Source: Arthrobacter sp. S41 (GTDB lineage Bacteria > Actinomycetota > Actinomycetes > Actinomycetales > Micrococcaceae). Taken from it: a stretch of DNA of 64,000 nt. The DNA is taken from positions 1,178,001 through 1,242,000 of the forward strand of contig NZ_SIHY01000001.1 of NCBI RefSeq assembly GCF_004320535.1, given 5' to 3'. The notes below the pieces were generated by a model. The model made no database searches and was not told the origin of the DNA. It saw only the letters and a list, made by a program, of their open reading frames with translations. Within the stretch, counting starts at the first letter, position 1. The number at the start of each line of letters is the position of its first letter. Made by a program: the position numbers and the translations under genes. Below are positions 1 through 64,000 of this stretch, piece after piece.

Positions 1-1353
1 TTCTTGGCCTGCGCCTCAACAGGGTTGGTTCATGTGCCGGTGAATTTCGCTTTGAAGGGTGATGAGCTGCGCTACCTGCTACAAGATTCTGGGGCTTCTC
101 TGGTGATCGCAGACCAACCTCGCCAACAGCTGGTCCAAGAACTGGCAGACCGCCACGAATTGCCCGAGGTGCGTGAAATCTGGTCTCTGCTGCCTCTCGA
201 AGGAAACGAGAACAGTGTTTTGGCAACGGCCTTGAGCAAGGAGAATTCCGAAGAATACTCAGGCGTGAAAATCACCAGTACTGACCTCGTTCAGTTGCTC
301 TACACCTCTGGAACAACCTCGGCACCGAAAGGTGCGATGATGACCCACGGTGCCCTAATTGCCCAATACGTATCGGCCATCATCGCCCTAGATCTGGATG
401 CCGAAGACCGCCCGTTGATTGCAATGCCGCTTTATCATTCTGCAGCGATGCACGTGTTCTTATTGCCTTATCTAGCTCTCGGCGCCAGCGTCCGTTTACT
501 TTCCAAACCGGATATCGCTGAAATTTTAGAGCTCGTTGAATCCGAACATATTGGCTCCTTGTTCCTGGCCCCAACGGTTTGGGTTCCGTTGAGCAACCAT
601 CCGGACTTGGCAACACGGGATCTCAGCTCGCTGGCGAAAGCTCAATATGGCGCATCGATTATGCCGGTAACTGTGTTGTCCCGGTTACGTGAACGCTATC
701 CAAAAATCGGCTTCTACAACTGTTTTGGACAGTCTGAATTGGGGCCGTTGTGCTCGGTATTGAGGCCAGAAGAACACGAAGCCAGGCCAGCCTCTTGTGG
801 TCGTCCGGTCTTCTTCGTTGAGGCAAGAGTTGTCAATGCGCAGGGCATGCTTGCCGAACCCGGAGAACCCGGTGAAATTCAATATCGTTCTCCTCAAGTG
901 ATGAACGGGTATTGGAACAAGCCTGAAGAAACTGAGCAAGCGTTTATTGATGGTTGGTTCCGCTCTGGTGACCAAGTTGTCAAAGATCGTTCCGGCTACA
1001 TTCAAGTAGTGGATCGCATCAAGGATGTCATCAACACCGGAGGTGTTTTGGTGGCACCCCGCGAGGTTGAGGACTGCATCTATGAACTGCCAGAAGTTGC
1101 GGAAGTCGCTGTTGTTGGCATCGATGACGAACGATGGATAGAAGCGGTCACCGCTGTAGTGGTGCTCAGAGAAGGCACGCATCTGACCGCCCAAACGGTG
1201 CGAGACCATGTGAAATCTCGCATGGCTGGTTACAAGGTGCCCAAACGCGTTGACTTTGTCGCCCAGCTGCCCCGCAACCAATCGGGCAAACTACTTAAAC
1301 GTGAACTTCGGGCTGAACGGGCCGCTACCGGAGGCCCCGAGAATGGCCACTGA
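1..1353 (+). CDS. Acyl-CoA synthetase (AMP-binding), 5' end outside window
   Basis: The reading frame is open from the first base, so the N-terminus is missing; about 450 residues are visible. An ANL-superfamily adenylating enzyme activates a carboxylic acid as acyl-AMP and transfers it to CoA. The ATP-binding signature YTSGTTSAPKG lies near visible residue 101, followed by GYWNKPEET, GWFRSGDQ, the hinge DRIKDVINTGG and the C-terminal PRNQSGKLLKREL with the catalytic Lys near residue 430. It resembles fatty-acyl-CoA ligases of the FadD/crotonobetaine-CoA ligase type; the substrate cannot be read from sequence. The next gene overlaps its last 11 bases and encodes an acyl-CoA dehydrogenase, so the two probably act in sequence: activation, then alpha,beta-dehydrogenation. 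Confidence 0.9.
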   Translation, partial: FLACASTGLVHVPVNFALKGDELRYLLQDSGASLVIADQPRQQLVQELADRHELPEVREIWSLLPLEGNENSVLATALSKENSEEYSGVKITSTDLVQLLYTSGTTSAPKGAMMTHGALIAQYVSAIIALDLDAEDRPLIAMPLYHSAAMHVFLLPYLALGASVRLLSKPDIAEILELVESEHIGSLFLAPTVWVPLSNHPDLATRDLSSLAKAQYGASIMPVTVLSRLRERYPKIGFYNCFGQSELGPLCSVLRPEEHEARPASCGRPVFFVEARVVNAQGMLAEPGEPGEIQYRSPQVMNGYWNKPEETEQAFIDGWFRSGDQVVKDRSGYIQVVDRIKDVINTGGVLVAPREVEDCIYELPEVAEVAVVGIDDERWIEAVTAVVVLREGTHLTAQTVRDHVKSRMAGYKVPKRVDFVAQLPRNQSGKLLKRELRAERAATGGPENGH

Positions 1354-2542
1354 TCCTTGGATGAAATTTGATCTGAGCACACCGCTAGATACCGATTATT
1401 TATCGGCTTTTAGCTCAGTGACCAGTGCGGACCGCGAGCACTGGACACGGGCCCGTCAATTCGCTGAAGATGTCTTCCCTGTTATCAACGAGCACTGGGA
1501 CAAGGCACACTATCCCGTTGAATTGGTTCGGAGGATGGGCGAGCTTGATTTGCTCACCGACGGGCTGGATATCGCCGGACACGCGAAGTTTTCACCTCTG
1601 GCGGCCGGATTGGTGACCATGGAGATTTCCCGCGCCGATGGCTCTATGGCTGCTGCCGCTGCCGTTCAAGGTGGACTGGTTCTACGCAGCCTGAAATTAT
1701 TCGCAACACCTGAACAACAAGAGCAGTATTTGGAACCGGTCGCCACCGGAAAACTGCTCGGTGGCTTCGCCCTCACCGAGCCGCACCACGGCTCCGACTC
1801 TGTCAGCCTTGAGACTTCCGCCCGCAAAGATGGTGAGGAATGGGTGCTCAACGGCAATAAAAAATGGATAGGAAATGGTGCAGTCGGCGGCATCACTATC
1901 GTCTGGGCTCGCGATGAGACTGACGGTCAGATCAAGGGATTCATCGTTGACCAACAAACTCACGGCTACGAAGCAACACCCGTTCAAGGCAAAGGCGTAC
2001 TACGGGCCATCGAGCAGGCCGAGATCAGACTTCATGAGGTGCGTGTTCCGGGCACTGCCCTATTAGCCAACGCCACGTCGTTCAAGGATGTATCAAAGGC
2101 CCTAGTGGAAACCCGAGTGAACGTGGGCTGGTCCGCCCTAGGTCACGCCCTATTCTTGTTTGAGGCGGCGTTGCAGTACGCCAAGGAACGTGAACAATTT
2201 GGCAAGCGGCTTGGTGCTCATCAAATTGTGCAATCGCTCCTTGCACAGATGCTCTCGGAACTGACGAACATGCAATTACAGTGCGTCGCGGTCGCAGCCG
2301 AACAAGCCGCGGGCAACCTCCGTCCAGCCCAAGCCTCGCTGCTGAAGTACCACAACACCCGGGCAGCTCGCCGGGTGGCAGCAACGGCCAGAGATATGCT
2401 CGGCGGCAACGGCATCCTGCTGGAAAATCACGTCATACGCCATGTTGGAGATATTGAAGCGCTACATACCTATGAGGGAACCGAAACTATTCAAGCGCTC
2501 ATTCTCGGTAGAGACCTCACCGGCTTCAGTGCATTTGGCTAA
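1343..2542 (+). CDS. Acyl-CoA dehydrogenase, glutaryl-CoA dehydrogenase-like
   Basis: A 399-residue flavoprotein that oxidises an acyl-CoA to the enoyl-CoA. The C-terminal run MLGGNGILLENHVIRHVGD followed by TYEGTETIQALILGR closely follows glutaryl-CoA dehydrogenase, where the Glu of YEGT (near residue 376) is the catalytic base; ALTEPHHGSDS is the usual FAD/substrate loop. The start at 1343 is chosen because GGAGG sits at 1330-1334, eight bases upstream; a longer in-frame extension would run deep into the preceding ligase gene. The 11-base overlap with that ligase implies translational coupling. Whether it also decarboxylates, as true GCDH does, is not decided by the sequence. Confidence 0.88.
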   Translation: MATDPWMKFDLSTPLDTDYLSAFSSVTSADREHWTRARQFAEDVFPVINEHWDKAHYPVELVRRMGELDLLTDGLDIAGHAKFSPLAAGLVTMEISRADGSMAAAAAVQGGLVLRSLKLFATPEQQEQYLEPVATGKLLGGFALTEPHHGSDSVSLETSARKDGEEWVLNGNKKWIGNGAVGGITIVWARDETDGQIKGFIVDQQTHGYEATPVQGKGVLRAIEQAEIRLHEVRVPGTALLANATSFKDVSKALVETRVNVGWSALGHALFLFEAALQYAKEREQFGKRLGAHQIVQSLLAQMLSELTNMQLQCVAVAAEQAAGNLRPAQASLLKYHNTRAARRVAATARDMLGGNGILLENHVIRHVGDIEALHTYEGTETIQALILGRDLTGFSAFG

Positions 2543-2606
2543 GTGGGATGGCTAAGATATTCATGATGTGCACTACGTGCCTAGCTTGCGTTGCAAAGGA
2601 CTAAAT

Positions 2607-3071
2607 ATGGCTTATCTCGTTGATTTTAAAGATATGTCCACCGTGGGATTAGAGACTTCTCCGGTCGCCGAAGCCTTGGCTGGGTTGCGTGCCAACGAGG
2701 CGCGATATCTGAAGAATAAATTTGATCATGACCTAGTGCTTGAGGATGCCGCTCAGAGCGCAGAAGTGGTCCAGTGGGTACACAATATTCTGCTGAAAGA
2801 ACGCGAATTAGAAATCGCTTCTCGTCCCCTGCAGGCTTGCGTCTTTGAGGCAGATGGCGCCAAGCGAGCCTACGTTTTTTATGAGTCAGGATTGTCCATC
2901 AATGTCCTCTATGGCCTAGCCGACGGTGAAAAACGCGCAGTGGGCTTCAAACTCTCCGACGGAATGGAAGTGCCCGAAGAGCTGGCAGATAAGTTCAAGT
3001 TCGCGCGCCAGAAGTCAAAGCTCGCCGGAACCATCCGCGGATCCTATTTTGTGATTCAGGGCCAGTACTAA
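2607..3071 (+). CDS. Hypothetical protein, 154 aa
   Basis: I do not recognise a family. The start at 2607 (MAYLVDFKDM) is preceded by AAAGGA at 2595-2600, a better site than the upstream in-frame ATG at 2568. The protein is soluble, has no signal peptide or membrane segment, is Lys/Glu rich in its middle, and ends in beta-type sequence (GSYFVIQGQY). It follows the acyl-CoA dehydrogenase by about 65 bases on the same strand and converges with the MBL gene, overlapping it by four bases at the 3' ends. Confidence 0.7.
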   Translation: MAYLVDFKDMSTVGLETSPVAEALAGLRANEARYLKNKFDHDLVLEDAAQSAEVVQWVHNILLKERELEIASRPLQACVFEADGAKRAYVFYESGLSINVLYGLADGEKRAVGFKLSDGMEVPEELADKFKFARQKSKLAGTIRGSYFVIQGQY

Positions 3072-3901
3072 CCCCCCAGTTGCCGGTAGCCGTCTTGCGC
3101 CGCTTCGCGTAGGAATTCTTCTGGCCACAAGGCCCTCAAATCGCTAGAGAACCTGAAGTTCTCTAGCGATTTTTTGTCCGCGTGTGCTTGGCCGATTTCC
3201 TGCGCTAATTGTTCAAGGTGTCCTTGTTGCCGGAGAACAAAGTCGCTGTCTACTGGTTCACCGTGGCCTGGGATTACCGTATGCCCGGGCTTGATTAGCT
3301 CTAATAAGGAAGCCAGTACTGCTGCCCAGCCTTGTGGTTTTGACCCTTCCCCAAACATGGGCGGACCGGATTCTTCGATGATGTCTCCAAGGAACCAGAC
3401 TCCGGCATCGGGGACCAACACGGCTAGGTCCGTTTCCGTATGCCCAGGTCCCAATGGCAACAATTCTAGGATGCGGCTGCCGAGAACTACTTTGCTGGCT
3501 GTCTTGATGGGCCTGCTAGGAGGCGTGAGAATCACGTCATGCCAGCCCCGGTCCCTTTCGGACTGTGGCTGCTTTTGAGCTTGTTTCAGAAGCGGTTGTT
3601 CATATTCCTGGAAATGTGTCGGGATCAGATGATGTCCGTAAATAGGTATCCCTGCATCCTGAAATACCTGATTTCCAAAAGTGTGATCATAGTGCGCGTG
3701 AGTGTTGACTACGGCAACGATCGGCAGCGCCGATAGTTCTGCAACGTCACGAATGATCTCTTGCGCTTCTTCGGGGTTGTTACGTGTATCGATAACCGTA
3801 GCTCCGGTGGGGCCAAGGACCACACCTACCGAAACATCGGCAGGGTTGTAACGCCGGTGAAAGACTTTGTCGCCTACTTCTAACCACTGATTACTGGGCA
3901 A
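3068..3901 (-). CDS. MBL-fold metallo-hydrolase
   Basis: A 277-residue metallo-beta-lactamase-fold hydrolase. The metal-binding motif is NTHAHYDH (H68, H70, D72, H73), with a further His in GPGHTETD, an Asp in WFLGDII and a His in IPGHGEPV, so both metal sites look intact. The family includes lactonases, glyoxalase II and beta-lactamase-like enzymes; the substrate is not predictable here. The start codon is TTG at 3901-3899, supported by AGGAG five bases upstream. It is divergent from the histidine phosphatase gene and tail-to-tail with the gene before it. Confidence 0.85.
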   Translation of the reverse strand: MPSNQWLEVGDKVFHRRYNPADVSVGVVLGPTGATVIDTRNNPEEAQEIIRDVAELSALPIVAVVNTHAHYDHTFGNQVFQDAGIPIYGHHLIPTHFQEYEQPLLKQAQKQPQSERDRGWHDVILTPPSRPIKTASKVVLGSRILELLPLGPGHTETDLAVLVPDAGVWFLGDIIEESGPPMFGEGSKPQGWAAVLASLLELIKPGHTVIPGHGEPVDSDFVLRQQGHLEQLAQEIGQAHADKKSLENFRFSSDLRALWPEEFLREAAQDGYRQLGG

Positions 3902-4044
3902 GTTATCTCCTAGTTGTGTGCTCTACACATGACGCGTACACCGGCAACGGCTACCTCCGATTATCCGCTGATGTGTTTGATCTCAACGCGGCGGATTACA
4001 GTCAAAGTCTCGCCTGTAATCAACTGGATGACTAGGCTAGGTAA

Positions 4045-4728
4045 ATGGCCACTGTAATTCTTGTGCGGCATGGCCGCACCACCGCCAACGCTTCTGGCGT
4101 GCTGGCCGGACGAACACCTGGAGTCAGCCTCGACGAGACCGGTGAGGCACAGGCAGAACGCACTGCCACCAGACTCGCAACAATTCCACTGGCCGGCATC
4201 GTTTCAAGCCCGTTAGAGCGTTGTCAGCAGACCGCCGGCTTCATTATCCGGCACCAGATGAACCCACCAAGCCTTGAGTCGGCTGAAGATCTGACCGAAT
4301 GTGATTACGGCAGCTGGCAGGGCAGCAAGCTCAGTGAACTCTCCGTTCAGGCCCTTTGGTCGAAGGTCCAAGCTAACCCCTCGGCAGTCACCTTCCCTGA
4401 CGGTGAATCCATGGCTGGAATGCAAGCCCGTGCAGTGGCAGAAATTCGCAGACTAGACGCGGACTTCGAAGCTAAGCACGGACCTGACGCGGTATGGGTG
4501 GCGGTCAGCCATGGCGATATCATCAAATCAGTATTGGCCGACGCATTGGGCATGCATCTTGATCTTTTCCAACGTATCAACGTGGGACCGGCTTCAGCAT
4601 CGATTGTGCATTACGGTTCTGGCTCCCCCACGGTGCACTCGGTCAATACCGAAGATGGGGATCTTTCCTGGTTGGCCCCGGGACTAAAAACAGTCGACGC
4701 CCCTGTGGGCGGCGGAGCAGGACACTAA
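4045..4728 (+). CDS. Histidine phosphatase family protein (MSMEG_4193-type)
   Basis: A 227-residue phosphoglycerate-mutase-like phosphatase. LVRHGRTTAN near the N-terminus carries the catalytic RHG His, SSPLERCQQTA is the usual second Arg motif, and AVSHGDIIKS carries the second His. It opens a three-gene unit with a DUF3090 protein (10-base gap) and an SCO1664-family protein (4-base overlap). This order is conserved across actinobacteria, often beside the mycothiol gene mshC, which is not present here. The physiological substrate is unknown; the conserved linkage suggests a shared phosphate-transfer or removal step with the kinase-like third gene. Confidence 0.9.
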   Translation: MATVILVRHGRTTANASGVLAGRTPGVSLDETGEAQAERTATRLATIPLAGIVSSPLERCQQTAGFIIRHQMNPPSLESAEDLTECDYGSWQGSKLSELSVQALWSKVQANPSAVTFPDGESMAGMQARAVAEIRRLDADFEAKHGPDAVWVAVSHGDIIKSVLADALGMHLDLFQRINVGPASASIVHYGSGSPTVHSVNTEDGDLSWLAPGLKTVDAPVGGGAGH

Positions 4729-4738
4729 GGAAGTAGAC

Positions 4739-5266
4739 ATGGCGGAAATAGTCCACGATTTTAATTGGCCCGATCGAGTTGTCATTGGCACCGTCGGCGA
4801 GCCGGGCTCGCGTACCTTCTATTTGCAGGCACGCGCTGGATCAACAATGACCAGTATCGCCTTGGAAAAGCAGCAAGCTGCAGTCGTAGCTGAAATGATT
4901 GACGAAATTCTTGATCAAGTCTCTACGATCTCCGGTAATGCTTTCAGCGTTCCCACTCACACTCCGGTGGAGCTAGTAGATAACGATCCTCTGGAAGAGG
5001 TCGAAGAGGCCTTCCGCGCCGGATCAATGAACCTTGGATGGGACGCCACCGTGGCGCAAGTTGTGCTGGAAGCCTTCTCGCTGAACGAAGAAAATCCTGA
5101 GTCAGAACCTGAGGCAGTGATGCATGTGCGGATGCCAGTTGGCACAGCTCGTGCCTTCGCAATGCGAACCCATGAAATTGTGGCTGCCGGACGCCCCGTA
5201 TGTTCGACTTGTGGCTACCCGATTGATCCAGATGGTCATACCTGTCAGGGACCAGAACTTTCATGA
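4739..5266 (+). CDS. DUF3090 family protein
   Basis: A 175-residue protein matching the actinobacterial DUF3090 family as I remember it: N-terminal FNWPDRVVIGTVGEPGSR and a C-terminal treble-clef-like CSTCGYPIDPDGHTC with three Cys and a His that could bind zinc. The ATG at 4739 follows AAGGAAG. The family has no assigned function. Its middle is acidic and its stop overlaps the next start as ATGA, so it is co-translated with the SCO1664-family protein. Confidence 0.9.
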   Translation: MAEIVHDFNWPDRVVIGTVGEPGSRTFYLQARAGSTMTSIALEKQQAAVVAEMIDEILDQVSTISGNAFSVPTHTPVELVDNDPLEEVEEAFRAGSMNLGWDATVAQVVLEAFSLNEENPESEPEAVMHVRMPVGTARAFAMRTHEIVAAGRPVCSTCGYPIDPDGHTCQGPELS

Positions 5267-6030
5267 CGCCATCTGATCTGCTCACCGATGAACTGGAACT
5301 CACCGGTCGAATCACCACCGCTTCCAATGCCACGTTTTTGGGCACCATCGGTGAGCTGAGCGTCGTTTACAAGCCTGTTGATGGTGAAAAACCTTTGTGG
5401 GATTTTCCAGACCACACCCTAGCTAACCGCGAGGTTGCGGCGTACCTGGTTTCTGAAGCGCTGGGCTGGAATGTAGTTCCACGTACTTGGTTGCGTAAAG
5501 GTCCATTGGGTATCGGCATGGTGCAGCTATGGCAAGACGTAGACCCTGAACAGCACGCCGTTGATCTAGTGGCCAGCGACAAGCTTCCGGCCACCGGCTG
5601 GCAAACGGTTCTGCATGGGCAAGATGAGAGTGGAGCGCAGGTGAGCCTGCTGCACGAAGATAGTATTCAACTGCGTCGAATGGCAGTCTTTGACGTCTTG
5701 GTGAACAACGCAGACCGCAAAGGCAACCACGTTCTAGCTATGCCCGATGGCCATCGATTCGGTGTAGATCATGGGCTGAGTTTCCATGAAGAACACAAAT
5801 TGCGCACGGTTCTCTGGGGTTGGATTGGGCAGCCGCTGTCCGAGGAAGAAATCGACGGCATCGACCGGATTATCACCTTACTTGATGCGCAGCTCGGCGA
5901 GCAGCTTTCCCAGTTACTGAGTATTGCTGAGCTAACAGCGTTCAAGGACCGATGCCTCAGTTTGCGTAAGAATGCAGTCTTTCCGGGCCCCAGCGGTGAA
6001 ATGCCGGCTGTGCCTTGGCCACTGTTTTAG
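5263..6030 (+). CDS. SCO1664 family PI3K/HipA-like protein
   Basis: A 255-residue protein with phosphatidylinositol-kinase/HipA-type motifs: a candidate nucleotide-binding Lys in VVYKPVDGE, the catalytic-loop-like NNADRKGNH, and the metal-binding-like FGVDHGLSFH. All three look intact, so it could be an active kinase, but the substrate (protein or small molecule) is unknown for the family. The start lies inside the stop of the DUF3090 gene (ATGA, 5263-5266). It ends the three-gene unit, and the next gene is on the opposite strand. Confidence 0.88.
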   Translation: MTPSDLLTDELELTGRITTASNATFLGTIGELSVVYKPVDGEKPLWDFPDHTLANREVAAYLVSEALGWNVVPRTWLRKGPLGIGMVQLWQDVDPEQHAVDLVASDKLPATGWQTVLHGQDESGAQVSLLHEDSIQLRRMAVFDVLVNNADRKGNHVLAMPDGHRFGVDHGLSFHEEHKLRTVLWGWIGQPLSEEEIDGIDRIITLLDAQLGEQLSQLLSIAELTAFKDRCLSLRKNAVFPGPSGEMPAVPWPLF

Positions 6031-6115
6031 CAGTAGCTTGTTGACCGGTCAGGCTAGAAAAATCTGGATCTCATGAAGTCTCACCTGCGCCAGAACACGC
6101 GGGGCGTCCTGCCAA

Positions 6116-6949
6116 CTAGAGATTGAGAAATTTCTTGAGCAGGCCCAAGACTCCTCGAGACTCACGCGCGCCGGAATTAGCCTGACGGTTTGCCGTCCGC
6201 TCAGCCTCGTGGGCATATTCCAACGCCAGTTCATCCTGACCGTCAAAGGCATGAAGTGCTTCACTGAGCGCTCCGATAACCAGCAAGTCGATATGAATTC
6301 CGCTGAGTTTTCCCGTTTCGTCTCTGCTCTCTACTACGGGGAATACCCGTTCTGGCCGAGCAATCAGAATGGCAATGTTTTCGCCGTCAACAGCTTTAGG
6401 CAATGTGGTGATCAGGGAGCCGAGTGGACCGTCAATTTCTGTATCCATCCGGTCGAACCACCCGGAACCGTCGCTGGGCGAAATGACAGTATCAAACCAC
6501 GTATCTGGATCAGACGGCATATTGGGCACGATAGCTTCGGCATCGCTCATCGCAACACTGGACATCTCCGAGCTCGGGATACCTCGTAGATTTGGCATGC
6601 CCGCCCGTTGGTCTACCAACCGCGTCCCCGCTTCGACATGACTTGGCTCGAACGTGGCAGGGGCAACTGAGACAGTTGGCTGATCAGAGAGGACCAGGCT
6701 CAGATAGGCTGGTCGACTCAACGCTAGATCGTAGCTTTCTGGTACTTGGGCAATGGTTGCCACAACCTTGTAATCACCAGGCGGGATACTCAGCACACTA
6801 GGGGTCTGCAGCAGTATCGGATCGCTGATAGCCAATTGACCCGAGGACACACGAAGCTTGCCGAACTCGAAGGTCTCAAATGTTGCAGGCTGGCCGTCAG
6901 GAAGACGGAACACTCCAGTTTGAAGGGCCAATAGTCCGTCTGCGCGCAT
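6116..6949 (-). CDS. DUF4241-like hypothetical protein
   Basis: A 277-residue soluble protein. The N-terminal pattern (GKLRVSSGQLAISDPILL followed by IPPGDYKVVATIA) resembles DUF4241 proteins, whose function is unknown; this is recall, not a search. The start at 6949 is preferred over 6973 because GAGGAG lies seven bases upstream. The C-terminus is a basic amphipathic helix (GVLGLLKKFLNL). It is convergent with the SCO1664 gene and divergent from the DinB-like gene. Confidence 0.65.
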   Translation of the reverse strand: MRADGLLALQTGVFRLPDGQPATFETFEFGKLRVSSGQLAISDPILLQTPSVLSIPPGDYKVVATIAQVPESYDLALSRPAYLSLVLSDQPTVSVAPATFEPSHVEAGTRLVDQRAGMPNLRGIPSSEMSSVAMSDAEAIVPNMPSDPDTWFDTVISPSDGSGWFDRMDTEIDGPLGSLITTLPKAVDGENIAILIARPERVFPVVESRDETGKLSGIHIDLLVIGALSEALHAFDGQDELALEYAHEAERTANRQANSGARESRGVLGLLKKFLNL

Positions 6950-7086
6950 CACAGTTCTCCTCGTCGTCCCCATCTGGTGATGGCCTGATCCTCTTTTACG
7001 TCAGCGTACTCGCACCTAGATCTCGTACTTGGATCTTCCACCCCAGGATCGTAGGTAATGCCCAGGCGGACAGGCACAATGGAACT

Positions 7087-7590
7087 ATGAATGCTCACGC
7101 TATTTTTGCCGATTTCATCCAACGTCCCATCGACGCAGCCCATCGAATCCCAGAACTGAACGCTGAGCAATTGAACGCTCATCCCGGAAATCACCCGAAC
7201 TCCGTGGCATGGCTGCTCTGGCACACCGGCCGCGAGATTGATGTTCAGCTTTCGCACTTGTACGGAAAACCTGAAGTATGGGAGTCCTACCGGGACCGTT
7301 TTGATCTGGGTGAACTCGGTGACTCAGTTGGATACGGGCACACCGAAGAGCAAGCTCGTCAGATTCAGGTCTCGGATCGTCAGCTGTTGGTTGACTATGT
7401 CGAAGCCTGCCTTCAAGCTCTAGCCGAATACATCAACGTGTTGACCGAAACCGACTTTGCTGAAGTGATCGATACGAGTTGGGAGACTCCAGTAACCCGC
7501 GGGGTGCGCCTCGTTTCCATCATTGACGATGCCACGCAACACATTGGCCAGGCCGCCTACGCTGCCGGAGCAGTCACCGCCAACAGCTAG
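7087..7590 (+). CDS. DinB/DUF664 family protein
   Basis: A 167-residue four-helix-bundle protein. NSVAWLLWHTGREIDVQ near residue 40 and the C-terminal DDATQHIGQAAYAAGA carry the His residues typical of the DinB/YfiT superfamily metal site. Members include thiol S-transferases such as mycothiol-dependent maleylpyruvate isomerase and bacillithiol transferases. Since this lineage makes mycothiol, thiol-dependent detoxification is a reasonable guess. The ATG at 7087 is the first in-frame Met giving the family length; the longer frame upstream overlaps the divergent gene's promoter. Confidence 0.8.
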   Translation: MNAHAIFADFIQRPIDAAHRIPELNAEQLNAHPGNHPNSVAWLLWHTGREIDVQLSHLYGKPEVWESYRDRFDLGELGDSVGYGHTEEQARQIQVSDRQLLVDYVEACLQALAEYINVLTETDFAEVIDTSWETPVTRGVRLVSIIDDATQHIGQAAYAAGAVTANS

Positions 7591-7627
7591 CGGTTTCGTG
7601 GAAAGCCTCTTCGTGCGTTGAGACCGG

Positions 7628-8671
7628 CTACAACGGTTTCACCATGATCAAGCAGGGTGTCCCAGGACCCCACAGGTCAGTTTCTTCTACTGCGAGAAAT
7701 CCGCACCGCTCATAAAAGTGTCGCGTCCGGGCATAACCAACGTCCGGATGCGATGCTCCGAGAGTTTTGACTTCTAAAAGACGTACCCCACTGGCCCGTG
7801 CATCAGCCTCGATGGCGTTCATCATGGCGGTGCCGACGCCTGTACCGTGGGCCTGACGGTCCACTAGGGTCAGATGTATTTCAGCCGCATGCGCGAAGTG
7901 CCGATCAACAAGCGTTACTCCGAGGACCGCACCCGACTGATCACGGACCGTCCACGTTTCCTTGGTGTGCGCGGCTTGGATGTATTCGTCGTTGGCCTCG
8001 GGCTGGCCAAACCATTCGGGCACCGTAGCCAATAAACGCACAACGTCTTCTGGCACTGGCTCATCAAGCTTCGCAGTCCAGCTTTTGCCGGCTTTATTGC
8101 ATTGTTGATGCTCTTCCCAATCTTTGCGCAGCAAGCCGTAGACCCACGAATCCGAAGTATCGCCATTGACCGTGCAGTCTTGACGCAAGGTGCCTTCAAG
8201 CTGAAACCCTAGCTTCTCTAAGACCTTGGCCGAAGCGATATTTCGCGTGTCCGCTTCAGCTTGAACCCGGTTGAGATCAAGGGTTGTGTAAGCCCAGTCC
8301 AGCACGGCGGCTACCGCTTCCGTGGCATAACCATGACCCCAAGCATTTTCGTTGAAGCAGTACCCCAACGAAGCATTGCGGAACTCTGGGTTCCACGAAT
8401 TGAAGGTGCACCAGCCCAGGAACGAGGCGTCGGAACTATGCTCAATTGCCAGACGGACGCCAGTTCCTTCTTCTGCCATAAGATTGCAGGCGACGATGAA
8501 CCGGTGGGCTGCCGCTGGGTCATCCCAGGGTGGCGAGTCCCAGTAGCGCAGCACAGTGGCGTTACTCTGTAGGGCAAACAGCTCCGCGGCATCCGCTTCG
8601 GTAAAGGCACGCAGCTTCAGCCTCGCGGTATGCAAGGTTGGTATGGGCAATGCTGGAGCAGGCGATGTCAT
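7628..8671 (-). CDS. Double-domain GNAT N-acetyltransferase
   Basis: A 347-residue fusion of two GNAT domains. The N-terminal half (about 1-180) is RimJ/RimL-like (ARLKLRAFTEADA, WGHGYATEAVAAVLDWAY, RNIASAKVLEKLGFQLEG). The C-terminal half (about 185-347) is a second GNAT with acetyl-CoA loop DRQAHGTGVGTAMMNAI and HFYERCGFLAVEE. Both loops keep the Q/R-x-x-G-x-G/A type sequence. The start at 8671 has AGGA about eight bases upstream; 8680 is an alternative. Substrates are unknown; the second half looks like a small-molecule or antibiotic acetyltransferase type. Confidence 0.85.
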   Translation of the reverse strand: MTSPAPALPIPTLHTARLKLRAFTEADAAELFALQSNATVLRYWDSPPWDDPAAAHRFIVACNLMAEEGTGVRLAIEHSSDASFLGWCTFNSWNPEFRNASLGYCFNENAWGHGYATEAVAAVLDWAYTTLDLNRVQAEADTRNIASAKVLEKLGFQLEGTLRQDCTVNGDTSDSWVYGLLRKDWEEHQQCNKAGKSWTAKLDEPVPEDVVRLLATVPEWFGQPEANDEYIQAAHTKETWTVRDQSGAVLGVTLVDRHFAHAAEIHLTLVDRQAHGTGVGTAMMNAIEADARASGVRLLEVKTLGASHPDVGYARTRHFYERCGFLAVEETDLWGPGTPCLIMVKPL

Positions 8672-8831
8672 ACAAGGCATCCTGCCATGAATACAGCGAG
8701 CTCACGAGGTATTCGAGGGTGCACTTTTCTAGGTCTGAACAGGCTCAAGGTATTGCTCTGCAGTAAAAACGGACGGTAATCTACCCACTAGGTGCCGTTT
8801 GGCCCTTCCTCTAGTAATGACAGGTCAGCCC

Positions 8832-9128
8832 ATGTCCTTCCAGGCGTATCTAGACACCATCGAGAAAAAGACACATCTGACACCTCGCCAGCTTGTGGCT
8901 ATCGCCCACCAAAAAGGCCTCGATGCACCGGGAGTCAAAGCTGGTGAAATCTTGACTTGGTTGAAGGAAGACTACGAGCTGGGGCGCGGTCACGGCATGG
9001 CACTGGTTCACGTCATCCAAAAGGGACCAACGATCAGCAGCAAACATGTCGGGACCGATGGTGTCCACAGCGATGAGTCAGAGACGTTGTGGCTCGACGG
9101 CATAGCTAGCAAACCTTCGGCAAAATAA
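8832..9128 (+). CDS. DUF4287 domain-containing protein
   Basis: A small 98-residue protein matching DUF4287: SFQAYLDTIEKKTHLTPRQL, then APGVKAGEILTWLKEDYELGRGHGMALVHVI, which is the conserved core. Function is not established for the family. Two ATG codons in frame (8817 and 8832) give family-length products; 8832 starts directly at the conserved core and has AGGT about eight bases upstream. It stands alone between opposite-strand and broken genes. Confidence 0.8.
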   Translation: MSFQAYLDTIEKKTHLTPRQLVAIAHQKGLDAPGVKAGEILTWLKEDYELGRGHGMALVHVIQKGPTISSKHVGTDGVHSDESETLWLDGIASKPSAK

Positions 9129-9216
9129 GACCAATAAACAATTCTGCTTTCTCATCACCGCATTCGGAGCAGACAAAAACGTCGCAGCGAAGCGACCATA
9201 GGAAAAAAGTGCCTCG

Positions 9217-10178
9217 ATGCCCCATTCTCATCCGCGTCCACTTTTTGATCCGGAGCCAGAGGCCATACTGACTTCGGCCACGGACGAGCTCCCGCCAACT
9301 TTGACCGCCGAGATGATTCCGCTGCTGCGCGAAGCTAACCCTGCCGAAGTGCCTCCGGAGCAAGTTCTTGCCGGCACTGGGATCATCCGCCGCGACGTCA
9401 CCATCAAAGGCTTTGAGGGTGCAGAAATCGTGGTCTCGGTTTTGCAACGTGACGGCGCACAGGAAGCGGTCCAGGTATTTACTACACCCACGGTGGCGGA
9501 ATGGTCATCGGTGACCGGTGGGCTGGGCTGAGCCAGTTCCTTCCTTGGGTTATCGAAAACGACGCGGTGGCAGTCACCGTCGAGTATCGTCTTGCTCCAG
9601 AATTCCCTGATCCCTACCCTGTAGAGGATTGCTACGCAGGGTTGGTGTGGAGCAGCGATCATGCTGAGGAACTCGGCATTGATCCCAACCGACTAATCGT
9701 TGCCGGGGCCAGTGCCGGCGGCGGATTGGCTGCAGGCATTGCGCTGCTGGCTGGGGATCGAAAGGGCCCGGCATTGGCCGGCCAAGTACTCATTTATCCG
9801 ATGCTTGATGACCGCGACAACACCATCTCCACCGTTCAGATTGACGGAGAAGGTATTTGGGATCGCAGCAGCAATGTGATGGGCTGGACCGCTCTCCTCG
9901 GCGAGCGCAAGGGCACCGACGACGTGTCGATCTATGCTGCTCCAGCCCGGGCTATGGACTTGTCGGGGCTTCCACCGACGTTTATCGATTGCGGATCTGC
10001 TGAGGTCTTCCGAGATGAAGATGTCGCCTACGCAACTGCGCTTTGGCAGGCTTGCGTCCAAGCGGAACTACATGTGTGGCCGGGTGGCTTCCATGGCTTT
10101 GATATGAGCGCTCCGGATTCTGTGCTGGGCAAGAAGATGATTTCCACCCGGAGCCAATGGATTGCCCAGCTCTTCTAG
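9217..10178 (+). pseudogene. Alpha/beta hydrolase (HSL-type esterase), frameshifted
   Basis: Two reading frames together make one hormone-sensitive-lipase-family esterase of about 320 residues. The first frame (from 9217) ends its homology at GAQEAVQ near 9474. The homology then continues one frame away as GIYYTHGGGMVIGDRW, carrying the oxyanion-hole HGGG, then VAGASAGGG with the nucleophile Ser near 9710, a catalytic acid near CGSAEVFRDED, and GGFHGFD with the catalytic His. A single missing base in the cagg-tattt stretch (about 9472-9477) explains the break; restoring one G gives a continuous protein. No slippery heptamer is visible, so this is either a real null allele or a sequencing error. 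Confidence 0.85.
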
Positions 10179-10301
10179 AGCTAGATAGCGGTATGTAGAT
10201 TTCATCCTTCAAACGGGCCGCGTCCACATGGGGACAAAGACATCACCTATCCGCGCAGCAAAGCATACAGTTTGGCAATGTGGGCCCTGAAGCTTCGGCC
10301 G

Positions 10302-10583
10302 TTAGACTTCGAAAAGCTTTAGTCCGTCAATGTCCTGTGCCTCCCAGACATCAAATGCGTCTGTCTCGACCGCTGCGCGAGCAAGTGGCAAAAGTCGTTG
10401 TGCCGCTTCTTCTGATTCGAACATTGCCAAGCCGACAAGTCGACCTGTTGTGGCATCTTGAAGTGTATGGACACCGATAAGTCCGTCATTACCGCGCATT
10501 GCGGCACCAAACCTGTGCATGGAGTCGACTAGCGCATCTCGGTGCTCGGGATGTGGAGTGTGGATAGACACAACCGTATACAT
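10302..10583 (-). CDS. ABM/dimeric alpha-beta barrel domain protein
   Basis: A 93-residue protein of the antibiotic-biosynthesis-monooxygenase type fold: MYTVVSIHTPHPEHRDAL strand-helix start, a central GLIGVHTLQDATTGRLVGLAMFES beta hairpin, and VWEAQDIDGLKLFEV at the end. Such single-domain proteins form dimers and include quinol monooxygenases and heme-degrading enzymes, but many have no known activity. It sits between the broken esterase and the broken SRPBCC gene. Confidence 0.7.
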   Translation of the reverse strand: MYTVVSIHTPHPEHRDALVDSMHRFGAAMRGNDGLIGVHTLQDATTGRLVGLAMFESEEAAQRLLPLARAAVETDAFDVWEAQDIDGLKLFEV

Positions 10584-10631
10584 GGCACCAAGAGTAGCAC
10601 CGCAGAAACTTTAGGATCAGATCCGCTTTCC

Positions 10632-11094
10632 TTAGTCCTCAATAAGTTCAGCGAGCTGCGCAGTAACTAGACTCCACCCTTCAAGGAGCCCCAGCTCATC
10701 GTGTTGTGCTCGGGCAGCAGTATCGGCATGCCGGGCCACAATACGGTAGAGGGTGCCTTCGACGTGATCGGTCAGTGTCACTTCACCTGTTACTGAAACC
10801 GGCACCGGGTTGGCCGGACGCAACGTACTATCCACCGCGTTAGTGAAGACGATGCGCTCTTCAGCGTCAACAGCTAAGAAGGCGGCGTCCATATGAGGTA
10901 CAAAGCTCTTGCCGTCTTCGCTCATCTGGGTGACAAAGCCTCCACCTGCCTGTGCGTCAAAGCTCTCGACCTGGCAGAGATACGGCTTTGGGATCCACCA
11001 CTGGGCAAAGAGATCCGGCTGAGTCCAGGCATTCCACACGGCCGCGCGGAGCACGAATGACGCGCTCGATAACAAGATCAAGGTCAGTATTCAT
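10632..11094 (-). pseudogene. AHSA1-type SRPBCC protein, frameshifted near its N-terminus
   Basis: The 5' part (start ATG at 11094) reads MNTDLDLVIERVIRAPR; the remainder continues in another frame as AAVWNAWTQPDLFAQWW and then a complete AHSA1/START-like domain ending GWSLVTAQLAELIED. The continuous protein would be about 154 residues. The junction is the GC-alternating stretch near 11043-11048, where two bases (one GC unit) appear to be missing. Downstream the domain is intact. A TTG at 11081 would open the second frame, but then the first strand of the domain is replaced by unrelated residues, so a lesion is more likely than an alternative start. Confidence 0.8.
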
Positions 11095-11293
11095 GAGTTT
11101 CTCTTTCCCAGTCGCTTCGTTCTGATGCACTTCGAAGTGTCGCCAGTCTGGCACCCACGGTATATGCCCGAATGAATCTTTGGTCCGAGGTAGCTTCATG
11201 TTCGCAGGGACCCGGCACTTTCGTCTTACACTCTTAGAACCCTTTGACCGGCGTTCGCCCCAAATTCCGAACTCATGCTCTATTCGGTGAGTC

Positions 11294-12580
11294 CTATTCG
11301 ATCGGCAGGGTGACCCGTGCACAGGTACCGGCTTGCGCGTCGGGGCGCGGACCCAGCGTGAGTTCTCCTCCCAATCTCTCCACTGCCCCGTTGGTAATGG
11401 CTAATCCCAACCCACTGCCCTGTATATGTTGCCCGGCTTCCCTATGAAAAGCAGCAGTAGCCTTCTTGGGGTCCTTAATTCCTGGACCGTGATCTTGGAC
11501 TTCAATGATGAGTGACTTTTTGGTGGCGTGGGCGCTAATGGTGATGGGCCCGTCAGCACCTGCGTATCGTATGGCATTGTGAACGAGATTTAGGATGATT
11601 GTTCGTACCGCAATGGATGGAACTTCTTGGGCTGCGCAATCGCCTAGCTGCCATTCCATCTGGGCTTCGGAAGCTTCTGGCAACACCATCAGGTTGTTGA
11701 CTACCGTCCGCGCAATTTCATCCAATGAAGCAGGGGTGTCAGCGCGATGTTCTACTTCACCCATGGTCAATAGCTGATCGCACAGCCGGCGTAGGCGCTC
11801 GATTCCGGAGTTCAGCGCAGCACTGCGTTCATGCCGCTCCTCCTCGCTGCGGGCTGCCGCGAGATACTCTACTTGGAAAGACACCGCGGCCACCGGCGTT
11901 CGTAGTTCGTGGGCTGCCTCAGCGGCGAATCGTTGCTGTTCTTCCAGCACGGTAGCAGCCCTTGAATGGTGCTCTTCTAGGGTCTGGATGAACCCTGCAA
12001 GTTCTGTGGGCATTCGTGCTGGCGGCAACGGATCTAAAGAACCATCGTGGCGCGTGGCCAATTCTCGCCTCAGCTTTTCTACCGGACGCAGCGCCCAGCT
12101 CACCACTAGCCACACTAGAACCATCATGAGTGGCGCACTAAGCAGAATTGGTGCCAGCGTGGAGGTCAAGGTCTCGCTCACGGCATCTTGTCGCACCGCG
12201 GTGGATTGGGCTACGGCAAGTTTGCTGCCGTTAGCCAGGTCCTCGACGAAGACGCGTTGTTCCCCGGACCCCAGCGTAATCGTTTGCAAACCGGTCCTAA
12301 GATCAGCTGGCAACTGATGTTTGCTCTTTGAGTGGCCAAGAATTTCTACCACCAAACTTGATTCATCCGGTAGATCTGAAGGCTGTCCTTGTTCAAAGTT
12401 TGCTCCGGGAGCCTTGACGATTTCTGCGACACGTGTGAGCAGACCGTCTTGCGCCTCGCGGGCTTCAAGTTGAGCTCGTTGGAAGGCCCAACCGGCGGCC
12501 AATCCTGTGATGACCAAGATGACAAGCATCAAGGCTGTGATGAGACGGGTGCGCAACGAAAGCGGCGGTGAGGAGTTCAT
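11294..12580 (-). CDS. Sensor histidine kinase
   Basis: A 428-residue class I membrane kinase. Membrane segments lie near residues 13-35 and 135-160, bracketing a roughly 100-residue extracytoplasmic sensor; a HAMP-like linker follows. The H-box AAEAAHELRTPVAAV, N-box NLVHNAIRYA, and G-boxes VQDHGPGI and GSGLGLAI are all present, so catalytic function is expected. The start at 12580 overlaps the stop of the response regulator gene as ATGA, the usual translational coupling of a pair; extension to 12601 is unlikely. The signal is unknown; the sensor region has no recognised domain. Confidence 0.93.
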   Translation of the reverse strand: MNSSPPLSLRTRLITALMLVILVITGLAAGWAFQRAQLEAREAQDGLLTRVAEIVKAPGANFEQGQPSDLPDESSLVVEILGHSKSKHQLPADLRTGLQTITLGSGEQRVFVEDLANGSKLAVAQSTAVRQDAVSETLTSTLAPILLSAPLMMVLVWLVVSWALRPVEKLRRELATRHDGSLDPLPPARMPTELAGFIQTLEEHHSRAATVLEEQQRFAAEAAHELRTPVAAVSFQVEYLAAARSEEERHERSAALNSGIERLRRLCDQLLTMGEVEHRADTPASLDEIARTVVNNLMVLPEASEAQMEWQLGDCAAQEVPSIAVRTIILNLVHNAIRYAGADGPITISAHATKKSLIIEVQDHGPGIKDPKKATAAFHREAGQHIQGSGLGLAITNGAVERLGGELTLGPRPDAQAGTCARVTLPIE

Positions 12581-13254
12581 GATTCTTTGGCCACCATCCA
12601 CCCAAGCCCACGTATGTTTTTGATCGTCGAGGCACCCAACTTCGCCCGGAGTTTTCCGATGAGGAAATCGATCGCGTTGGATTCGATGTCAACTTCATCT
12701 GCATAGACCTGTGCTTCCAGCTGCGTTCGGGAGAGCACTTGTCCGGAATGCAGAAGCAGCGCACGCAAAAGAGCTAGTTCCCGTTTGGTCAGTGCGACCG
12801 GATTTCCGTTGGCACGAGTCGCCGTGGCAGCACTTTCGTCAAGACTGATGCCCCAGGCCCGCAGAATCGAGGATTGATGAACCGAGCCGCGCCGGGTAAC
12901 CGCCCGAATACGGGCCAGTAACTCTTCATAGGCGAAGGGCTTCACCAGATAATCATCCGCACCAATGTCTAATCCCGCGACGCGTTGCTCGACGCTACCA
13001 CGGGCGGTGATGACAATGACGGCCGGTGCCAACTCTTCAGTCGATGGCTGCCGTAGCGCTCGCAATACGTCCAACCCGTCCAGTCCTGGAAGTCCCAAAT
13101 CAAGCAGGACGATATCGAAGTCACCGAATTTGCTGTAGTGTTTAGCGCTTGGACCATCAGTGATCAGCTGCACGACATGCCCGTCTTCGGCCAAACGTGC
13201 GATGAGCACGCTACCGATCATGGGGTCATCTTCCACCACAAGTATGCGTGGCAT
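12577..13254 (-). CDS. OmpR/PhoP-family response regulator
   Basis: A 225-residue regulator: receiver domain at about 1-115 with acidic pair ED (residues 8-9), phospho-acceptor D52 in LLDLGLPGLDG and the conserved Lys in YLVKPF near 103, followed by a winged-helix DNA-binding domain (about 130-225, RELALLRALL to IRGLGWMV). The start at 13254 has AAAGGAG five bases upstream. It is the cognate partner of the downstream kinase and is preceded by a COG4705 membrane-protein gene on the same strand, about 80 bases away, which may be co-transcribed or a target. Confidence 0.93.
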   Translation of the reverse strand: MPRILVVEDDPMIGSVLIARLAEDGHVVQLITDGPSAKHYSKFGDFDIVLLDLGLPGLDGLDVLRALRQPSTEELAPAVIVITARGSVEQRVAGLDIGADDYLVKPFAYEELLARIRAVTRRGSVHQSSILRAWGISLDESAATATRANGNPVALTKRELALLRALLLHSGQVLSRTQLEAQVYADEVDIESNAIDFLIGKLRAKLGASTIKNIRGLGWMVAKES

Positions 13255-13336
13255 GCGTGCTCCTTTACTGACACGGAATGGCGGCCGCAGTACCTGAGCT
13301 ACAGATACTACGGCCACCAATGCTGTTATTTAGAGT

Positions 13337-14587
13337 TTAGGCTGAAAGCCCTGCGATAACTTTCTGCAGATCCTGTGAGGCGTGAAGGCAGTCGCTTTGT
13401 ACCGGCTGGCTAGCTCGTAGCGCTGTCAGCTCGCGGTCGAGGGCCTTGTCCATCGTTCCCCAGTCCGATGGTGACATTGGCTTGAGCCCAGCTTCGGAGC
13501 TATCCCATGAGGTTTCCAGATCTTTGACTCGAGTTGTTGCTCCGGTCAGATTCCCAGCCTTGACCTTGTTCGTCACGTCATTCACGATCGTGGAGAACTG
13601 CGACAAGTCACCCAATGGGCCTTGAGCCGCGTGTTGACCTCCAGCTGCACTGGTTGATGCTTGCTGCGGTGCCAAGGAGCTACCGGCAACAAGCGTCGCT
13701 GCGATCACCAGTGCTGCACTGGCTCCGAAGGCCCAGGCAAGGTCCTGACCCTGTCCACGAGTGGAGGCCTGGTCTTTGGTGAGCACCCCGTGGCGGCGAA
13801 CGATGATCTGCTCGCGGATAACCAACGCTGCGATCACGACCAAGAACAGGATACTGGTCAATGAAGCGCCCAGTCCCAAGCCTCCATAGCCCTTGTTCTG
13901 GGTGATTAGGTCGCCAATTGAAGCTCCCAATGGTCGGGTGAGCACGTAAGCAATCCAGAATGCTGTCACCGTGGACATGCCGAGCTTTGCTGCGACGGCA
14001 CAAGCCACGATCAGTGCACCAAAGATGATGGTGCCCCACAAGAATCCGAGTCCCAAAGCTTCGGTTGCCAGGTCTCCAGCTGCCGTGCCCAAGGCGAAGG
14101 CGGTCAGAATAGCGGCCCAGTAGAATGCTTCACGCTTCACCGTATCGATGGAGGTGATCTTCAGTGTTCGCTCCTGCAGGTACCAAACGATGAAGACCAC
14201 GGCAAGCAAGATGGTGAATACGAGGGTGGATACGTAGAGACTGACGCCTAAAGTGTCGGTAAAGAAGTCGGTGATTTGTGTTCCTACAATGCTCACCAGA
14301 ACGACGGTGAGCCAGTAGATCCATGGCGTGTAACGACGAGTGCGGAACTGGATCACCAGGGCGATGGCCAATAGAACCAGCATCATGCCTGTGGTCGGCA
14401 ATGGACCCAACCCCACATTAACGGCCAAGAAATCTGCAAATGTTTCGCCGACGGTGGTTGAAAGGATTTTAACGGCCCAGAATGTCGCGGTGATGATCGG
14501 AACTTTCATCATCATTTCGTTGCTTTTTCGGCGGCGAATGCCCAAGGAATCCGCTGATGACATGCCCTGTGGAACGTAGCTGCTCAT
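13337..14587 (-). CDS. COG4705/DUF347-repeat membrane protein with C-terminal extension
   Basis: A 416-residue protein with about eight hydrophobic segments in residues 25-265 that contain internally similar units (VGETFADFL, GTQITDFFTDTLG, TAAGDLATEALGLG, LGASIGDLIT), the DUF347 repeat pattern of COG4705. The C-terminal roughly 140 residues add another membrane helix (ALVIAATLVAG) and a helical extracytoplasmic-looking domain ending in LHASQDLQKVIAGLSA. The ATG at 14587 is preceded by GGAGG. The function of COG4705 is unknown. Its position directly before a two-component pair suggests a linked envelope response. Confidence 0.8.
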   Translation of the reverse strand: MSSYVPQGMSSADSLGIRRRKSNEMMMKVPIITATFWAVKILSTTVGETFADFLAVNVGLGPLPTTGMMLVLLAIALVIQFRTRRYTPWIYWLTVVLVSIVGTQITDFFTDTLGVSLYVSTLVFTILLAVVFIVWYLQERTLKITSIDTVKREAFYWAAILTAFALGTAAGDLATEALGLGFLWGTIIFGALIVACAVAAKLGMSTVTAFWIAYVLTRPLGASIGDLITQNKGYGGLGLGASLTSILFLVVIAALVIREQIIVRRHGVLTKDQASTRGQGQDLAWAFGASAALVIAATLVAGSSLAPQQASTSAAGGQHAAQGPLGDLSQFSTIVNDVTNKVKAGNLTGATTRVKDLETSWDSSEAGLKPMSPSDWGTMDKALDRELTALRASQPVQSDCLHASQDLQKVIAGLSA

Positions 14588-14748
14588 ATTTCCTCCAAAA
14601 TAGCTGCTGATGCTTTCAAGAGAAGTTTCCAGCAGAAGAATGAGCCGAAAATGAGCAAACCAGTTTAGTTGCGTTGAGTTTCAATTCAGCATGATCAAAG
14701 GTGCTTAGACAGAGGTTCTTGTGAGTCAACGTCTCATCGGAGGTTTCC

Positions 14749-15017
14749 ATGTCGCTGAACGCACGCGAACGTCGCGCCACCATCCAAGAGTTTGCTGATA
14801 ATCTCGCTTTGTAGGGGCTGAGCGAAGATGAAGCGGTTCGGCGCTGCGACTGGAAGCAAGCGCGGATCCTCGGGATGTCTGGGTTGAGCGTGACACGCTT
14901 GAGAACGCCATCATCGCCGCTGGAAAGTCCCCTGTGCCCTACTCGAAATTGCATGAGGAAATGCGAGCTGCACCTGGCGTTTGGTACGGTGTTCCAAACA
15001 AACGCGTACAGGATTAA
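14749..15017 (+). pseudogene. DUF2316 family protein, amber codon plus frameshift
   Basis: The start has GGAGG at 14739-14743. The sequence reads MSLNARERRATIQEFADN, LAL, then TAG at 14812-14814 exactly where the family has Ser (LSGLS), then GLSEDEAVRR. After a shift near 14840-14850 it resumes in another frame as LEASADPRDVWVERDTLE, then AGKSPVPYSKLHEEMR, and ends WYGVPNKRVQD with TAA at 15015-15017. Together this rebuilds a roughly 90-residue DUF2316 protein (helix-turn-helix-like, function unknown). TCG to TAG is a one-base change. Two independent lesions make a real dead gene more likely than a sequencing error. Family assignment is from memory of the conserved ends. Confidence 0.75.
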
Positions 15018-15043
15018 CTGACTGGGACCCTGGCTATAAAGGC

Positions 15044-15547
15044 TTAGTCCACCACCCCCGGCCGCAACCAGATACGGGCGGTCGACTCCACACTCCCAGA
15101 CACGTATGGCTCCGATTCGCCGGTGGGCACGTAGCCAAGCTTCTTCCAAAACGGCTCCGCCAGATCAGCATTAGTATCAACGACCGACAGTCGCAACGAC
15201 TTGATGTCCGAGCTCTGGGCAACTAGATCAATGACGGCGTCGTGCCTCATCCGGCCGAGGACCTCTCCCTGACGAGCACCATCCGTCATCAGCAAGCCAA
15301 TGTGAGCAACCGTCTTTGCGGGCCATCCGATGATCACATCAGCAAAGGCAACGAGCTCTTGCCCATCCCACAGCCCGAGATCAACCTTTTGTAAGCAGCT
15401 TACGTTCGGCGGCTGTGCAGTCAGAGCGTCACTCGCGGCAGTAGGAACTGGAGCTCTTCCCTCAACCAGACGCGAATACTGTGCGTTCGATTCCATGAGT
15501 CGCTGTAATGCCTTGGACTGTCTCGAATCGATCAGCCGTATGTCCAT
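15044..15547 (-). CDS. GNAT family N-acetyltransferase
   Basis: A 167-residue GNAT-fold protein. The acetyl-CoA-binding region is GLLMTDGARQGEVLGRMRHD, followed by KSLRLSVVDTNADLAEPFWKKLGYVPTGE, the usual C-terminal strand and GY motif. The ATG at 15547 follows GAGG. The substrate is unknown. Its 3' end faces the dead DUF2316 gene, and the upstream gene is another acetyltransferase on the same strand, about 140 bases away. Confidence 0.8.
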   Translation of the reverse strand: MDIRLIDSRQSKALQRLMESNAQYSRLVEGRAPVPTAASDALTAQPPNVSCLQKVDLGLWDGQELVAFADVIIGWPAKTVAHIGLLMTDGARQGEVLGRMRHDAVIDLVAQSSDIKSLRLSVVDTNADLAEPFWKKLGYVPTGESEPYVSGSVESTARIWLRPGVVD

Positions 15548-15686
15548 CTATACCTCTTGTGTAGTTCGGGCTGGTTCAAAGACGTCCGCTTAACCGGACA
15601 TCTCGAAGCTACGGGTCATCTTGCTCGGGCTACTTGGACTTGGGACGGATCCACAGCACGTTGCTGCGAATACTAACCTTCAGCGA

Positions 15687-16274
15687 TCACCACGCGCGAC
15701 CGCATAGGTCGACCTCGCCGACAGGCCACGAACTGAGCGGTGCTTCGATGGGTAAGATCAGCAAGGGTTGCCCCGGCGCATCGAATACGGGCTTCCCAGC
15801 GCGACTTATTGAGTTCTCCGCAGCGAAGATCCGACTCCATCCGCATGTCGTGTAGAACGAAACTACATCTTCTCGACACCCGAGGTAGCCGAACGCGATA
15901 CTGCCCGCAGCCGACATAGATTCTGCCGCACGAATCATGAGGCGACCCCCAAGCCGTTGACCTCGTGCACAGTCGGAGACCAAAACACCTCCGACTCCCC
16001 CCACGACAATCTCATGATCGCCGACGTGGATGCTACGCCGTGCCCAACCGACGTGACCGACAACCTCACCGTGCTGTCGGGCGACAATATGGAAGTCGTG
16101 CGGCGCGTAGCCGTACGGTAGTTCCGGATCCCATTCACCGAATTCTTGGTTGTACTCCGCATCGAATAGTCGGCGGAGTCTGCCAATGTCGCTTGTTGTC
16201 AGATCGGTGTGCGCAATGACATCGATCGCGATCTCGGTCGTGTTGTCTTCATCCAACTCACCTCGTGGCGTCAC
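15687..16274 (-). CDS. GNAT acetyltransferase, AAC(2')-I/NodA-like, third gene of TA operon
   Basis: A 195-residue protein with the layout of AAC(2')-I-type and NodA-like acyltransferases: GEVVGHVGWARRSIHVGD, VVGGVGGVLVSDCARGQR (acyl-CoA loop), SFYTTCGWSRIFA, and a C-terminal EVDLCGRAW. The substrate is not known; aminoglycoside acetylation would be only a guess. The GTG start at 16274 overlaps the TGA stop of the RelE-like toxin (GTGA), with GAGAGG nine bases upstream, so it is translated from the same transcript. A GNAT coupled to a toxin could modify a target or be a passenger. Confidence 0.72.
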   Translation of the reverse strand: MTPRGELDEDNTTEIAIDVIAHTDLTTSDIGRLRRLFDAEYNQEFGEWDPELPYGYAPHDFHIVARQHGEVVGHVGWARRSIHVGDHEIVVGGVGGVLVSDCARGQRLGGRLMIRAAESMSAAGSIAFGYLGCREDVVSFYTTCGWSRIFAAENSISRAGKPVFDAPGQPLLILPIEAPLSSWPVGEVDLCGRAW

Positions 16275-16528
16275 CGATAGACCTCTCGACGGTGGCCGAG
16301 GCGTAGTACTAAGACCACCAGCTCTTCTTCCTGGACGTCGTAGATGACCCGGTAATCGCCGACGCGAATTCGAAGTTCGCCTTCTCCGCCGCTCAGCTGC
16401 AGACTTCCCGGCGGACGTGGATCTTCTGCGAGTTCGTAGATCGCCGCCTTCAGGCGTGCAGCAGCCTGCGGATGGAGCCCCCGAAAGGTCTTGGCGGCTC
16501 CCCGGGAGATGAGGATCCGATAGCTCAC
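16271..16528 (-). CDS. RelE/ParE-family toxin
   Basis: An 85-residue type II toxin of the RelE superfamily: GAAKTFRGLHPQAAARLKAAI helix, then LSGGEGELRIRVGDYRVIYDV and LVVLVLRLGHRREVYR. The conserved basic residues of the RelE cleft (the R-V-G-D-Y-R strand and the R-L-G-H-R-R end) are present, so ribosome-dependent mRNA cleavage is expected from the family, not shown. The GTG start at 16528 lies 12 bases after the antitoxin stop, in the classic antitoxin-first order. Confidence 0.88.
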   Translation of the reverse strand: MSYRILISRGAAKTFRGLHPQAAARLKAAIYELAEDPRPPGSLQLSGGEGELRIRVGDYRVIYDVQEEELVVLVLRLGHRREVYR

Positions 16529-16540
16529 GTCAACCCGGAT

Positions 16541-16783
16541 TCAGAGCCCAAGCTCTGCCATCAAGTCATCAAAAGGAACATGCGGCTCCTTGCGCGCTTC
16601 CGCCGCGGCCCGAATGTCCGCTTGCTCCTCCAACGCCTGCATCGCACGGTCGAAGAACTCGGGAGAAACGACGACAGCGCGACGACCCGCACCGCGGGAG
16701 GTGATCTCGACAGGCTCACGCTGTGCAGCGGCGATGTAGTCGCTCTGCTGGCTACGGAATTGGGAAAGAGTCGCTGAAGTCAT
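16541..16783 (-). CDS. Phd/YefM-type antitoxin
   Basis: An 80-residue antitoxin: N-terminal SATLSQFRSQQSDYIAAAQ and PVEITSRGAGRRAVVVSPEF form the Phd/YefM DNA-binding fold, and the acidic C-terminus (HVPFDDLMAELGL) is the usual toxin-binding tail. The ATG at 16783 has no Shine-Dalgarno. A -10 element ends six bases before it, so the mRNA is probably leaderless. It should neutralise the adjacent RelE-like toxin and repress the operon through the palindrome just upstream. Confidence 0.88.
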   Translation of the reverse strand: MTSATLSQFRSQQSDYIAAAQREPVEITSRGAGRRAVVVSPEFFDRAMQALEEQADIRAAAEARKEPHVPFDDLMAELGL

Positions 16784-16789
16784 GATTCT

Positions 16790-16818
16790 ATGGTACGACT
16801 TGTACAAGTTGTACGCAA
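16790..16818 (-). promoter_or_regulatory. Leaderless TA promoter with palindromic operator
   Basis: On the minus strand, TTGCGT (16818-16813) and TACCAT (16795-16790) are separated by 17 bases, and the antitoxin ATG begins six bases after the -10. The spacer is filled by a near-perfect 22-base palindrome at 16793-16814, with core ACTTGTACAAGT flanked by GTAC on both sides (one mismatched pair). This is where a Phd-type repressor would block RNA polymerase. Confidence 0.65.
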
Positions 16819-17257
16819 TGCTCGCAGATGCTCATGATGGCTTTAGCGATCATCTCAGAGGTCGCGGCGGACTCCCCGATTCCCAGCACAAAGCACCCAT
16901 GGCCGAGCGTTAACCGGTATTGGCCAACTGACTTCTAGAACACAACGTTTGAGTGAGTATCAACAGTGAACAGTTGTCCGGGATAGCGCAGACCTGAGAA
17001 GTACATATTTGTGTGCGCCACGATCTGCTCGCCGGTCACTGCGACTGAATTCGTATAGGCCTCTAAGACGTCGTCGTCTATGAACGCGCCTGACAAAAAT
17101 GAGGACCGGCCCTGGACCTACCGAGGTAGGCGGAACCGGTCTTAGTGAGTCCATCTTACTCGTTACTGCGCCAAGCATGCAGTTCTGCGTTGGTGCAGGA
17201 ATGGGCATGAATCAACAGGTGCAGAGAGCACTGTTCGAGTGCCCTGTAAATACAACA
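16819..17257. other. Gene-poor interval with possible remnant
   Basis: About 440 bases without a credible full gene. It holds a possible C-terminal gene fragment on the minus strand (16935-17092, listed separately) and an imperfect inverted repeat of ggaccgg/ccggt type around 17100-17142 that could be a terminator-like fold. The interval lies between the TA operon and the conserved ychF gene and may mark the edge of the accessory region. Confidence 0.4.
16935..17092 (-). pseudogene. Possible 3' gene remnant
   Basis: On the minus strand an open stretch of about 50 codons ends at TAG (16937-16935) and reads protein-like: [20 protein letters not shown], then [19 protein letters not shown]. No start codon or ribosome site is visible, and upstream the frame loses protein character at the inverted repeat near 17100. 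I do not recognise the family. It could be the tail of a gene deleted when the neighbouring accessory genes arrived. Confidence 0.3.
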
Positions 17258-17292
17258 AAGCGCTCCCAAGATTCAAAATCCAAGGAGCGCTT
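17258..17292 (-). terminator. Rho-independent-like terminator after ychF
   Basis: Perfect nine-base arms AAGCGCTCC (17258-17266) and GGAGCGCTT (17284-17292), followed in the minus direction by a T-rich run. It lies about 20 bases beyond the ychF stop. Confidence 0.75.
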
Positions 17293-17310
17293 CGCTAGTG
17301 GTGAGAAAGC

Positions 17311-18396
17311 TTAGACATTGAAGCGGAACTCCACGACGTCGCCGTCCTTCATGATGTATTCCTTGCCTTCGATGCGAGCCTTGCCCGCAGACTTGGCGTT
17401 GGCCACTGAGCCAGCGGCAACCAAATCGTCAAAGCCAACGACCTCGGCCTTGATGAAGCCACGCTGGAAGTCAGTGTGGATCACACCGGCAGCTTCCGGA
17501 GCGGTAGCGCCGCGACGGATGGTCCAGGCACGGGTTTCCTTTGGACCAGCGGTCAGGTACGACTGCAGACCCAAGGTGTCGTAACCAACGCGAGCCAGCT
17601 TATCCAGACCGGACTCTTGGATGCCGGCATCTTCCATCATCTCGGCGGCTTCGTCTTCTTCCAGCTCGGCCAGCTCAGACTCGAACTGTGCATCGAGGAA
17701 GATCGCTTCAGCAGGAGCAACCAACTCGGAGAGCTTGGCCTGCATCTCAGCATCCGCCAGGCCAGCTTCATCGGTGTTGAACACGTAGATGAATGGTTTG
17801 GTGGTCATCAGCTGCATTGGAGCAAGCTCTTCAAGGTCAATGCCCTTGGTCTTGCCCGCTGCGAACAGGGTGATGCCTTCTTCAAGCACCTTCTGCGCGT
17901 TAAGCACAGCGTCCATGAAGGACTTCTCGATCTTCTTGCTGCGCAGTTCCTTTTCAAGGCGTGGCAGCTGGTTCTCGATGGTCTGTAGATCTGCAAGGAT
18001 CAGCTCGGTAGCGATGGTCTCGATATCCGAGGCCGGATCCACCTTGCCGTTGACGTGGATGACGTCATCGTTAACAAACGCACGGGTTACCTGGCAGATT
18101 GCATCGGCTTCACGGATGGTGGCCAGGAACTTGTTGCCCAGACCTTCACCTTCCGAGGCGCCCTTAACGATGCCGGCGATGTCCACGAAGGACACGGTTG
18201 CTGGCAAGATGCGCTCGGATCCGAAGATTCCGGCGAGCACCTTTAGACGCGAGTCAGGCAACGGCACGATACCCACGTTGGGTTCAATGGTTGCGAAGGG
18301 GTAGTTGGCTGCCAGCACCTGGGCGTTGGTCAGCGCGTTGAACATGGTGGACTTGCCGACGTTGGGCAGTCCGACGATTCCGATAGTAAGAGCCAC
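17311..18396 (-). CDS. ychF: Redox-regulated ATPase YchF
   Basis: A 361-residue Obg-family P-loop ATPase. [15 protein letters not shown] is the G1 motif, [19 protein letters not shown] is G3, and YVFNTDE matches the YchF NxxE-type substitution for NKxD that favours ATP over GTP. A TGS-like domain closes the protein ([17 protein letters not shown]). The length is standard. The start is GTG at 18396 with no obvious Shine-Dalgarno. YchF binds ribosomes and is linked to oxidative-stress and translation control. Its terminator follows at 17258-17292. Confidence 0.96.
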
Positions 18397-18458
18397 GGGA
18401 GAAAATTCTACCTTTTGCTAGTGATGAGCGCGCAATGATCTACTGGCGCGTGAATTCT

Positions 18459-19556
18459 TTAGTTGGACTGCGGACGGGAACCACGACCGCCAAGGGCGCG
18501 TTCCTCGTCTCCGGCTTCCTTGAGCTTGCCGCGAATTTCCTTAGGCAGCGAGAAGATAATGTCCTCTTCCGCGGTGGTTACCTCGGCGACGTCGTTGAAG
18601 CCGTACTCGGCCAGCAAGGCCACCACTTCGCGCACCAGCACCTCAGGCACCGAGGCGCCGGAGGTCACGCCGACGGTGGAGACACCTTCAAACCAGGACT
18701 CGTCTACTTCATTGGCGAAGTCCACACGGTAGGAAGCCTTAGCGCCATGATCTAGTGCCACCTCAACCAGTCGCACCGAGTTGGAAGAGTTCGCTGAACC
18801 AACAACGATCACCAAATCGGACTGTGGAGCGATGTTCTTGATCGCAGCCTGACGGTTGGTGGTGGCGTAGCAGATGTCATCGCTGGGTGGATCTTGCAGG
18901 TTGGGGAAACGCACGCGTAGTCGGCGCACGATCTCCATGGTTTCATCCACACTCAGCGTGGTCTGCGAGAGCCAGATGAGCTTATCCGGGTCCTTGACCT
19001 GTACGGTGTCAGCTTCTTCCGGGTTGTTCACGATGGTGGTGACTTCCGGTGCTTCACCGTAAGTACCTTCAACTTCTTCGTGGCCTTCGTGACCGATCAG
19101 CAGGATCTCGTAATCGTTTTTGGCAAAGCGCACGGCTTCGCGGTGCACCTTGGTGACCAGCGGGCAGGTGGCATCGATGGTCTGCAAGTTGCGGTCGGCC
19201 GCGGACTGAACCACTGCCGGGGACACACCGTGGGCGGAGAAAACCACCAGTGCGCCTTCTGGAACTTCTTCGTTTTCTTCCACGAAGATCGCTCCGCGGG
19301 ACTCCAGCTCGGAGACCACGTGCAGGTTGTGCACGATCTGCTTGCGCACGTAGACCGGTGGGCCGTAGTGCTCCAAAGCCTTTTCAACGGCCACCACGGC
19401 ACGGTCCACACCGGCGCAGTAACCACGCGGTGCTGCGAGCAAAACCTTGCGTTCGTTCACCTGTGGAGAGGCAGCTGCAATCTCGGCTGGAGAGCGACGT
19501 ACGCGCGGAATCCGTGGGACTGGCAGCGATACCGGAATGGAAGTGGAAGTAGCCAT
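18459..19556 (-). CDS. ispH: 4-hydroxy-3-methylbut-2-enyl diphosphate reductase
   Basis: A 365-residue IspH (LytB), last enzyme of the MEP pathway, reducing HMBPP to IPP and DMAPP with a [4Fe-4S] cluster. The three cluster Cys lie in [23 protein letters not shown] and [11 protein letters not shown]; the conserved SAHGVSP and GSANSSNS substrate loops are present. An N-terminal extension of about 35 residues (Pro/Arg rich) is longer than in E. coli and common in actinobacteria. The ATG at 19556 has AGAGG very close upstream, so translation may be weakly SD-dependent. Confidence 0.96.
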
Positions 19557-19656
19557 ACCTCTAGTCTACGAACTGGATGCAAGTTAGCCCATGCTCATAT
19601 GATGCGCGCCACCCTTTGCACCCTGTGAGTTCCACCTCCACTCATCAGAAAACCAG

Positions 19657-20847
19657 CTAACAAGGCAGCGAACTTGGGAACTTCACCGGGGTGCGAACTA
19701 CCGCTCCGGTCCCATCGCTACCCTTGTATGTCCGGCAGACACCGATGCCACGATTGGCCAGTTTGGCTTTGATCTGGCGTAGTGAATCGGGCGAGAAGCC
19801 GTACCACTGCATGTGCATGAGCACGGTATCCCCCTTGGCCGCCGCCGCAGCACGGGCGATGGTGATGGACTTGGATTTCACCTTCCAGTCTTCGGTATCC
19901 CGAGTCCAGGTCCATGGGGCCATGCCGCGGCTGTTGTAACCACAACGAACCGAACCGTCGATTGCCCCATAGGGTGGACGCCCGAAGTTGGTGTGGACAC
20001 CGGTGCCACCAAGTTGCGCCCCAACCTTCTGACAGCTCAGTGGGCGCAGATCCGGGTGGCTGATCGAATGGTTGATCACCCATTGGCCTTTGGCGCGGGC
20101 CAGGCTGGCCAGATCCACCCCGTAGCGTGATTTGTAGGAAGCTAGGCAGTCCCCGATCGGTGCGATGACCAAACCGATGTTGGCGCTGGCGGCATAGTTG
20201 ATGGTGTCCTTATATGCGCTCAGGGTGCTCGGGCAGTCATCAAAGGTCAGCACCACTCGTGAGGTCCGGTTTGGCCCGCTGCTCATTGGTGCTGACGGTG
20301 GCTTGGGATAGGTGGTGACGTAGGTTCCGCTGACCCAGCCGGTGGATCCGCCGTAGCTGACCTTGTACCAGCCGTTGGAGGCTTTGGCGTAGGCAGAGAC
20401 CGTGGTCCCGGTGGGAATAGTTTTCAGAATTCGGTAGCTGGTGGATGCACCGCTTCGCATATTGAGGCTGTCTAGCGTTCGTACCGAAGCGGCGACAACA
20501 TAACTGTTGCTCACGTATCCACTCTTGCCGTCGTAGCTGACTTTGTACCAGCCGTTTGACTCGCGCCCCACCACGGCAACCGAGGTGCCTTTAGGGATTG
20601 TTTTCAGCACCGAATAGGCAGTGGACGACCCGGTGCGCATGTTCAGGTTGTCGGTGGTTCGTACCCGTGCGGGCCAGTCGATGGACAGTTCGGTTGCCAC
20701 AGCAACGGTTGATACTGCCGGCACGGACAGTGACCCCGCGCCAAGGGCTGAGGCCGAGAGTGGAACCGAGCCGACCAGCAATCCTGCCGATAATGCCGTT
20801 GCTCCTATACTCCGCCGGAAGTGATGATTCTTTGATTCCCCATGCAT
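19657..20847 (-). CDS. Secreted polysaccharide deacetylase with two SH3 domains
   Basis: A 396-residue exported protein. The signal peptide (about 1-40) has basic start HHFRRS, hydrophobic core and ALG-type cleavage region. Two SH3_3 domains follow (about 58-118 and 121-180; each with LNMR-GSSTAY/ASTSY and SNGWYKVSY), then a NodB-homology domain from about 195. VLTFDDCPS carries the metal Asp pair, NHSISHPDL the metal His residues, and RPPYGAID the Arg motif. It is likely a cell-wall-bound peptidoglycan or glycan deacetylase. The start at 20847 has AAAGG nine bases upstream; the longer frame to 20973 lacks a site. Confidence 0.9.
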   Translation of the reverse strand: MHGESKNHHFRRSIGATALSAGLLVGSVPLSASALGAGSLSVPAVSTVAVATELSIDWPARVRTTDNLNMRTGSSTAYSVLKTIPKGTSVAVVGRESNGWYKVSYDGKSGYVSNSYVVAASVRTLDSLNMRSGASTSYRILKTIPTGTTVSAYAKASNGWYKVSYGGSTGWVSGTYVTTYPKPPSAPMSSGPNRTSRVVLTFDDCPSTLSAYKDTINYAASANIGLVIAPIGDCLASYKSRYGVDLASLARAKGQWVINHSISHPDLRPLSCQKVGAQLGGTGVHTNFGRPPYGAIDGSVRCGYNSRGMAPWTWTRDTEDWKVKSKSITIARAAAAAKGDTVLMHMQWYGFSPDSLRQIKAKLANRGIGVCRTYKGSDGTGAVVRTPVKFPSSLPC

Positions 20848-21143
20848 GACGCTGTGCCTTTCGCGAATGATTCTCCAATGCTCAAGAGTGTGCGCTTGGT
20901 GTAAGCGCGAGGCAACACAAAAACGAAGGCTTAATCCAATTGTTCGAAAAGCAATTCCAAGACTGCTAGTCACGATGAACCACAGCTAAACTTCACCCAT
21001 TGTGATACCAATGCTCCATCTAGATTGGAGCACCGAAAGGCTCAGTAATCCCTAGAACCGTCGGTGCCATACGGTAGTCTCACTTGTGCAACAGCGATTG
21101 TGAGAGCTGGTGCCATACATCGATTTTTCAAGGAGCGGCCTGG

Positions 21144-22406
21144 ATGGAGCCCCAATCACCAGCAAGCCTGCCGGCTACTGCTGGGCAGACCACCGCGGAT
21201 AACCCGTGGCCGCTGCGCCTGCTCTCAGAGAAGCTGAAAATCCACATTGAGAACTCCCCCGTGGTGTGGGTGGAGGGACAACTGTTGGAAGCCAATGTGC
21301 GCAATGGCCATGCCTACCTCACCCTGCGTGACGTGGATTCGGATTTCTCGTTCTCGGTGACGATTTGGTCCTCCACCATGCGCAAGCTCGACGCCACCCC
21401 TGAGGTAGGTTCTCGGGTAGTGGCGCAGGTGAAGCCAAGCTTCTATGCGAAGACCGGTCGCCTTTCTTTGAATGCGACAGATCTTCGCCCGGTGGGCTTG
21501 GGCGAACTATTGGTGCGACTCGAAAGATTGCGCCAAGCTTTGGGCGCTGAAGGTCTCTTTGCCCCTGAGCACAAACTGCCACTGCCAGTTCTTCCTGGGC
21601 GTATTGGTTTGATCACGGGACGTGATTCAGATGCTGAAAAGGACGTTCTGCGCAACGCCACACTGCGCTGGCCATCCGCCCAATTCCGGGTGATCAATAC
21701 GGCAGTTCAGGGTGTGGACGCTGCCAACCAAGTGACCGCTGCGCTCAAGGAACTTGATGCTGATCCGCAGATTGATGTCATCGTCATTGCCCGCGGTGGC
21801 GGCGCCTTAGAAGACCTGCTGCCGTTCTCCAACGAAGAGTTGATTCGTGCAGTATTCGCTGCCGCGACTCCGGTCGTCTCGGCCATTGGCCACGAGGCAG
21901 ACCGGCCAATCCTTGACGATGTCGCGGATGTGCGTGCCTCAACTCCCACGGATGCGGCCAAGCGTATTGTTCCGGATCTTAATGAAGAATTCGCCGGACT
22001 GCAGTTGGCGCGTAATCGTCTTGAGCGCTCAATCAACAACTTGCTGGAACGCGAAGCACAACTTCTCGCCTCCGTACGTCAGCGTCCGGTGCTTGCCAAC
22101 CCGCAGGTAATGGTGACTTCACGAGCCGAAGATCTAGAGCGTTGGAAGCAACGCTCTACGGACCTGCTGCACTACCGCGTGCAACGAGCCCGGGATGAGA
22201 TCAACCATTTGAAATCTCAGGTACGCGCACTGTCTCCTCAGCAGACCTTGGACCGAGGCTACTCGGTCACGCAACTTGCTGACGGCAGTATCGTGCGTGA
22301 AGCCGCAGATGCCCCGGTTGATTCTGAGCTCTTCATCCGGTTGGCCTCAGGGCAGCTCACCGCGCAGACCAAACAATCAATTCCCGCCGGCGATGCCGCG
22401 AACTAA
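21144..22406 (+). CDS. xseA: Exodeoxyribonuclease VII large subunit
   Basis: A 420-residue XseA. An N-terminal OB-fold (about 30-125, [19 protein letters not shown]) is followed by the catalytic region ([57 protein letters not shown]) and a long C-terminal coiled coil. With XseB it degrades single-stranded DNA. The start at 21144 is set by AAGGAG eight bases upstream. The small-subunit gene follows on the same strand 22 bases after the stop. Confidence 0.96.
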
Positions 22407-22428
22407 CTCGAAGAATTCTGGAGCCATC

Positions 22429-22656
22429 ATGACTACACCAATCCCTGAGGACATCAAGAACCTCTCCTACGAGCAAGCTCGCGAAGAACTGCTGACCGTG
22501 GTCAGCCAATTGGAAACCGGCGGCGTCGCGCTGGAAGCTTCGCTCGCGCTGTGGGAGCGCGGCGAAGCCCTCGCAGCACACTGCGAAAATTGGCTCAACG
22601 GTGTCTCGCAACGTCTTGAGCAAGCACGCAGCCGAGTAGAAGACACTAACGACTAA
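22429..22656 (+). CDS. xseB: Exodeoxyribonuclease VII small subunit
   Basis: A 75-residue Xse[19 protein letters not shown] and [19 protein letters not shown] are the conserved helices of the small subunit, which assembles around the XseA coiled coil. The ATG at 22429 gives the family length; the longer in-frame opening at 22276 lies inside xseA. Order xseA-xseB is the usual operon. It converges with ppk2, leaving only six bases between stops. Confidence 0.95.
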
Positions 22657-22662
22657 GACCCG

Positions 22663-23526
22663 TTACTTAGTCTCAGCCAGACGCTTCTTTTCGGCCGAGA
22701 CATCAAAGTCAGCTTCCGGCCACTGCGGATCAATGTCACGCAGCGAAGCTAAGAGTAGCTCAGCTACACAGAGCCGAGCCCGCCACTTCTGATCTGCCGG
22801 AATTACGTACCACGGTGCATCTTCGGTGGCGGTACGTTCAATGGCGATCTCATAAGCCTGCTGATACTCAGCAAAAAGCAAACGATCATCTACATCGCCT
22901 GGCGAGTACTTCCAGTGCTTATCTGGACGGTCTAAGCGCTCGCGCAGTCGCGCGTACTGTTCGTCGGCACTGATATGCAGCATCACCTTGAATAGGTGGA
23001 TGCCACGCTCACCTAGCTTGCGTTCAAAGGTGGGGATACGACGGTAGCGGCCCTGAATCTGTCGTCCGGTGCTCAGTTTCTGCACCTTGTGGATCAGCAC
23101 ATCCTCGTAGTGTGAGCGGTCAAAAACGCCGATGTGTCCCGGCTTGGGTAGCTGCTTCTCAACGCGCCAGAGGAAGTCGTGTTCTTTCTCTTCATCAGTT
23201 GGCGTCTTAAATGCGTGGTGGTCTACGCCCTGAGGATCAAACAGACCCATCACGTGGCGCACGATTCCACCCTTGCCGGAGGTATCCATTCCTTGAAGCA
23301 CCAGAAGCAGTGAATCGTTGATCACTCCGTGGGATGCGGAAGCAAATAAGCGTTCTTGAAGTTCAGCGAGTTCAAGGGCAATCTCAGCTAATCGCTTGGC
23401 TGCTTGCGCCTTAGTTTGAGGAGCTTTCTTAGGCCACCATTTAGGTTCTCCGGTGGCGCGCTCGGCCAAGTCAACCGGGCCTACTACGCGCAATGAAGCT
23501 AGCAGATTCTGCGGATATTTGCTCAT
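22663..23526 (-). CDS. Polyphosphate kinase 2 family protein
   Basis: A 287-residue PPK2-family polyphosphate:nucleotide phosphotransferase. Walker A LQGMDTSGKGGIVRHV, Walker B VFDRSHYEDVLI and the lid RRIPTFERKLGERG are intact. This sequence type corresponds to class I/III PPK2 enzymes that phosphorylate AMP or ADP from polyP; the class cannot be fixed by eye. It is a single-gene unit convergent with xseB. Confidence 0.93.
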   Translation of the reverse strand: MSKYPQNLLASLRVVGPVDLAERATGEPKWWPKKAPQTKAQAAKRLAEIALELAELQERLFASASHGVINDSLLLVLQGMDTSGKGGIVRHVMGLFDPQGVDHHAFKTPTDEEKEHDFLWRVEKQLPKPGHIGVFDRSHYEDVLIHKVQKLSTGRQIQGRYRRIPTFERKLGERGIHLFKVMLHISADEQYARLRERLDRPDKHWKYSPGDVDDRLLFAEYQQAYEIAIERTATEDAPWYVIPADQKWRARLCVAELLLASLRDIDPQWPEADFDVSAEKKRLAETK

Positions 23527-23605
23527 GACCCCAGCATAACGCGCAGTTCAGCTTCTCGGTGGGATGAATTTAGCAGCGCTGACAAATAGATGTTTCGACG
23601 CAAAA

Positions 23606-23645
23606 ACACCTTCACCGAACCAGGTTGATGGTTCGGTGAAGGTGT
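23606..23645 (-). terminator. Terminator of the aminotransferase gene
   Basis: A perfect 17-base-pair stem (23606-23622 with 23629-23645, six-base loop), followed in the minus direction by TTTTT. It lies just past the stop at 23673. Confidence 0.92.
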
Positions 23646-23672
23646 AAGAGCTCAGTGCTTAGCGATCAGAGA

Positions 23673-24893
23673 CTAGGCTCGCGCGCGCCAGTCTTCAAGG
23701 AACTGTCCAATACGTCCTACAGCGTCGGTCAGGTCTCGCACGTTAGGCAGGGTCACCAGACGGAAGTGATCCGGACGGACCCAGTTGAAGGCGGTGCCCT
23801 GCGTGATCAGAATCTTCTGAGCCTTGAGCAGCTCAAGGGCAAAAACTTCATCATCATGCATTGGGTACACTTCTGGATCCAGCTTGGGGAACATGTACAG
23901 CGAACCCTTGGCCTTTTGAACACTCACACCCGGAATTGCGGTCAGCAGGTTGTAGGCTGCATCGCGCTGTTCCAGCAGACGCCCTCCGGGCAGGATCAAG
24001 TCATCAATGGACTGATAGCCACCCAGTGCAGTCTGGATTGCGTGTTGCCCGGGCACGTTAGCGCACAGACGCATGTTGGTCAGCAGATTAATGCCTTCAA
24101 CGTAGTCCTTGGCCTGATGCTTAGGACCGGAGATGGCCATCCAGCCAGAGCGGAAACCGCACACACGGTACGCCTTGGACAGACCCGAGAAGGTCAAGAT
24201 CAGCACGTCATCAGCCAGCGCAGCAGTGTTGATGTGCACGGCGTCATCGTAAAGGATCTTTTCGTAGATCTCGTCCGAGAACACAATCAAGTTGTGTTTA
24301 CGGGCCAGCTCCAAGATTCCCTCTAGGGTTTCCTTCGGGTAGACGGCACCGGTGGGGTTGTTCGGGTTGATGATCACGATGCCCTTGGTGCGATCGGTGA
24401 TCTTAGCTTCCATGTCCTCTAGGTCAGGAAGCCAGCCCTCCTCTTCGGTATTCAGGTAGTGCACCGGGGTGCCACCAGCCAGCGAAACCGAAGCGGTCCA
24501 CAGTGGGTAGTCCGGAGCAGGAATCAGGATCTCGTCGCCATTGTTTAATAGCGCGTTGAGCGAGAGCGTGATCAGCTCGGAGACACCGTTACCCAGGTAG
24601 ATGTCATCCACACCAATGGTCTGGATGCCGCGGGTCTGGTAGTACTGCGAAACGGCAGTACGTGCCGAGAGGATGCCACGAGAGTCTGAATAACCTTGGG
24701 CGTTTGGCAAGTTGCGAATCATGTCGACAAGCACCGCGTCAGGCGCTTCAAAGCCGAACGGCGCGGGATTGCCGATGTTCAGCTTCAGGATGCGGTGTCC
24801 CTCGGACTCCATTCGCTGGGCATGCTCTAGTAGCGGCCCACGGATGTCGTACAGGACATTGTGCAGTTTCGTCGATTGCTTGAATTCTGCCAT
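23673..24893 (-). CDS. PLP-dependent aminotransferase, alanine aminotransferase (AlaA)-like
   Basis: A 406-residue class I aminotransferase. LNIGNPAPFGF, YSDSRGILSAR, IINPNNPTGAVYP, SDEIYEKI and LSKAYRVCGFRSGW with the PLP Lys (SGLSKAYR) are all present and follow the AlaA/AlaT type that makes alanine from pyruvate and glutamate. The length is normal. A perfect inverted repeat lies about 20-40 bases upstream of the start, in the position of a promoter or operator. A strong terminator follows the gene. Confidence 0.92.
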   Translation of the reverse strand: MAEFKQSTKLHNVLYDIRGPLLEHAQRMESEGHRILKLNIGNPAPFGFEAPDAVLVDMIRNLPNAQGYSDSRGILSARTAVSQYYQTRGIQTIGVDDIYLGNGVSELITLSLNALLNNGDEILIPAPDYPLWTASVSLAGGTPVHYLNTEEEGWLPDLEDMEAKITDRTKGIVIINPNNPTGAVYPKETLEGILELARKHNLIVFSDEIYEKILYDDAVHINTAALADDVLILTFSGLSKAYRVCGFRSGWMAISGPKHQAKDYVEGINLLTNMRLCANVPGQHAIQTALGGYQSIDDLILPGGRLLEQRDAAYNLLTAIPGVSVQKAKGSLYMFPKLDPEVYPMHDDEVFALELLKAQKILITQGTAFNWVRPDHFRLVTLPNVRDLTDAVGRIGQFLEDWRARA

Positions 24894-24912
24894 GATTACA
24901 CTTTCTCATGTC

Positions 24913-24931
24913 AGGTGTGTGAAACACACCT
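24913..24931. promoter_or_regulatory. Inverted repeat upstream of the aminotransferase gene
   Basis: AGGTGTGT and ACACACCT flank a GAA centre at 24913-24931, just upstream of the start at 24893. It could be an operator or a small leader hairpin. No regulator is assigned. Confidence 0.35.
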
Positions 24932-25000
24932 TGTTACTCGACCGCCGTCGGAAGCGGCCGAAATCCTAAAGGGTCGAATACCAAGAGCAGTGTGAGCCTG

Positions 25001-25906
25001 CTACTCGATAATCCATTCCCAGCGGGTCGCCGCTTCCTTGGGCGCCATCGCCCCAGGTTCGTTGACCATTCGGTTCAGGTCCACCAGGGTCTGCTGTGAG
25101 ACTTCTGCGGTTACCTTGTTCAGTTCGTCTTGCGCTTTGTCATCCACGTTGGCGCCAGCAAGCAACAGGTAGGGCTCTGCGTTAAACAACTTGGCGCTAT
25201 CTGAAATGCTCTTAAAACCTTCATCAGAAATGATGGCGTTGCCGGCACTGACCGCGACCGCTCGATCCACCGAGGCGCGCAACTGAGTATCGATGTCCGA
25301 GGAGTCAACGACAGAGATCTTAGGCGCCTGGCACCCCTCGGTCTTCAGTGCTGCGGCAAGGTTGCTCGTATCCGATGCATCGGTGATCACGGTGAGCTTG
25401 CTGCAGGCTTTAGCCAGCGAGGACAGCGAATCAACCTCATGGGTGTCCGCTTCTGCCTCACTCATGACTAATTCTTTGCCCGCGTCTGCCGGGCTCATAT
25501 CTAGTGCTGTGATCTGATGATCAGCATCGTTGATTTCTGAGCGCAGCTTCTTCAAATCGTCAACAGACAGAACGCCGTCGTCGCCAGTGACGCCAGCAGA
25601 ATCTTTAGATAGGAAGAGCGCAGTTGTGGCTTGGTCTATCGCCACATCAGCTTGGCCGTCTTGAACCTGTTTAAAGGGATCATCGCCGGACTTGTTGATC
25701 TGAGCGGTATAACCCTTAGCTTCCAGAGCGTTTTTGTAAACCTCTGCCAGTGCTTGCTCAACTGGCCGATCACCGCGAGCAATCTTCAAGGTCACGTTCT
25801 TGCTGGACTCGTTGGTGGAAGTCTGCTCATTGGCAGTGCACGCGGCAAGTGGCAATAGCAGGGCTAGGCAGAGGACACCGAGACGAGAGGATTTTCGCAA
25901 GTTCAT
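25001..25906 (-). CDS. Lipoprotein, glycine-betaine/ProX-like substrate-binding protein
   Basis: A 301-residue lipoprotein with a signal peptide ending in the lipobox LAAC (Cys near 23). The body resembles OpuAC/ProX-type periplasmic binding proteins (ALAEVYKNALEAKGYTAQI, GQADVAIDQATTALFL, AEVSQQTLVDLNRMV), which bind quaternary ammonium solutes. No permease or ATPase gene is adjacent, so the protein is an orphan or serves a transporter elsewhere. Aromatic-cage residues cannot be assigned with confidence, so the ligand is open. Confidence 0.78.
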   Translation of the reverse strand: MNLRKSSRLGVLCLALLLPLAACTANEQTSTNESSKNVTLKIARGDRPVEQALAEVYKNALEAKGYTAQINKSGDDPFKQVQDGQADVAIDQATTALFLSKDSAGVTGDDGVLSVDDLKKLRSEINDADHQITALDMSPADAGKELVMSEAEADTHEVDSLSSLAKACSKLTVITDASDTSNLAAALKTEGCQAPKISVVDSSDIDTQLRASVDRAVAVSAGNAIISDEGFKSISDSAKLFNAEPYLLLAGANVDDKAQDELNKVTAEVSQQTLVDLNRMVNEPGAMAPKEAATRWEWIIE

Positions 25907-25946
25907 ATCCCTATAGATTCTATGGCAGAGACTTTTAGATCAGCGG

Positions 25947-26417
25947 TTACTTACCAGTTGCGGTCAGTCGCAAGATGCTTTCTACACGCTCAATGCAATT
26001 CAACTTCTGAATTTCTTCGCGGGTAAACCAAGCAGCCTGACTGGTGGAACCGTTAACTTCATGGCGGAGCTCTCCACCGGTGAGTTTGGCTTTATAGACC
26101 ACTGCAACAGTTTGCATTGGGTAACCTTCACCGGAGTAACGCTTTGCCCCTGGAATGACACCCGTGGTCACATCCAGCAATTCCAGCTCCCCTACCGCGT
26201 AGCCGGTCTCTTCATAAACTTCGCGCTTGGCACCTTCGATAATTGGTTCGCCTAGATCAATGCCTCCACCGGGCAGTGACCAGCGGGGTGTAAATTTTGG
26301 ATCTCGGTGGCGCATGTCCCAGAGTGTCAGCAGTATCTTTCCTTCGTTTTCCACCAAGCAGTATGCTGCCAGTCTGGTATCGAAGGATTCACCGGTGTGC
26401 TCAGAACGACGTGTCAT
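25947..26417 (-). CDS. Nudix hydrolase
   Basis: A 156-residue Nudix protein. The box runs GGGIDLGEPIIEGAKREV then YEETGY, matching Gx5Ex7REUxEExGU, so metal-dependent pyrophosphohydrolase activity is expected. PRWSLPGG precedes it as usual. The substrate class (NDP-sugar, NTP, ADP-ribose, other) is not decided. It is divergent from the Lrp-family regulator gene, sharing a roughly 110-base AT-richer intergenic region. Confidence 0.9.
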   Translation of the reverse strand: MTRRSEHTGESFDTRLAAYCLVENEGKILLTLWDMRHRDPKFTPRWSLPGGGIDLGEPIIEGAKREVYEETGYAVGELELLDVTTGVIPGAKRYSGEGYPMQTVAVVYKAKLTGGELRHEVNGSTSQAAWFTREEIQKLNCIERVESILRLTATGK

Positions 26418-26529
26418 ATCCCCAATATATCGGTTTGTTCAGCGATTATTTGCCCTACCGCTCAGGGCATAAGGCAGTTTATTTGCCAAATATCCCACTG
26501 AAGCCGTGAGGATGTGATGAAATATTCTT

Positions 26530-27036
26530 ATGGCCCCGCACTCAGAGCATTCTTCAAACGTCGATCTAGATGAAATTGATCGAATCATCATCGACGAACT
26601 GGTCGCTAACGCACGTATCTCCAACGCCACGTTAGCCCAGCGCGCAGGCATCGCGCCGTCGACTGCGCTTCTGCGCACCCGTTCGTTAGTGGAACGTGGA
26701 ATCCTCACCGGCTATCACGCCGAAGTGGCACTCGGGACCGTAGGCCGAACCGTTCAGGCATTGATCTCGGTCAAACTACGTGCCCATGACCGCGAGAAAA
26801 TCGATACCTTTGTGGAGCGGATCCCCCGCCTTCCAGAAGTTCTCTCCATGTTCCACGTTTCCGGTGGCACCGACTATCTCCTACACATCGCTGTAGGTTC
26901 CACGGACGCATTGCGCGACTGGGTGCTAGATAACTTGGCAACCGATGAATCCGTTGGGCACACCGAGACCACTTTGGTCTTTGCGCATCACCGTGGCAAC
27001 CAGGGTCCGCTGCCTACAGAAGACATGATGCACTAG
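26530..27036 (+). CDS. Lrp/AsnC family transcriptional regulator
   Basis: A 168-residue feast/famine regulator: N-terminal helix-turn-helix (LDEIDRIIIDELVANARIS, ATLAQRAGIAPSTALLRTRS) and a C-terminal RAM effector domain (ALISVKLRAHDREKIDTF, HVSGGTDYLLHIAVG). Lrp proteins sense amino acids and often control neighbouring genes; candidates here are the nearby aminotransferase or the divergent Nudix gene. It is terminated by a strong bidirectional hairpin. Confidence 0.92.
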   Translation: MAPHSEHSSNVDLDEIDRIIIDELVANARISNATLAQRAGIAPSTALLRTRSLVERGILTGYHAEVALGTVGRTVQALISVKLRAHDREKIDTFVERIPRLPEVLSMFHVSGGTDYLLHIAVGSTDALRDWVLDNLATDESVGHTETTLVFAHHRGNQGPLPTEDMMH

Positions 27037-27065
27037 TTAAGACCAGCTCAAAAACGTATTAAAAA

Positions 27066-27106
27066 AAGCTGTGATCCTCACCGATATTCGGTGAGGATCA
27101 CAGCTT
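27066..27106. terminator. Bidirectional terminator
   Basis: A perfect 19-base-pair stem (27066-27084 with 27088-27106, three-base loop). A TTTTTT run follows on the plus side and a matching run on the minus side, so it serves both the Lrp gene and the converging gene at 27125. Confidence 0.93.
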
Positions 27107-27124
27107 GTTTTTTGCTCAAAAGTT

Positions 27125-27985
27125 TTATGCGCGGCGGCGCTGCATTACTGCGTCTAAGTTCAGACGAGGCTTGGTGCTGGAAACCGAAAGGTCAGAGGCT
27201 GGCAAGGTGCCGGTCACTGGAGCAACGGTTTCCGCTACTGGAGCTTCAGGCTCCTTTGGTGCAGCTTCCTTAGTAGTCTCAGCACGCTTGGTAGCTACCG
27301 AAGTAACTGCCGCACGGTCTTCTGCGGAAACCTCGGTAGCCAAACGCTTGGCATCTTCCGAAGCCTTGAGGCTGATCTGCTTGCTTGGGCGTAATGGCTG
27401 TTCGGCAGGAAGTGGAGCCTTCTGAGTACGTACCGCAGGTGCTTCATTAGCTGTCTTCGCAGCCTGAGCGATGCGTTCGCTTGCTTCAACGTAGGTTGGC
27501 TTTGGCACGCGGGTTGGAACCCAAGTATCTGGCTGCTTCACGCCACCGTGACCGTGAGCTACGCGTAAAGCTTCGGCGCGAAGTTCATCAGCGGTGATGG
27601 CCGGTGCACGAAGTGCTGAGCCTGGACGAGCGTCAAAGACTTCTTCACCATCGTGCTTGCGTGCGATGACCTTGTTGGCAGCGTCTTCAAAGGCCGGGGT
27701 CTGCAGGGCCTTCTGGCGGGTTGCTTCAAGGTGATCAAGCAGCTTGCGGTTGCGGTCGCGTACAGCGAGCATTCGCAAGGTAGCGAAGGAAGCGACTGCG
27801 AGCAGCGCGAAAATTCCTACAGTGCCAAAGGAGAGAGAAGTGAACGGAGCCAAGATGACTCCGAGAACTGTTGCCAAAATTGCCAAGACACCGATCAGTG
27901 CAACGGACAACCGGCCATAGCGCACACGTATCTTGAGTTGGGACGCAGCATCTTTCTGCGAAGCGCTCTGGGACGTGCCAGCCAT
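27125..27985 (-). CDS. Hypothetical membrane protein, 286 aa
   Basis: Not recognised as a named family. Two membrane helices lie near residues 27-47 (VALIGVLAILATVLGVILA) and 52-72 (FGTVGIFALLAVASF), followed by a long Ala/Glu/Lys/Pro-rich cytoplasmic tail that looks largely disordered and ends in a basic NLDAVMQRRRA. The topology resembles small actinobacterial division- or envelope-associated proteins, but there is no direct evidence. It is expressed alone, with its own terminator. Confidence 0.75.
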   Translation of the reverse strand: MAGTSQSASQKDAASQLKIRVRYGRLSVALIGVLAILATVLGVILAPFTSLSFGTVGIFALLAVASFATLRMLAVRDRNRKLLDHLEATRQKALQTPAFEDAANKVIARKHDGEEVFDARPGSALRAPAITADELRAEALRVAHGHGGVKQPDTWVPTRVPKPTYVEASERIAQAAKTANEAPAVRTQKAPLPAEQPLRPSKQISLKASEDAKRLATEVSAEDRAAVTSVATKRAETTKEAAPKEPEAPVAETVAPVTGTLPASDLSVSSTKPRLNLDAVMQRRRA

Positions 27986-28165
27986 GTGGGTCCTCCATCA
28001 CCGATTGAGTCGGTCAAATCTCATAGAGTCGAATATGACTCTTTCATCTCAACCCTATGCAACCTTTCCTACGGTGACACGCACATATGTCGGTGTGTCT
28101 ATAAGTTTTCACCACGAATCGTCGCTTGAGTGAAGACCTCTGCGCGTAGTGATGCTAATTGTGCT

Positions 28166-28792
28166 TCATCGTTCGTAGATGCGTTCGAGCATCGTGGTGG
28201 AAAGCTCTTCACGGTTCAACGCAAAGGTACGATGATCCGCCCACGCACCATTGATATGCAGGAACGCCCGGCGCAGACCTTCATCCCTAAACCCCAGCTT
28301 TTCCACCACCCGAAGGCTTGCCGCGTTCTCCGGGCGAATGTTGATTTCCAGACGATGCAGATCCAAATCCTGAAAACAATGATCAATCACCAAAGCGCAG
28401 GCTTCAGGCATCAGACCGAAACCCGCGTGACTGCCATCGATCCAATAACCGATAGACCCACTGCGCGCCGCACCGTACTGAACTGAAGAAAGCGAGACCT
28501 GACCGATCAGCGGAGGCCGTGATTGACGAAGCTGCGGCAGAGCGATGGCCCAGGAATAGCCGCTGCCGTCACGTGCAGCTTCGTCCTTAGCGCGAATCAT
28601 CTGCGTATAGGTCATGGGTTCTGGCACACCCAAGGGACTGGTGGGGTCCCACGGTTTGAGCCATCGCGAGTTGGTGTAACGCAAGTTAAGCCACTCTCTC
28701 TCGTCGCGCAAAGTCAGCTGGCGCAACAGCAGTCGGTCCGAGGTCAATTCAGGAACCAGACGTGAGGCCCGAGGAGAGAAGAACATGAGCAC
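28166..28792 (-). CDS. RimJ/RimL-type GNAT acetyltransferase
   Basis: A 208-residue GNAT protein: ELTSDRLLLRQLTLRDEREW, then GSIGYWIDGSHAGFGLMPEA (acetyl-CoA loop), then LHRLEINIRPENAASLRVVE and KLGFRDEG. This is the ribosomal-protein or small-molecule N-acetyltransferase type. It is divergent from the 5-formyltetrahydrofolate cyclo-ligase gene. The Met two codons downstream is an alternative start. Confidence 0.85.
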   Translation of the reverse strand: MLMFFSPRASRLVPELTSDRLLLRQLTLRDEREWLNLRYTNSRWLKPWDPTSPLGVPEPMTYTQMIRAKDEAARDGSGYSWAIALPQLRQSRPPLIGQVSLSSVQYGAARSGSIGYWIDGSHAGFGLMPEACALVIDHCFQDLDLHRLEINIRPENAASLRVVEKLGFRDEGLRRAFLHINGAWADHRTFALNREELSTTMLERIYER

Positions 28793-28872
28793 ATCGTAAT
28801 ACCCGAATGCTCACTTGGCGTGCACCGTTGCGGGCCGGTTCCAATTCATTGCGTTTTGCGTAAGCTGTAAAT

Positions 28873-29487
28873 ATGACTGCCGATGCTTCGAAGAACCGAG
28901 ACGTAGAGAAGAAAGCTGTCCGCACCAAAATTCGGGCCGCTCGACAAGCTTTGGATCCTGCGACCCGGGAGGATCATGGCAAGCAGTTGGCAGCTACGGT
29001 CCTCGGCTATCTCACGCAGAGCACCGGCATCGTTCGAAAGGTCGCAGCTTACTGCTCCTCCCCCGGTGAGCCGGACACTTCAGTCTTATTAGATGCCTTG
29101 GTCAATGAGGGCATTGAAGTTTATCTGCCCATTTGTGAACCAGACTTCGCGTTATCTTGGGCTGCATACTCCCCGGGCATCGAGTTCCTACCTAGCGCTC
29201 AAGCACCTGTTCTGGAACCGGTGGGGCCACGCTTTGCCAATGACATCTTTGATGACATCAACACCATCATCATTCCGGCATTGGCCATTGACGCTCAAGG
29301 ACGTCGCCTTGGCCAGGGCGGTGGTTACTACGACCGGTTCCTGCCGTTGATCGAGGATTCACCGGTGCGTGTGGCTGCTGTGGTTTACGACAGCGAATTT
29401 GTTGACGAAGATGCCTTCCCTGTAGCTGAGCATGATCAGCCGGTGGATCTAGTTTTCACTCCTACGCAGGTGCATCAGATCCCGTAA
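28873..29487 (+). CDS. 5-formyltetrahydrofolate cyclo-ligase
   Basis: A 204-residue 5-FTHF cyclo-ligase (methenyltetrahydrofolate synthetase), converting 5-formyl-THF to 5,10-methenyl-THF with ATP. The N-terminal KKAVRTKIRAARQALDPATR, VYLPICEPDFALSWAAY and the glycine-rich GQGGGYYDRFL folate/ATP loop are diagnostic. The length is normal. No clear Shine-Dalgarno precedes the ATG. The SAF-domain gene follows about 85 bases later on the same strand. Confidence 0.94.
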   Translation: MTADASKNRDVEKKAVRTKIRAARQALDPATREDHGKQLAATVLGYLTQSTGIVRKVAAYCSSPGEPDTSVLLDALVNEGIEVYLPICEPDFALSWAAYSPGIEFLPSAQAPVLEPVGPRFANDIFDDINTIIIPALAIDAQGRRLGQGGGYYDRFLPLIEDSPVRVAAVVYDSEFVDEDAFPVAEHDQPVDLVFTPTQVHQIP

Positions 29488-29571
29488 AGGCAACAGGTCT
29501 GGATTACAGATTTACGCACAGTTCGTTTCCAATGCATCTGGGTATCAAAGACTCCACGCTTGCATTGGGGT

Positions 29572-30282
29572 ATGAGTTACTTCTCCAGAACTGTCACGGC
29601 GCCACGTCCTCCGGTCATACCTAAACCAAAAGTCCGCCCGGTGCGCACTCGTAGCGAACTCTTGCGTCGCTACCGCAAACCTTTAGCCATCGGGTTTGCA
29701 CTCTTGGCGTTGGCCGGCACACTCAATGTCTTTTCTTCAGGACAGCTCTCTCAACGTGAAGTTGTTGTTGTGTCCAGCGACATCGCTGCCGGCAGTGAAA
29801 TTTCGGCCAATCAGCTCACAGTGCAAACAGCACGATTAGACCCACAAGATAGCGAAGTCTTCGAGTCTGCTGACCGATTAGTTGGCCAGCGAGCCGCTGT
29901 GGGTTTGGATGCCGGAACGGTGGTGCGCAAGTATGCGTTGGTTGGGCCTCAGCTTCTTGCTGGGTCCATCGAGGGCACAGTGGCGGTACCTTTACGACTC
30001 AGTGATCCGGCGACAGTTTCGTTGCTTCATCCCGGTCAGATGGTGGACATTGTACTGACTACCGGGGATGGCTTTGACCAGGAAATTCAGTCACGGACCA
30101 TAGCCAAAGCTGTACCCGTTCTTTGGGTTCCGCAAAGTGCAACAAGTTCAGAATTTGGCATGCTCAACGGCGCCAGTGCAACGGGCGAAGGAATTATTGT
30201 GGTCGCTGCCGCCAGCAGTCTTTCTGATGATCTTTCCGGAGCGGTCTCTCGTGGCAAGGTCTCAGCGGTCTTAGTCAACTAG
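29572..30282 (+). CDS. SAF domain protein, CpaB/RcpC-like
   Basis: A protein of about 236 residues with a basic N-terminus, one membrane helix near 45-63 (IGFALLALAGTLNVFSS), and an extracytoplasmic SAF domain (REVVVVSSDIAAGSEISANQL, VGQRAAVGLDAGTVVRKYAL) followed by a CpaB/RcpC-type second part (HPGQMVDIVLTT). CpaB acts in Flp pilus assembly; no other pilus genes are near, so the role is uncertain. The start is doubtful: ATG 29572 has GGGG only one base upstream, and TTG 29560 lacks a site. Confidence 0.82.
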   Translation: MSYFSRTVTAPRPPVIPKPKVRPVRTRSELLRRYRKPLAIGFALLALAGTLNVFSSGQLSQREVVVVSSDIAAGSEISANQLTVQTARLDPQDSEVFESADRLVGQRAAVGLDAGTVVRKYALVGPQLLAGSIEGTVAVPLRLSDPATVSLLHPGQMVDIVLTTGDGFDQEIQSRTIAKAVPVLWVPQSATSSEFGMLNGASATGEGIIVVAAASSLSDDLSGAVSRGKVSAVLVN

Positions 30283-30289
30283 CTAAGGT

Positions 30290-30607
30290 TTAGCCCCAGT
30301 GTGGTGGCTTTTCGCGCTTCATGAGTTCAGCAAGATCTTCTTTGGAATCTCCCCAGCTACGCGGGTCCTGATCTTTGGCAACTAGATCTGCCAATGGATC
30401 GGTGGTGCGCTTGGACCGATTCGAAGTTGCTGGCGAGGAAGTTCCGTCAGCGGATTGACCCGTAGCTAGAGCACGGTCAACGGACGCTGAGCGCGGCACC
30501 GGTGTGTAACTTCCGGTGAGCTGAACACGCTGTTCAAGATGTTGTGATGGTGCGACAACGCGCGGTCGCTTACGGCGACCGCGCGTTGGTTCTTGCTCAG
30601 AAGTCAT
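30290..30607 (-). CDS. Small hydrophilic protein coupled to the helicase-like gene
   Basis: A 105-residue, Arg/Ser-rich, probably disordered protein of unknown function. The N-terminus RGRRKRPRVV is strongly basic and could bind nucleic acid; the C-terminus KEDLAELMKREKPPHWG is helix-forming. Its ATG overlaps the stop of the 1,414-residue helicase-like gene as TAATG, so the two are translated together and may work together. I know no named domain. Confidence 0.65.
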   Translation of the reverse strand: MTSEQEPTRGRRKRPRVVAPSQHLEQRVQLTGSYTPVPRSASVDRALATGQSADGTSSPATSNRSKRTTDPLADLVAKDQDPRSWGDSKEDLAELMKREKPPHWG

Positions 30608-33600
30608 TACTTCTTGGACTCCACCTGTTCGGCAGTCTCGCTGGCTGGAACCGGTGCCGGAGTGGTTGGCTCGGCTTCTGGTGCCACCTGCTCAGCTGGC
30701 GACTTAGCATCAGTTTCCTGTGCCTTGTTCTCACTCTTGTCTTCGCTCTTGGCCTCGACCTTAGCTTCAGCCTTCGGTTCCAACTTGGACTTAGCGGACT
30801 TAAGCAGCCCGCTCTTTTCCTTCGGCGCTTCGTCGGTGGTTACCTCACGGGCAGAGACCGGACGAGCGGCAGTCAGTGAACTGCGCGAGCTAGATTCCTT
30901 GGCTACTGCAGGAGTCGTAGGAGCCTTGAGCTGCAGGTAGGTAGCCAGACGTTCGGTGACTGATCCTGGATCGGTGAAGACGTCGATGGTCCACAGTGGG
31001 ACATAACGCCAACCGTGCTTCTCGAAGAATTCTGGGCGCAAGCGGCTACGCTCACGAACAGTGAGTTCCGCGTAGTGCTCGGTGCCGTCATAGACCACAG
31101 CAAGCGGACGGATGCCGCTTTCTGCCGCGTCAAAAACGTGAGCTGAAAGGTCAAGGACACCGCGGTAGTCCTCGGCAACAATCGCACCGCGTTCACGTAA
31201 ACGACGAGCCAAGTCAGAAACCAGCGGATCAAAGCGTGGGTTACGCATGGCGCTTACGCCCGAGTCCCCGGCCTGTACCCGACCGAACAGTTCAAAGAAC
31301 TGACGAGCGCCGCGGTACACGCGGTTCAGGTCAACGTCGTTGGGCAGCAAGCTGGAAACCAAGGTCATGCGGCTGCGCGAACGAGTCATCGCAGCAACAA
31401 AGAGCTGTTCTCCACCTTCGCGTGAGAGTGCACCAAATTCGTGCAGGATCTTACCGTGGGTGGTACGGCCGTAACCCCAAGCGAAGATTACCGCGTCACG
31501 GCGCAAGCCGATCAAACGATCCATGGTGGTCACCACGAATGGTTCCTGCTTTGAACGCAAGTAATCCATTGCGTACTTGTGGTTTGGTAGCTGCACTCGA
31601 ATTGCTTCAGCGATAGCTGCTGCATGGCTTCGGTTTGAGGCAATAACAGCCAAGGATTCTTCACCCTGGTTCTTGAAGTGCTCAAAGACCAAGTCAACAA
31701 TGCGGGCCACTTCAGCTGCCGTGGTCTGGACACCGTCTTCGCTGTTGACCAGCGAGCCGGTAGCGTCCGGAACATACTCACTACGCAACAGTGGCGAATT
31801 ACCACTGATGTTCACGGCCATTGGCAGACGTGAAATTGTTGAGTCGTAGTAGGTCGTGGACAGCTGCTCCACCAGACCTTCGTCGATCCCGCGGTAAACG
31901 GTGGACAACGAGCCTGAAACCAAAACCTTGTTCAATGCCGAGAGTGCAGAGACGTCCTGCTTGTGCTCAACAACGCGGGCGGTTGGATCCACGGAAACTT
32001 CAAAGCGCTTCGGGGCACCGAGCATTTCATCGCCAATGGCAATGACCTGACCGGAACGGCGAACGGCGTCAAGTACTTCACGCAAGGACAGGTAGTTGGC
32101 TTCGAGCAGGATGACTGCATCAAATTCTGCGTTTTCTGGCAGTGCGCTACCTAGCAGCAGTGGAGCCGAAACGATGACCGGAGTCAACGAGCTAGCAAGA
32201 GGAGCACCGAGTCGGAACAGCCCAGCGATAGTTGGGGTTCCGTCCTTGAGCATATTTCGCAGTGCGCGGGAACCGGCACGGTGGTCAGCTAGGGCAGCCT
32301 TCCAGTTACGCGACAGAGCCCAACGAATACGATCTGGTCCGGAAGCAATATGTGCACCGTCAGCCAGACGGTAATCTGCCTCGATCTTTTCCAGCTTGGA
32401 GCCATCGTTCATGGCCAGGAAGTCATCCCCGGAAATCATGGCATCCAGCACGGACTGCCACCAGGCAAGTTCCAGTTCGCTGTCTACGGCGTCCGTATCG
32501 ATTTCACGTTCGGCGAAGTCATCCAGCAGATCACCTAGACCAGCTTCGGTGAGCTGTTCGGAGATCAACGTGCGTTCTGGCAGTTCGCCCAAGTCTTCGC
32601 GGCGGTCAACCAATGCTGCAATAAGATCCAGCAACTCGGCAATCGGCATTTCGCGCAGGCGCGATCCAACGGAAGAAGGCAGCATGGTCGCAAGCTTATC
32701 GATGCGTGCACCAGCGTCGTGGTAGCCAGCTTCAACGTCCAACAGTCCACCTGGGACCTGTGGGTTGCGCTGGCTGGTGGCGATGGCGCGCCATGCATCA
32801 CGCTGGACAGAAACTGCCTGCAAGGCGGACTGCAGATCAGCGATGTGCATGCCCGGACGAACGTATTCCTTGGCAATCTTGCGCAGACGGGAACGGACAA
32901 TGGAGCCCATTTCCACGCCGTGCTCACGACGCCATGAGCTGGTCGCGGTAGCCGCGATCAAATCATCAATGTCGCCTTCAAAAATGTCTGATTCAAACTT
33001 ATCTAGCGAACCACGTACGGCCACCAGCAACTGCAGCTGGTCGCCCCACTTGTCGTAGCTGTCTTCCAGACGGATCTGTGACTGCTGAGCAATCTTCTCC
33101 ATGTGCTCATGAAGGATCGGCAGGTCGCGTCCCAAACCGCTGGCCAGGGACAAAGCCTGCTCTGTGGCTTCAGCGTTGCGCAGTGGAGCACCGTGCCATG
33201 GGCTGGTGGTGTGTTCCTTGGAGTAGGCGCCCAGCTGTGCCGCACGCTTAAGCTGTGCAGCTACGTGGCCGCGCTGACCCATGGAATCAAGCACCGAACG
33301 CTTCAGGCGCACCGTGGTGGAAGGCGCAGGTTCTAGAGCAGCTAGTCGAGCCAGCTCCTGCATCGCCTGGTATGGCGAGCAACCCCAACGGCTACGCACC
33401 GAATGCAACGACTTCACGTGTTCGTGCAAGGTGTGGCGGGAATCGCGCAGACGCTTGAACATCGTGCCCAGCTGCGGTTCGGTAGCCTGCTCATTGCGCA
33501 AAATAGCCTTGGTCAGCAAGGTGCGCAGGGAATCTGGATCCTCATTAGGTTCCAGCAAAAGGCTTCCGGCATCCAGCTTCTGATTAAACAGCTGAACAAA

Positions 33601-34851
33601 TTCTTCGGCGGCGGAGCGCTGTTCGGCAACAACCAGAACTCGCTTGCCCTGAGCCGCCAATAGTGCGGCAGCGTTCAGTGCGGTCTGGGTGGCACCGGTA
33701 CCGGCGGCAGCGTTAATTGCTACCGATTCTCCGGCGGAAATGTAGTCAAGCATTTTTGCTTGGGACTCATCAGCGTCCAGCAAGTACAACTCATCTTCTG
33801 GATCACGATCATCTGAAGACTTGGCCAGCGTGGTGTGGCCGGTGTGCACCTTGCGGGCCGAGGTTTCCTCGGTTGAGCTTGGCTGCTTGCGTGAGCGGGT
33901 GCTGTCCTTGAGGATATTGCGCACTCGGCCAAAGCGGGAGCCGGACTTTTCACCGTTGCCAGCTTCTTCAGTCTTGGACTCGTCAGCAGTAGTCGGCGTG
34001 GAAGCGGCAGCACTGTCGCCAGCAGTCTTGTCGGTGTCAGACTTGTTGATGGTGCCAGCAACGTTTGGCTTGGCAGCAACAAGTTTGGCTAGAGCTTCAG
34101 CTGTCTTGTTATCCGACGCGCTCTTAGCTTGCTTTTCGGATTCGTCATAACGGATCAGTGCTTCGATGACCGGGTGTGAGCCCGAAAGCTTTGCTGGATC
34201 AGCTGGGTCCATCAGTTCAGAGAAGGTGGAGAGCAACAGGCGGTGGCCTACAACAACGCCAGGAACCTCAGACATCTGCTGGCGCAGTGCATCCATGCCA
34301 CGAGCTGGATCAAAACGAGCGATGGAGTACGCAGCAGCATCAACGGCGTCGATATCTACCCGGGCTTCGTGGTCAGCTTCAAACTGACGGACAAAGGCAG
34401 GGGAAACGGTGGCGCGACCCACCAGCTGCAGGTCATAGTCATCAGCGTCTACGTGCTTAGTCAGCGTGATGCGGCCGAGCATAATTGGCGCCGATACTGG
34501 TTCGCTCTTACCGTCGTGGACTGCGCGCCAGTTGGCAACACCGGCGGCTAGGTAGCCGACATCGATGCCGCGCTCTTCCCATAGCTCATTGATCTTAGCG
34601 GCCAGGGCGCGCGCGGTACGGCGTGCGGTGGCGTACTGTTCTGCATCATGCAGCAGGGTGGACAGGCGCGTGCGCCGTCCGGCAAGAAATTGCGCCAGCC
34701 CCGAGGGGTTGGCGTGGGTGATATCGATGCTGTTGGACGTCGACGGAGCAAACCGCAAGGTGGTATCCGCACCAGCACTTTGTCCTAGGGATTTTACCCA
34801 GGTTGCTACCCGCTCGGAGGTAGCATTCTGTCCACTAGCCACGACAGTCAT
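30607..34851 (-). CDS. Large SF1 helicase-nuclease homologue with degenerate motifs
   Basis: About 1,414 residues. The central and C-terminal parts resemble DUF4011/AAA helicases: Walker A region NAAAGTGATQTALN (A387 where Lys is expected), motif II region DAVILLEANYLS (L916-E917 where DE is expected), IAIGDEMLGAPKRF, AWGYGRTTHGKILHEFG and the motif VI-like MTRSRSRMTL. A C-terminal REase_MTES_1575/Vsr-like segment reads GVLDLSAHV, VVYDGTEHY, and HGWRYVPLWTIDVF; the usual Glu before the CDG/YDG is Val. A low-complexity Lys/Glu/Ala tail follows. DNA-related scaffolding rather than ATP-driven unwinding is inferred. The start is uncertain: ATG 34851 has AAGGGA abutting; 34872 is the alternative. 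Confidence 0.8.
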   Translation of the reverse strand: MTVVASGQNATSERVATWVKSLGQSAGADTTLRFAPSTSNSIDITHANPSGLAQFLAGRRTRLSTLLHDAEQYATARRTARALAAKINELWEERGIDVGYLAAGVANWRAVHDGKSEPVSAPIMLGRITLTKHVDADDYDLQLVGRATVSPAFVRQFEADHEARVDIDAVDAAAYSIARFDPARGMDALRQQMSEVPGVVVGHRLLLSTFSELMDPADPAKLSGSHPVIEALIRYDESEKQAKSASDNKTAEALAKLVAAKPNVAGTINKSDTDKTAGDSAAASTPTTADESKTEEAGNGEKSGSRFGRVRNILKDSTRSRKQPSSTEETSARKVHTGHTTLAKSSDDRDPEDELYLLDADESQAKMLDYISAGESVAINAAAGTGATQTALNAAALLAAQGKRVLVVAEQRSAAEEFVQLFNQKLDAGSLLLEPNEDPDSLRTLLTKAILRNEQATEPQLGTMFKRLRDSRHTLHEHVKSLHSVRSRWGCSPYQAMQELARLAALEPAPSTTVRLKRSVLDSMGQRGHVAAQLKRAAQLGAYSKEHTTSPWHGAPLRNAEATEQALSLASGLGRDLPILHEHMEKIAQQSQIRLEDSYDKWGDQLQLLVAVRGSLDKFESDIFEGDIDDLIAATATSSWRREHGVEMGSIVRSRLRKIAKEYVRPGMHIADLQSALQAVSVQRDAWRAIATSQRNPQVPGGLLDVEAGYHDAGARIDKLATMLPSSVGSRLREMPIAELLDLIAALVDRREDLGELPERTLISEQLTEAGLGDLLDDFAEREIDTDAVDSELELAWWQSVLDAMISGDDFLAMNDGSKLEKIEADYRLADGAHIASGPDRIRWALSRNWKAALADHRAGSRALRNMLKDGTPTIAGLFRLGAPLASSLTPVIVSAPLLLGSALPENAEFDAVILLEANYLSLREVLDAVRRSGQVIAIGDEMLGAPKRFEVSVDPTARVVEHKQDVSALSALNKVLVSGSLSTVYRGIDEGLVEQLSTTYYDSTISRLPMAVNISGNSPLLRSEYVPDATGSLVNSEDGVQTTAAEVARIVDLVFEHFKNQGEESLAVIASNRSHAAAIAEAIRVQLPNHKYAMDYLRSKQEPFVVTTMDRLIGLRRDAVIFAWGYGRTTHGKILHEFGALSREGGEQLFVAAMTRSRSRMTLVSSLLPNDVDLNRVYRGARQFFELFGRVQAGDSGVSAMRNPRFDPLVSDLARRLRERGAIVAEDYRGVLDLSAHVFDAAESGIRPLAVVYDGTEHYAELTVRERSRLRPEFFEKHGWRYVPLWTIDVFTDPGSVTERLATYLQLKAPTTPAVAKESSSRSSLTAARPVSAREVTTDEAPKEKSGLLKSAKSKLEPKAEAKVEAKSEDKSENKAQETDAKSPAEQVAPEAEPTTPAPVPASETAEQVESKK

Positions 34852-34962
34852 TCCCTTCACTGAACCGACCATTTTCGGGCGCACTGCGGTGCAAATACGC
34901 CTCTTTCTAACGTAGTGCACCAAGCGCCCAGATCAGGGGTGCGAAACACGTTTTAACTGCGT

Positions 34963-35029
34963 GAAGCGGAACCGAAACTAGTGAGCAACGCCCTTTCGGG
35001 GTTACACGCCTGTTTGCAGGTTCCGCTTC
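34963..35029. repeat. Inverted repeat between guaA and the helicase-like gene
   Basis: GAAGCGGAACC (34963-34973) and GGTTCCGCTTC (35019-35029) are perfect 11-base arms around a 45-base loop that contains a CCC-TTTC-GGG mini-hairpin. It lies between the guaA stop and the next start. There is no T-run, so it may be a leader fold rather than a terminator. Confidence 0.4.
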
Positions 35030-35073
35030 CGATCCACAACAGTGATTTTGTGTGGATTAGCAGTGCTTAAGGA

Positions 35074-36660
35074 TTACTCCCACTCGATGGTTCCAGGTGG
35101 CTTGGACGTGACGTCCAGCACCACTCGGTTAACCCCATCGACCTCATTGGTGATGCGGTTGGAGATCTTCGAGAGCAGATCATAAGGCAGGTGCGACCAG
35201 TCGGCGGTCATGGCATCCTCAGAGGAAACCGGACGCAGCACGATTGGGTGACCGTAGGTACGGTGATCGCCCTGTACGCCTACCGAGCGAACATCGGCAA
35301 GCAGTACTACTGGCATCTGCCATACTTCGTTGTCCAAGCCTGCAGCGGTCAGTTCGGCGCGAGCAATCGCGTCGGCCTTGCGCAGGATGGACAGGCGTTC
35401 TTCATTCACCGAACCAATGATGCGGATACCCAAGCCTGGGCCAGGGAATGGCTGACGGCCAACAATTTCCTCTGGCAAGCCGAGCTCGCGGCCCACGGCG
35501 CGTACTTCATCCTTGAACAGGGTGCGCAGTGGTTCAACGAGTTCAAACTGCAGGTCCTCTGGCAAGCCGCCCACGTTGTGGTGGCTCTTGATGTTGGAGG
35601 TACCTTCGCCGCCACCGGATTCCACGATGTCCGGGTACAGGGTGCCCTGAACCAGGAACTTCACCGGCTCACCTTCGGAAGCTGCTTCAGCGATGATCGC
35701 TGCTTCAGCTGCTTCGAAGGCACGGATGAATTCGCGGCCGATGATCTTGCGCTTGGTCTCTGGATCAGAGACACCTTCCAAAGCGGTCAAGAAGCGTTCG
35801 CGCTCATCAGCGATGTACAGCTTGGCGCCGGTGGAAGCAACAAAGTCCTTCTCCACCTGCTCGGCTTCGCCTTCGCGCAACAGACCGTGGTTGACGAATA
35901 CACAGGTGAGCTGGTCACCAATGGCACGCTGTACCAGGGCTGCGGCAACTGCGGAGTCTACGCCGCCGGACAGACCACAGATGGCCTTGCCGGTGCCGAC
36001 CTGAGCACGGATGCGCTCGATCTGCTCTTCAGCGATGTTATCCGCGGTCCAGTCCCCTGCCAGGCCGGCACCGTTGTACAGGAAGTTTTCCAGTACATCT
36101 TGGCCGAACTCGCAGTGCTTAACTTCTGGGTGCCACTGCACACCGTAGAGGCGCTTGGCCTCGTTGGCGAAAGCGGCAACTGGTGCACCGGCGGTGGTGG
36201 CCAGTACTTCGAAGCCTTCTGGAGCTACCGAGACAGCGTCACCGTGGCTCATCCATACGGTAGGGGCCTGTGCGGCGCCTGCCAGGATGGAGCGTGCTTC
36301 GCCCTCAAAGTTGGTGGGGGTACGGCCGTACTCACGCAGGCCGGTTTCCGCCACGGTTCCGCCCAGAGCGTTGGCCATGGCCTGGAAGCCATAACAAATG
36401 CCCAAGACCGGTACGCCGGCTTCAAACAGGTCGGCCCCTACAGAGGGGGCACCATCGGCGTAAACGCTGGAGGGACCACCGGAAAGGATGATCGCTGCAG
36501 GGTTCTTGGCCAAAATGGCTTCAGTAGAAAGGGTGTGCGGAACGATCTCCGAGTACACACGGGCCTCACGTACGCGGCGAGCGATAAGCTGCGCGTATTG
36601 GGCCCCGTAGTCGACGACCAGAACCGGCTTATGTTCTGGATTGAGGGGAGCAGTAGTCAC
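35074..36660 (-). CDS. guaA: GMP synthase (glutamine-hydrolysing)
   Basis: A 528-residue GuaA converting XMP to GMP with glutamine and ATP. The class I amidotransferase domain (about 1-200) has [15 protein letters not shown], nucleophile Cys in [16 protein letters not shown], and His/Glu in [11 protein letters not shown]. The ATP pyrophosphatase loop is [15 protein letters not shown], and the C-terminal dimerisation domain ends PPGTIEWE. All catalytic elements are intact. It is on the same strand as guaB3 and guaB further along the window. Confidence 0.98.
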
Positions 36661-36753
36661 CGTTACAGTCTACGCGGTTCCCCGCGCGCGAAACAGCACG
36701 AGCACTGTCATCAGCGTCACCTAGGGCGTCACACAATAAAACCCACAATAAAA

Positions 36754-36788
36754 CAACGGGCGAACCAGATGATCTGGTTCGCCCGTTG
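36754..36788 (-). terminator. Terminator of the SURF1-DUF3817 unit
   Basis: A 16-17-base inverted repeat (36754-36770 with 36772-36788), followed in the minus direction by TTTTATTG. It lies about 20 bases beyond the DUF3817 stop at 36809. Confidence 0.85.
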
Positions 36789-36808
36789 ATAAATAATCTA
36801 GCTCGGCT

Positions 36809-37273
36809 CTAGTACCGCTTAGCAGCCTTTGGATGAGCTGCCAGTTCACGATCCACTTCAGCGTGTACCTTGGCCTCGGTGATGAAGGACAGGAACGGAA
36901 CTACGCCACCGAGTGCGATGGTAATGAAGCGCATAAATGGCCAGCGCATCAGTGACCAGAGACGGAAGTCAGCAAAGAGGTAGACCACGTACAGCCAACC
37001 ATGGGCAATCAAGATACCCAAGGACAGGTTCACTCCCCCAGTGACTTCTGCTCGGTTGAACAGACCCACCGAGTTGGCGGTGCCATCAGCCAAACTGCCA
37101 CCAACAAAGAGTTCCAGGGACCAGAAGTACTTGAAGATCATCTCGACCACGAGCAGCAACAGCATCACACCGGTGATGTAGGCGAAGACCTTATAGAACT
37201 TGGCGGCGCTGCGAATCTGCGCTGGGGTGCCGCCGAACTTCCGGGGCTTCGGTGCTGGGCTGGTGCTGGACAT
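36809..37273 (-). CDS. DUF3817 domain membrane protein
   Basis: A 154-residue membrane protein with three or four helices: FAYITGVMLLLLVVEMIF, NLSLGILIAHGWLYVVYLFA and FMRFITIALGGVVPFLSFI, ending EAKVHAEVD. This is the DUF3817 (YdzA-like) layout, function unknown. It follows the SURF1 gene on the same strand about 40 bases later, so a link to respiratory oxidase assembly or membrane energetics is possible but only inferred. Confidence 0.88.
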   Translation of the reverse strand: MSSTSPAPKPRKFGGTPAQIRSAAKFYKVFAYITGVMLLLLVVEMIFKYFWSLELFVGGSLADGTANSVGLFNRAEVTGGVNLSLGILIAHGWLYVVYLFADFRLWSLMRWPFMRFITIALGGVVPFLSFITEAKVHAEVDRELAAHPKAAKRY

Positions 37274-37315
37274 GGCTGATGATTCCTTCCGAATCAGAAA
37301 AAAGTTTGTGTTTGT

Positions 37316-38104
37316 TTAGTTGCTGCTGGTGCCGTTGTCGCGAGCGTCCGCCGCGCGTTCAGCGATCTCGTCCAAGTCGCGCTGGTAGTCATCACGAACC
37401 ATGCGGTACCAGAGGAAGATGGCGAAGCCTGCAAAGACAACCCATTCAATTCCGTAGAAGACGTTGAGCCAGTTAACCTGAGCTTCCTGCGGCTGAGGTC
37501 CAACATAGATCATGTCGATGCCTGGCTGATCAACACTTTCGCCTTTAACCGTGGTGATCTTGTGCCCGGAGATGAAACCGTTATACAGCACCGAATCCCA
37601 TGTGTTGGCTAACTGCGCTGAGGTGATGGACGGCAGGGTCTTGCTGCGTAGGTCATGCTCGTTCTCTGGACCCTCGTTAGGCAACAGTCGACCGGTGACT
37701 TCCAGTTCACCCTTAGGTGCCGCTGACGGTGCGGTGGCCTCTGGCTGCCAGCCGCGCACCACTGCGATGCCAGCGTCTTGTTTGGCGCCATCAACTTTGA
37801 ACTCGGTGATGACCCAGACACCTTTTTTGCCGTCTTCAATGCGGTCATCAATGAGCTGATCTGTGCCGGGAACAAATTCGCCGGTGAATTTTACGATCTG
37901 GTCAGCTTTGGTGCCAAGCAGTTCAATTCCAATATCCGTGTGTTTTGTCAGTTGAACTGGATTCTCGGTCTTATCAACCTTGACCAGCGGTTCGCTCTCT
38001 GAGGAGCCGAACTGCCACCCCGAGAGGGCAACAAATCCGGTAGCGATGGCCAGCGCAGCAATGAGGGCGCCGATCCACTTGAGTTTCAGAGCGGTTTTAA
38101 ACAC
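37316..38104 (-). CDS. SURF1 family protein
   Basis: A 262-residue SURF1-type protein with membrane helices near 10-30 (IGALIAALAIATGFVALSGW) and 225-245 (VFYGIEWVVFAGFAIFLWY) bracketing an extracytoplasmic domain that contains VVRGWQPEA, EVTGRLLPNEGP and the conserved YVGPQ region. SURF1 proteins help cytochrome c oxidase assembly, by delivering or stabilising heme a. Actinobacterial members diverge from the mitochondrial consensus. It forms a unit with the downstream DUF3817 gene. Confidence 0.88.
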   Translation of the reverse strand: MFKTALKLKWIGALIAALAIATGFVALSGWQFGSSESEPLVKVDKTENPVQLTKHTDIGIELLGTKADQIVKFTGEFVPGTDQLIDDRIEDGKKGVWVITEFKVDGAKQDAGIAVVRGWQPEATAPSAAPKGELEVTGRLLPNEGPENEHDLRSKTLPSITSAQLANTWDSVLYNGFISGHKITTVKGESVDQPGIDMIYVGPQPQEAQVNWLNVFYGIEWVVFAGFAIFLWYRMVRDDYQRDLDEIAERAADARDNGTSSN

Positions 38105-38663
38105 CCCTTAACCGTACTTCTATTTGCCGTAGAACTCGAAATAAGTGGGGGTGAGATTCGCCCAGAAACCGTAGTTTTCGTTCATTGGAACGAATCAGGC
38201 ACGTCGTTCGTTAAGGAACATGCAGCACAAAGCTGTCGTGGCTGGCGCTGACGCCTAGCAATTATTTAGAAGGTGCCTTCCCAGACCTGCATGTCTCCAT
38301 TCTTGGAATTCGAGCTTCCATATTGACCAGCTGTGGATTCAATTGTGCCAAGGGATCCAACGCTCAGAAATACGTGAGCGTACCTCGAACTAAGCTCCGC
38401 GCTGGCAACAGTTAACGTTTTCGGGCCAGGCATGCGGCGCACAACTGGACACTGCTTCACAAGCCAGTTGAGGCGCAACGAGTCAAGTAACCGAATCCAA
38501 ATGTTCGGACTTCATGCTCACCGCGGCGCAGTAAACTCGTGATCGCAAGAAAGCGCGAGCGGATTTGAAGTGACCAAATCCAGAGTCGTGGTTGACGGTC
38601 CTCTAGGATTACCGTATTAGATGGTTTCGTAGCTCTCTGGAGCTGTGGCGAGGAGGGCATTGG
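38105..38663. other. Gene-poor interval
   Basis: About 560 bases. The only protein-like stretch is on the minus strand at 38266-38478 (70 codons, SSRYAHVFLSVGSLGTIE and then SSNSKNGDMQVWEGTF), without a clear ribosome site or family. It may be a remnant or a small secreted-protein tail. Nothing else convincing is seen apart from upstream signals of the SURF1 gene. Confidence 0.35.
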
Positions 38664-38840
38664 ATGAACAAGACTCTTGTTTCACCAGTCATCGCTTGGG
38701 TAGTGTCCGCGCTTCTTTTGCTTATCGGCATCTGGCAGTTGACAACCGACGGTCAATGGCGAGGCCTTGCTTTCATCGTGCTCGCAGTCGTCTGGGCAAT
38801 AGTCGCTCTGAGACAAGCTCAAAAACGAAAGAGCAAGTAA
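38664..38840 (+). CDS. Small two-helix membrane protein, 58 aa
   Basis: An ATG at 38664 is preceded by a strong Shine-Dalgarno AGGAGGG at 38651-38657. The product starts MNKTLVSPVIAWVVSALL and carries two membrane helices (VIAWVVSALLLLIGIW and GLAFIVLAVVWAIVALRQA) joined by a short polar turn TTDGQWR, ending in a basic RQAQKRKSK. The family is unknown. The good ribosome site, hydrophobic pattern and positive-inside tail support a real gene. It stands alone between gene-poor stretches. Confidence 0.75.
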   Translation: MNKTLVSPVIAWVVSALLLLIGIWQLTTDGQWRGLAFIVLAVVWAIVALRQAQKRKSK

Positions 38841-38993
38841 TTATTTTGGGGCAAACTACGACTTCCCGCTGATTCGCAAGATGCTGATTTGCCAGCCTCA
38901 GCCCATAAAGCTCGATGAAAAAGTCGATAGAAAAGTGAACGAATTCCAAGCTCAATGCGCTCAATTCGTGCACGACTCTTACACATGCATAGA

Positions 38994-39036
38994 AGGCCCG
39001 TTCAATGTCTGAATTGGTCGGACACTGAACGGGCCT
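38994..39036. terminator. Hairpin downstream of the repeat surface-protein gene
   Basis: A 16-base stem with one mismatch (38994-39009 with 39021-39036), core AGGCCCGTTCA. It lies 55 bases beyond the minus-strand stop at 39091. It lacks a strong T-run, so terminator function is probable rather than certain. Confidence 0.5.
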
Positions 39037-39090
39037 CCACATGTCTAGCAGGCGCTTGGTGAATCGCTGCTATCTATCTTTGGTGTTCGC

Positions 39091-41040
39091 CTACTTCTTG
39101 ATTTTCTTCGATGTACTCGTTTTCGAAACCGACTTATAACCCGACTTCGAACCGGTGACCGTCACCGAAATCTTCCGCCCGGCATCAGACTTAGCCAGCT
39201 TGTAAGTTGACTTCGTTGCGCCCTTGATCGAATCGCCGTTACGCTTCCACTGATACTTCAGCGATACGCCCGAAGGCGACCACTTACCAGCAGAAACCTT
39301 CAAAGTCTTACCGACTTTCCCAGTTCCGGAAATCTTCGGAACAGGAGTCGACGACAAACTCTGCAACGCCACCGACTTCGAATCACTCGTTTTCGAAACC
39401 GACTTATAACCCGACTTCGAACCGGTGACCGTCACCGAAATCTTCCGCCCGGCATCAGACTTAGCCAGCTTGTAAGTTGACTTCGTTGCGCCCTTGATCG
39501 AATCGCCGTTACGCTTCCACTGATACTTCAGCGATACGCCCGAAGGCGACCACTTACCAGCAGAAACCTTCAAAGTCTTACCGACTTTCCCAGTTCCGGT
39601 AATCTTCGGAACAGGAGTCGACGACAAACTCTGCAACGCCACCGACTTCGAATCACTCGTCTTCGAAACCGACTCAAAACCGGACTTGGAACCAGTGACC
39701 GTCACCGAAATCTTCTGACCAGCATCAGCAGAAACCAACTGATACGAAACACCAGTCGCACCCTGAATCGACTCACCATTACGGTTCCACTGATACTTCA
39801 GTGATACGCCCGAAGGGGTCCATGCACCGGCATTCGCAGACAAACTCGAACCCACCGCAGCAGTACCAGAAATCTTCGGAACAGGAGTCGACGACAAACT
39901 CTGCAACGCCACCGACTTCGAATCACTCGTCTTCGAAACCGACTCAAAACCGGACTTGGAACCAGTGACCGTCACCGAAATCTTCTGACCAGCATCAGCA
40001 GAAACCAACTGATACGAAACACCAGTCGCACCCTGAATCGACTCACCATTACGGTTCCACTGATACTTCAGTGATACGCCCGAAGGGGTCCATGCACCGG
40101 CATTCGCAGACAAACTCGAACCCACCGCAGCAGTACCAGAAATCGTCGGAACAGGGGCAACTAGGTCCTTCGGTTCCACCTGGTCGGACAAATTCACAGT
40201 TCCCAAAGTTCTAAAACCGCTGCCTCTGTTACCCAACGAATCATTCAATGGGTACAACGACACTTCCCAAGCACCAGGTGCAGAACCCTCAGGAATCGAA
40301 ACCTTACGTTCCCAAACGCCGTTCTTTGCGGTACCTGACACGAGGGTCATTTCGCCAAAGCCATAGCTTTGACCGGAATCATGCGAAACGCTCACAACCG
40401 GAGCATTAGCTTCCGTCGCATCCGTAACAGTAGCTCGGATAGTGATCTCGGCAGGTCCATCAGCCAAGTTGTGATTCAACGGCGAAACCGAAGAAGTAAC
40501 CAACACCGGAGCCGAAGTATCCGAAACCGAAGATTCGATGTTCACGGTTCCCAAAGTTCTAAAACCGCTGCCTCTGTTACCCAACGAATCATTCAATGGG
40601 TACAACGACACTTCCCAAGCACCAGGTGCAGAACCCTCAGGAATCGAAACCTTACGTTCCCAAACGCCGTTCTTTGCGGTACCTGACACGAGGGTCATTT
40701 CGCCAAAGCCATAGCTTTGACCGGAATCATGCGAAACGCTCACAACCGGAGCATTAGCTTCCGTCGCATCCGTAACAGTAGCTCGGATAGTGATCTCGGC
40801 AGGTCCATCAGCCAAGTTGTGATTCAACGGCGAAACCGAAGAAGTAACCAACACCGGAGCCGAAGTATCCGAAACCGAAAATACAACGGCAGCTACCGAA
40901 GCACCCGTGGCTGCCGTCCCCGAAGCAGCCAGCGATGGTGATGCGCCTGCGAACAGCGAGGCGGTCAGTGCGACTGCTATGGCACAAGCGCCGGTTGACT
41001 TGAGTCTTTTAATGGAAGACTCATTTCCAATTTGAGACAT
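39091..41040 (-). CDS. Secreted Ig-like repeat surface protein
   Basis: A 649-residue exported protein. The signal peptide (about 1-39; RLKSTGACAIAVALTASLFA, ending LAAS) follows the ATG at 41040, which has GGGGG four bases upstream. Two identical 116-residue modules (about 54-280, SDTSAPVLVTSSVSPLNHN onward) are followed by four 90-residue Ig-like modules of the type ISGTxxVGxxL, GVSLKYQW, DAGxKISVTVTGSKSG. The first two Ig modules form one subtype (NRNGESIQGATG), the last two another (KRNGDSIKGATK, Lys-rich). The end is basic SKKIKK with no LPxTG, so wall attachment would be non-covalent, if any. An adhesive or structural role is inferred. Confidence 0.85.
   Translation of the reverse strand: MSQIGNESSIKRLKSTGACAIAVALTASLFAGASPSLAASGTAATGASVAAVVFSVSDTSAPVLVTSSVSPLNHNLADGPAEITIRATVTDATEANAPVVSVSHDSGQSYGFGEMTLVSGTAKNGVWERKVSIPEGSAPGAWEVSLYPLNDSLGNRGSGFRTLGTVNIESSVSDTSAPVLVTSSVSPLNHNLADGPAEITIRATVTDATEANAPVVSVSHDSGQSYGFGEMTLVSGTAKNGVWERKVSIPEGSAPGAWEVSLYPLNDSLGNRGSGFRTLGTVNLSDQVEPKDLVAPVPTISGTAAVGSSLSANAGAWTPSGVSLKYQWNRNGESIQGATGVSYQLVSADAGQKISVTVTGSKSGFESVSKTSDSKSVALQSLSSTPVPKISGTAAVGSSLSANAGAWTPSGVSLKYQWNRNGESIQGATGVSYQLVSADAGQKISVTVTGSKSGFESVSKTSDSKSVALQSLSSTPVPKITGTGKVGKTLKVSAGKWSPSGVSLKYQWKRNGDSIKGATKSTYKLAKSDAGRKISVTVTGSKSGYKSVSKTSDSKSVALQSLSSTPVPKISGTGKVGKTLKVSAGKWSPSGVSLKYQWKRNGDSIKGATKSTYKLAKSDAGRKISVTVTGSKSGYKSVSKTSTSKKIKK
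39121..40160 (-). repeat. Four tandem 270-bp repeats
   Basis: Direct repeats begin at 39121, 39391, 39661 and 39931 (period 270 bases, 90 codons). Copies 1-2 and copies 3-4 (in plus coordinates) form two near-identical pairs. They encode the Ig-like modules and could change in number by recombination or replication slippage. Confidence 0.9.
40201..40879 (-). repeat. Two tandem 348-bp repeats
   Basis: The stretch 40201-40531 recurs at 40549-40879 (offset 348 bases, 116 codons). The encoded modules are identical, and no differing base was noticed, which points to recent duplication or gene conversion. Confidence 0.9.
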
Positions 41041-41699
41041 TGATCCCCCAAAGAATGCCTGACGAAGATTCCAGGCGAAAAGTGCGAGCGAAATTAGTAT
41101 CGCGATTGGTTCAGAGCGATACAATGAACCAAAAAAGTTATCGTTCAACTATTTGAAAGCATCTCATACTTCTAACGAGGGAGAAACTTTATCCTTAAAT
41201 GTTATCTTCGAAAAGACCGACATTTGAATTCATGGATAGAGCTGTACTTTCAAGAACACTGACCTTGAATCAAGATCCCTGTACATGGATTGGTTGGCCG
41301 GTGTATTGAGCCGACGAGGACAGCAGCTCTGCGGTCAGGATTTGAGGCCTGATCGCGCAGGTCGCTGATACCGAACCTCAAGAACCGGTTTCGAAAATTT
41401 GGGCTTCACCTGACAACCACCCACAGCCTAGATAACCCGTTACATCGAGGACTTCTCTGAATTTTCTAAAGTGCAATCCCGCTATCCGTGTGTTTGCTGA
41501 TGACAATGCCCACTACGTGAACAATAGAAAAGGGTTCGATGGAATGCATTGCTGCGAACTCTCCTCTCCTGAGTGAAGAATGCAGGTACCTCAGTACTGC
41601 TCACAGTCAGCAAATAAACAGCCTGTCGACCTAGGCCAGAGTTGAACAAATAGACCCTTGCACCCATCCGTTTGGTTCTGCGGGTTCAATTTGCGAAAA
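41041..41699. other. Gene-poor interval upstream of the surface-protein gene
   Basis: About 660 bases, AT-richer than the surroundings. It should hold the promoter of the minus-strand surface-protein gene near 41050-41200. No open frame with a ribosome site, RNA gene or mobile-element end was recognised. The 61-codon minus frame at 41482-41667 has no protein-like features. Confidence 0.4.
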
Positions 41700-41743
41700 A
41701 ACAGCCACTACATTGATCAAGAATGATCAAAGTAGTGGCTGTT
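41700..41743 (-). terminator. Terminator of guaB3
   Basis: Arms AACAGCCACTAC and GTAGTGGCTGTT enclose a second stem TTGATCA/TGATCAA with an AGAA loop and one A-A mismatch. TTTTTC follows in the minus direction. The guaB3 stop is 43 bases away. Confidence 0.9.
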
Positions 41744-41785
41744 CAGTTGTTCCCTCGGCGGCCGAAGCAACCCAAGTGATGTGTC

Positions 41786-42937
41786 TTAGTAGCGGTCAGA
41801 CTCATATGGCGAAAGTACCACGTCTACACGCTGGAATTCCTTCAAGGTCGAGTAGCCGGTGGTGGCCATCGAACGACGCAGCGCACCAACCAAGTTGGAG
41901 GTGCCATCGGTTTCATGCGATGGACCGTACAGAACCTTTTCAAGGGAACCGACGGTACCGATCTTTGCACGGTCGCCACGTGGGCTGGCCTCGTGCACTG
42001 CTTCCATGCCCCAGTGGTAACCGGCGCCTGGTGCTTCTTCGGCACGAGCCAAAGCGGTACCGAGCATCACTGCGTCGGCGCCCATAGCGATGGCCTTGAC
42101 GATGTCACCGGAGTTGCCCATGCCACCATCGGCAATGACGTGTACGTAGCGTCCACCGGACTCTTCGATGTAGTCACGGCGAGCTGAAGCAACATCGGCA
42201 ATAGCGGTAGCCATTGGTGCGTGAATGCCCAGGGTACGACGGGTGGTGGAGGACGCGCCGCCACCAAAACCTACGAGGACACCGGCAGCGCCGGTACGCA
42301 TCAGGTGCATAGCTGGGGTGTAGCCAGCTGCGCCGCCAACGATCACTGGGACGTCGAGTTCATAGATGAACTGCTTGAGGTTCAGTGGTTCGGTGGTCTT
42401 CGAGACGTGCTCGGCCGACACGGTGGTGCCACGGATGACAAAGATGTCCACGCCGGCAGCCACTACGGTCTTGTAGTGTTCTTGGGTGCGCTGTGGGGTC
42501 AATGAGCCAGCGACAACTACGCCGGAGTCACGGATCTCGGAGATGCGCGTAGTGATCAGCTCTGGCTGAATCGGAGCCGAGTACAGTTCCTGCAACTTAG
42601 CGGTGATCTTTGGATCATTGCGCGTTGCGGATTCAGACTTCAGACCGGTGATTTCTGCCAGTACAGATTCTGGGTTTTCGTAACGGGTCCACAGACCTTC
42701 AAGGTTCAGTACACCCAAGCCGCCGAGCTTGCCGAGGGCAATGGCGGTGGCCGGTGAAGTTACCGAGTCCATAGGTGCGCCCATAATTGGGGTGTCGAAC
42801 TGGAAAGCGTCGATCTGCCAGGATACCGAAACGTCCTTCGGATCACGGGTGCGGCGATTCGGTACGATCGCTACGTCGTCCAGGGAAAATGCCTTATGCG
42901 CCCGCTTGCCGCGGCCGATCTCAATCTCGTTACTCAC
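41786..42937 (-). CDS. guaB3: GuaB3 family IMP dehydrogenase-related protein
   Basis: A 383-residue (beta/alpha)8 protein of the GuaB3 subfamily without CBS domains: IEIGRGKRAHKAFSLDDVAIVP, GGLGVLNLEGLW, DIFVIRGTTVSAEHVSK, YVHVIADGGMGNSGDIVKAIA. The segment corresponding to the IMPDH catalytic loop (GSICTT in the GuaB of this window) has no Cys here. Recent work assigns GMP reductase activity to a cyanobacterial GuaB3; whether the actinobacterial form does the same is inference. Canonical guaB lies at 53.5-55 kb on the same strand. Confidence 0.93.
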   Translation of the reverse strand: MSNEIEIGRGKRAHKAFSLDDVAIVPNRRTRDPKDVSVSWQIDAFQFDTPIMGAPMDSVTSPATAIALGKLGGLGVLNLEGLWTRYENPESVLAEITGLKSESATRNDPKITAKLQELYSAPIQPELITTRISEIRDSGVVVAGSLTPQRTQEHYKTVVAAGVDIFVIRGTTVSAEHVSKTTEPLNLKQFIYELDVPVIVGGAAGYTPAMHLMRTGAAGVLVGFGGGASSTTRRTLGIHAPMATAIADVASARRDYIEESGGRYVHVIADGGMGNSGDIVKAIAMGADAVMLGTALARAEEAPGAGYHWGMEAVHEASPRGDRAKIGTVGSLEKVLYGPSHETDGTSNLVGALRRSMATTGYSTLKEFQRVDVVLSPYESDRY

Positions 42938-43092
42938 CTAACTAGGTTACCAAGTCTCGGCCGAATTCTTGCTTTTCATGGTCTTAGTGCGAGCGGTCAT
43001 GACGTGTTTCAACCCGCCAGTAAGCAAGAAACCCTGCCTCACGGTGTATTCATACACCGTGAGGCAGGGTTAGAAGCAAAAAAGCTTTTGGA

Positions 43093-44409
43093 CTATGAAG
43101 CTTGGGAAGCCAGTGACTTCGCGGTAGCTGCCAGCGCAGTTGCTGCCTGCTCTTCAACCTCAGCGATACGCTCCATGGCATCTGCCATCTGCGAGAACAT
43201 TGCACTGCGGTTTTCAACGGTAACTTCTGGATCCACTAGCTCAGCGAACTCATCCCACAGCTGTGCCAGCTGCAGGTAATCTGCACTGTGCTCCCCCAGA
43301 GCCGAAAGACCGGGAAGTCCCGCGGCCTCATCAAGGAAGTCTGCGTACAGTCCACGCAGTGCACCTTCGCCACCAAAACGGGTATCACTCAGGAAGCCCG
43401 AAAGCTGGGTCATGCCGCCAGCAAGACGCTCCTGATCAGCAAACATCTGGCTCCAGCCGGTCTTGGTGGTGGTATCGCGCAAACGAGCAGCAAAGGTACG
43501 CATACCGGTAATGCCGAAGTTCTTCGCGAAGTGATCTGGAATTCCGGAAAGTTCGCGGGTTCCCAGAAGACGAGAAGTGGTTTCTTCGATAGCAATCAGC
43601 GCGTTGGTTGCCAGGGTTTCAGCCTTCGGCGAGCGCGATGAAGGTACCCAAGCCAGCCAGTGCTTTTCCTTTTTGCGCTTGGCGCGGGCGAAAGCTAGGT
43701 CTTCTTGGCTGATGACGTTCAGTACGCCTGAACCGTCATCTACCAGCAGATCATCTTCATGATCTCCGACAACAACAAGATCAATGGTCTCGGCTTCATC
43801 CACTTCATTGCCATCGATCCAAGGCAATGCGTTGATAGCAACACGTACAGCTACGGTGCGACCGGCATCCAGCGCAGCGTCCATGTATTCAACAGCTCGC
43901 ACGGCTGAACCGGTGGTGCGTTCGGTGACCTTGGCACCGCAACGGGCCAGCAGGTTCTGCGTGTATGGCTATGGGTGGGCGCGGGTCACTAAGGTGGCGG
44001 TGGTGGTCTCTTCGTATTCGAAGGTGAAGACCATAAAGCCAATACCACCGGCCAGGCCTGCCAGCAGTGCTTGGCTCAGTGGCGCTTCGGTAACTGGGTT
44101 GGTGACGCCAGCCTGTACGAGGACTCGGTGCCACAGTGCGGCATCGTATTGAATGACGTCTTCTGGTGCCGGGTATTCAGGCAACTCATCTTGTGGCGCT
44201 GGAGCCGCAGCGGGCTTTGGTGCCTTGGGCTTAATTCCAGCTTTGGCATCGCGAGCTTCTTTGGCGTAGTCACGAGCCTGCGCTGCACGAGCCGCCTTTG
44301 GGCTCTCTGGCTTACCGGTAAGAATGTTCTTACGCGCGGTGGTATAGCTCTCCCCCGTACGTTCCATTCGTTCGCGTGCTTGCTTCTTCAGATTGGCTGG
44401 CTGGCCCAA
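43093..44409 (-). pseudogene. BtrH_N/DUF4872 protein with an in-frame amber codon
   Basis: A single frame of 438 codons is interrupted by one TAG at 43971-43969. On the 5' side it reads KKQARERMERTGESYTTAR, a Pro/Ala linker and the BtrH_N motif AGVTNPVTEAPLSQALLAGL then GGIGFMVFTFEY, ending TRAHP. On the 3' side it continues directly PYTQNLLARCGAKVTERTTG, VAINALPW and a helical DUF4872-like C-terminus. CAG to TAG (HPQPYT) is a one-base change. BtrH-type proteins are papain-like acyltransferase/peptidase-fold proteins. The start is a TTG at 44409 with AAAGGA seven bases upstream. The absence of frame loss on either side suggests a very young lesion or a read error. Confidence 0.85.
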
Positions 44410-44562
44410 AGTAATGTCCTTTATTCGCGGTCGCGCACAGTCAGTGAGATCCCACGCCGATTGGTGCTGTCTGCCCATAATTCTACGCGTGCAAGATCTT
44501 TTGCTGGTGCAGAACCAAAGGACTTGGACAACTACTTCTTCAGCAGCACTTGAGATTGATTA

Positions 44563-45159
44563 CTAAGTACTAAGTGAACCCTCGCGCGAATCTTTCGTGA
44601 TGCGAGCAATGGCAGTTTTGATTTCGCTCGGCTCCCGTGCTTCGGAATCCAGGGCTCGGTGAATGGTTAGGCCCTCAATCATCGCGTCAAGCAAGCGAGC
44701 TGTCAGCGGGTCAAAGTGAAGCTCCAGAGCCACACGGCTGCGCTGCATCCATTGCGTAGTAATCGAACGGAACGAAGCATCGCGGGTGGCCAAGGTGTAG
44801 AGCTCATGAGACAAGATCAGCTCATCATCATCGCCACTACTAGCTTGCAGAATTCTTTCGAAGACCCTTTCACACGCCGATTCCTTATCGGTTGCCGTTG
44901 CCATATGACGTTCAAAATCGTCACTAATGCTGGTGGCAAATCGGGAAAATGTGCTGTGCAGCAAATCCTGCATGCCATCAAAGTAGTAGGTCATGGCACC
45001 CAATGGCACACCGGCTTGAGTCGCAACTTTTCGGTGTGACGTTCCGGTGACCCCGGATTCCACAATGACTTTCTGGCATGCGTCAATGATCTTTTCACGG
45101 CGTTCAGGATCATTGCGCCGACCTAAGCGTGAACCGGCGGAAGACTGTCGGGAGGACAT
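44563..45159 (-). CDS. TetR family regulator
   Basis: A 198-residue TetR-type repressor. The N-terminal helix-turn-helix is RREKIIDACQKVIVESG, GTSHRKVATQAGVPLGAMTYYF; the C-terminal ligand domain is helical. The TetR_C_6-like architecture (DELILSHELYTLATRD) is common in regulators of exporters. The gene follows the acetyltransferase gene by four bases (start 45159, stop 45164), and the MFS gene is divergent. It probably controls that promoter. Confidence 0.9.
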   Translation of the reverse strand: MSSRQSSAGSRLGRRNDPERREKIIDACQKVIVESGVTGTSHRKVATQAGVPLGAMTYYFDGMQDLLHSTFSRFATSISDDFERHMATATDKESACERVFERILQASSGDDDELILSHELYTLATRDASFRSITTQWMQRSRVALELHFDPLTARLLDAMIEGLTIHRALDSEAREPSEIKTAIARITKDSREGSLST

Positions 45160-45163
45160 CAAA

Positions 45164-45748
45164 TTATCCAATGCTTCGGATCACGCGTGCAGGATTACCC
45201 ACGGCCACTACGTTGGCCGGGATGTCCTTGGTGACTACCGCTCCAGCACCGATCACCGAGTTTTCTCCGATACTCACTCCTGGGCACACGATCACTCCGC
45301 CTCCTAGCCAGACATTGTCACCAAGGCTAATTGGCTGGGCTGCTTCGAGCTTGCCGCGTCGAGGTTGCGGGTCAATCGGATGGGTGGGCGTCAGCAGTTG
45401 AACGTTGGGCCCAATCTGGCAGTCTTCACCGATGGTGATGGTGGCGACGTCCAACGCGGTGAGGTTGTAGTTGATAAAGGTTCGGGCACCGATGTGTATG
45501 TTCTCGCCGTAGTCCACAAATAACGGCGAGTTCACGTGGGCGCCTTCGCCCAAGGTGCCAACGAGGTCTACGAGGATCTCGCGAGCAAGTGGATCTGCGG
45601 CGAGATCAGCGCGACGGTACGCATCAGCAAGCTGGACACCACGTCGATGAAGGCGTTCGTTTTCAGGGTCATCCGCGATATAGAGGTCTCCGGCAAGCAT
45701 GCGCTCACGGTTACTACGGGAGTCTGATTCAAAATAACTCTGATCCAT
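45164..45748 (-). CDS. Maltose/galactoside O-acetyltransferase family protein
   Basis: A 194-residue left-handed beta-helix acetyltransferase with hexapeptide repeats (IHIGARTFINYNLTALD, ITIGEDCQIGPNVQLLTPTH, VWLGGGVIVCPGVSIGENSVIGAGAVVTKDI in pieces). The family catalytic His is in LTPTHPID. The N-terminal cap domain (ERMLAGDLYIADD) is the Mac domain. These enzymes acetylate sugars or small molecules. It is co-directional and nearly contiguous with the TetR gene. Confidence 0.9.
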   Translation of the reverse strand: MDQSYFESDSRSNRERMLAGDLYIADDPENERLHRRGVQLADAYRRADLAADPLAREILVDLVGTLGEGAHVNSPLFVDYGENIHIGARTFINYNLTALDVATITIGEDCQIGPNVQLLTPTHPIDPQPRRGKLEAAQPISLGDNVWLGGGVIVCPGVSIGENSVIGAGAVVTKDIPANVVAVGNPARVIRSIG

Positions 45749-45817
45749 GGCAGCGAATATACACGACATTTGAGTACACTCGTACATATACTTTGAGTGG
45801 TCGTCCTGTCAGTGGCG

Positions 45818-47074
45818 ATGCGTTCATCCCGCGGGCACAGCGAAAGATATCAACACCTTATGTATTCAATCCTTTTGGCTATTATCTACATCGCCTTCAT
45901 CAGCCTCGGGCTTCCCGACTCTCTGGTGGGCGCCGGTTGGCCAGTGATGCATAGAGAACTTGATGTCCCGCAATCCTTCGCTGGTATTCTCACCATGGTC
46001 ATTGCCGTGGGAACCATCTTTTCTAGCCTTGCCTCGGAACGACTTACCCGTAAGTTTGGTGCCGGAGTTGTAACGGCGATCAGCGTTGGAATGACCGCAA
46101 CGGCGTTATTCGGCTTTACGTTCTCTGACTCGTTTTGGATGTTGTGTCTGTGGGCCATCCCGTATGGATTGGGCGCAGGAGCAGTGGATGCAGCCCTGAA
46201 CAATTACATTGCCCTGCACTACGCGGCACGGCACATGAACTGGCTCCATAGCTTTTGGGGTGTGGGAGCCTCGATTAGCCCGTTGATCATGAGTCATGCG
46301 CTGACCTCAGGGATGGGATGGTCTGGGGCTTACAAGGTTGTTGCGCTTATTCAAGTCGTGCTCACTATTGTTCTGGTGCTCATGCTCCCCCTCTGGGGCA
46401 AGGTGAACACCATGACCCCGAAAATGCGCAGCCGCGCTGAGGTGGAAGATAGTGCCGAGAGCAGTGAAGCGCCTCAGGCCGGATCCTCTCACATTCCGCT
46501 GTCGCAGGTTTTGAAAATTCCGGGCGTCCTCCTGGTCCTTGCGGCATTCTTTGCTTACTGCGCGTTGGAAAACACTTCGATTCTCTGGGCTACGACTTAC
46601 CTTGCAGGCGACCGCGGTGTGGCCCCGGCAACGGCTGCCGCCTTTGCGTCGTTCTTCCTTTTGGGCATCACTGGTGGACGCTTCCTTGCTGGATTCTTTG
46701 CTGATCGAATCGGAGACCGCAACCTGATTCGTGGTGGCTTCATCATGGTGGGACTCGGTGGTCTTATGCTGCTCATCCCGCTGGAAGCCAATGGAGTTGC
46801 TTTAGTCGGGCTAGCCATCGCTGGTCTGGGATCTGCACCGATTTACCCCGCCATCATCCACTCCACACCGGCAAATTTCGGGCGCCATAATTCACACGCC
46901 ATCATTGGAATCCAAATGGCGGCGGCCTACCTCGGTTCGACACTGATGCCACCGCTCTTCGGTGTCTTGTCCTCCTGGGTGGGACTGTGGCTTTTCCCGC
47001 TCTTCCTTCTACTGCTAGCGGCTATGGGGATGCTGTTCTCAGAACGCCTGAACCGCATGGTGGATGCTAAGTAA
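45818..47074 (+). CDS. MFS transporter
   Basis: About 418 residues with 12 predicted membrane helices and a central cytoplasmic loop near 195-225 (MRSRAEVEDSAESSEAP). The fold resembles FucP/FsR-like major facilitators (GAGAVDAALNNYIALHY, WLHSFWGVGASISP, GRFLAGFFADRIGDRN). The direction and substrate are unknown. It is divergent from an acetyltransferase-TetR pair, which suggests a drug or sugar exporter. The start is uncertain among 45797 (GTG), 45818 and 45860. Confidence 0.85.
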   Translation: MRSSRGHSERYQHLMYSILLAIIYIAFISLGLPDSLVGAGWPVMHRELDVPQSFAGILTMVIAVGTIFSSLASERLTRKFGAGVVTAISVGMTATALFGFTFSDSFWMLCLWAIPYGLGAGAVDAALNNYIALHYAARHMNWLHSFWGVGASISPLIMSHALTSGMGWSGAYKVVALIQVVLTIVLVLMLPLWGKVNTMTPKMRSRAEVEDSAESSEAPQAGSSHIPLSQVLKIPGVLLVLAAFFAYCALENTSILWATTYLAGDRGVAPATAAAFASFFLLGITGGRFLAGFFADRIGDRNLIRGGFIMVGLGGLMLLIPLEANGVALVGLAIAGLGSAPIYPAIIHSTPANFGRHNSHAIIGIQMAAAYLGSTLMPPLFGVLSSWVGLWLFPLFLLLLAAMGMLFSERLNRMVDAK

Positions 47075-47184
47075 CAGTCGATTCATCACCTCGGGCAGCG
47101 GAGCCAAAAACTGATCTTCGAGTATCTTGGGTAGTGCATTAACACCCGAATTCATGAACAGCGTCAAGGAGCCCACTGAGAACT

Positions 47185-47622
47185 TTGCTTAGCCGCCATA
47201 TGCTCCGACGCTGGGCTTTGCCATTGCTGTACTTGCTCGCAATGATGGTGATCGCGTTTTGGCCTGTCCCCGTCGATTCATCCGCAGGACCAGAACTAAC
47301 ACAGACCTTGCACTGGTTGCATGCTCACGGCGCTCCAGCTTTTGTGAACTACGAGTTCGTCGAATTTTCAGCCAACGTGATCTTCTTCGTTCCGCTGGGC
47401 ATCATTCTAGGCGTAGGACTTCGCCGGTTCTGGACGGCAGCCCTCGCAGGCTTCGTTGTCTCCGGCTTGATAGAACTAGGCCAGCTACTGTTCCTCCCCA
47501 ACCGCTTCGCCACACTTACTGATGTCGTGGCTAACTCTTTAGGGTGCGTACTTGGCGCGGCAATTTGGCTTGCTGTTTCTAAAGGTTATTGGAATCAGAA
47601 GGCAAGCAAGCCTTCCAACTGA
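47185..47622 (+). CDS. VanZ family protein
   Basis: A 145-residue membrane protein with four helices: ALPLLYLLAMMVIAFWPV, ANVIFFVPLGIILGVGL, WTAALAGFVVSGLIELGQL and VANSLGCVLGAAIWLAV; NVIFFVPLG and the E-L-x-Q-L motif are typical of VanZ. VanZ proteins lower teicoplanin sensitivity in enterococci, but most relatives have no known role. The start is TTG 47185 or an upstream in-frame CTG at 47176; AAGGAG at 47166-47171 is nearer to the latter. Confidence 0.85.
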   Translation: MLSRHMLRRWALPLLYLLAMMVIAFWPVPVDSSAGPELTQTLHWLHAHGAPAFVNYEFVEFSANVIFFVPLGIILGVGLRRFWTAALAGFVVSGLIELGQLLFLPNRFATLTDVVANSLGCVLGAAIWLAVSKGYWNQKASKPSN

Positions 47623-47709
47623 AGAAATGAAACCTACCAGCCCTCGCCAATTTGCGCGGCGGTTGGAACCGATTTGGCTACTTTTTATCAGGCTTTCGGA
47701 GCTAAGAAA

Positions 47710-47742
47710 GATGGAAGTCCGTGATCTTCGCGGACTTCCATC
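47710..47742. terminator. Bidirectional terminator
   Basis: Perfect 12-base arms (47710-47721 with 47731-47742, nine-base loop). ATTTTTTG follows on the plus side and TTTCTT on the minus side. It separates the vanZ gene from the converging catabolic operon. Confidence 0.88.
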
Positions 47743-47763
47743 ATTTTTTGCCGAGATGTGTGT

Positions 47764-48696
47764 CTAGAAACCGACCTTGTCCCGGCCCTTCAACGAAAGC
47801 ATCTCGCGCGCTTCATCCGGGCTGGCAACTTCAAAGTTCAAAGCTTCGAGAATCGTGCGGATTCGGGTAACTTGCTCAGCATTAGATGCGGCAAGCTGAC
47901 CCGGACCGATCCACAAAGAGTCTTCGAGACCAACACGTACGTGAGACCCCATAGCTGCACCAATGGTTGCCAGAGGCATCTGGTTCTTGCCAGCACCGAG
48001 AATCGACCATTTGTAGTTATCGCCCAAGAGCCGGTCCGCGGTACGACGCATATGCATCAGGTCCTCTGGGTGTCCGCCAATTCCGCCCAACAGGCCAAAG
48101 ACTGACTGTACAAACAGTGGCCCGCGTGCCAATCCACGTTGGTGGAAGTGGCTCAGGTTATTCAAGTGGGAAATGTCGTAACATTCGAACTCAAACCTCG
48201 TGTCGTTGGCATTGCCAATTTCGAGGATCTTCTCAATGTCAGCGAAAGTATTCTTGAAGACAAGATCGCGTGACTTTTCTAGGGCTTCACGTTCCCATTC
48301 ATGCTCAAATTCTTTGAACCGATCGAGCATCGGGAAGAGCCCAAAATTCATTGATCCCATATTGAGTGAAGCAAGCTCCGGCTCAAAGGTCGCCACTGGA
48401 ATCATGCGTTCTTCAACGCTCATATGTGGAGATCCGCCAGTCGTAATATTGATGACCGCGTCAGTGCCGTTTTTCAGTTTTTCTAAGATGGGTTCGAAGT
48501 GCTTGGGGTCTTGGGATGGACGCCCGTCCTTCGGGTCTCGCGCATGCATATGAACTATTGCAGCACCGGCCTTTGCCGCGCCAATAGCGGCCTCAGCAAT
48601 TTCATCTGCGGTGACGGGCAGATGCTCGGACATCGAGGGAGTATGGATTGCCCCGGTTACAGCACTGGTGATGATTACTTTGCGTTTGTTTTTCAC
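47764..48696 (-). CDS. 3-keto-acid cleavage enzyme (BKACE, DUF849)
   Basis: A 310-residue beta-keto acid cleavage enzyme. The family condenses a 3-keto acid with acetyl-CoA to give acetoacetate and a new acyl-CoA, using Zn held by the His pair of VHMHARD. The C-terminal FGLLGGIGGHPEDL and the region RVGLEDSLW carry further conserved residues. The GTG start at 48696 follows AAAGGGAC. It is last in a minus-strand operon after lacI, MFS and SDR genes. The substrate could be a 3-keto acid made by the SDR; carnitine-derived dehydrocarnitine is one known case in the family. Confidence 0.92.
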   Translation of the reverse strand: MKNKRKVIITSAVTGAIHTPSMSEHLPVTADEIAEAAIGAAKAGAAIVHMHARDPKDGRPSQDPKHFEPILEKLKNGTDAVINITTGGSPHMSVEERMIPVATFEPELASLNMGSMNFGLFPMLDRFKEFEHEWEREALEKSRDLVFKNTFADIEKILEIGNANDTRFEFECYDISHLNNLSHFHQRGLARGPLFVQSVFGLLGGIGGHPEDLMHMRRTADRLLGDNYKWSILGAGKNQMPLATIGAAMGSHVRVGLEDSLWIGPGQLAASNAEQVTRIRTILEALNFEVASPDEAREMLSLKGRDKVGF

Positions 48697-48707
48697 GATG
48701 TCCCTTT

Positions 48708-49493
48708 CTAGTAAAGCTTCTCGGTGTTTCCGTCTACAGCCATGGCCTGGCCGTTGATGCGTAGTGCCATGGGGCTAGCAAGGAACACCGCCATGTTTGC
48801 AATGTCTGATGCTTCGACCAGCTCGTTCAGTGAAGACTGTGCGTGGTAAAGATTGGAGACTTCGTCGACAGGGCGTTGCAGCATCGTTGCCTTGGCCTCG
48901 ATCACGGACTGAATCCGTGGACCGTTGACCGCGCCTGGACAAATAGCGTTCACGCGAATTCCTTCTGCCCCAAGCTCGATCGCCAGTGTTTTGGTCAAGC
49001 CGATAACAGCCCATTTTGAAGCGGAGTATGGGCTGCGTCCGGCCATACCGAGACGGCCTGCGGCAGACGACAGGTTAATAATCGATGCTCGGTCAGATTC
49101 TCGTAGAAGCGTCAGCAAGTGCTTGATGCAGAAGAACTGTCCGTGGACATTCACATCAAAAGTGCTTGTCCATCCTTGAGAGTCAATCGTCTCGATGGGA
49201 CCAGTCGGTCCGGCAATTCCGGCGTTATTAACTAAGACATCAAGTCCGCCGAGGGAATCCTTTACCTGCGTGGCCAAACTGCGGACTTGTTTCTCGTCCG
49301 ATACGTCGCTCACGGCAGCTTCAAATCCAGAAGCTTGAGCGGCGCGAACCGCATCGGCGCTAATGTCCGTAACGAAGACGGTTGCGCCGAGGTTCTTGAA
49401 TTCTGTCGCAATTGCCAGACCGATGCCGGCGGCGCCTGCGGTGACAAGGACTCGTAAACCATCAAGGTCTAATTTGTTGCTTGAATTACTCAT
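48708..49493 (-). CDS. SDR family oxidoreductase
   Basis: A 261-residue short-chain dehydrogenase. The cofactor loop is TAGAAGIGLA, NNAG is present, the catalytic Ser lies in NLSSAAGRLG, and YSASK gives the Tyr/Lys pair. The acidic residue in VTDIS favours NAD(H). Eleven bases separate its stop from the BKACE start, so the two are co-translated. The likely reaction is oxidation of a 3-hydroxy acid to the 3-keto acid used by BKACE (inference). Confidence 0.92.
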   Translation of the reverse strand: MSNSSNKLDLDGLRVLVTAGAAGIGLAIATEFKNLGATVFVTDISADAVRAAQASGFEAAVSDVSDEKQVRSLATQVKDSLGGLDVLVNNAGIAGPTGPIETIDSQGWTSTFDVNVHGQFFCIKHLLTLLRESDRASIINLSSAAGRLGMAGRSPYSASKWAVIGLTKTLAIELGAEGIRVNAICPGAVNGPRIQSVIEAKATMLQRPVDEVSNLYHAQSSLNELVEASDIANMAVFLASPMALRINGQAMAVDGNTEKLY

Positions 49494-49521
49494 AATTCCG
49501 TTGCTCCTGAAAATTGTCGTT

Positions 49522-50844
49522 TTAGTGGCCGGAACCGTTGGCTGCGGAAGGGTCTTCTGTGCCTCTGCGTAATTTCAAAGTCAGCAACGCTCCCATGACG
49601 CACATGGCGACAATGAACCACAGCCCGGACATCTTGTTGCCTGTGATTTCCTCTAGGAGTCCCATGACGTAAGGGCCGAGGAATCCGCCGAAGAGACCGA
49701 TGGTGTTCACAAATGCAATGCCTCCCGCAAGAGCCGCACCAGTCAGTCGCGTAGCGGGGTACGTGAAGAGGATCGGCTGAAGTGCAAAGAAGTTGAACGC
49801 TGCCAGGGAGAATCCGATCAATCCCAGAACAGGACCACCTAGTGCACCGAGGGTGAAACCTGCAACGATGCCGACCATGCTTGCACCGGCTATGGCTCGT
49901 GAGCGTGATCCATTGGTTGCTAGACGAGGTATCAGTAGTGCGCCGATTGCTGAGAAGAACCAAGGGATGGCAGTCAGCAGACCGATCTGAATAGAAGATA
50001 GTTCGCCGTAGGTGCCAATGATTGAAGGCAGGAAGAAGCTCAAGGCATAGACCGCGATTTGATGGGCAAAGTAGATCGCTACGACTAGGAGGATCTGCTT
50101 GTCCTTGAGTACGTGAATCAGTTTGGAATTACCGGCTGCCTTCGCGCCTGCGGTCTCTTCAGCCGCAATACGGGCTTCAAGATCTTCGGCCTCAGCCCTG
50201 CTCAGGAATTTTGCCTCGGTTGGTTTGTTTGGAAGAAGTTTCCAGACCGCGATAGCCAAGAAGCAAGCAGGGATTCCCTCGATAATAAACATCCACTGCC
50301 AACCGTGCAGACCGCCAAGGCCATCTAGAGTCAGCAGCAGCCCGCCCAGCGGAGCACCGATAACATTTGCAAGTGCCACGCCAAGCAAGAACAGCCCATT
50401 AGCGCGAGCACGGTCCTTGACCATGAACCACTGGGTGATGAAGTAAATGACGCCCGGGAAAAGTCCTGCCTCAGCGATGCCAAGTAGCATGCGCAAGATG
50501 TAGAAGGTCCATTCGCCTTGGACAAGCGACATGCATGCGGAGAGTATGCCCCAGGTGATCATGATTCTCATGATCCAAAAACGGGCGCCGACCTTATGCA
50601 TGATCAGGTTTGAAGGGATCTCGGAAAGTGCGTAGGTCAGGAAGAACAGACCGGCACCGATTCCATAGGCGGTAGCGGATATTCCAAGGTCAATTTCCAT
50701 GCGATCTTTAGCCATACCAATGTTGGTTCGATCGATGAATGCGATGACATACGCGGCGATGAGCAACGGCATGATGCGCCGGAAAATTACCTTGTTGAGC
50801 ACCTCTGGTGAGCGCATGTTCGAAGTGGATTTTGTAGTCTGCAT
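49522..50844 (-). CDS. MFS transporter, anion:cation symporter (phthalate/tartrate) type
   Basis: A 440-residue, 12-helix major facilitator. FIDRTNIGMAKDRMEIDLGI, FFLTYALSEIPSNLIMHKVG and WGILSACMSLV are the ACS-family signatures for organic-anion uptake. The start at 50844 has AAGGA eight bases upstream. It sits between the lacI gene and the SDR/BKACE genes, so it probably imports the carboxylate that the operon breaks down. Confidence 0.92.
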   Translation of the reverse strand: MQTTKSTSNMRSPEVLNKVIFRRIMPLLIAAYVIAFIDRTNIGMAKDRMEIDLGISATAYGIGAGLFFLTYALSEIPSNLIMHKVGARFWIMRIMITWGILSACMSLVQGEWTFYILRMLLGIAEAGLFPGVIYFITQWFMVKDRARANGLFLLGVALANVIGAPLGGLLLTLDGLGGLHGWQWMFIIEGIPACFLAIAVWKLLPNKPTEAKFLSRAEAEDLEARIAAEETAGAKAAGNSKLIHVLKDKQILLVVAIYFAHQIAVYALSFFLPSIIGTYGELSSIQIGLLTAIPWFFSAIGALLIPRLATNGSRSRAIAGASMVGIVAGFTLGALGGPVLGLIGFSLAAFNFFALQPILFTYPATRLTGAALAGGIAFVNTIGLFGGFLGPYVMGLLEEITGNKMSGLWFIVAMCVMGALLTLKLRRGTEDPSAANGSGH

Positions 50845-50936
50845 GAGACATTCCTTCTGCATGAGAGCATGACAATTAATGGCCCGTGGGCCTATTCAAT
50901 GAATTTGACGCGATGAATGGATCTGGCTGGCGGATG

Positions 50937-51980
50937 CTATTCGCTGGTACAGCCACAAGTCACGCCAATGTGCAGGCCGTGACCACAAATGATTTGTTTA
51001 TAGGTCTTTCGAGGTTCGACGATCTGCTCCAACAGGAGCTCGAAGGACTTTTCCGCCATCTCTTGAACTGGTTGAACAATCGTTGTCAGTCCGATGAGTT
51101 TTGATCGGCTTCGCTTAAGCCCATCCGAGCCCACAACAGCGACGTCCTGCGGTATTTTCAATCCGCGAGAAAGCGCATGTTCCATGACGCCCAGGGCAAT
51201 TTCATCTGAGCCGCAAACGATAGCGCGTGGCGGGTTGCCTGAATCGAATAATCGTTTCGCGGCGACCTGCCCGCCTTCCGAACTAAGTTTGGTGCTAATT
51301 CGGCGCTCCCCCGTTATTCGGACTCCCCGAGAACCAGCGACTCTAACGAAGGCGTGCTCGCGGGTTTGCGAAGCGGTCGAAGTTCGCGGACCAATGATCG
51401 TAGCTACTTCGGTGTAGCCATGATCTAGCACGTGAGTCATCAGCTCCTCCGCAGCACTGTCATCATCTATGCCGACAAAATCGCCGGGTAGATGCTCAGA
51501 ACTGCGGGACAGGCAAACGTATGGAATCCTTTTCTGGCGAAAAGTTCTCAACGAGCGAGAGTCTTCCCGTATTGCCGCCGCAATGATCACGCCGTCCACG
51601 TTTCGAGCGGCCAGTGTCTCTGCAACTTGCGCAAGCGCTTCCGGATCATCACCAGTTGTTGCAACAAAGACATCAAAGCCCGCAGCCGTGGTCGCATTGA
51701 TGATGTGCTGAGACCAGTACGTATACATCTGGTTCACGATGTTGGGCAGAACCAACCCGACAACCCTGGTAAGCAACGGATCGTGGCCTTCGCCGGTGTT
51801 GTGTGGGCGGTAGCCCAATTCACCGGCCACCTTCAGTACGTGCCTTCGCGTTTCTGCAGAAGCACCGGGCCGTCCATTCATGATGTAACTGACCGTGGCA
51901 GCAGAAACGCCAGCGGTACGAGCGACGGCGGCAGCGGAGACGCGCGAAGGCCGAAGCGACAACTGCGACTGAATAGTCAA
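50937..51980 (-). CDS. LacI family transcriptional regulator
   Basis: A 347-residue LacI regulator: helix-turn-helix and hinge VAAVARTAGVSAATVSYIM-like region (residues about 10-60), then a periplasmic-binding-protein-like sensor domain ending in a Cys-containing tail CGCTSE. The start is TTG at 51980, set by GGAGG six bases upstream; extension to 52034 would ignore this site. It heads the MFS-SDR-BKACE operon and is expected to repress it until the substrate is present. Confidence 0.92.
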   Translation of the reverse strand: MTIQSQLSLRPSRVSAAAVARTAGVSAATVSYIMNGRPGASAETRRHVLKVAGELGYRPHNTGEGHDPLLTRVVGLVLPNIVNQMYTYWSQHIINATTAAGFDVFVATTGDDPEALAQVAETLAARNVDGVIIAAAIREDSRSLRTFRQKRIPYVCLSRSSEHLPGDFVGIDDDSAAEELMTHVLDHGYTEVATIIGPRTSTASQTREHAFVRVAGSRGVRITGERRISTKLSSEGGQVAAKRLFDSGNPPRAIVCGSDEIALGVMEHALSRGLKIPQDVAVVGSDGLKRSRSKLIGLTTIVQPVQEMAEKSFELLLEQIVEPRKTYKQIICGHGLHIGVTCGCTSE

Positions 51981-52590
51981 CGCGCACCTCCATTGGTGAA
52001 TTAAGTGGTTCTCAATACTTCCTGTGATCACCATTACAATTCATGAAAATGCGTTAAGCAACCTTAAGTAGTTCTAAACGCCTTCCGCCGGCCTAAGACG
52101 CTGTTGCGCGCGCATTGTTCACCGTTGATTGCAACCAAGCGTGAGGCACTTAAGACTACTTAAGCTAGTGAGCGCTAGTAGAAGACTAATTCAGCACGTC
52201 GTTGGGGTGGTCCGGTAACTAATCAGCTCAATTTCAAACGCGGGTAAGTTCAGCTCGCGTACCCGACTGGTGGTTCTGAAAAGGATCCATTGATTTGAGT
52301 GATGACCCATGAAGAAGCAGAAGAAGTGCCTCAGGCCTTGCCATTGCAAGCTGAAGGCCACGAAAGTCCAACGCTCACCAGTGTTTCAAGACTTATCGTG
52401 GCCCTCTTGAGGCTCATTATTGAGGTCCTCTAAGTGGTTCGCCATACGGCCGCTGAGCTCGGTGTAACCGCACTGGGCTCCGCACCTCTGAGAGGTGGCT
52501 ACGAGGGACTTGGTGCCACCTAATCCCACGACGCCCCATTTCTGGAGTGCTCTTTTATTCTCCCACTTAAGTATTTAGCGCGCTAGGGAA
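51981..52590. promoter_or_regulatory. Intergenic region with CTTAAG inverted repeats
   Basis: About 610 bases upstream of lacI. CTTAAGTAGT at 52063-52072 and its exact inverse ACTACTTAAG at 52155-52164 face each other; two more CTTAAG hexamers occur near 52149 and at 52566-52571. These may be binding sites for the adjacent regulator. No gene was identified; a short open stretch at 52300-52432 has no recognisable features. Confidence 0.4.
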
Positions 52591-52800
52591 TTGTGGATCA
52601 TATTCCAGGGTGCGAAGGACGGCATTTCAATTGGAAAAATCATCGGCTGGTTCAAAGAGGCCAAAGCAATCTTCAAGAGCGTATCCGGCATATGGTCGGC
52701 CATTCGAAGCGGACAGTTCGCGGCACAGATGGGTCCAGCAGCTGCGGAACTGGTAAAGGCGGCCCTTGGACTCAATGGAGTTGTCGCGGCCTGCTTCTAG
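52591..52800 (+). CDS. Small cationic amphipathic peptide, bacteriocin-like
   Basis: A 69-residue product with actinobacterial-looking codon use. The first half (ISIGKIIGWFKEAKAIF, KSVSGIWSAIRSG) has Lys spaced so as to form a cationic amphipathic helix with Trp and Ile faces; the second half (AAAELVKAALGLNGVVAACF) is a hydrophobic helix with a single Cys near the end. There is no Gly-Gly leader or Sec signal. This resembles leaderless or circular class II bacteriocins, or membrane-active toxins, in style only; no homologue is recalled. The start is uncertain: TTG 52591 has AGGGA only one base upstream. A membrane-protein gene follows after 28 bases. Confidence 0.5.
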   Translation: MWIIFQGAKDGISIGKIIGWFKEAKAIFKSVSGIWSAIRSGQFAAQMGPAAAELVKAALGLNGVVAACF

Positions 52801-52828
52801 GAAACCATGCGAAAAGATAAGGTGAAGT

Positions 52829-53389
52829 GTGCCAACAGAACAGACTAGATTCCCCTCACTCAGCCAATCAATCAGTGGCCATCTCATGACAGGGGCCGTC
52901 AAAGCCGTGCTGGCATTCTTGCTCGCCTGGTTATGCACTCTAGTTTTCAAACTTGATACCGCGCTCGGGCAATTGGCAGTTGCCCTATTCTGCTCCTACC
53001 TCATCGCAGAATTCATGAGCGCTGTCATTGAACGGCCGATAGTCAAACAGCGAAACCGGACCCAACCGGGAGGACTCGCGTATGTTCTCTTGCCGTTCTC
53101 AGCCGCCTTGCTCATTACTTTTGTTGCGACCTTCGGAATCACCAATGACATAGCAGCCGCAACACTACTCCTGGCGCTTGTTGCAGTTCTCAATGCAGCA
53201 GAAATTCTCCTCACAAAGAGTTGGATTCCTGGTTTGTCTCCAGAAGAAGAACAGAGGATGTTTGATGATTTCAAGACGATGCCCAAAGAACATTTCTCTG
53301 ACGACATAGACCGAATCACGTCGCAAGCTCGTGAGAACACAAAGAAGAAATACTTTGAAAAGAAGGAACGAGGAGACAGCTGGAACTGA
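52829..53389 (+). CDS. Four-helix membrane protein, possible immunity partner
   Basis: A 186-residue protein with four membrane segments, near 23-42 (AVKAVLAFLLAWLCTLVF), 47-68 (LGQLAVALFCSYLIAEFM), 84-104 (GLAYVLLPFSAALLITFVAT) and 107-128 (NDIAAATLLLALVAVLNAAE), and a charged helical C-terminal tail of about 50 residues. The GTG at 52829 has AAGGTG four bases upstream. No family is recognised. Its tight placement after the amphipathic peptide gene suggests immunity, export or anchoring, by analogy with bacteriocin loci. Confidence 0.75.
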   Translation: MPTEQTRFPSLSQSISGHLMTGAVKAVLAFLLAWLCTLVFKLDTALGQLAVALFCSYLIAEFMSAVIERPIVKQRNRTQPGGLAYVLLPFSAALLITFVATFGITNDIAAATLLLALVAVLNAAEILLTKSWIPGLSPEEEQRMFDDFKTMPKEHFSDDIDRITSQARENTKKKYFEKKERGDSWN

Positions 53390-53482
53390 CCAGTGAACAA
53401 GGCTAATCATCCAAGGAATTAGGAGAGCCGCGGTACGGACAATGCAACAAGTCCTCTGTGGAAATCCCTCAATCCTGAAACG

Positions 53483-53530
53483 AAAAATCCCGCCCAGAAC
53501 AACGCTTGAGCGTCATCCCGGACGGGAAAT
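53483..53530 (-). terminator. Terminator of guaB
   Basis: Imperfect arms (TCCCGCCC and GGACGGGA type) flank an inner ACGCT/AGCGT stem, with TTTTT following in the minus direction. It lies just beyond the guaB stop at 53543. Confidence 0.6.
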
Positions 53531-53542
53531 TTTCAGATGAGT

Positions 53543-55081
<1,539 letters not shown>

Positions 55082-55169
55082 TTAAATGGTAGAGCCCTTT
55101 TGGCGCTAGCGTTATTCCCGTACGGGACTCTGTGTCCAAGCTCATGCGTTAACAGGTCTCCGATAGGAC

Positions 55170-57263
55170 TTATTGCCAGCCGGTGGCCTTGGTGAAGGCA
55201 TCAGCAAATTGGCGCTTGGCACTAACCACAAAAGTCTTGGATAGGTGTGAATCATCTAAGTACGTTGAAACATTACCGATCACAGCTTTGCAGACCCCAT
55301 CAGGGCAGAGCAAGCCGGTCATATCTAATGAGACAACTTGCTCGCCATAATCATGCTTCGCCAAGAAATCTTGAACCGGATTGTCTTGGGCTAATGTCTC
55401 TGCGGCTGATCCGTCACAGGCTTCAGGGTGCTTGGCATGATTATCAACGCATTCGGCTATGGAGTAGGTGTAGCGCGGGGTATCGCGCATGGCGATGACC
55501 TTGCTGCCTACATTGAGGAATGGCTGGATAGCTTCGGCGTAGTGGTCCACCATGGTTTCCTGCTGCCCCGGCGTGCGGCCATCATCGGCTGTGTCGGCCA
55601 CGGTCTTGGTGGCCGTGGTCATCACCATTTTGGGTTTCAGATCAGCGACATACTTTTTGGCTGCATCTTGGAAGTCAGCGCATTCAGGTTCTGAGCGGTC
55701 AGCATCGGAGCCGTAGCGGCATCCGGGGTGGAAGACCAGTACCCAGCTTCCGCCGGATTCTTCAATTGCGGAAGCGGCGGCCTCGGACCAGTGCTGCATG
55801 TGCGAATCCCCCAGCAACACCACATCTGGAGAACCATCAAAGTTTCCACCCTGTTCGCAGAACATGATGCGCTCGTCGTTAGGGCTGTTGGACCCGGCGC
55901 AGGAGCTCCCTGGAGACTGCCATTCATCTTCCAACTCGGTGGCCAAAGGCAACGTCAATGCGGCAGGTGAAGGATCCCAGTCCTCGGTTGCGGTGGCTCC
56001 GGGGTTATCGGCAACGCTTTGGGTGGCGGCGACGGCACTTCGGTGAGCCACATTGTTGGTCCACGCGGTCACCGAGAGGTTGACGATGCCCAGGCCAATG
56101 GCCACCACTGCCACCTGGCCGAGGACCCTGATACCTGTCTGCGGTACCCAGTGCGGGAAGCTGAAGTTGTTTTGCCAATTGACCGCCGGCTTCTCAACAA
56201 AGTTGGTGGTGACCCATGAAGCCGCGATGGCAGAAATGATCAGTACCGTTCCGTCAAGGAAGGAAGCGTGCTCCTTGCCGGAGGCTTCTAGGTAGAAGAC
56301 CAGCATTGGCCAGTGCCACAGGTACATGCCGTAGGACAGGTCGCCGAGCTTCACCAATGGCTTCATGGACAAGAACCCTGATGGGTTGGCCCAGTTGCGA
56401 GGTGCAGGGGCAGCGATAATCATCGCGGCGCCTAGCGTTGGGACCAAAGCCATGAAGCCCGGGAACTGACCTTGGACATCCAGCACGGCTCCGCTGCCAA
56501 TGATGGTGAGCATTCCTACCCAGCCGGCAACTCGGCGGATCTTCTCTGGCAGGGTGTTCAGCCAGGGCAAGGTCAGGGCGAACAAGGAACCGAGAGCAAA
56601 TTCCCAAAGGCGTGCGCCGGTGTGGAAGTAGGCAACCTGCTGGTTAGTGGCAGTGATGTTGATGGAAAACGCGAGAGATCCAATGAAGATCAATCCGAAG
56701 AGCGTTCCGGCAACCCACGCGAAGTTGAAACGCTTGGAGAACAGCTTCCAGATCAGTGCACTGAAGGCCAAGACTATGGGCCAGAGAATGAAGATTTGTC
56801 CCTGAACGGATAAGGACCAGAAGTGCTGTAGCGGTGAGGCTGAGTCTGTGTTGAACGCGTAGTAATCGACCTGATGATTAGCCAGATACCAGTTCTGTTT
56901 GTAGAGCATTGATGCTCTGGACTGATCGATGAGCTCCACCCAGCGGCTACTGGGCAAGATGATCCAGGCGGCAACGATAACGCTGATGATCACCGTCGCA
57001 GCTTGCGGGATTAGTCTGGAGAACCGGTGCAGCCATCCAGTAATGAGTGGCGTGCGTTCACCGCGAGAAATTCTGCGAGCGGTGGATGAGGTGAGGAAAA
57101 AAGCGGAGAGCATCAAGAAGATGTCGACTCCCCCGGAGACCTTGGAGAACCATATGTGATAGCACATCACCAGCAATACGGCTAAGGCTCGAAGACCCTG
57201 TAAGTCGACCCGAAAGTCAGCACCTTTGGTGCTTTTCCGGGGCTGTTTGAGGGCGGTAGTCAC
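55170..57263 (-). CDS. Membrane acyltransferase with C-terminal SGNH domain
   Basis: A 697-residue OafA/YrhL-type protein. The N-terminal Acyltransferase_3 domain (about 15-400, some ten helices) starts FRVDLQGLRALAVLLVMCYH and includes the partly conserved GGVDIFLMLSAFFL. The C-terminal extracytoplasmic SGNH domain (about 455-697) has VVLLGDSHMQHW with the Ser and a final DDSHLS with Asp/His. Such proteins O-acetylate cell-wall or surface polysaccharides, the SGNH domain completing the transfer. It is a single gene; the substrate is unknown. Confidence 0.92.
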   Translation of the reverse strand: MTTALKQPRKSTKGADFRVDLQGLRALAVLLVMCYHIWFSKVSGGVDIFLMLSAFFLTSSTARRISRGERTPLITGWLHRFSRLIPQAATVIISVIVAAWIILPSSRWVELIDQSRASMLYKQNWYLANHQVDYYAFNTDSASPLQHFWSLSVQGQIFILWPIVLAFSALIWKLFSKRFNFAWVAGTLFGLIFIGSLAFSINITATNQQVAYFHTGARLWEFALGSLFALTLPWLNTLPEKIRRVAGWVGMLTIIGSGAVLDVQGQFPGFMALVPTLGAAMIIAAPAPRNWANPSGFLSMKPLVKLGDLSYGMYLWHWPMLVFYLEASGKEHASFLDGTVLIISAIAASWVTTNFVEKPAVNWQNNFSFPHWVPQTGIRVLGQVAVVAIGLGIVNLSVTAWTNNVAHRSAVAATQSVADNPGATATEDWDPSPAALTLPLATELEDEWQSPGSSCAGSNSPNDERIMFCEQGGNFDGSPDVVLLGDSHMQHWSEAAASAIEESGGSWVLVFHPGCRYGSDADRSEPECADFQDAAKKYVADLKPKMVMTTATKTVADTADDGRTPGQQETMVDHYAEAIQPFLNVGSKVIAMRDTPRYTYSIAECVDNHAKHPEACDGSAAETLAQDNPVQDFLAKHDYGEQVVSLDMTGLLCPDGVCKAVIGNVSTYLDDSHLSKTFVVSAKRQFADAFTKATGWQ

Positions 57264-57486
57264 AAGCTATGCTTCCGTCGGGGACTCGGGCATGACTTCG
57301 GTGTTTAATCTTCTTGACACGTCAGACAACTATTGAGCCTATCAATCGACACTGTGATCCCCACACAGGTTGGCACGCCCTACAGCGCTCCTCAAGCAAT
57401 AAATGCAGAGCTTGTATTGAGCTGACTTGCGCAAGATTAACTGAGCCTTGGAACCGACAAATTCCCTGTGAACTTGAGGATTTGAC

Positions 57487-57981
57487 GTGCGTCACCCCCA
57501 TGCCAAAGAATCGTCATTTTATGATTGCCTAATGAGCCTTCAGTGGATGGGACCGATATCGACGACAATTGCAGTTTTGTTTGTCGTCTACCAGGGATTT
57601 GATGAACGGTCGCTGAGCAAGAAATTTTCAACTTTGGCGGAAGCGCGAACAAACCTGCCCGAGGGCAGCAGCACACAAAGATCAATAGATTCGACGTTAG
57701 CAATTTTGGCTGACAAGATCGAACGCCAGTCACGACCACGTCGCCTTTTAGATTGGCTTAGCATGTTCGCGAAGATCTTGTTGACTTTGGCGTTTCTGTT
57801 GTTCACCTCGCAATGGGTCATCACGGCGGGATTCGATAACCCGGAGGACATGGATGAAACTTCCAGAAATCTGGCGGAAATTGCCTATGGCTTTGGCCTG
57901 ATCTGTAGCGAGCTAGGAATAGCCATACTCATTATCGTGCTGTTTACCAAGCACGAGAAAACGCACATACTGAAGAAATAG
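57487..57981 (+). CDS. Hypothetical membrane protein, 164 aa
   Basis: Three membrane segments: MGPISTTIAVLFVVYQGF near 21-38, FAKILLTLAFLLFTSQWVI near 93-113 and GFGLICSELGIAILIIVLF near 134-155, with a polar cytoplasmic loop between the first two. The family is unknown. The GTG at 57487 has GAGG seven bases upstream; ATG 57532 would give a shorter form without a site. It stands alone between the acyltransferase and groEL. Confidence 0.6.
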   Translation: MRHPHAKESSFYDCLMSLQWMGPISTTIAVLFVVYQGFDERSLSKKFSTLAEARTNLPEGSSTQRSIDSTLAILADKIERQSRPRRLLDWLSMFAKILLTLAFLLFTSQWVITAGFDNPEDMDETSRNLAEIAYGFGLICSELGIAILIIVLFTKHEKTHILKK

Positions 57982-58154
57982 ATTTTCCGATTGGCGGTTT
58001 GCCGAGTTTGCGGAACGACCACGAGAATGACTTGATCGAGCATCCCGCCGAAGTCACCTTGCACCAGACAACCGACGCGAATTCATTATGCAACTCCAAA
58101 ACCTGATGCTAACAGCCAATCCTCGTAGTTGAATATCGAACTACTAATGAAAAG

Positions 58155-58200
58155 AAGCCGCCGCCGGCTCAAGTAAGAACTTGATCCGACGGCGGCTTCA
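58155..58200 (-). terminator. Terminator of groEL
   Basis: A 21-base stem with two mismatches (58155-58175 with 58180-58200, AAGA loop), followed in the minus direction by TTTTC. It lies 16 bases beyond the groEL stop. Confidence 0.92.
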
Positions 58201-58216
58201 AAGCCTAGTCAATGAC

Positions 58217-59839
<1,623 letters not shown>

Positions 59840-59854
59840 TTAGAGAGGGTGGCG

Positions 59855-60151
59855 TTACTTTACGACAACTGCCAGTACGTCGCGAGCCGAGAGTACGAGG
59901 TACTCTTCGTTGCCGACCTTGACCTCGGTTCCGCCGTACTTCGAGTACAGAACTACGTCGCCTTCAGCAACGTCTACAGGAACGCGGTTACCCTTGTCGT
60001 CAATGCGGCCGGGGCCTACTGCAACAACGGTGCCTTCCTGTGGCTTTTCCTTAGCGGAATCAGGGATAACAAGGCCCGAAGCGGTGGTGGTTACGGCTTC
60101 GACCTGCTTGATGACAATGCGGTCTTCGAGCGGCTTGATGGAGACAGACAT
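59855..60151 (-). CDS. groES: Co-chaperonin GroES
   Basis: A 98-residue Hsp10 that caps Gro[22 protein letters not shown], the mobile loop and [23 protein letters not shown] are diagnostic in pieces; the end is [13 protein letters not shown]. The ATG at 60151 follows AAAGGAGAGACC. It is first in the groES-groEL unit, with the CIRCE element 159 bases upstream. Confidence 0.98.
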
Positions 60152-60294
60152 GGTCTCTCCTTTTCGTGTACGAACCAATGGTGGTAGGGGTGCGCCCTAT
60201 GGCATTGGACCAACCGTCGTCGCGGTGCCAGTTGGTGGTATCCAGTCAGGCGGTGGTTCCACACCCAATAAAGTGTGCAGAACTTCCAACACTG

Positions 60295-60336
60295 ACTTTA
60301 GGACGTGCTTTAGCACTCGGTCAAGGCGAGTGCTAA
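60295..60336 (-). promoter_or_regulatory. CIRCE operator and promoter of groESL
   Basis: TTAGCACTC and GAGTGCTAA flank exactly nine bases at 60310-60336: a perfect CIRCE, the HrcA-binding site. On the minus strand the -35-like TTGACC (60324-60319) lies in the CIRCE spacer, and TAAAGT (60300-60295) follows after 18 bases, so HrcA binding would cover the -35 region. Confidence 0.92.
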
Positions 60337-60345
60337 CGAATGCCC

Positions 60346-61923
60346 TTAGTTCGTCACACCGGTTCGCGCAGAGCGCACAGCAGCCGACTCTTCGATGTCC
60401 TCCGGAGCCGAAAGATCGATCTGTTCAAGGGTGACCATCTTTGACTTAGTGACCAACCGGTGCCCCAACCACAGCCCGAGGAATAGTGGCAGACCAATGT
60501 AGGCGGACAGTACTTCCAGGCCATGACCGGCTAATACCGCCTGATAGTTCTGTCCAACAATCACGGCAATAAGCATTATGAACGCCACGATAGGACCCAA
60601 GGGGAACAATGGTGCACGGTACGGAAGATCTTTGACGCTATAGCCCTGCGCCAAATAGCCGCGCCGGAAGCGGTAGTGTGATGCGGCGATGCCTACCCAG
60701 ACAATAAATCCGCATAGTCCGGAGACGTTGAGCAACCAGGTGTAGGCGGCACCCTGCCCTACCAGTGCGGTCAGGAACCCAAACAGACCCACCGCTGCCG
60801 TAGCCATCAGAGCGATAATCGGAACACCGCGGGAATTGGTGCGTCCAAAAATCTTGGGAGCCTTTCCGTCATGGGCCATGGAGTAGAGCATGCGGGTAGA
60901 GGCATAAAGACCGGAGTTCCCGGCAGAGAGAATCGCTGTAAGAATCACTGCGTTCATTGCTGCCGCAGCAAAGGCAATGCCTGCGCGTTCAAAGACCAAA
61001 GTAAAAGGTGAGGAAGCAACATCCGCTTCACCGCTGGCCAACAGGCTGGGGTCAGCAAAAGGAATGAGGCAACCGATGATGAAGATGGCACCGATGTAGA
61101 AGAGCATGATGCGCCAGAAGACTCGGCGGATTGCTTTGGGAACTTCTCGGCGGGGGTCCTTAGCTTCACCGGCAGCAACACCCACCAGCTCGGTGCCTTG
61201 GAAAGAGAAACCGGCAATCATGAATACTGAAAGAATGGACAGCCAACCACCATGGAAGACTTCTTTGCCTTCCCTCCAGTTGGCCAGTGGGTCACTTTGC
61301 GTTCCGAGCACTCCGAAGATCATCAACACGCCAGCAGCCAAGAAAGCTACCACGGTGGCAACTTTGATCATGGCCAACCAGAACTCACCTTCGCCGAAAG
61401 CTTTGGCCGAGAGCGCGTTTAGTGCCGTTAGCGCCACGAGGAATACTGCAGCCCAAATCCAGCCCGGAACATCGGGCAACCAGAAGCTCATGACGATGCC
61501 GGCGGCTACAAGTTCAGCAGCAACGGTGATGGCCCAGTTGAACCAGTAGTTCCAGCCAATGGCGAAGCCGAACGAGGGTGAAACAAATCGGGTAGCGAAG
61601 GTTTGAAAGGAACCAGCCACCGGGAGCTTGGCAGTCATCTCCCCCAGTGATTGCATCAACAGGTAGACCATCAGGCCGACTGCCGCATAGGCCACCAAAG
61701 CGCCGCCAGGTCCAGCCTCCGCGATGGTTCCACCCGAGGCGACAAACAAGCCGGTACCGATAGACCCACCGATGGCAATCATCTGTAGGTGGCGACTACT
61801 CATGCCGCGCTTGAGTTGGTTTTGAGCCAGTGGCGCAGGGTCGTTCAGGTCCCCGACACTTGTTGGCAATTGATTGCTCGACGTCGTTGTCGTTCGCTGC
61901 ATAGATTTCTTCACAGGTGCCAT
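60346..61923 (-). CDS. Amino-acid permease (AAT/LysP-like)
   Basis: About 525 residues with 12 membrane helices of the APC superfamily. The N-terminal cytoplasmic run RGMSSRHLQMIAIGGSIGTG and LFVASGGTIAEAGPGGALVAY are the AAT signatures, with FSFQGTELVGVAAGEAKDP further on. LysP-type lysine uptake is the nearest subgroup by eye. The start is 61923 (alternatives 61902, 61938). Its 3' end lies ten bases from the CIRCE element. Confidence 0.9.
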   Translation of the reverse strand: MAPVKKSMQRTTTTSSNQLPTSVGDLNDPAPLAQNQLKRGMSSRHLQMIAIGGSIGTGLFVASGGTIAEAGPGGALVAYAAVGLMVYLLMQSLGEMTAKLPVAGSFQTFATRFVSPSFGFAIGWNYWFNWAITVAAELVAAGIVMSFWLPDVPGWIWAAVFLVALTALNALSAKAFGEGEFWLAMIKVATVVAFLAAGVLMIFGVLGTQSDPLANWREGKEVFHGGWLSILSVFMIAGFSFQGTELVGVAAGEAKDPRREVPKAIRRVFWRIMLFYIGAIFIIGCLIPFADPSLLASGEADVASSPFTLVFERAGIAFAAAAMNAVILTAILSAGNSGLYASTRMLYSMAHDGKAPKIFGRTNSRGVPIIALMATAAVGLFGFLTALVGQGAAYTWLLNVSGLCGFIVWVGIAASHYRFRRGYLAQGYSVKDLPYRAPLFPLGPIVAFIMLIAVIVGQNYQAVLAGHGLEVLSAYIGLPLFLGLWLGHRLVTKSKMVTLEQIDLSAPEDIEESAAVRSARTGVTN

Positions 61924-61938
61924 GGAACACCAAACCAT

Positions 61939-62351
61939 GACCGAATGCGACCTGAGTCACTTCAGTTTTCCTCTATGCACTTCGCCTTTATCGCGCAACA
62001 CGAGCAATCTGGCTTCGCAGCTCGCTAACTCGAACGACTGACTCTAAATCAGCCAAAGCTCTACCCGCCAGAAACATTTGAAGGATGCAACAAAGCATTA
62101 CGCTTTCTAAACAAATGGCACTCCATGAAACAGCTTCGCTTAGCCAGCCAAGAATCACGCTTCACAGTTTGAACCCAAATGCCCTGACTCCGATCTCTCC
62201 CGAGGCGTGGGCAGCACCCGATTGCACCGACCTTCAAGACCATCAAGAGAATCTGAATATGACGCCGTAGTGTCACATAGGTCACATCGCCCAACTGGAG
62301 GCAACAGGCTTCTAGACAAAACAAGCAAACTATCAACGCTAGGCTTGAGAC
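61939..62351. other. Divergent intergenic region
   Basis: About 410 bases between the divergent permease and methyltransferase genes, expected to carry both promoters. No RNA gene, repeat or further coding sequence was recognised. Confidence 0.5.
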
Positions 62352-63593
62352 ATGGCTCAGGCTTCTAACGACTCAACGCTCAACGAACAATTCGCCGCTC
62401 TGCTTTCTGCAGAAGGCTGGCAATTGCTTTCCACCATTGATCCATCCATGGTCTCTTCCAAGGATGCAGCGTGGACCCTGAATGAAAAACTGCGCAAGGA
62501 CGGGCACGCACCAGAAGTGGTTCGTGCGGTCATTGCCCAGTCCGAGCTTCGTTACAAAGCCCGCGTCAAGTTTGGCCCTTTTGCTGACTCGTTGATTTTC
62601 ACTCCGGCCGGTCTGGAACAGGCCACCCGGCTGACCATCGCCGGGCTACATGCCCAACGCTTCACCAAGGCTGGCGCAACCCACGTGGCTGACCTCGGCT
62701 GCGGTATTGGTACTGACTCGATTGCACTGGCAAGTGCCGGACTGCAGGTCACCGCGGTAGAAAAAGATGAAACCACCGCGGCAGCAACCACGTTGAACCT
62801 GATGCCATTTGAGAATGCCAAGGTTGTGCACGGTGGAGCTGAGGAAACAGACCTGACTGGAATTGACGGAGTCTGGCTTGATCCGGCACGCCGAACCGAT
62901 GTCGCCGGTAGTACCCGCAGACTCTTTGACCCAGAGGCCTTCTCCCCTCCCCTGTCTTTTGTTGAGAAACTGGTTGATTCCGGACTAGATGTTGGCGTGA
63001 AGCTTGGCCCAGGCCTGCCCCACGATGCCATTCCTGCGAATGCAGAATCTGTGTGGATTTCTGATCACGGATCAGTCATTGAAGCGTGCCTCTGGTTTGG
63101 CAAACTCAAGCGTGAGAACGTGGCTCGCGCTGCTCTGGTCATCGACAAAGATGGCGCTCATGAATTGACGAGCCCTGTGGCGGACAAAGATGACAAGTTA
63201 GCTGAAGTTGGTGAACTGGCTGCGCACATCTATGAACCCGATGGTGCGGTGATCCGTTCTCATCTGATTTCAAAGCTTTTGGAAAGCACCGGAGGGCATC
63301 TGCTTGATGAGCACATTGCCTACTTCACGCATGAAGATAAGATCTCCACTCCCTTTGCTCGTGGTTATGAAGTGCTAGCAGTTCACGACTACAACGTGAA
63401 GAAACTGCGTAGCTGGGTCAAGGCCAATGGCATTGGCACCTTGGACATCAAAAAGCGCGGAGTTGATGCAACGCCAGAAGAGCTACGCAAGATTCTTCTG
63501 GCCGGCGCACCCAAGGGCGCGAAGAACCGAGCAACGCTGATGCTGGCACGTATTGGAGATAAGCGTGTAGCTTTCGAAGTATCACCTCACTAA
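62352..63593 (+). CDS. Class I SAM-dependent methyltransferase with THUMP-like domain
   Basis: A 413-residue protein. A Rossmann methyltransferase core (VADLGCGIGTDSIALA near 110, TAVEKDETTAAA, WLDPARRT) is followed by a C-terminal THUMP-like domain (about 320-405). This architecture is widespread in actinobacteria near groESL and is probably an RNA methyltransferase, but its substrate is unproven. The stop is part of a small 63581-63604 hairpin without a T-run. Confidence 0.88.
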   Translation: MAQASNDSTLNEQFAALLSAEGWQLLSTIDPSMVSSKDAAWTLNEKLRKDGHAPEVVRAVIAQSELRYKARVKFGPFADSLIFTPAGLEQATRLTIAGLHAQRFTKAGATHVADLGCGIGTDSIALASAGLQVTAVEKDETTAAATTLNLMPFENAKVVHGGAEETDLTGIDGVWLDPARRTDVAGSTRRLFDPEAFSPPLSFVEKLVDSGLDVGVKLGPGLPHDAIPANAESVWISDHGSVIEACLWFGKLKRENVARAALVIDKDGAHELTSPVADKDDKLAEVGELAAHIYEPDGAVIRSHLISKLLESTGGHLLDEHIAYFTHEDKISTPFARGYEVLAVHDYNVKKLRSWVKANGIGTLDIKKRGVDATPEELRKILLAGAPKGAKNRATLMLARIGDKRVAFEVSPH

Positions 63594-63747
63594 TCTGAGG
63601 TGATGCACCTCCCATCGGTTCGCTATCCCAACCGACGAGTTGCAATATATAGAATGGGTATGGAGAAACAACGATTTTCGGTGAATCTCCTGTCCTGTTT
63701 GTTCGGCTCCGGAGTGATCCGCCCGAGTAGTCATCACAAGGAGCACC

Positions 63748-64000
63748 GTGCAGAAAATCGAGTTCGCCAAATCCGCCCAATCCACCATTGGTGTTGAATG
63801 GGAAATTGCTCTAGTCGATCGCGAAGACGCGGACTTGTGCTCGGTAGCTGAAGATGTCCTTGACCAGCTCAAGAAAGATGCTGGTCTGAGCCATGAAGAT
63901 GAGCACCCAACGGTCAAGCCAGAGTTGCTGATGAATACCGTTGAGGTAGTCACCGGTGTGCACAAGACAGTGGCCAGTGCTGCTGAGGAACTTCGCACCA
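63748..64000 (+). CDS. Carboxylate-amine ligase / glutamate-cysteine ligase family (YbdK), 3' end outside window
   Basis: The GTG at 63748 is preceded by AAGGAG at 63738-63743. The visible 84 residues (QKIEFAKSAQSTIGVEWEIA, LLMNTVEVVTGVHKT) match the N-terminus of the YbdK/GCS2 family, which ligates glutamate to amines or cysteine. Visible conserved residues include the GVEWE metal/ATP Glu residues and the E-V-V-T-G segment. The rest of the gene lies beyond the right edge. Confidence 0.88.
   Translation, partial: MQKIEFAKSAQSTIGVEWEIALVDREDADLCSVAEDVLDQLKKDAGLSHEDEHPTVKPELLMNTVEVVTGVHKTVASAAEELRT

Follow-up and report, generated by a model that had tools for sequence, protein, structure and literature searches.

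A putative DUF4011/UPF1-like pseudohelicase and its coupled PPHW-tailed small protein in Arthrobacter

The window, the stretch of 64,000 nucleotides from Arthrobacter sp. S41 analysed here, encodes a protein of 1,414 residues (30607..34851, minus strand) in which a predicted helicase fold is combined with a conserved loss of the ATPase motifs, and which we regard on these grounds as a putative pseudohelicase: compact, of DUF4011/UPF1-like type and with a C-terminal nuclease-like domain. Given that the motor appears to have been lost in many lineages, that strong selection has been kept and that a tail peptide is conserved alongside, the protein is probably a scaffold rather than an enzyme; more specifically, we put at roughly 60% the probability that it is an ATP-independent housekeeping scaffold for nucleic acids, with the tail docking a partner. 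As far as sequences can tell, the proposal of the earlier note, namely, a maintained DUF4011-type homologue without the ATPase signatures, is borne out by the intact ORF, the low dN/dS values and the genus and family alignments, in which the P-loop Lys is missing.

The N-terminal DUF4011 region spans residues 16–235 approximately (34147..34806, minus strand), with the Pfam match (PF13195; 27.2 bits, above the cut-off of 22.2) at residues 67–143. A low-complexity linker (residues 240–345; 33817..34134, minus strand) is under relaxed constraint and largely disordered in the predicted structure (pLDDT <50 at model positions 250–320). In the degenerate Walker A, identified from the sequence and the alignments (residues 384–390, GTGATQT; 33682..33702, minus strand), Ala387 replaces Lys, and motif II (residues 915–919; 32095..32109, minus strand) reads LLEAN where the alignments give FDEAS in intact relatives; both had been read from the window protein before, and both are fixed in the aligned genus rows. 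Motifs III and V are degraded as well; the Arg of motif VI is retained. The helical insert carries an Arg-rich block (residues 621–680, SWRREHGVEMGSIVRSRLRKIAKEYVRPG; 32812..32991, minus strand), delineated by conservation and dN/dS.

The MTES_1575/Vsr-like nuclease fold (residues 1207–1306; 30934..31233, minus strand) was assigned from Pfam and alignments. Of the two domains originally named, DUF4011 exceeds its Pfam cut-off, whereas MTES_1575 scores 28.7 bits against 38.2 in the window protein; it is above the cut-off in all six relatives scanned. Residues 1251–1257 read AVVYDGT, such that Val1253 stands in place of the nuclease Glu, and residue 1260, where the nuclease has His, carries Tyr; Asp1255 and Arg1266, Arg1268 and Arg1270 are retained. 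The change from Glu to Val holds for the window protein and all 18 genus rows but does not extend family-wide, as E-x-D is kept in 57 of the 80 named-set rows and Val is found in 23; on these alignments, it is lineage-specific.

An AlphaFold2 model (pLDDT 86) matches UPF1-like SF1B helicases, in line with the SF1 assignment made earlier, and the best Foldseek matches are UPF1, IGHMBP2, Dna2 and Aquarius. The query-length TM-scores are low (0.18–0.31), which we attribute to inserts and extra domains. These four proteins match the predicted fold of the window protein but are known as active enzymes. Residues 384–390 (model 40–46) lie between a strand (33–36) and a helix (43–56), the usual place for a P-loop, and a pattern scan for [GA]xxxxGK[ST] found no alternative anywhere in the 1,414 residues; a true Walker A elsewhere is, therefore, not supported. 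Against solved structures, a sequence search gave two hits, both weak (E 0.13 and 0.64), which fall in the linker and the tail.

GTGATQT, LEAN and VVYDG are common to all 18 aligned rows of the genus, and none of these has the intact GKT/DE motifs that would have marked the window gene as a degenerate copy. No Lys is found at 387 in 80 rows (79 named Micrococcaceae records and the window), nor is there a P-loop Lys in any of the 57 aligned family rows, although these and the 78–80 rows of the named set overlap in part and are not independent samples. By these alignments, the loss of the ATPase signature is fixed in the aligned genus and family rows. Some of the site nevertheless survives: the P-loop G-x-G is retained in 51 of the 57 family rows, the motif VI Arg in all 57, and in one lineage Lys has given way to Arg (GTGRSQT/GTGRTQT). 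These features would suit an unorthodox ATPase or nucleotide switch, in which the site binds, and perhaps slowly hydrolyses, nucleotide via substitute residues. We consider this unlikely, as Leu or Ile has taken the place of the leading acidic residue of motif II in all 57 family rows, the Gln of motif III and the Gln/Glu of motif V have largely disappeared, G-x-G is often lost in other families (with Asp at 386 in 17 of 56 Lys-less rows), and genomes of 0.8, 0.9 and 1.1 Mb retain the gene without a recognisable P-loop at the aligned place.

Relatives with intact motifs are present in other families of the order. Among 69 compact relatives from other families, whose ORFs were chosen by profile rather than by length, Lys and the motif II DE are kept in 13 and absent in 56. 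Trees were built from 83 of 135 rows, and then from 33. In the former, Lys and DE co-vary in 83 of 83 rows (20 with both, 63 with neither), and their state changes at least four times; with 33 rows, the tree with a single loss is rejected (AU test, p-AU 0.002). Lys and DE have, on the 83-row tree, been lost together at least four times across lineages.

Selection on the protein is uneven. The dN/dS values are 0.016–0.123 for the helicase part, 0.013–0.075 for the nuclease part, 0.024–0.114 for the DUF4011 region and 0.2–0.9 for the linker; for the Arg-rich block, they are 0–0.051 in eight of nine pairs, the remaining pair being undefined. In the family, this block is the most conserved of the regions compared (0.67; Walker A 0.66, motif II 0.63), whereas compact relatives with intact motifs conserve the catalytic motifs most (0.82 and 0.77; block 0.64). 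Where Lys is missing in other families (56 rows), the block scores 0.50, no higher than the Walker A region (0.50) and lower than motif II (0.56), a point against the scaffold reading.

The closest known systems are the anti-phage helicase-nucleases Hhe and ProA, with the PADLOC entries Hhe and PDC-S37; like the window family, they comprise DUF4011, an SF1 core with a helical insert and an MTES_1575-type nuclease; the window family differs in being compact, mostly devoid of ATPase motifs and PPHW-tailed. Nine long relatives (L141–L149; open frames of 1,579–2,433 residues, some of them truncated by the stretch) carry the motifs GTGKSQT and DEAS, unlike the window protein. It is about as improbable as a nucleotide switch that the protein acts against phage, as a sensor or effector descended from Hhe/ProA, fixed in the chromosome and recognising phage nucleic acid independently of ATP. 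Its homology to ProA (NCBIfam NF058533; 1.6e-84), Hhe (NF042953; 1.1e-35) and PADLOC PDC-S37 (2.8e-91) speaks for such a role, as does a survey of HEPN domains in which an MTES_1575 protein is linked to domain fusions of the conflict type (PMC3710099), but the scores fall far below the equivalog cut-offs (284.5 versus 1500 bits for ProA and 122.5 versus 2000 bits for Hhe). Three intact compact relatives reach 777–869 bits on the ProA model.

The distribution also argues against defence. A homologue is present in 18 of 18 genomes of the genus (two of the matches carry one in-frame stop, and genome G005 gives two matched pieces within one open frame), and each of the 149 family genomes yields a match, one of them weak; the gene is retained nearly everywhere across the order, including the reduced genomes of 0.8–1.1 Mb. 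Mobility, patchiness and location in islands, the traits of a defence system, are, thus, not seen in the family, but the distribution across the class is patchy (40 of 197 sampled genomes have a match), which suggests that, outside certain lineages, cells can do without the function. At a coverage of at least 80% of the query, tblastn found none of the 336 plasmid records with a match, nor the one phage record, and a phage or plasmid gene was rejected on this result; the top plasmid match is a record labelled as an Actinomyces oris plasmid, which carries the same gene block.

Housekeeping synteny is conserved in the family and also in one named Actinomyces record. On the convergent side of the window gene lie an SAF-domain (RcpC/CpaB-like) gene (29560..30282, plus strand) and the gene for 5-formyltetrahydrofolate cyclo-ligase (28873..29487, plus strand); among nine loci outside the family with 3 kb downstream, the SAF gene is found in three and the cyclo-ligase in none. 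Upstream is guaA (35074..36660, minus strand), to which the earlier note attached meaning. It adjoins at nearly all Micrococcaceae loci (37 of 40 and 75 of 76) and at none of 22 from other families; as the adjacency is family-specific, a functional link was rejected, and guaA is taken as context outside the module. Of the two roles raised in that note, the defence sensor is not supported, given the match in every family genome searched, the synteny and the persistence in reduced genomes; a scaffold binding DNA or RNA remains the best reading, the binding being one that we infer from the fold and the conservation of Arg.

The coupled small protein (105 residues; 30290..30607, minus strand) has the C-terminus KREKPPHWG, and its ATG overlaps the stop of the pseudohelicase gene by one base. 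A PPHW-type tail lies 3' of 179 of 189 compact homologues by a strict pattern, a descriptive rather than predictive count, since the pattern was built from tails already inspected and itself partly sets the letters permitted before PPH. The same pattern finds none at eight long Hhe/ProA-type loci and none in 189 in each of two controls (the inside-gene control stretch being at most 960 bases); it was adopted because a lenient one gave 13 and 12 chance matches in the 189 controls. These counts omit loci with <700 bases downstream (15 of 69 order/class, one of 79 named and one of nine long). The tail is either supplied in trans, by an adjoining small gene, or fused in cis, with at least seven switches between the two. 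This shared tail of the coupled small ORF is, on the sequence evidence, new here, and no published description of a pseudohelicase with a PPHW module was found in a search that lay largely outside the subscription literature. A further candidate, a basic N-terminal motif in the small protein, matched 53 of 117 tails, several within out-of-frame leader sequence, and was dropped.

That the PPHW end outlasts catalysis, in cis and in trans, and that the exact PPHWG-stop end (30290..30307, minus strand) is matched as a DNA pattern nowhere else in the genome, could mean that the peptide does the actual work and that the dead helicase serves to fold or deliver it, for example, as an inhibitor or adaptor presented to another enzyme. 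We rate this no higher than an anti-phage role: the helicase and its insert are strongly constrained too, and the strict tail is missing at 10 of 54 order/class loci. At four of these (L130, L137, L253 and L268), the peptide is present, farther away or with a longer end, and L113 matches a looser tail end only; no tail was found near L132, the earliest compact branch, nor at L129, L133, L266 and L267. The degraded catalytic motifs might, finally, mark a decaying relic of a past defence helicase retained by chance, but this is very improbable: all 18 genus genomes have the gene, dN/dS is low, and the gene has been kept across the order, reduced genomes included; presence throughout the genus and family, with the same dN/dS values, also rules out a decayed copy.

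The scaffold that we favour would be a core pseudohelicase, inherited vertically in the window's order (a GTDB-type grouping of Micrococcaceae and relatives), and would have lost the ability to hydrolyse ATP and to cleave nucleic acid. DNA or RNA would be gripped jointly by the SF1 core, the Arg-rich helical insert and the inactive nuclease fold, and the flexible tail with its PPHW end would dock onto a cellular machine or back onto the pseudohelicase. Its role would lie in DNA or RNA maintenance rather than defence, following a logic like that of RecC or Deinococcus PriA. PriA, a different helicase with a known replication-restart role, belongs to superfamily 2. In Deinococcus radiodurans, it has likewise lost its ATPase motifs; it is described as a protein without ATPase that still binds DNA and contacts DnaB, and the abstract mentions no tail peptide (PMC4504706). 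Non-catalytic helicase- or nuclease-like domains of the kind proposed here are also described for RecC, whose dead nuclease-like domain serves as a hoop for single-stranded DNA (PMC1185551), and for AddB, whose helicase- or nuclease-like domain handles DNA without catalysis (PMC4824097). RecC pairs with its homologue RecB, whereas a search of the genome that holds the window, with all 13 candidates scored, returned the 1,414-residue protein alone at E 0.001, and thus no second detectable homologue (a profile pass scored two of six candidates).

More tentatively, we suggest an order-wide housekeeping module, in which an SF1 helicase-nuclease chassis is combined with a short linear motif, ending in PPHW, that moves between cis and trans. 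Its actual work would be ATP-independent holding of nucleic acid and PPHW-mediated recruitment, which would explain at least four independent losses of catalysis; the function would then be important enough to persist in 0.8-Mb genomes. A widely kept gene whose motor has been lost again and again offers natural experiments on a helicase fold without ATP, and the PPHW tail, whether fused or separate, is a handle for a partner search. A saturated Tn-seq data set has been published for Schaalia odontolytica (Actinomycetaceae; PMC12369343) and, should this species have an orthologue, could reveal whether it is essential. In Actinomyces oris, the homologue bears the annotation 'DNA helicase', whereas by eye its P-loop position has no Lys; the same mismatch between annotation and P-loop probably affects other homologues.

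Judged from its sequence, the 1,414-residue protein encoded at 30607–34851 (reverse strand) belongs to the DUF4011 helicase-nucleases as a pseudohelicase and is accompanied by a conserved PPHW tail. The degenerate helicase described in the earlier note is real, and the phenomenon is larger than was first stated. The catalytic-site residues are as had been claimed, with GTGATQT at 384–390, LLEAN at 915–919 and Val at 1253, and a search for the Walker A motif elsewhere found no second P-loop in the whole sequence. DUF4011 is matched above the Pfam cut-off and MTES_1575 under it; the closest NCBIfam/PADLOC entries are ProA, Hhe and PDC-S37, all anti-phage helicases, although the scores for ProA and Hhe miss the curated NCBIfam cut-offs by a wide margin. 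Among named organisms, most of the closest relatives belong to Glutamicibacter (identity up to 92%), which makes this the probable genus here, and the organism's own 3.47-Mb genome holds a single match.

AlphaFold2 models were obtained for residues 345–1320 (31 rows; pLDDT 86.3, pTM 0.71) and 12–1195 (30 rows; pLDDT 79.4, pTM 0.64), the linker (residues 240–345) being mostly disordered in the latter. The top PDB matches were Aquarius (in spliceosomes), Dna2, IGHMBP2, senataxin, UPF1 and Sen1, with query-length TM-scores of at most 0.31, and they therefore inform on fold class only. In the predicted structure, the degenerate loop lies between the first core strand and helix, as expected of a P-loop.

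A match was found in 18/18 genomes of the genus and in 149/149 sampled genomes of the Micrococcaceae, spanning 32 genera, with one of them (G088) giving only a weak match (5.5e-8). The suspicion that loss of the P-loop Lys is fixed among orthologues was borne out, as none of the 57 aligned family rows has Lys at this position (Gln in 28, Ala in 20). Among 80 named rows, including the protein itself, the loop reads GTGQTQT in 50, GSGQTQT in 18, GTGATQT in 11 and GTGQSQT in one. Constraint was gauged by Nei–Gojobori dN/dS against nine named close relatives: the values were 0.016–0.123 for the helicase part, 0.013–0.075 for the nuclease part and 0.2–0.9 for the linker, as compared with 0.022–0.102 for guaA; dS is above 1 in many cases, which makes the ratios approximate, and it is the contrast between protein parts that counts. 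A decayed copy is contradicted by the family-wide presence, the fixed P-loop change and the low dN/dS. Separately, about 45 linker residues are absent from the alignment of a same-genus orthologue (L018/L019 in G005; matches 2–246 and 293–1403), as would be expected of a linker that can vary freely.

Beyond the family, a 26-row profile (A1) matched 244/248 sampled genomes of the order and, at E 1e-20, 40/197 of the class, most of which had no match; for the compact family these counts set a ceiling, because some matches are of the long Hhe/ProA type. A repeat search of the four order genomes lacking an earlier match again found none in G211, G310, G330 or G278 (completeness 62, 88, 76 and 95%, the last in 580 contigs). 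A defence hotspot of Pseudomonas aeruginosa is described as having a DUF4011 gene (PA14_RS11765) at its flank in all isolates (PMC10250203), so a core member of the superfamily also exists outside this order. GTGKSQT and DEAS stand in each of the nine long relatives, whose open frames measure 1,579–2,433 residues. Of 69 compact homologues belonging to other families within the order and class, 13 combine GTGK[ST] with DEAS and 56 lack them. These 13 (L116, L117, L119, L128, L132, L239–L245 and L247) are natural active controls for biochemistry. Loss of the motif III Gln and the motif V Gln/Glu mostly accompanies that of Lys, and the motif VI Arg is retained in 57/57 family rows and 52/56 other Lys-less rows. 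Three small genomes, each at least 99% complete (G208, 0.8 Mb; G326, 0.9 Mb; G348, 1.1 Mb), retain open frames of 1,205–1,289 residues with no recognizable P-loop at the aligned place.

The tree comprised 83 of 135 aligned rows, with eight long relatives as outgroup and the motif columns taken out. It contains a clade of 54 rows, all Lys-less, a second of 15, made up of intact compact rows of two families plus four Lys-less members, and a third of five with Arg in place of Lys; the earliest compact branch is L132, with its motifs intact. The Lys and the DE of motif II are concordant in 83/83 rows (both in 20, neither in 63), and their state needs at least four changes. Forcing all 18 Lys-less rows of a 33-row set into one group was rejected under a simpler model (p-AU 0.002), as was forcing together 15 without the Arg group (33 rows; p-AU 0.0007). 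The counts alone fit loss or gain; given intact motifs in both L132 and the long relatives, the changes are read as losses.

Jensen–Shannon conservation was computed for 43 family rows, the 13 intact compact rows and the 56 Lys-less rows from outside the family. In the family, the Arg-rich insert block (residues 621–680; 0.67) tops the compared regions, practically equal to Walker A (0.66) and ahead of motif II (0.63), whereas in the intact rows the best-conserved regions are Walker A (0.82) and motif II (0.77), with 0.64 for the block. It is not prominent in the other Lys-less rows (0.50, versus 0.50 for Walker A and 0.56 for motif II), so the shift towards the insert is clear only for the Micrococcaceae. 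In the nuclease fold, Asp1255 is kept in 57/57 family and 56/56 other rows, and Arg1266, Arg1268 and Arg1270 in 57, 57 and 56 of 57 and in 52, 47 and 53 of 56, respectively, while position 1253 and the nuclease His position are variable. The Glu-to-Val change holds for this protein but is not family-wide, Glu occurring in 57/80 named-set rows. Since Ala already stands in place of this His in 11/13 intact compact rows, weakening of the nuclease may have preceded loss of the motor. L132 keeps this His (YH) and has no PPHW tail nearby.

The gene for the coupled 105-residue protein (30290–30607, reverse strand) overlaps the stop codon of the helicase by one base, the last of that codon, and the C-terminus of its product reads KREKPPHWG. 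A strict C-terminal PPH[WYHFA] pattern, drawn up after examples were known, was found downstream in 57/57 family, 78/78 named Micrococcaceae and 44/54 order/class loci that had 700 or more bases of sequence past the helicase (179/189 in sum), against 0/8 long helicases, 0/189 on the opposite strand and 0/189 inside the gene. The 126 loci examined for tail composition gave 117 tails, of which 108 have Trp after PPH and 103 have Leu, Met or Ile at position −5; the PPHWG-stop DNA pattern, searched for in its exact form, occurs once genome-wide, at this locus. The tail is found both in trans and in cis, being the helicase's own C-terminus in 12/57, 40/78 and 8/54 loci, respectively (11/69 order/class loci by a lenient pattern), with at least seven switches on the tree (12 fused and 50 split rows). 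Neighbouring genes that become fused again and again are a classic sign of joint function. LPPHF or LPPHW, 9–14 residues before the frame end, lies downstream in each of the three small genomes, by a looser pattern without a control of its own. At L134, L136 and L137, from one family of the class (f38), a PPHW peptide end lies 0.7–2.1 kb 3′ of the helicase stop. The literature searched yielded no description of a conserved PPHW tail.

We would picture a pseudohelicase without ATP turnover, in which the core, the insert and the dead nuclease hold nucleic acid and the PPHW tail docks. As precedents, Deinococcus radiodurans PriA is reported to lack ATPase, bind DNA and contact DnaB (PMC4504706), and the nuclease-like domain of RecC to form a hoop for ssDNA (PMC1185551).

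Adjacency to guaA, to which the earlier note attached meaning, is limited to the Micrococcaceae: it lies upstream in 37/40 family and 75/76 named loci with enough sequence, and in 0/22 loci of other families. On the convergent side, 5-FTHF cyclo-ligase is present in 38/38 family and 76/76 named loci, and a SAF gene in 25/38 and 76/76. Under the same rule, the nine loci outside the family with enough sequence gave SAF in three and cyclo-ligase in none; tblastn matched one or other at 13/29 loci outside the family, and an Actinomyces oris record has the complete block. By gene context, the helicase and tail belong to a housekeeping block in the family, and this block may be older on its downstream side. 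In that A. oris record (L282; NZ_CP116225.1, 376049–388607), the helicase and PPHW genes, annotated 'DNA helicase' and 'hypothetical protein', are followed by mscL, SAF, 5-FTHF cyclo-ligase, glp and GNAT; the P-loop place reads GSDVAGT (by eye) and the small protein ends in RRDVPPHWG. The record, 415 kb long, is labelled a plasmid but may instead be part of a chromosome or a second replicon. Elsewhere in the window, a 685-residue protein (39091–41148, reverse strand) consists of near-identical repeated blocks, SDTSAPVLVTSS... and ...PVPKISGTAAVGSSL..., which suggests recent duplication or gene conversion.
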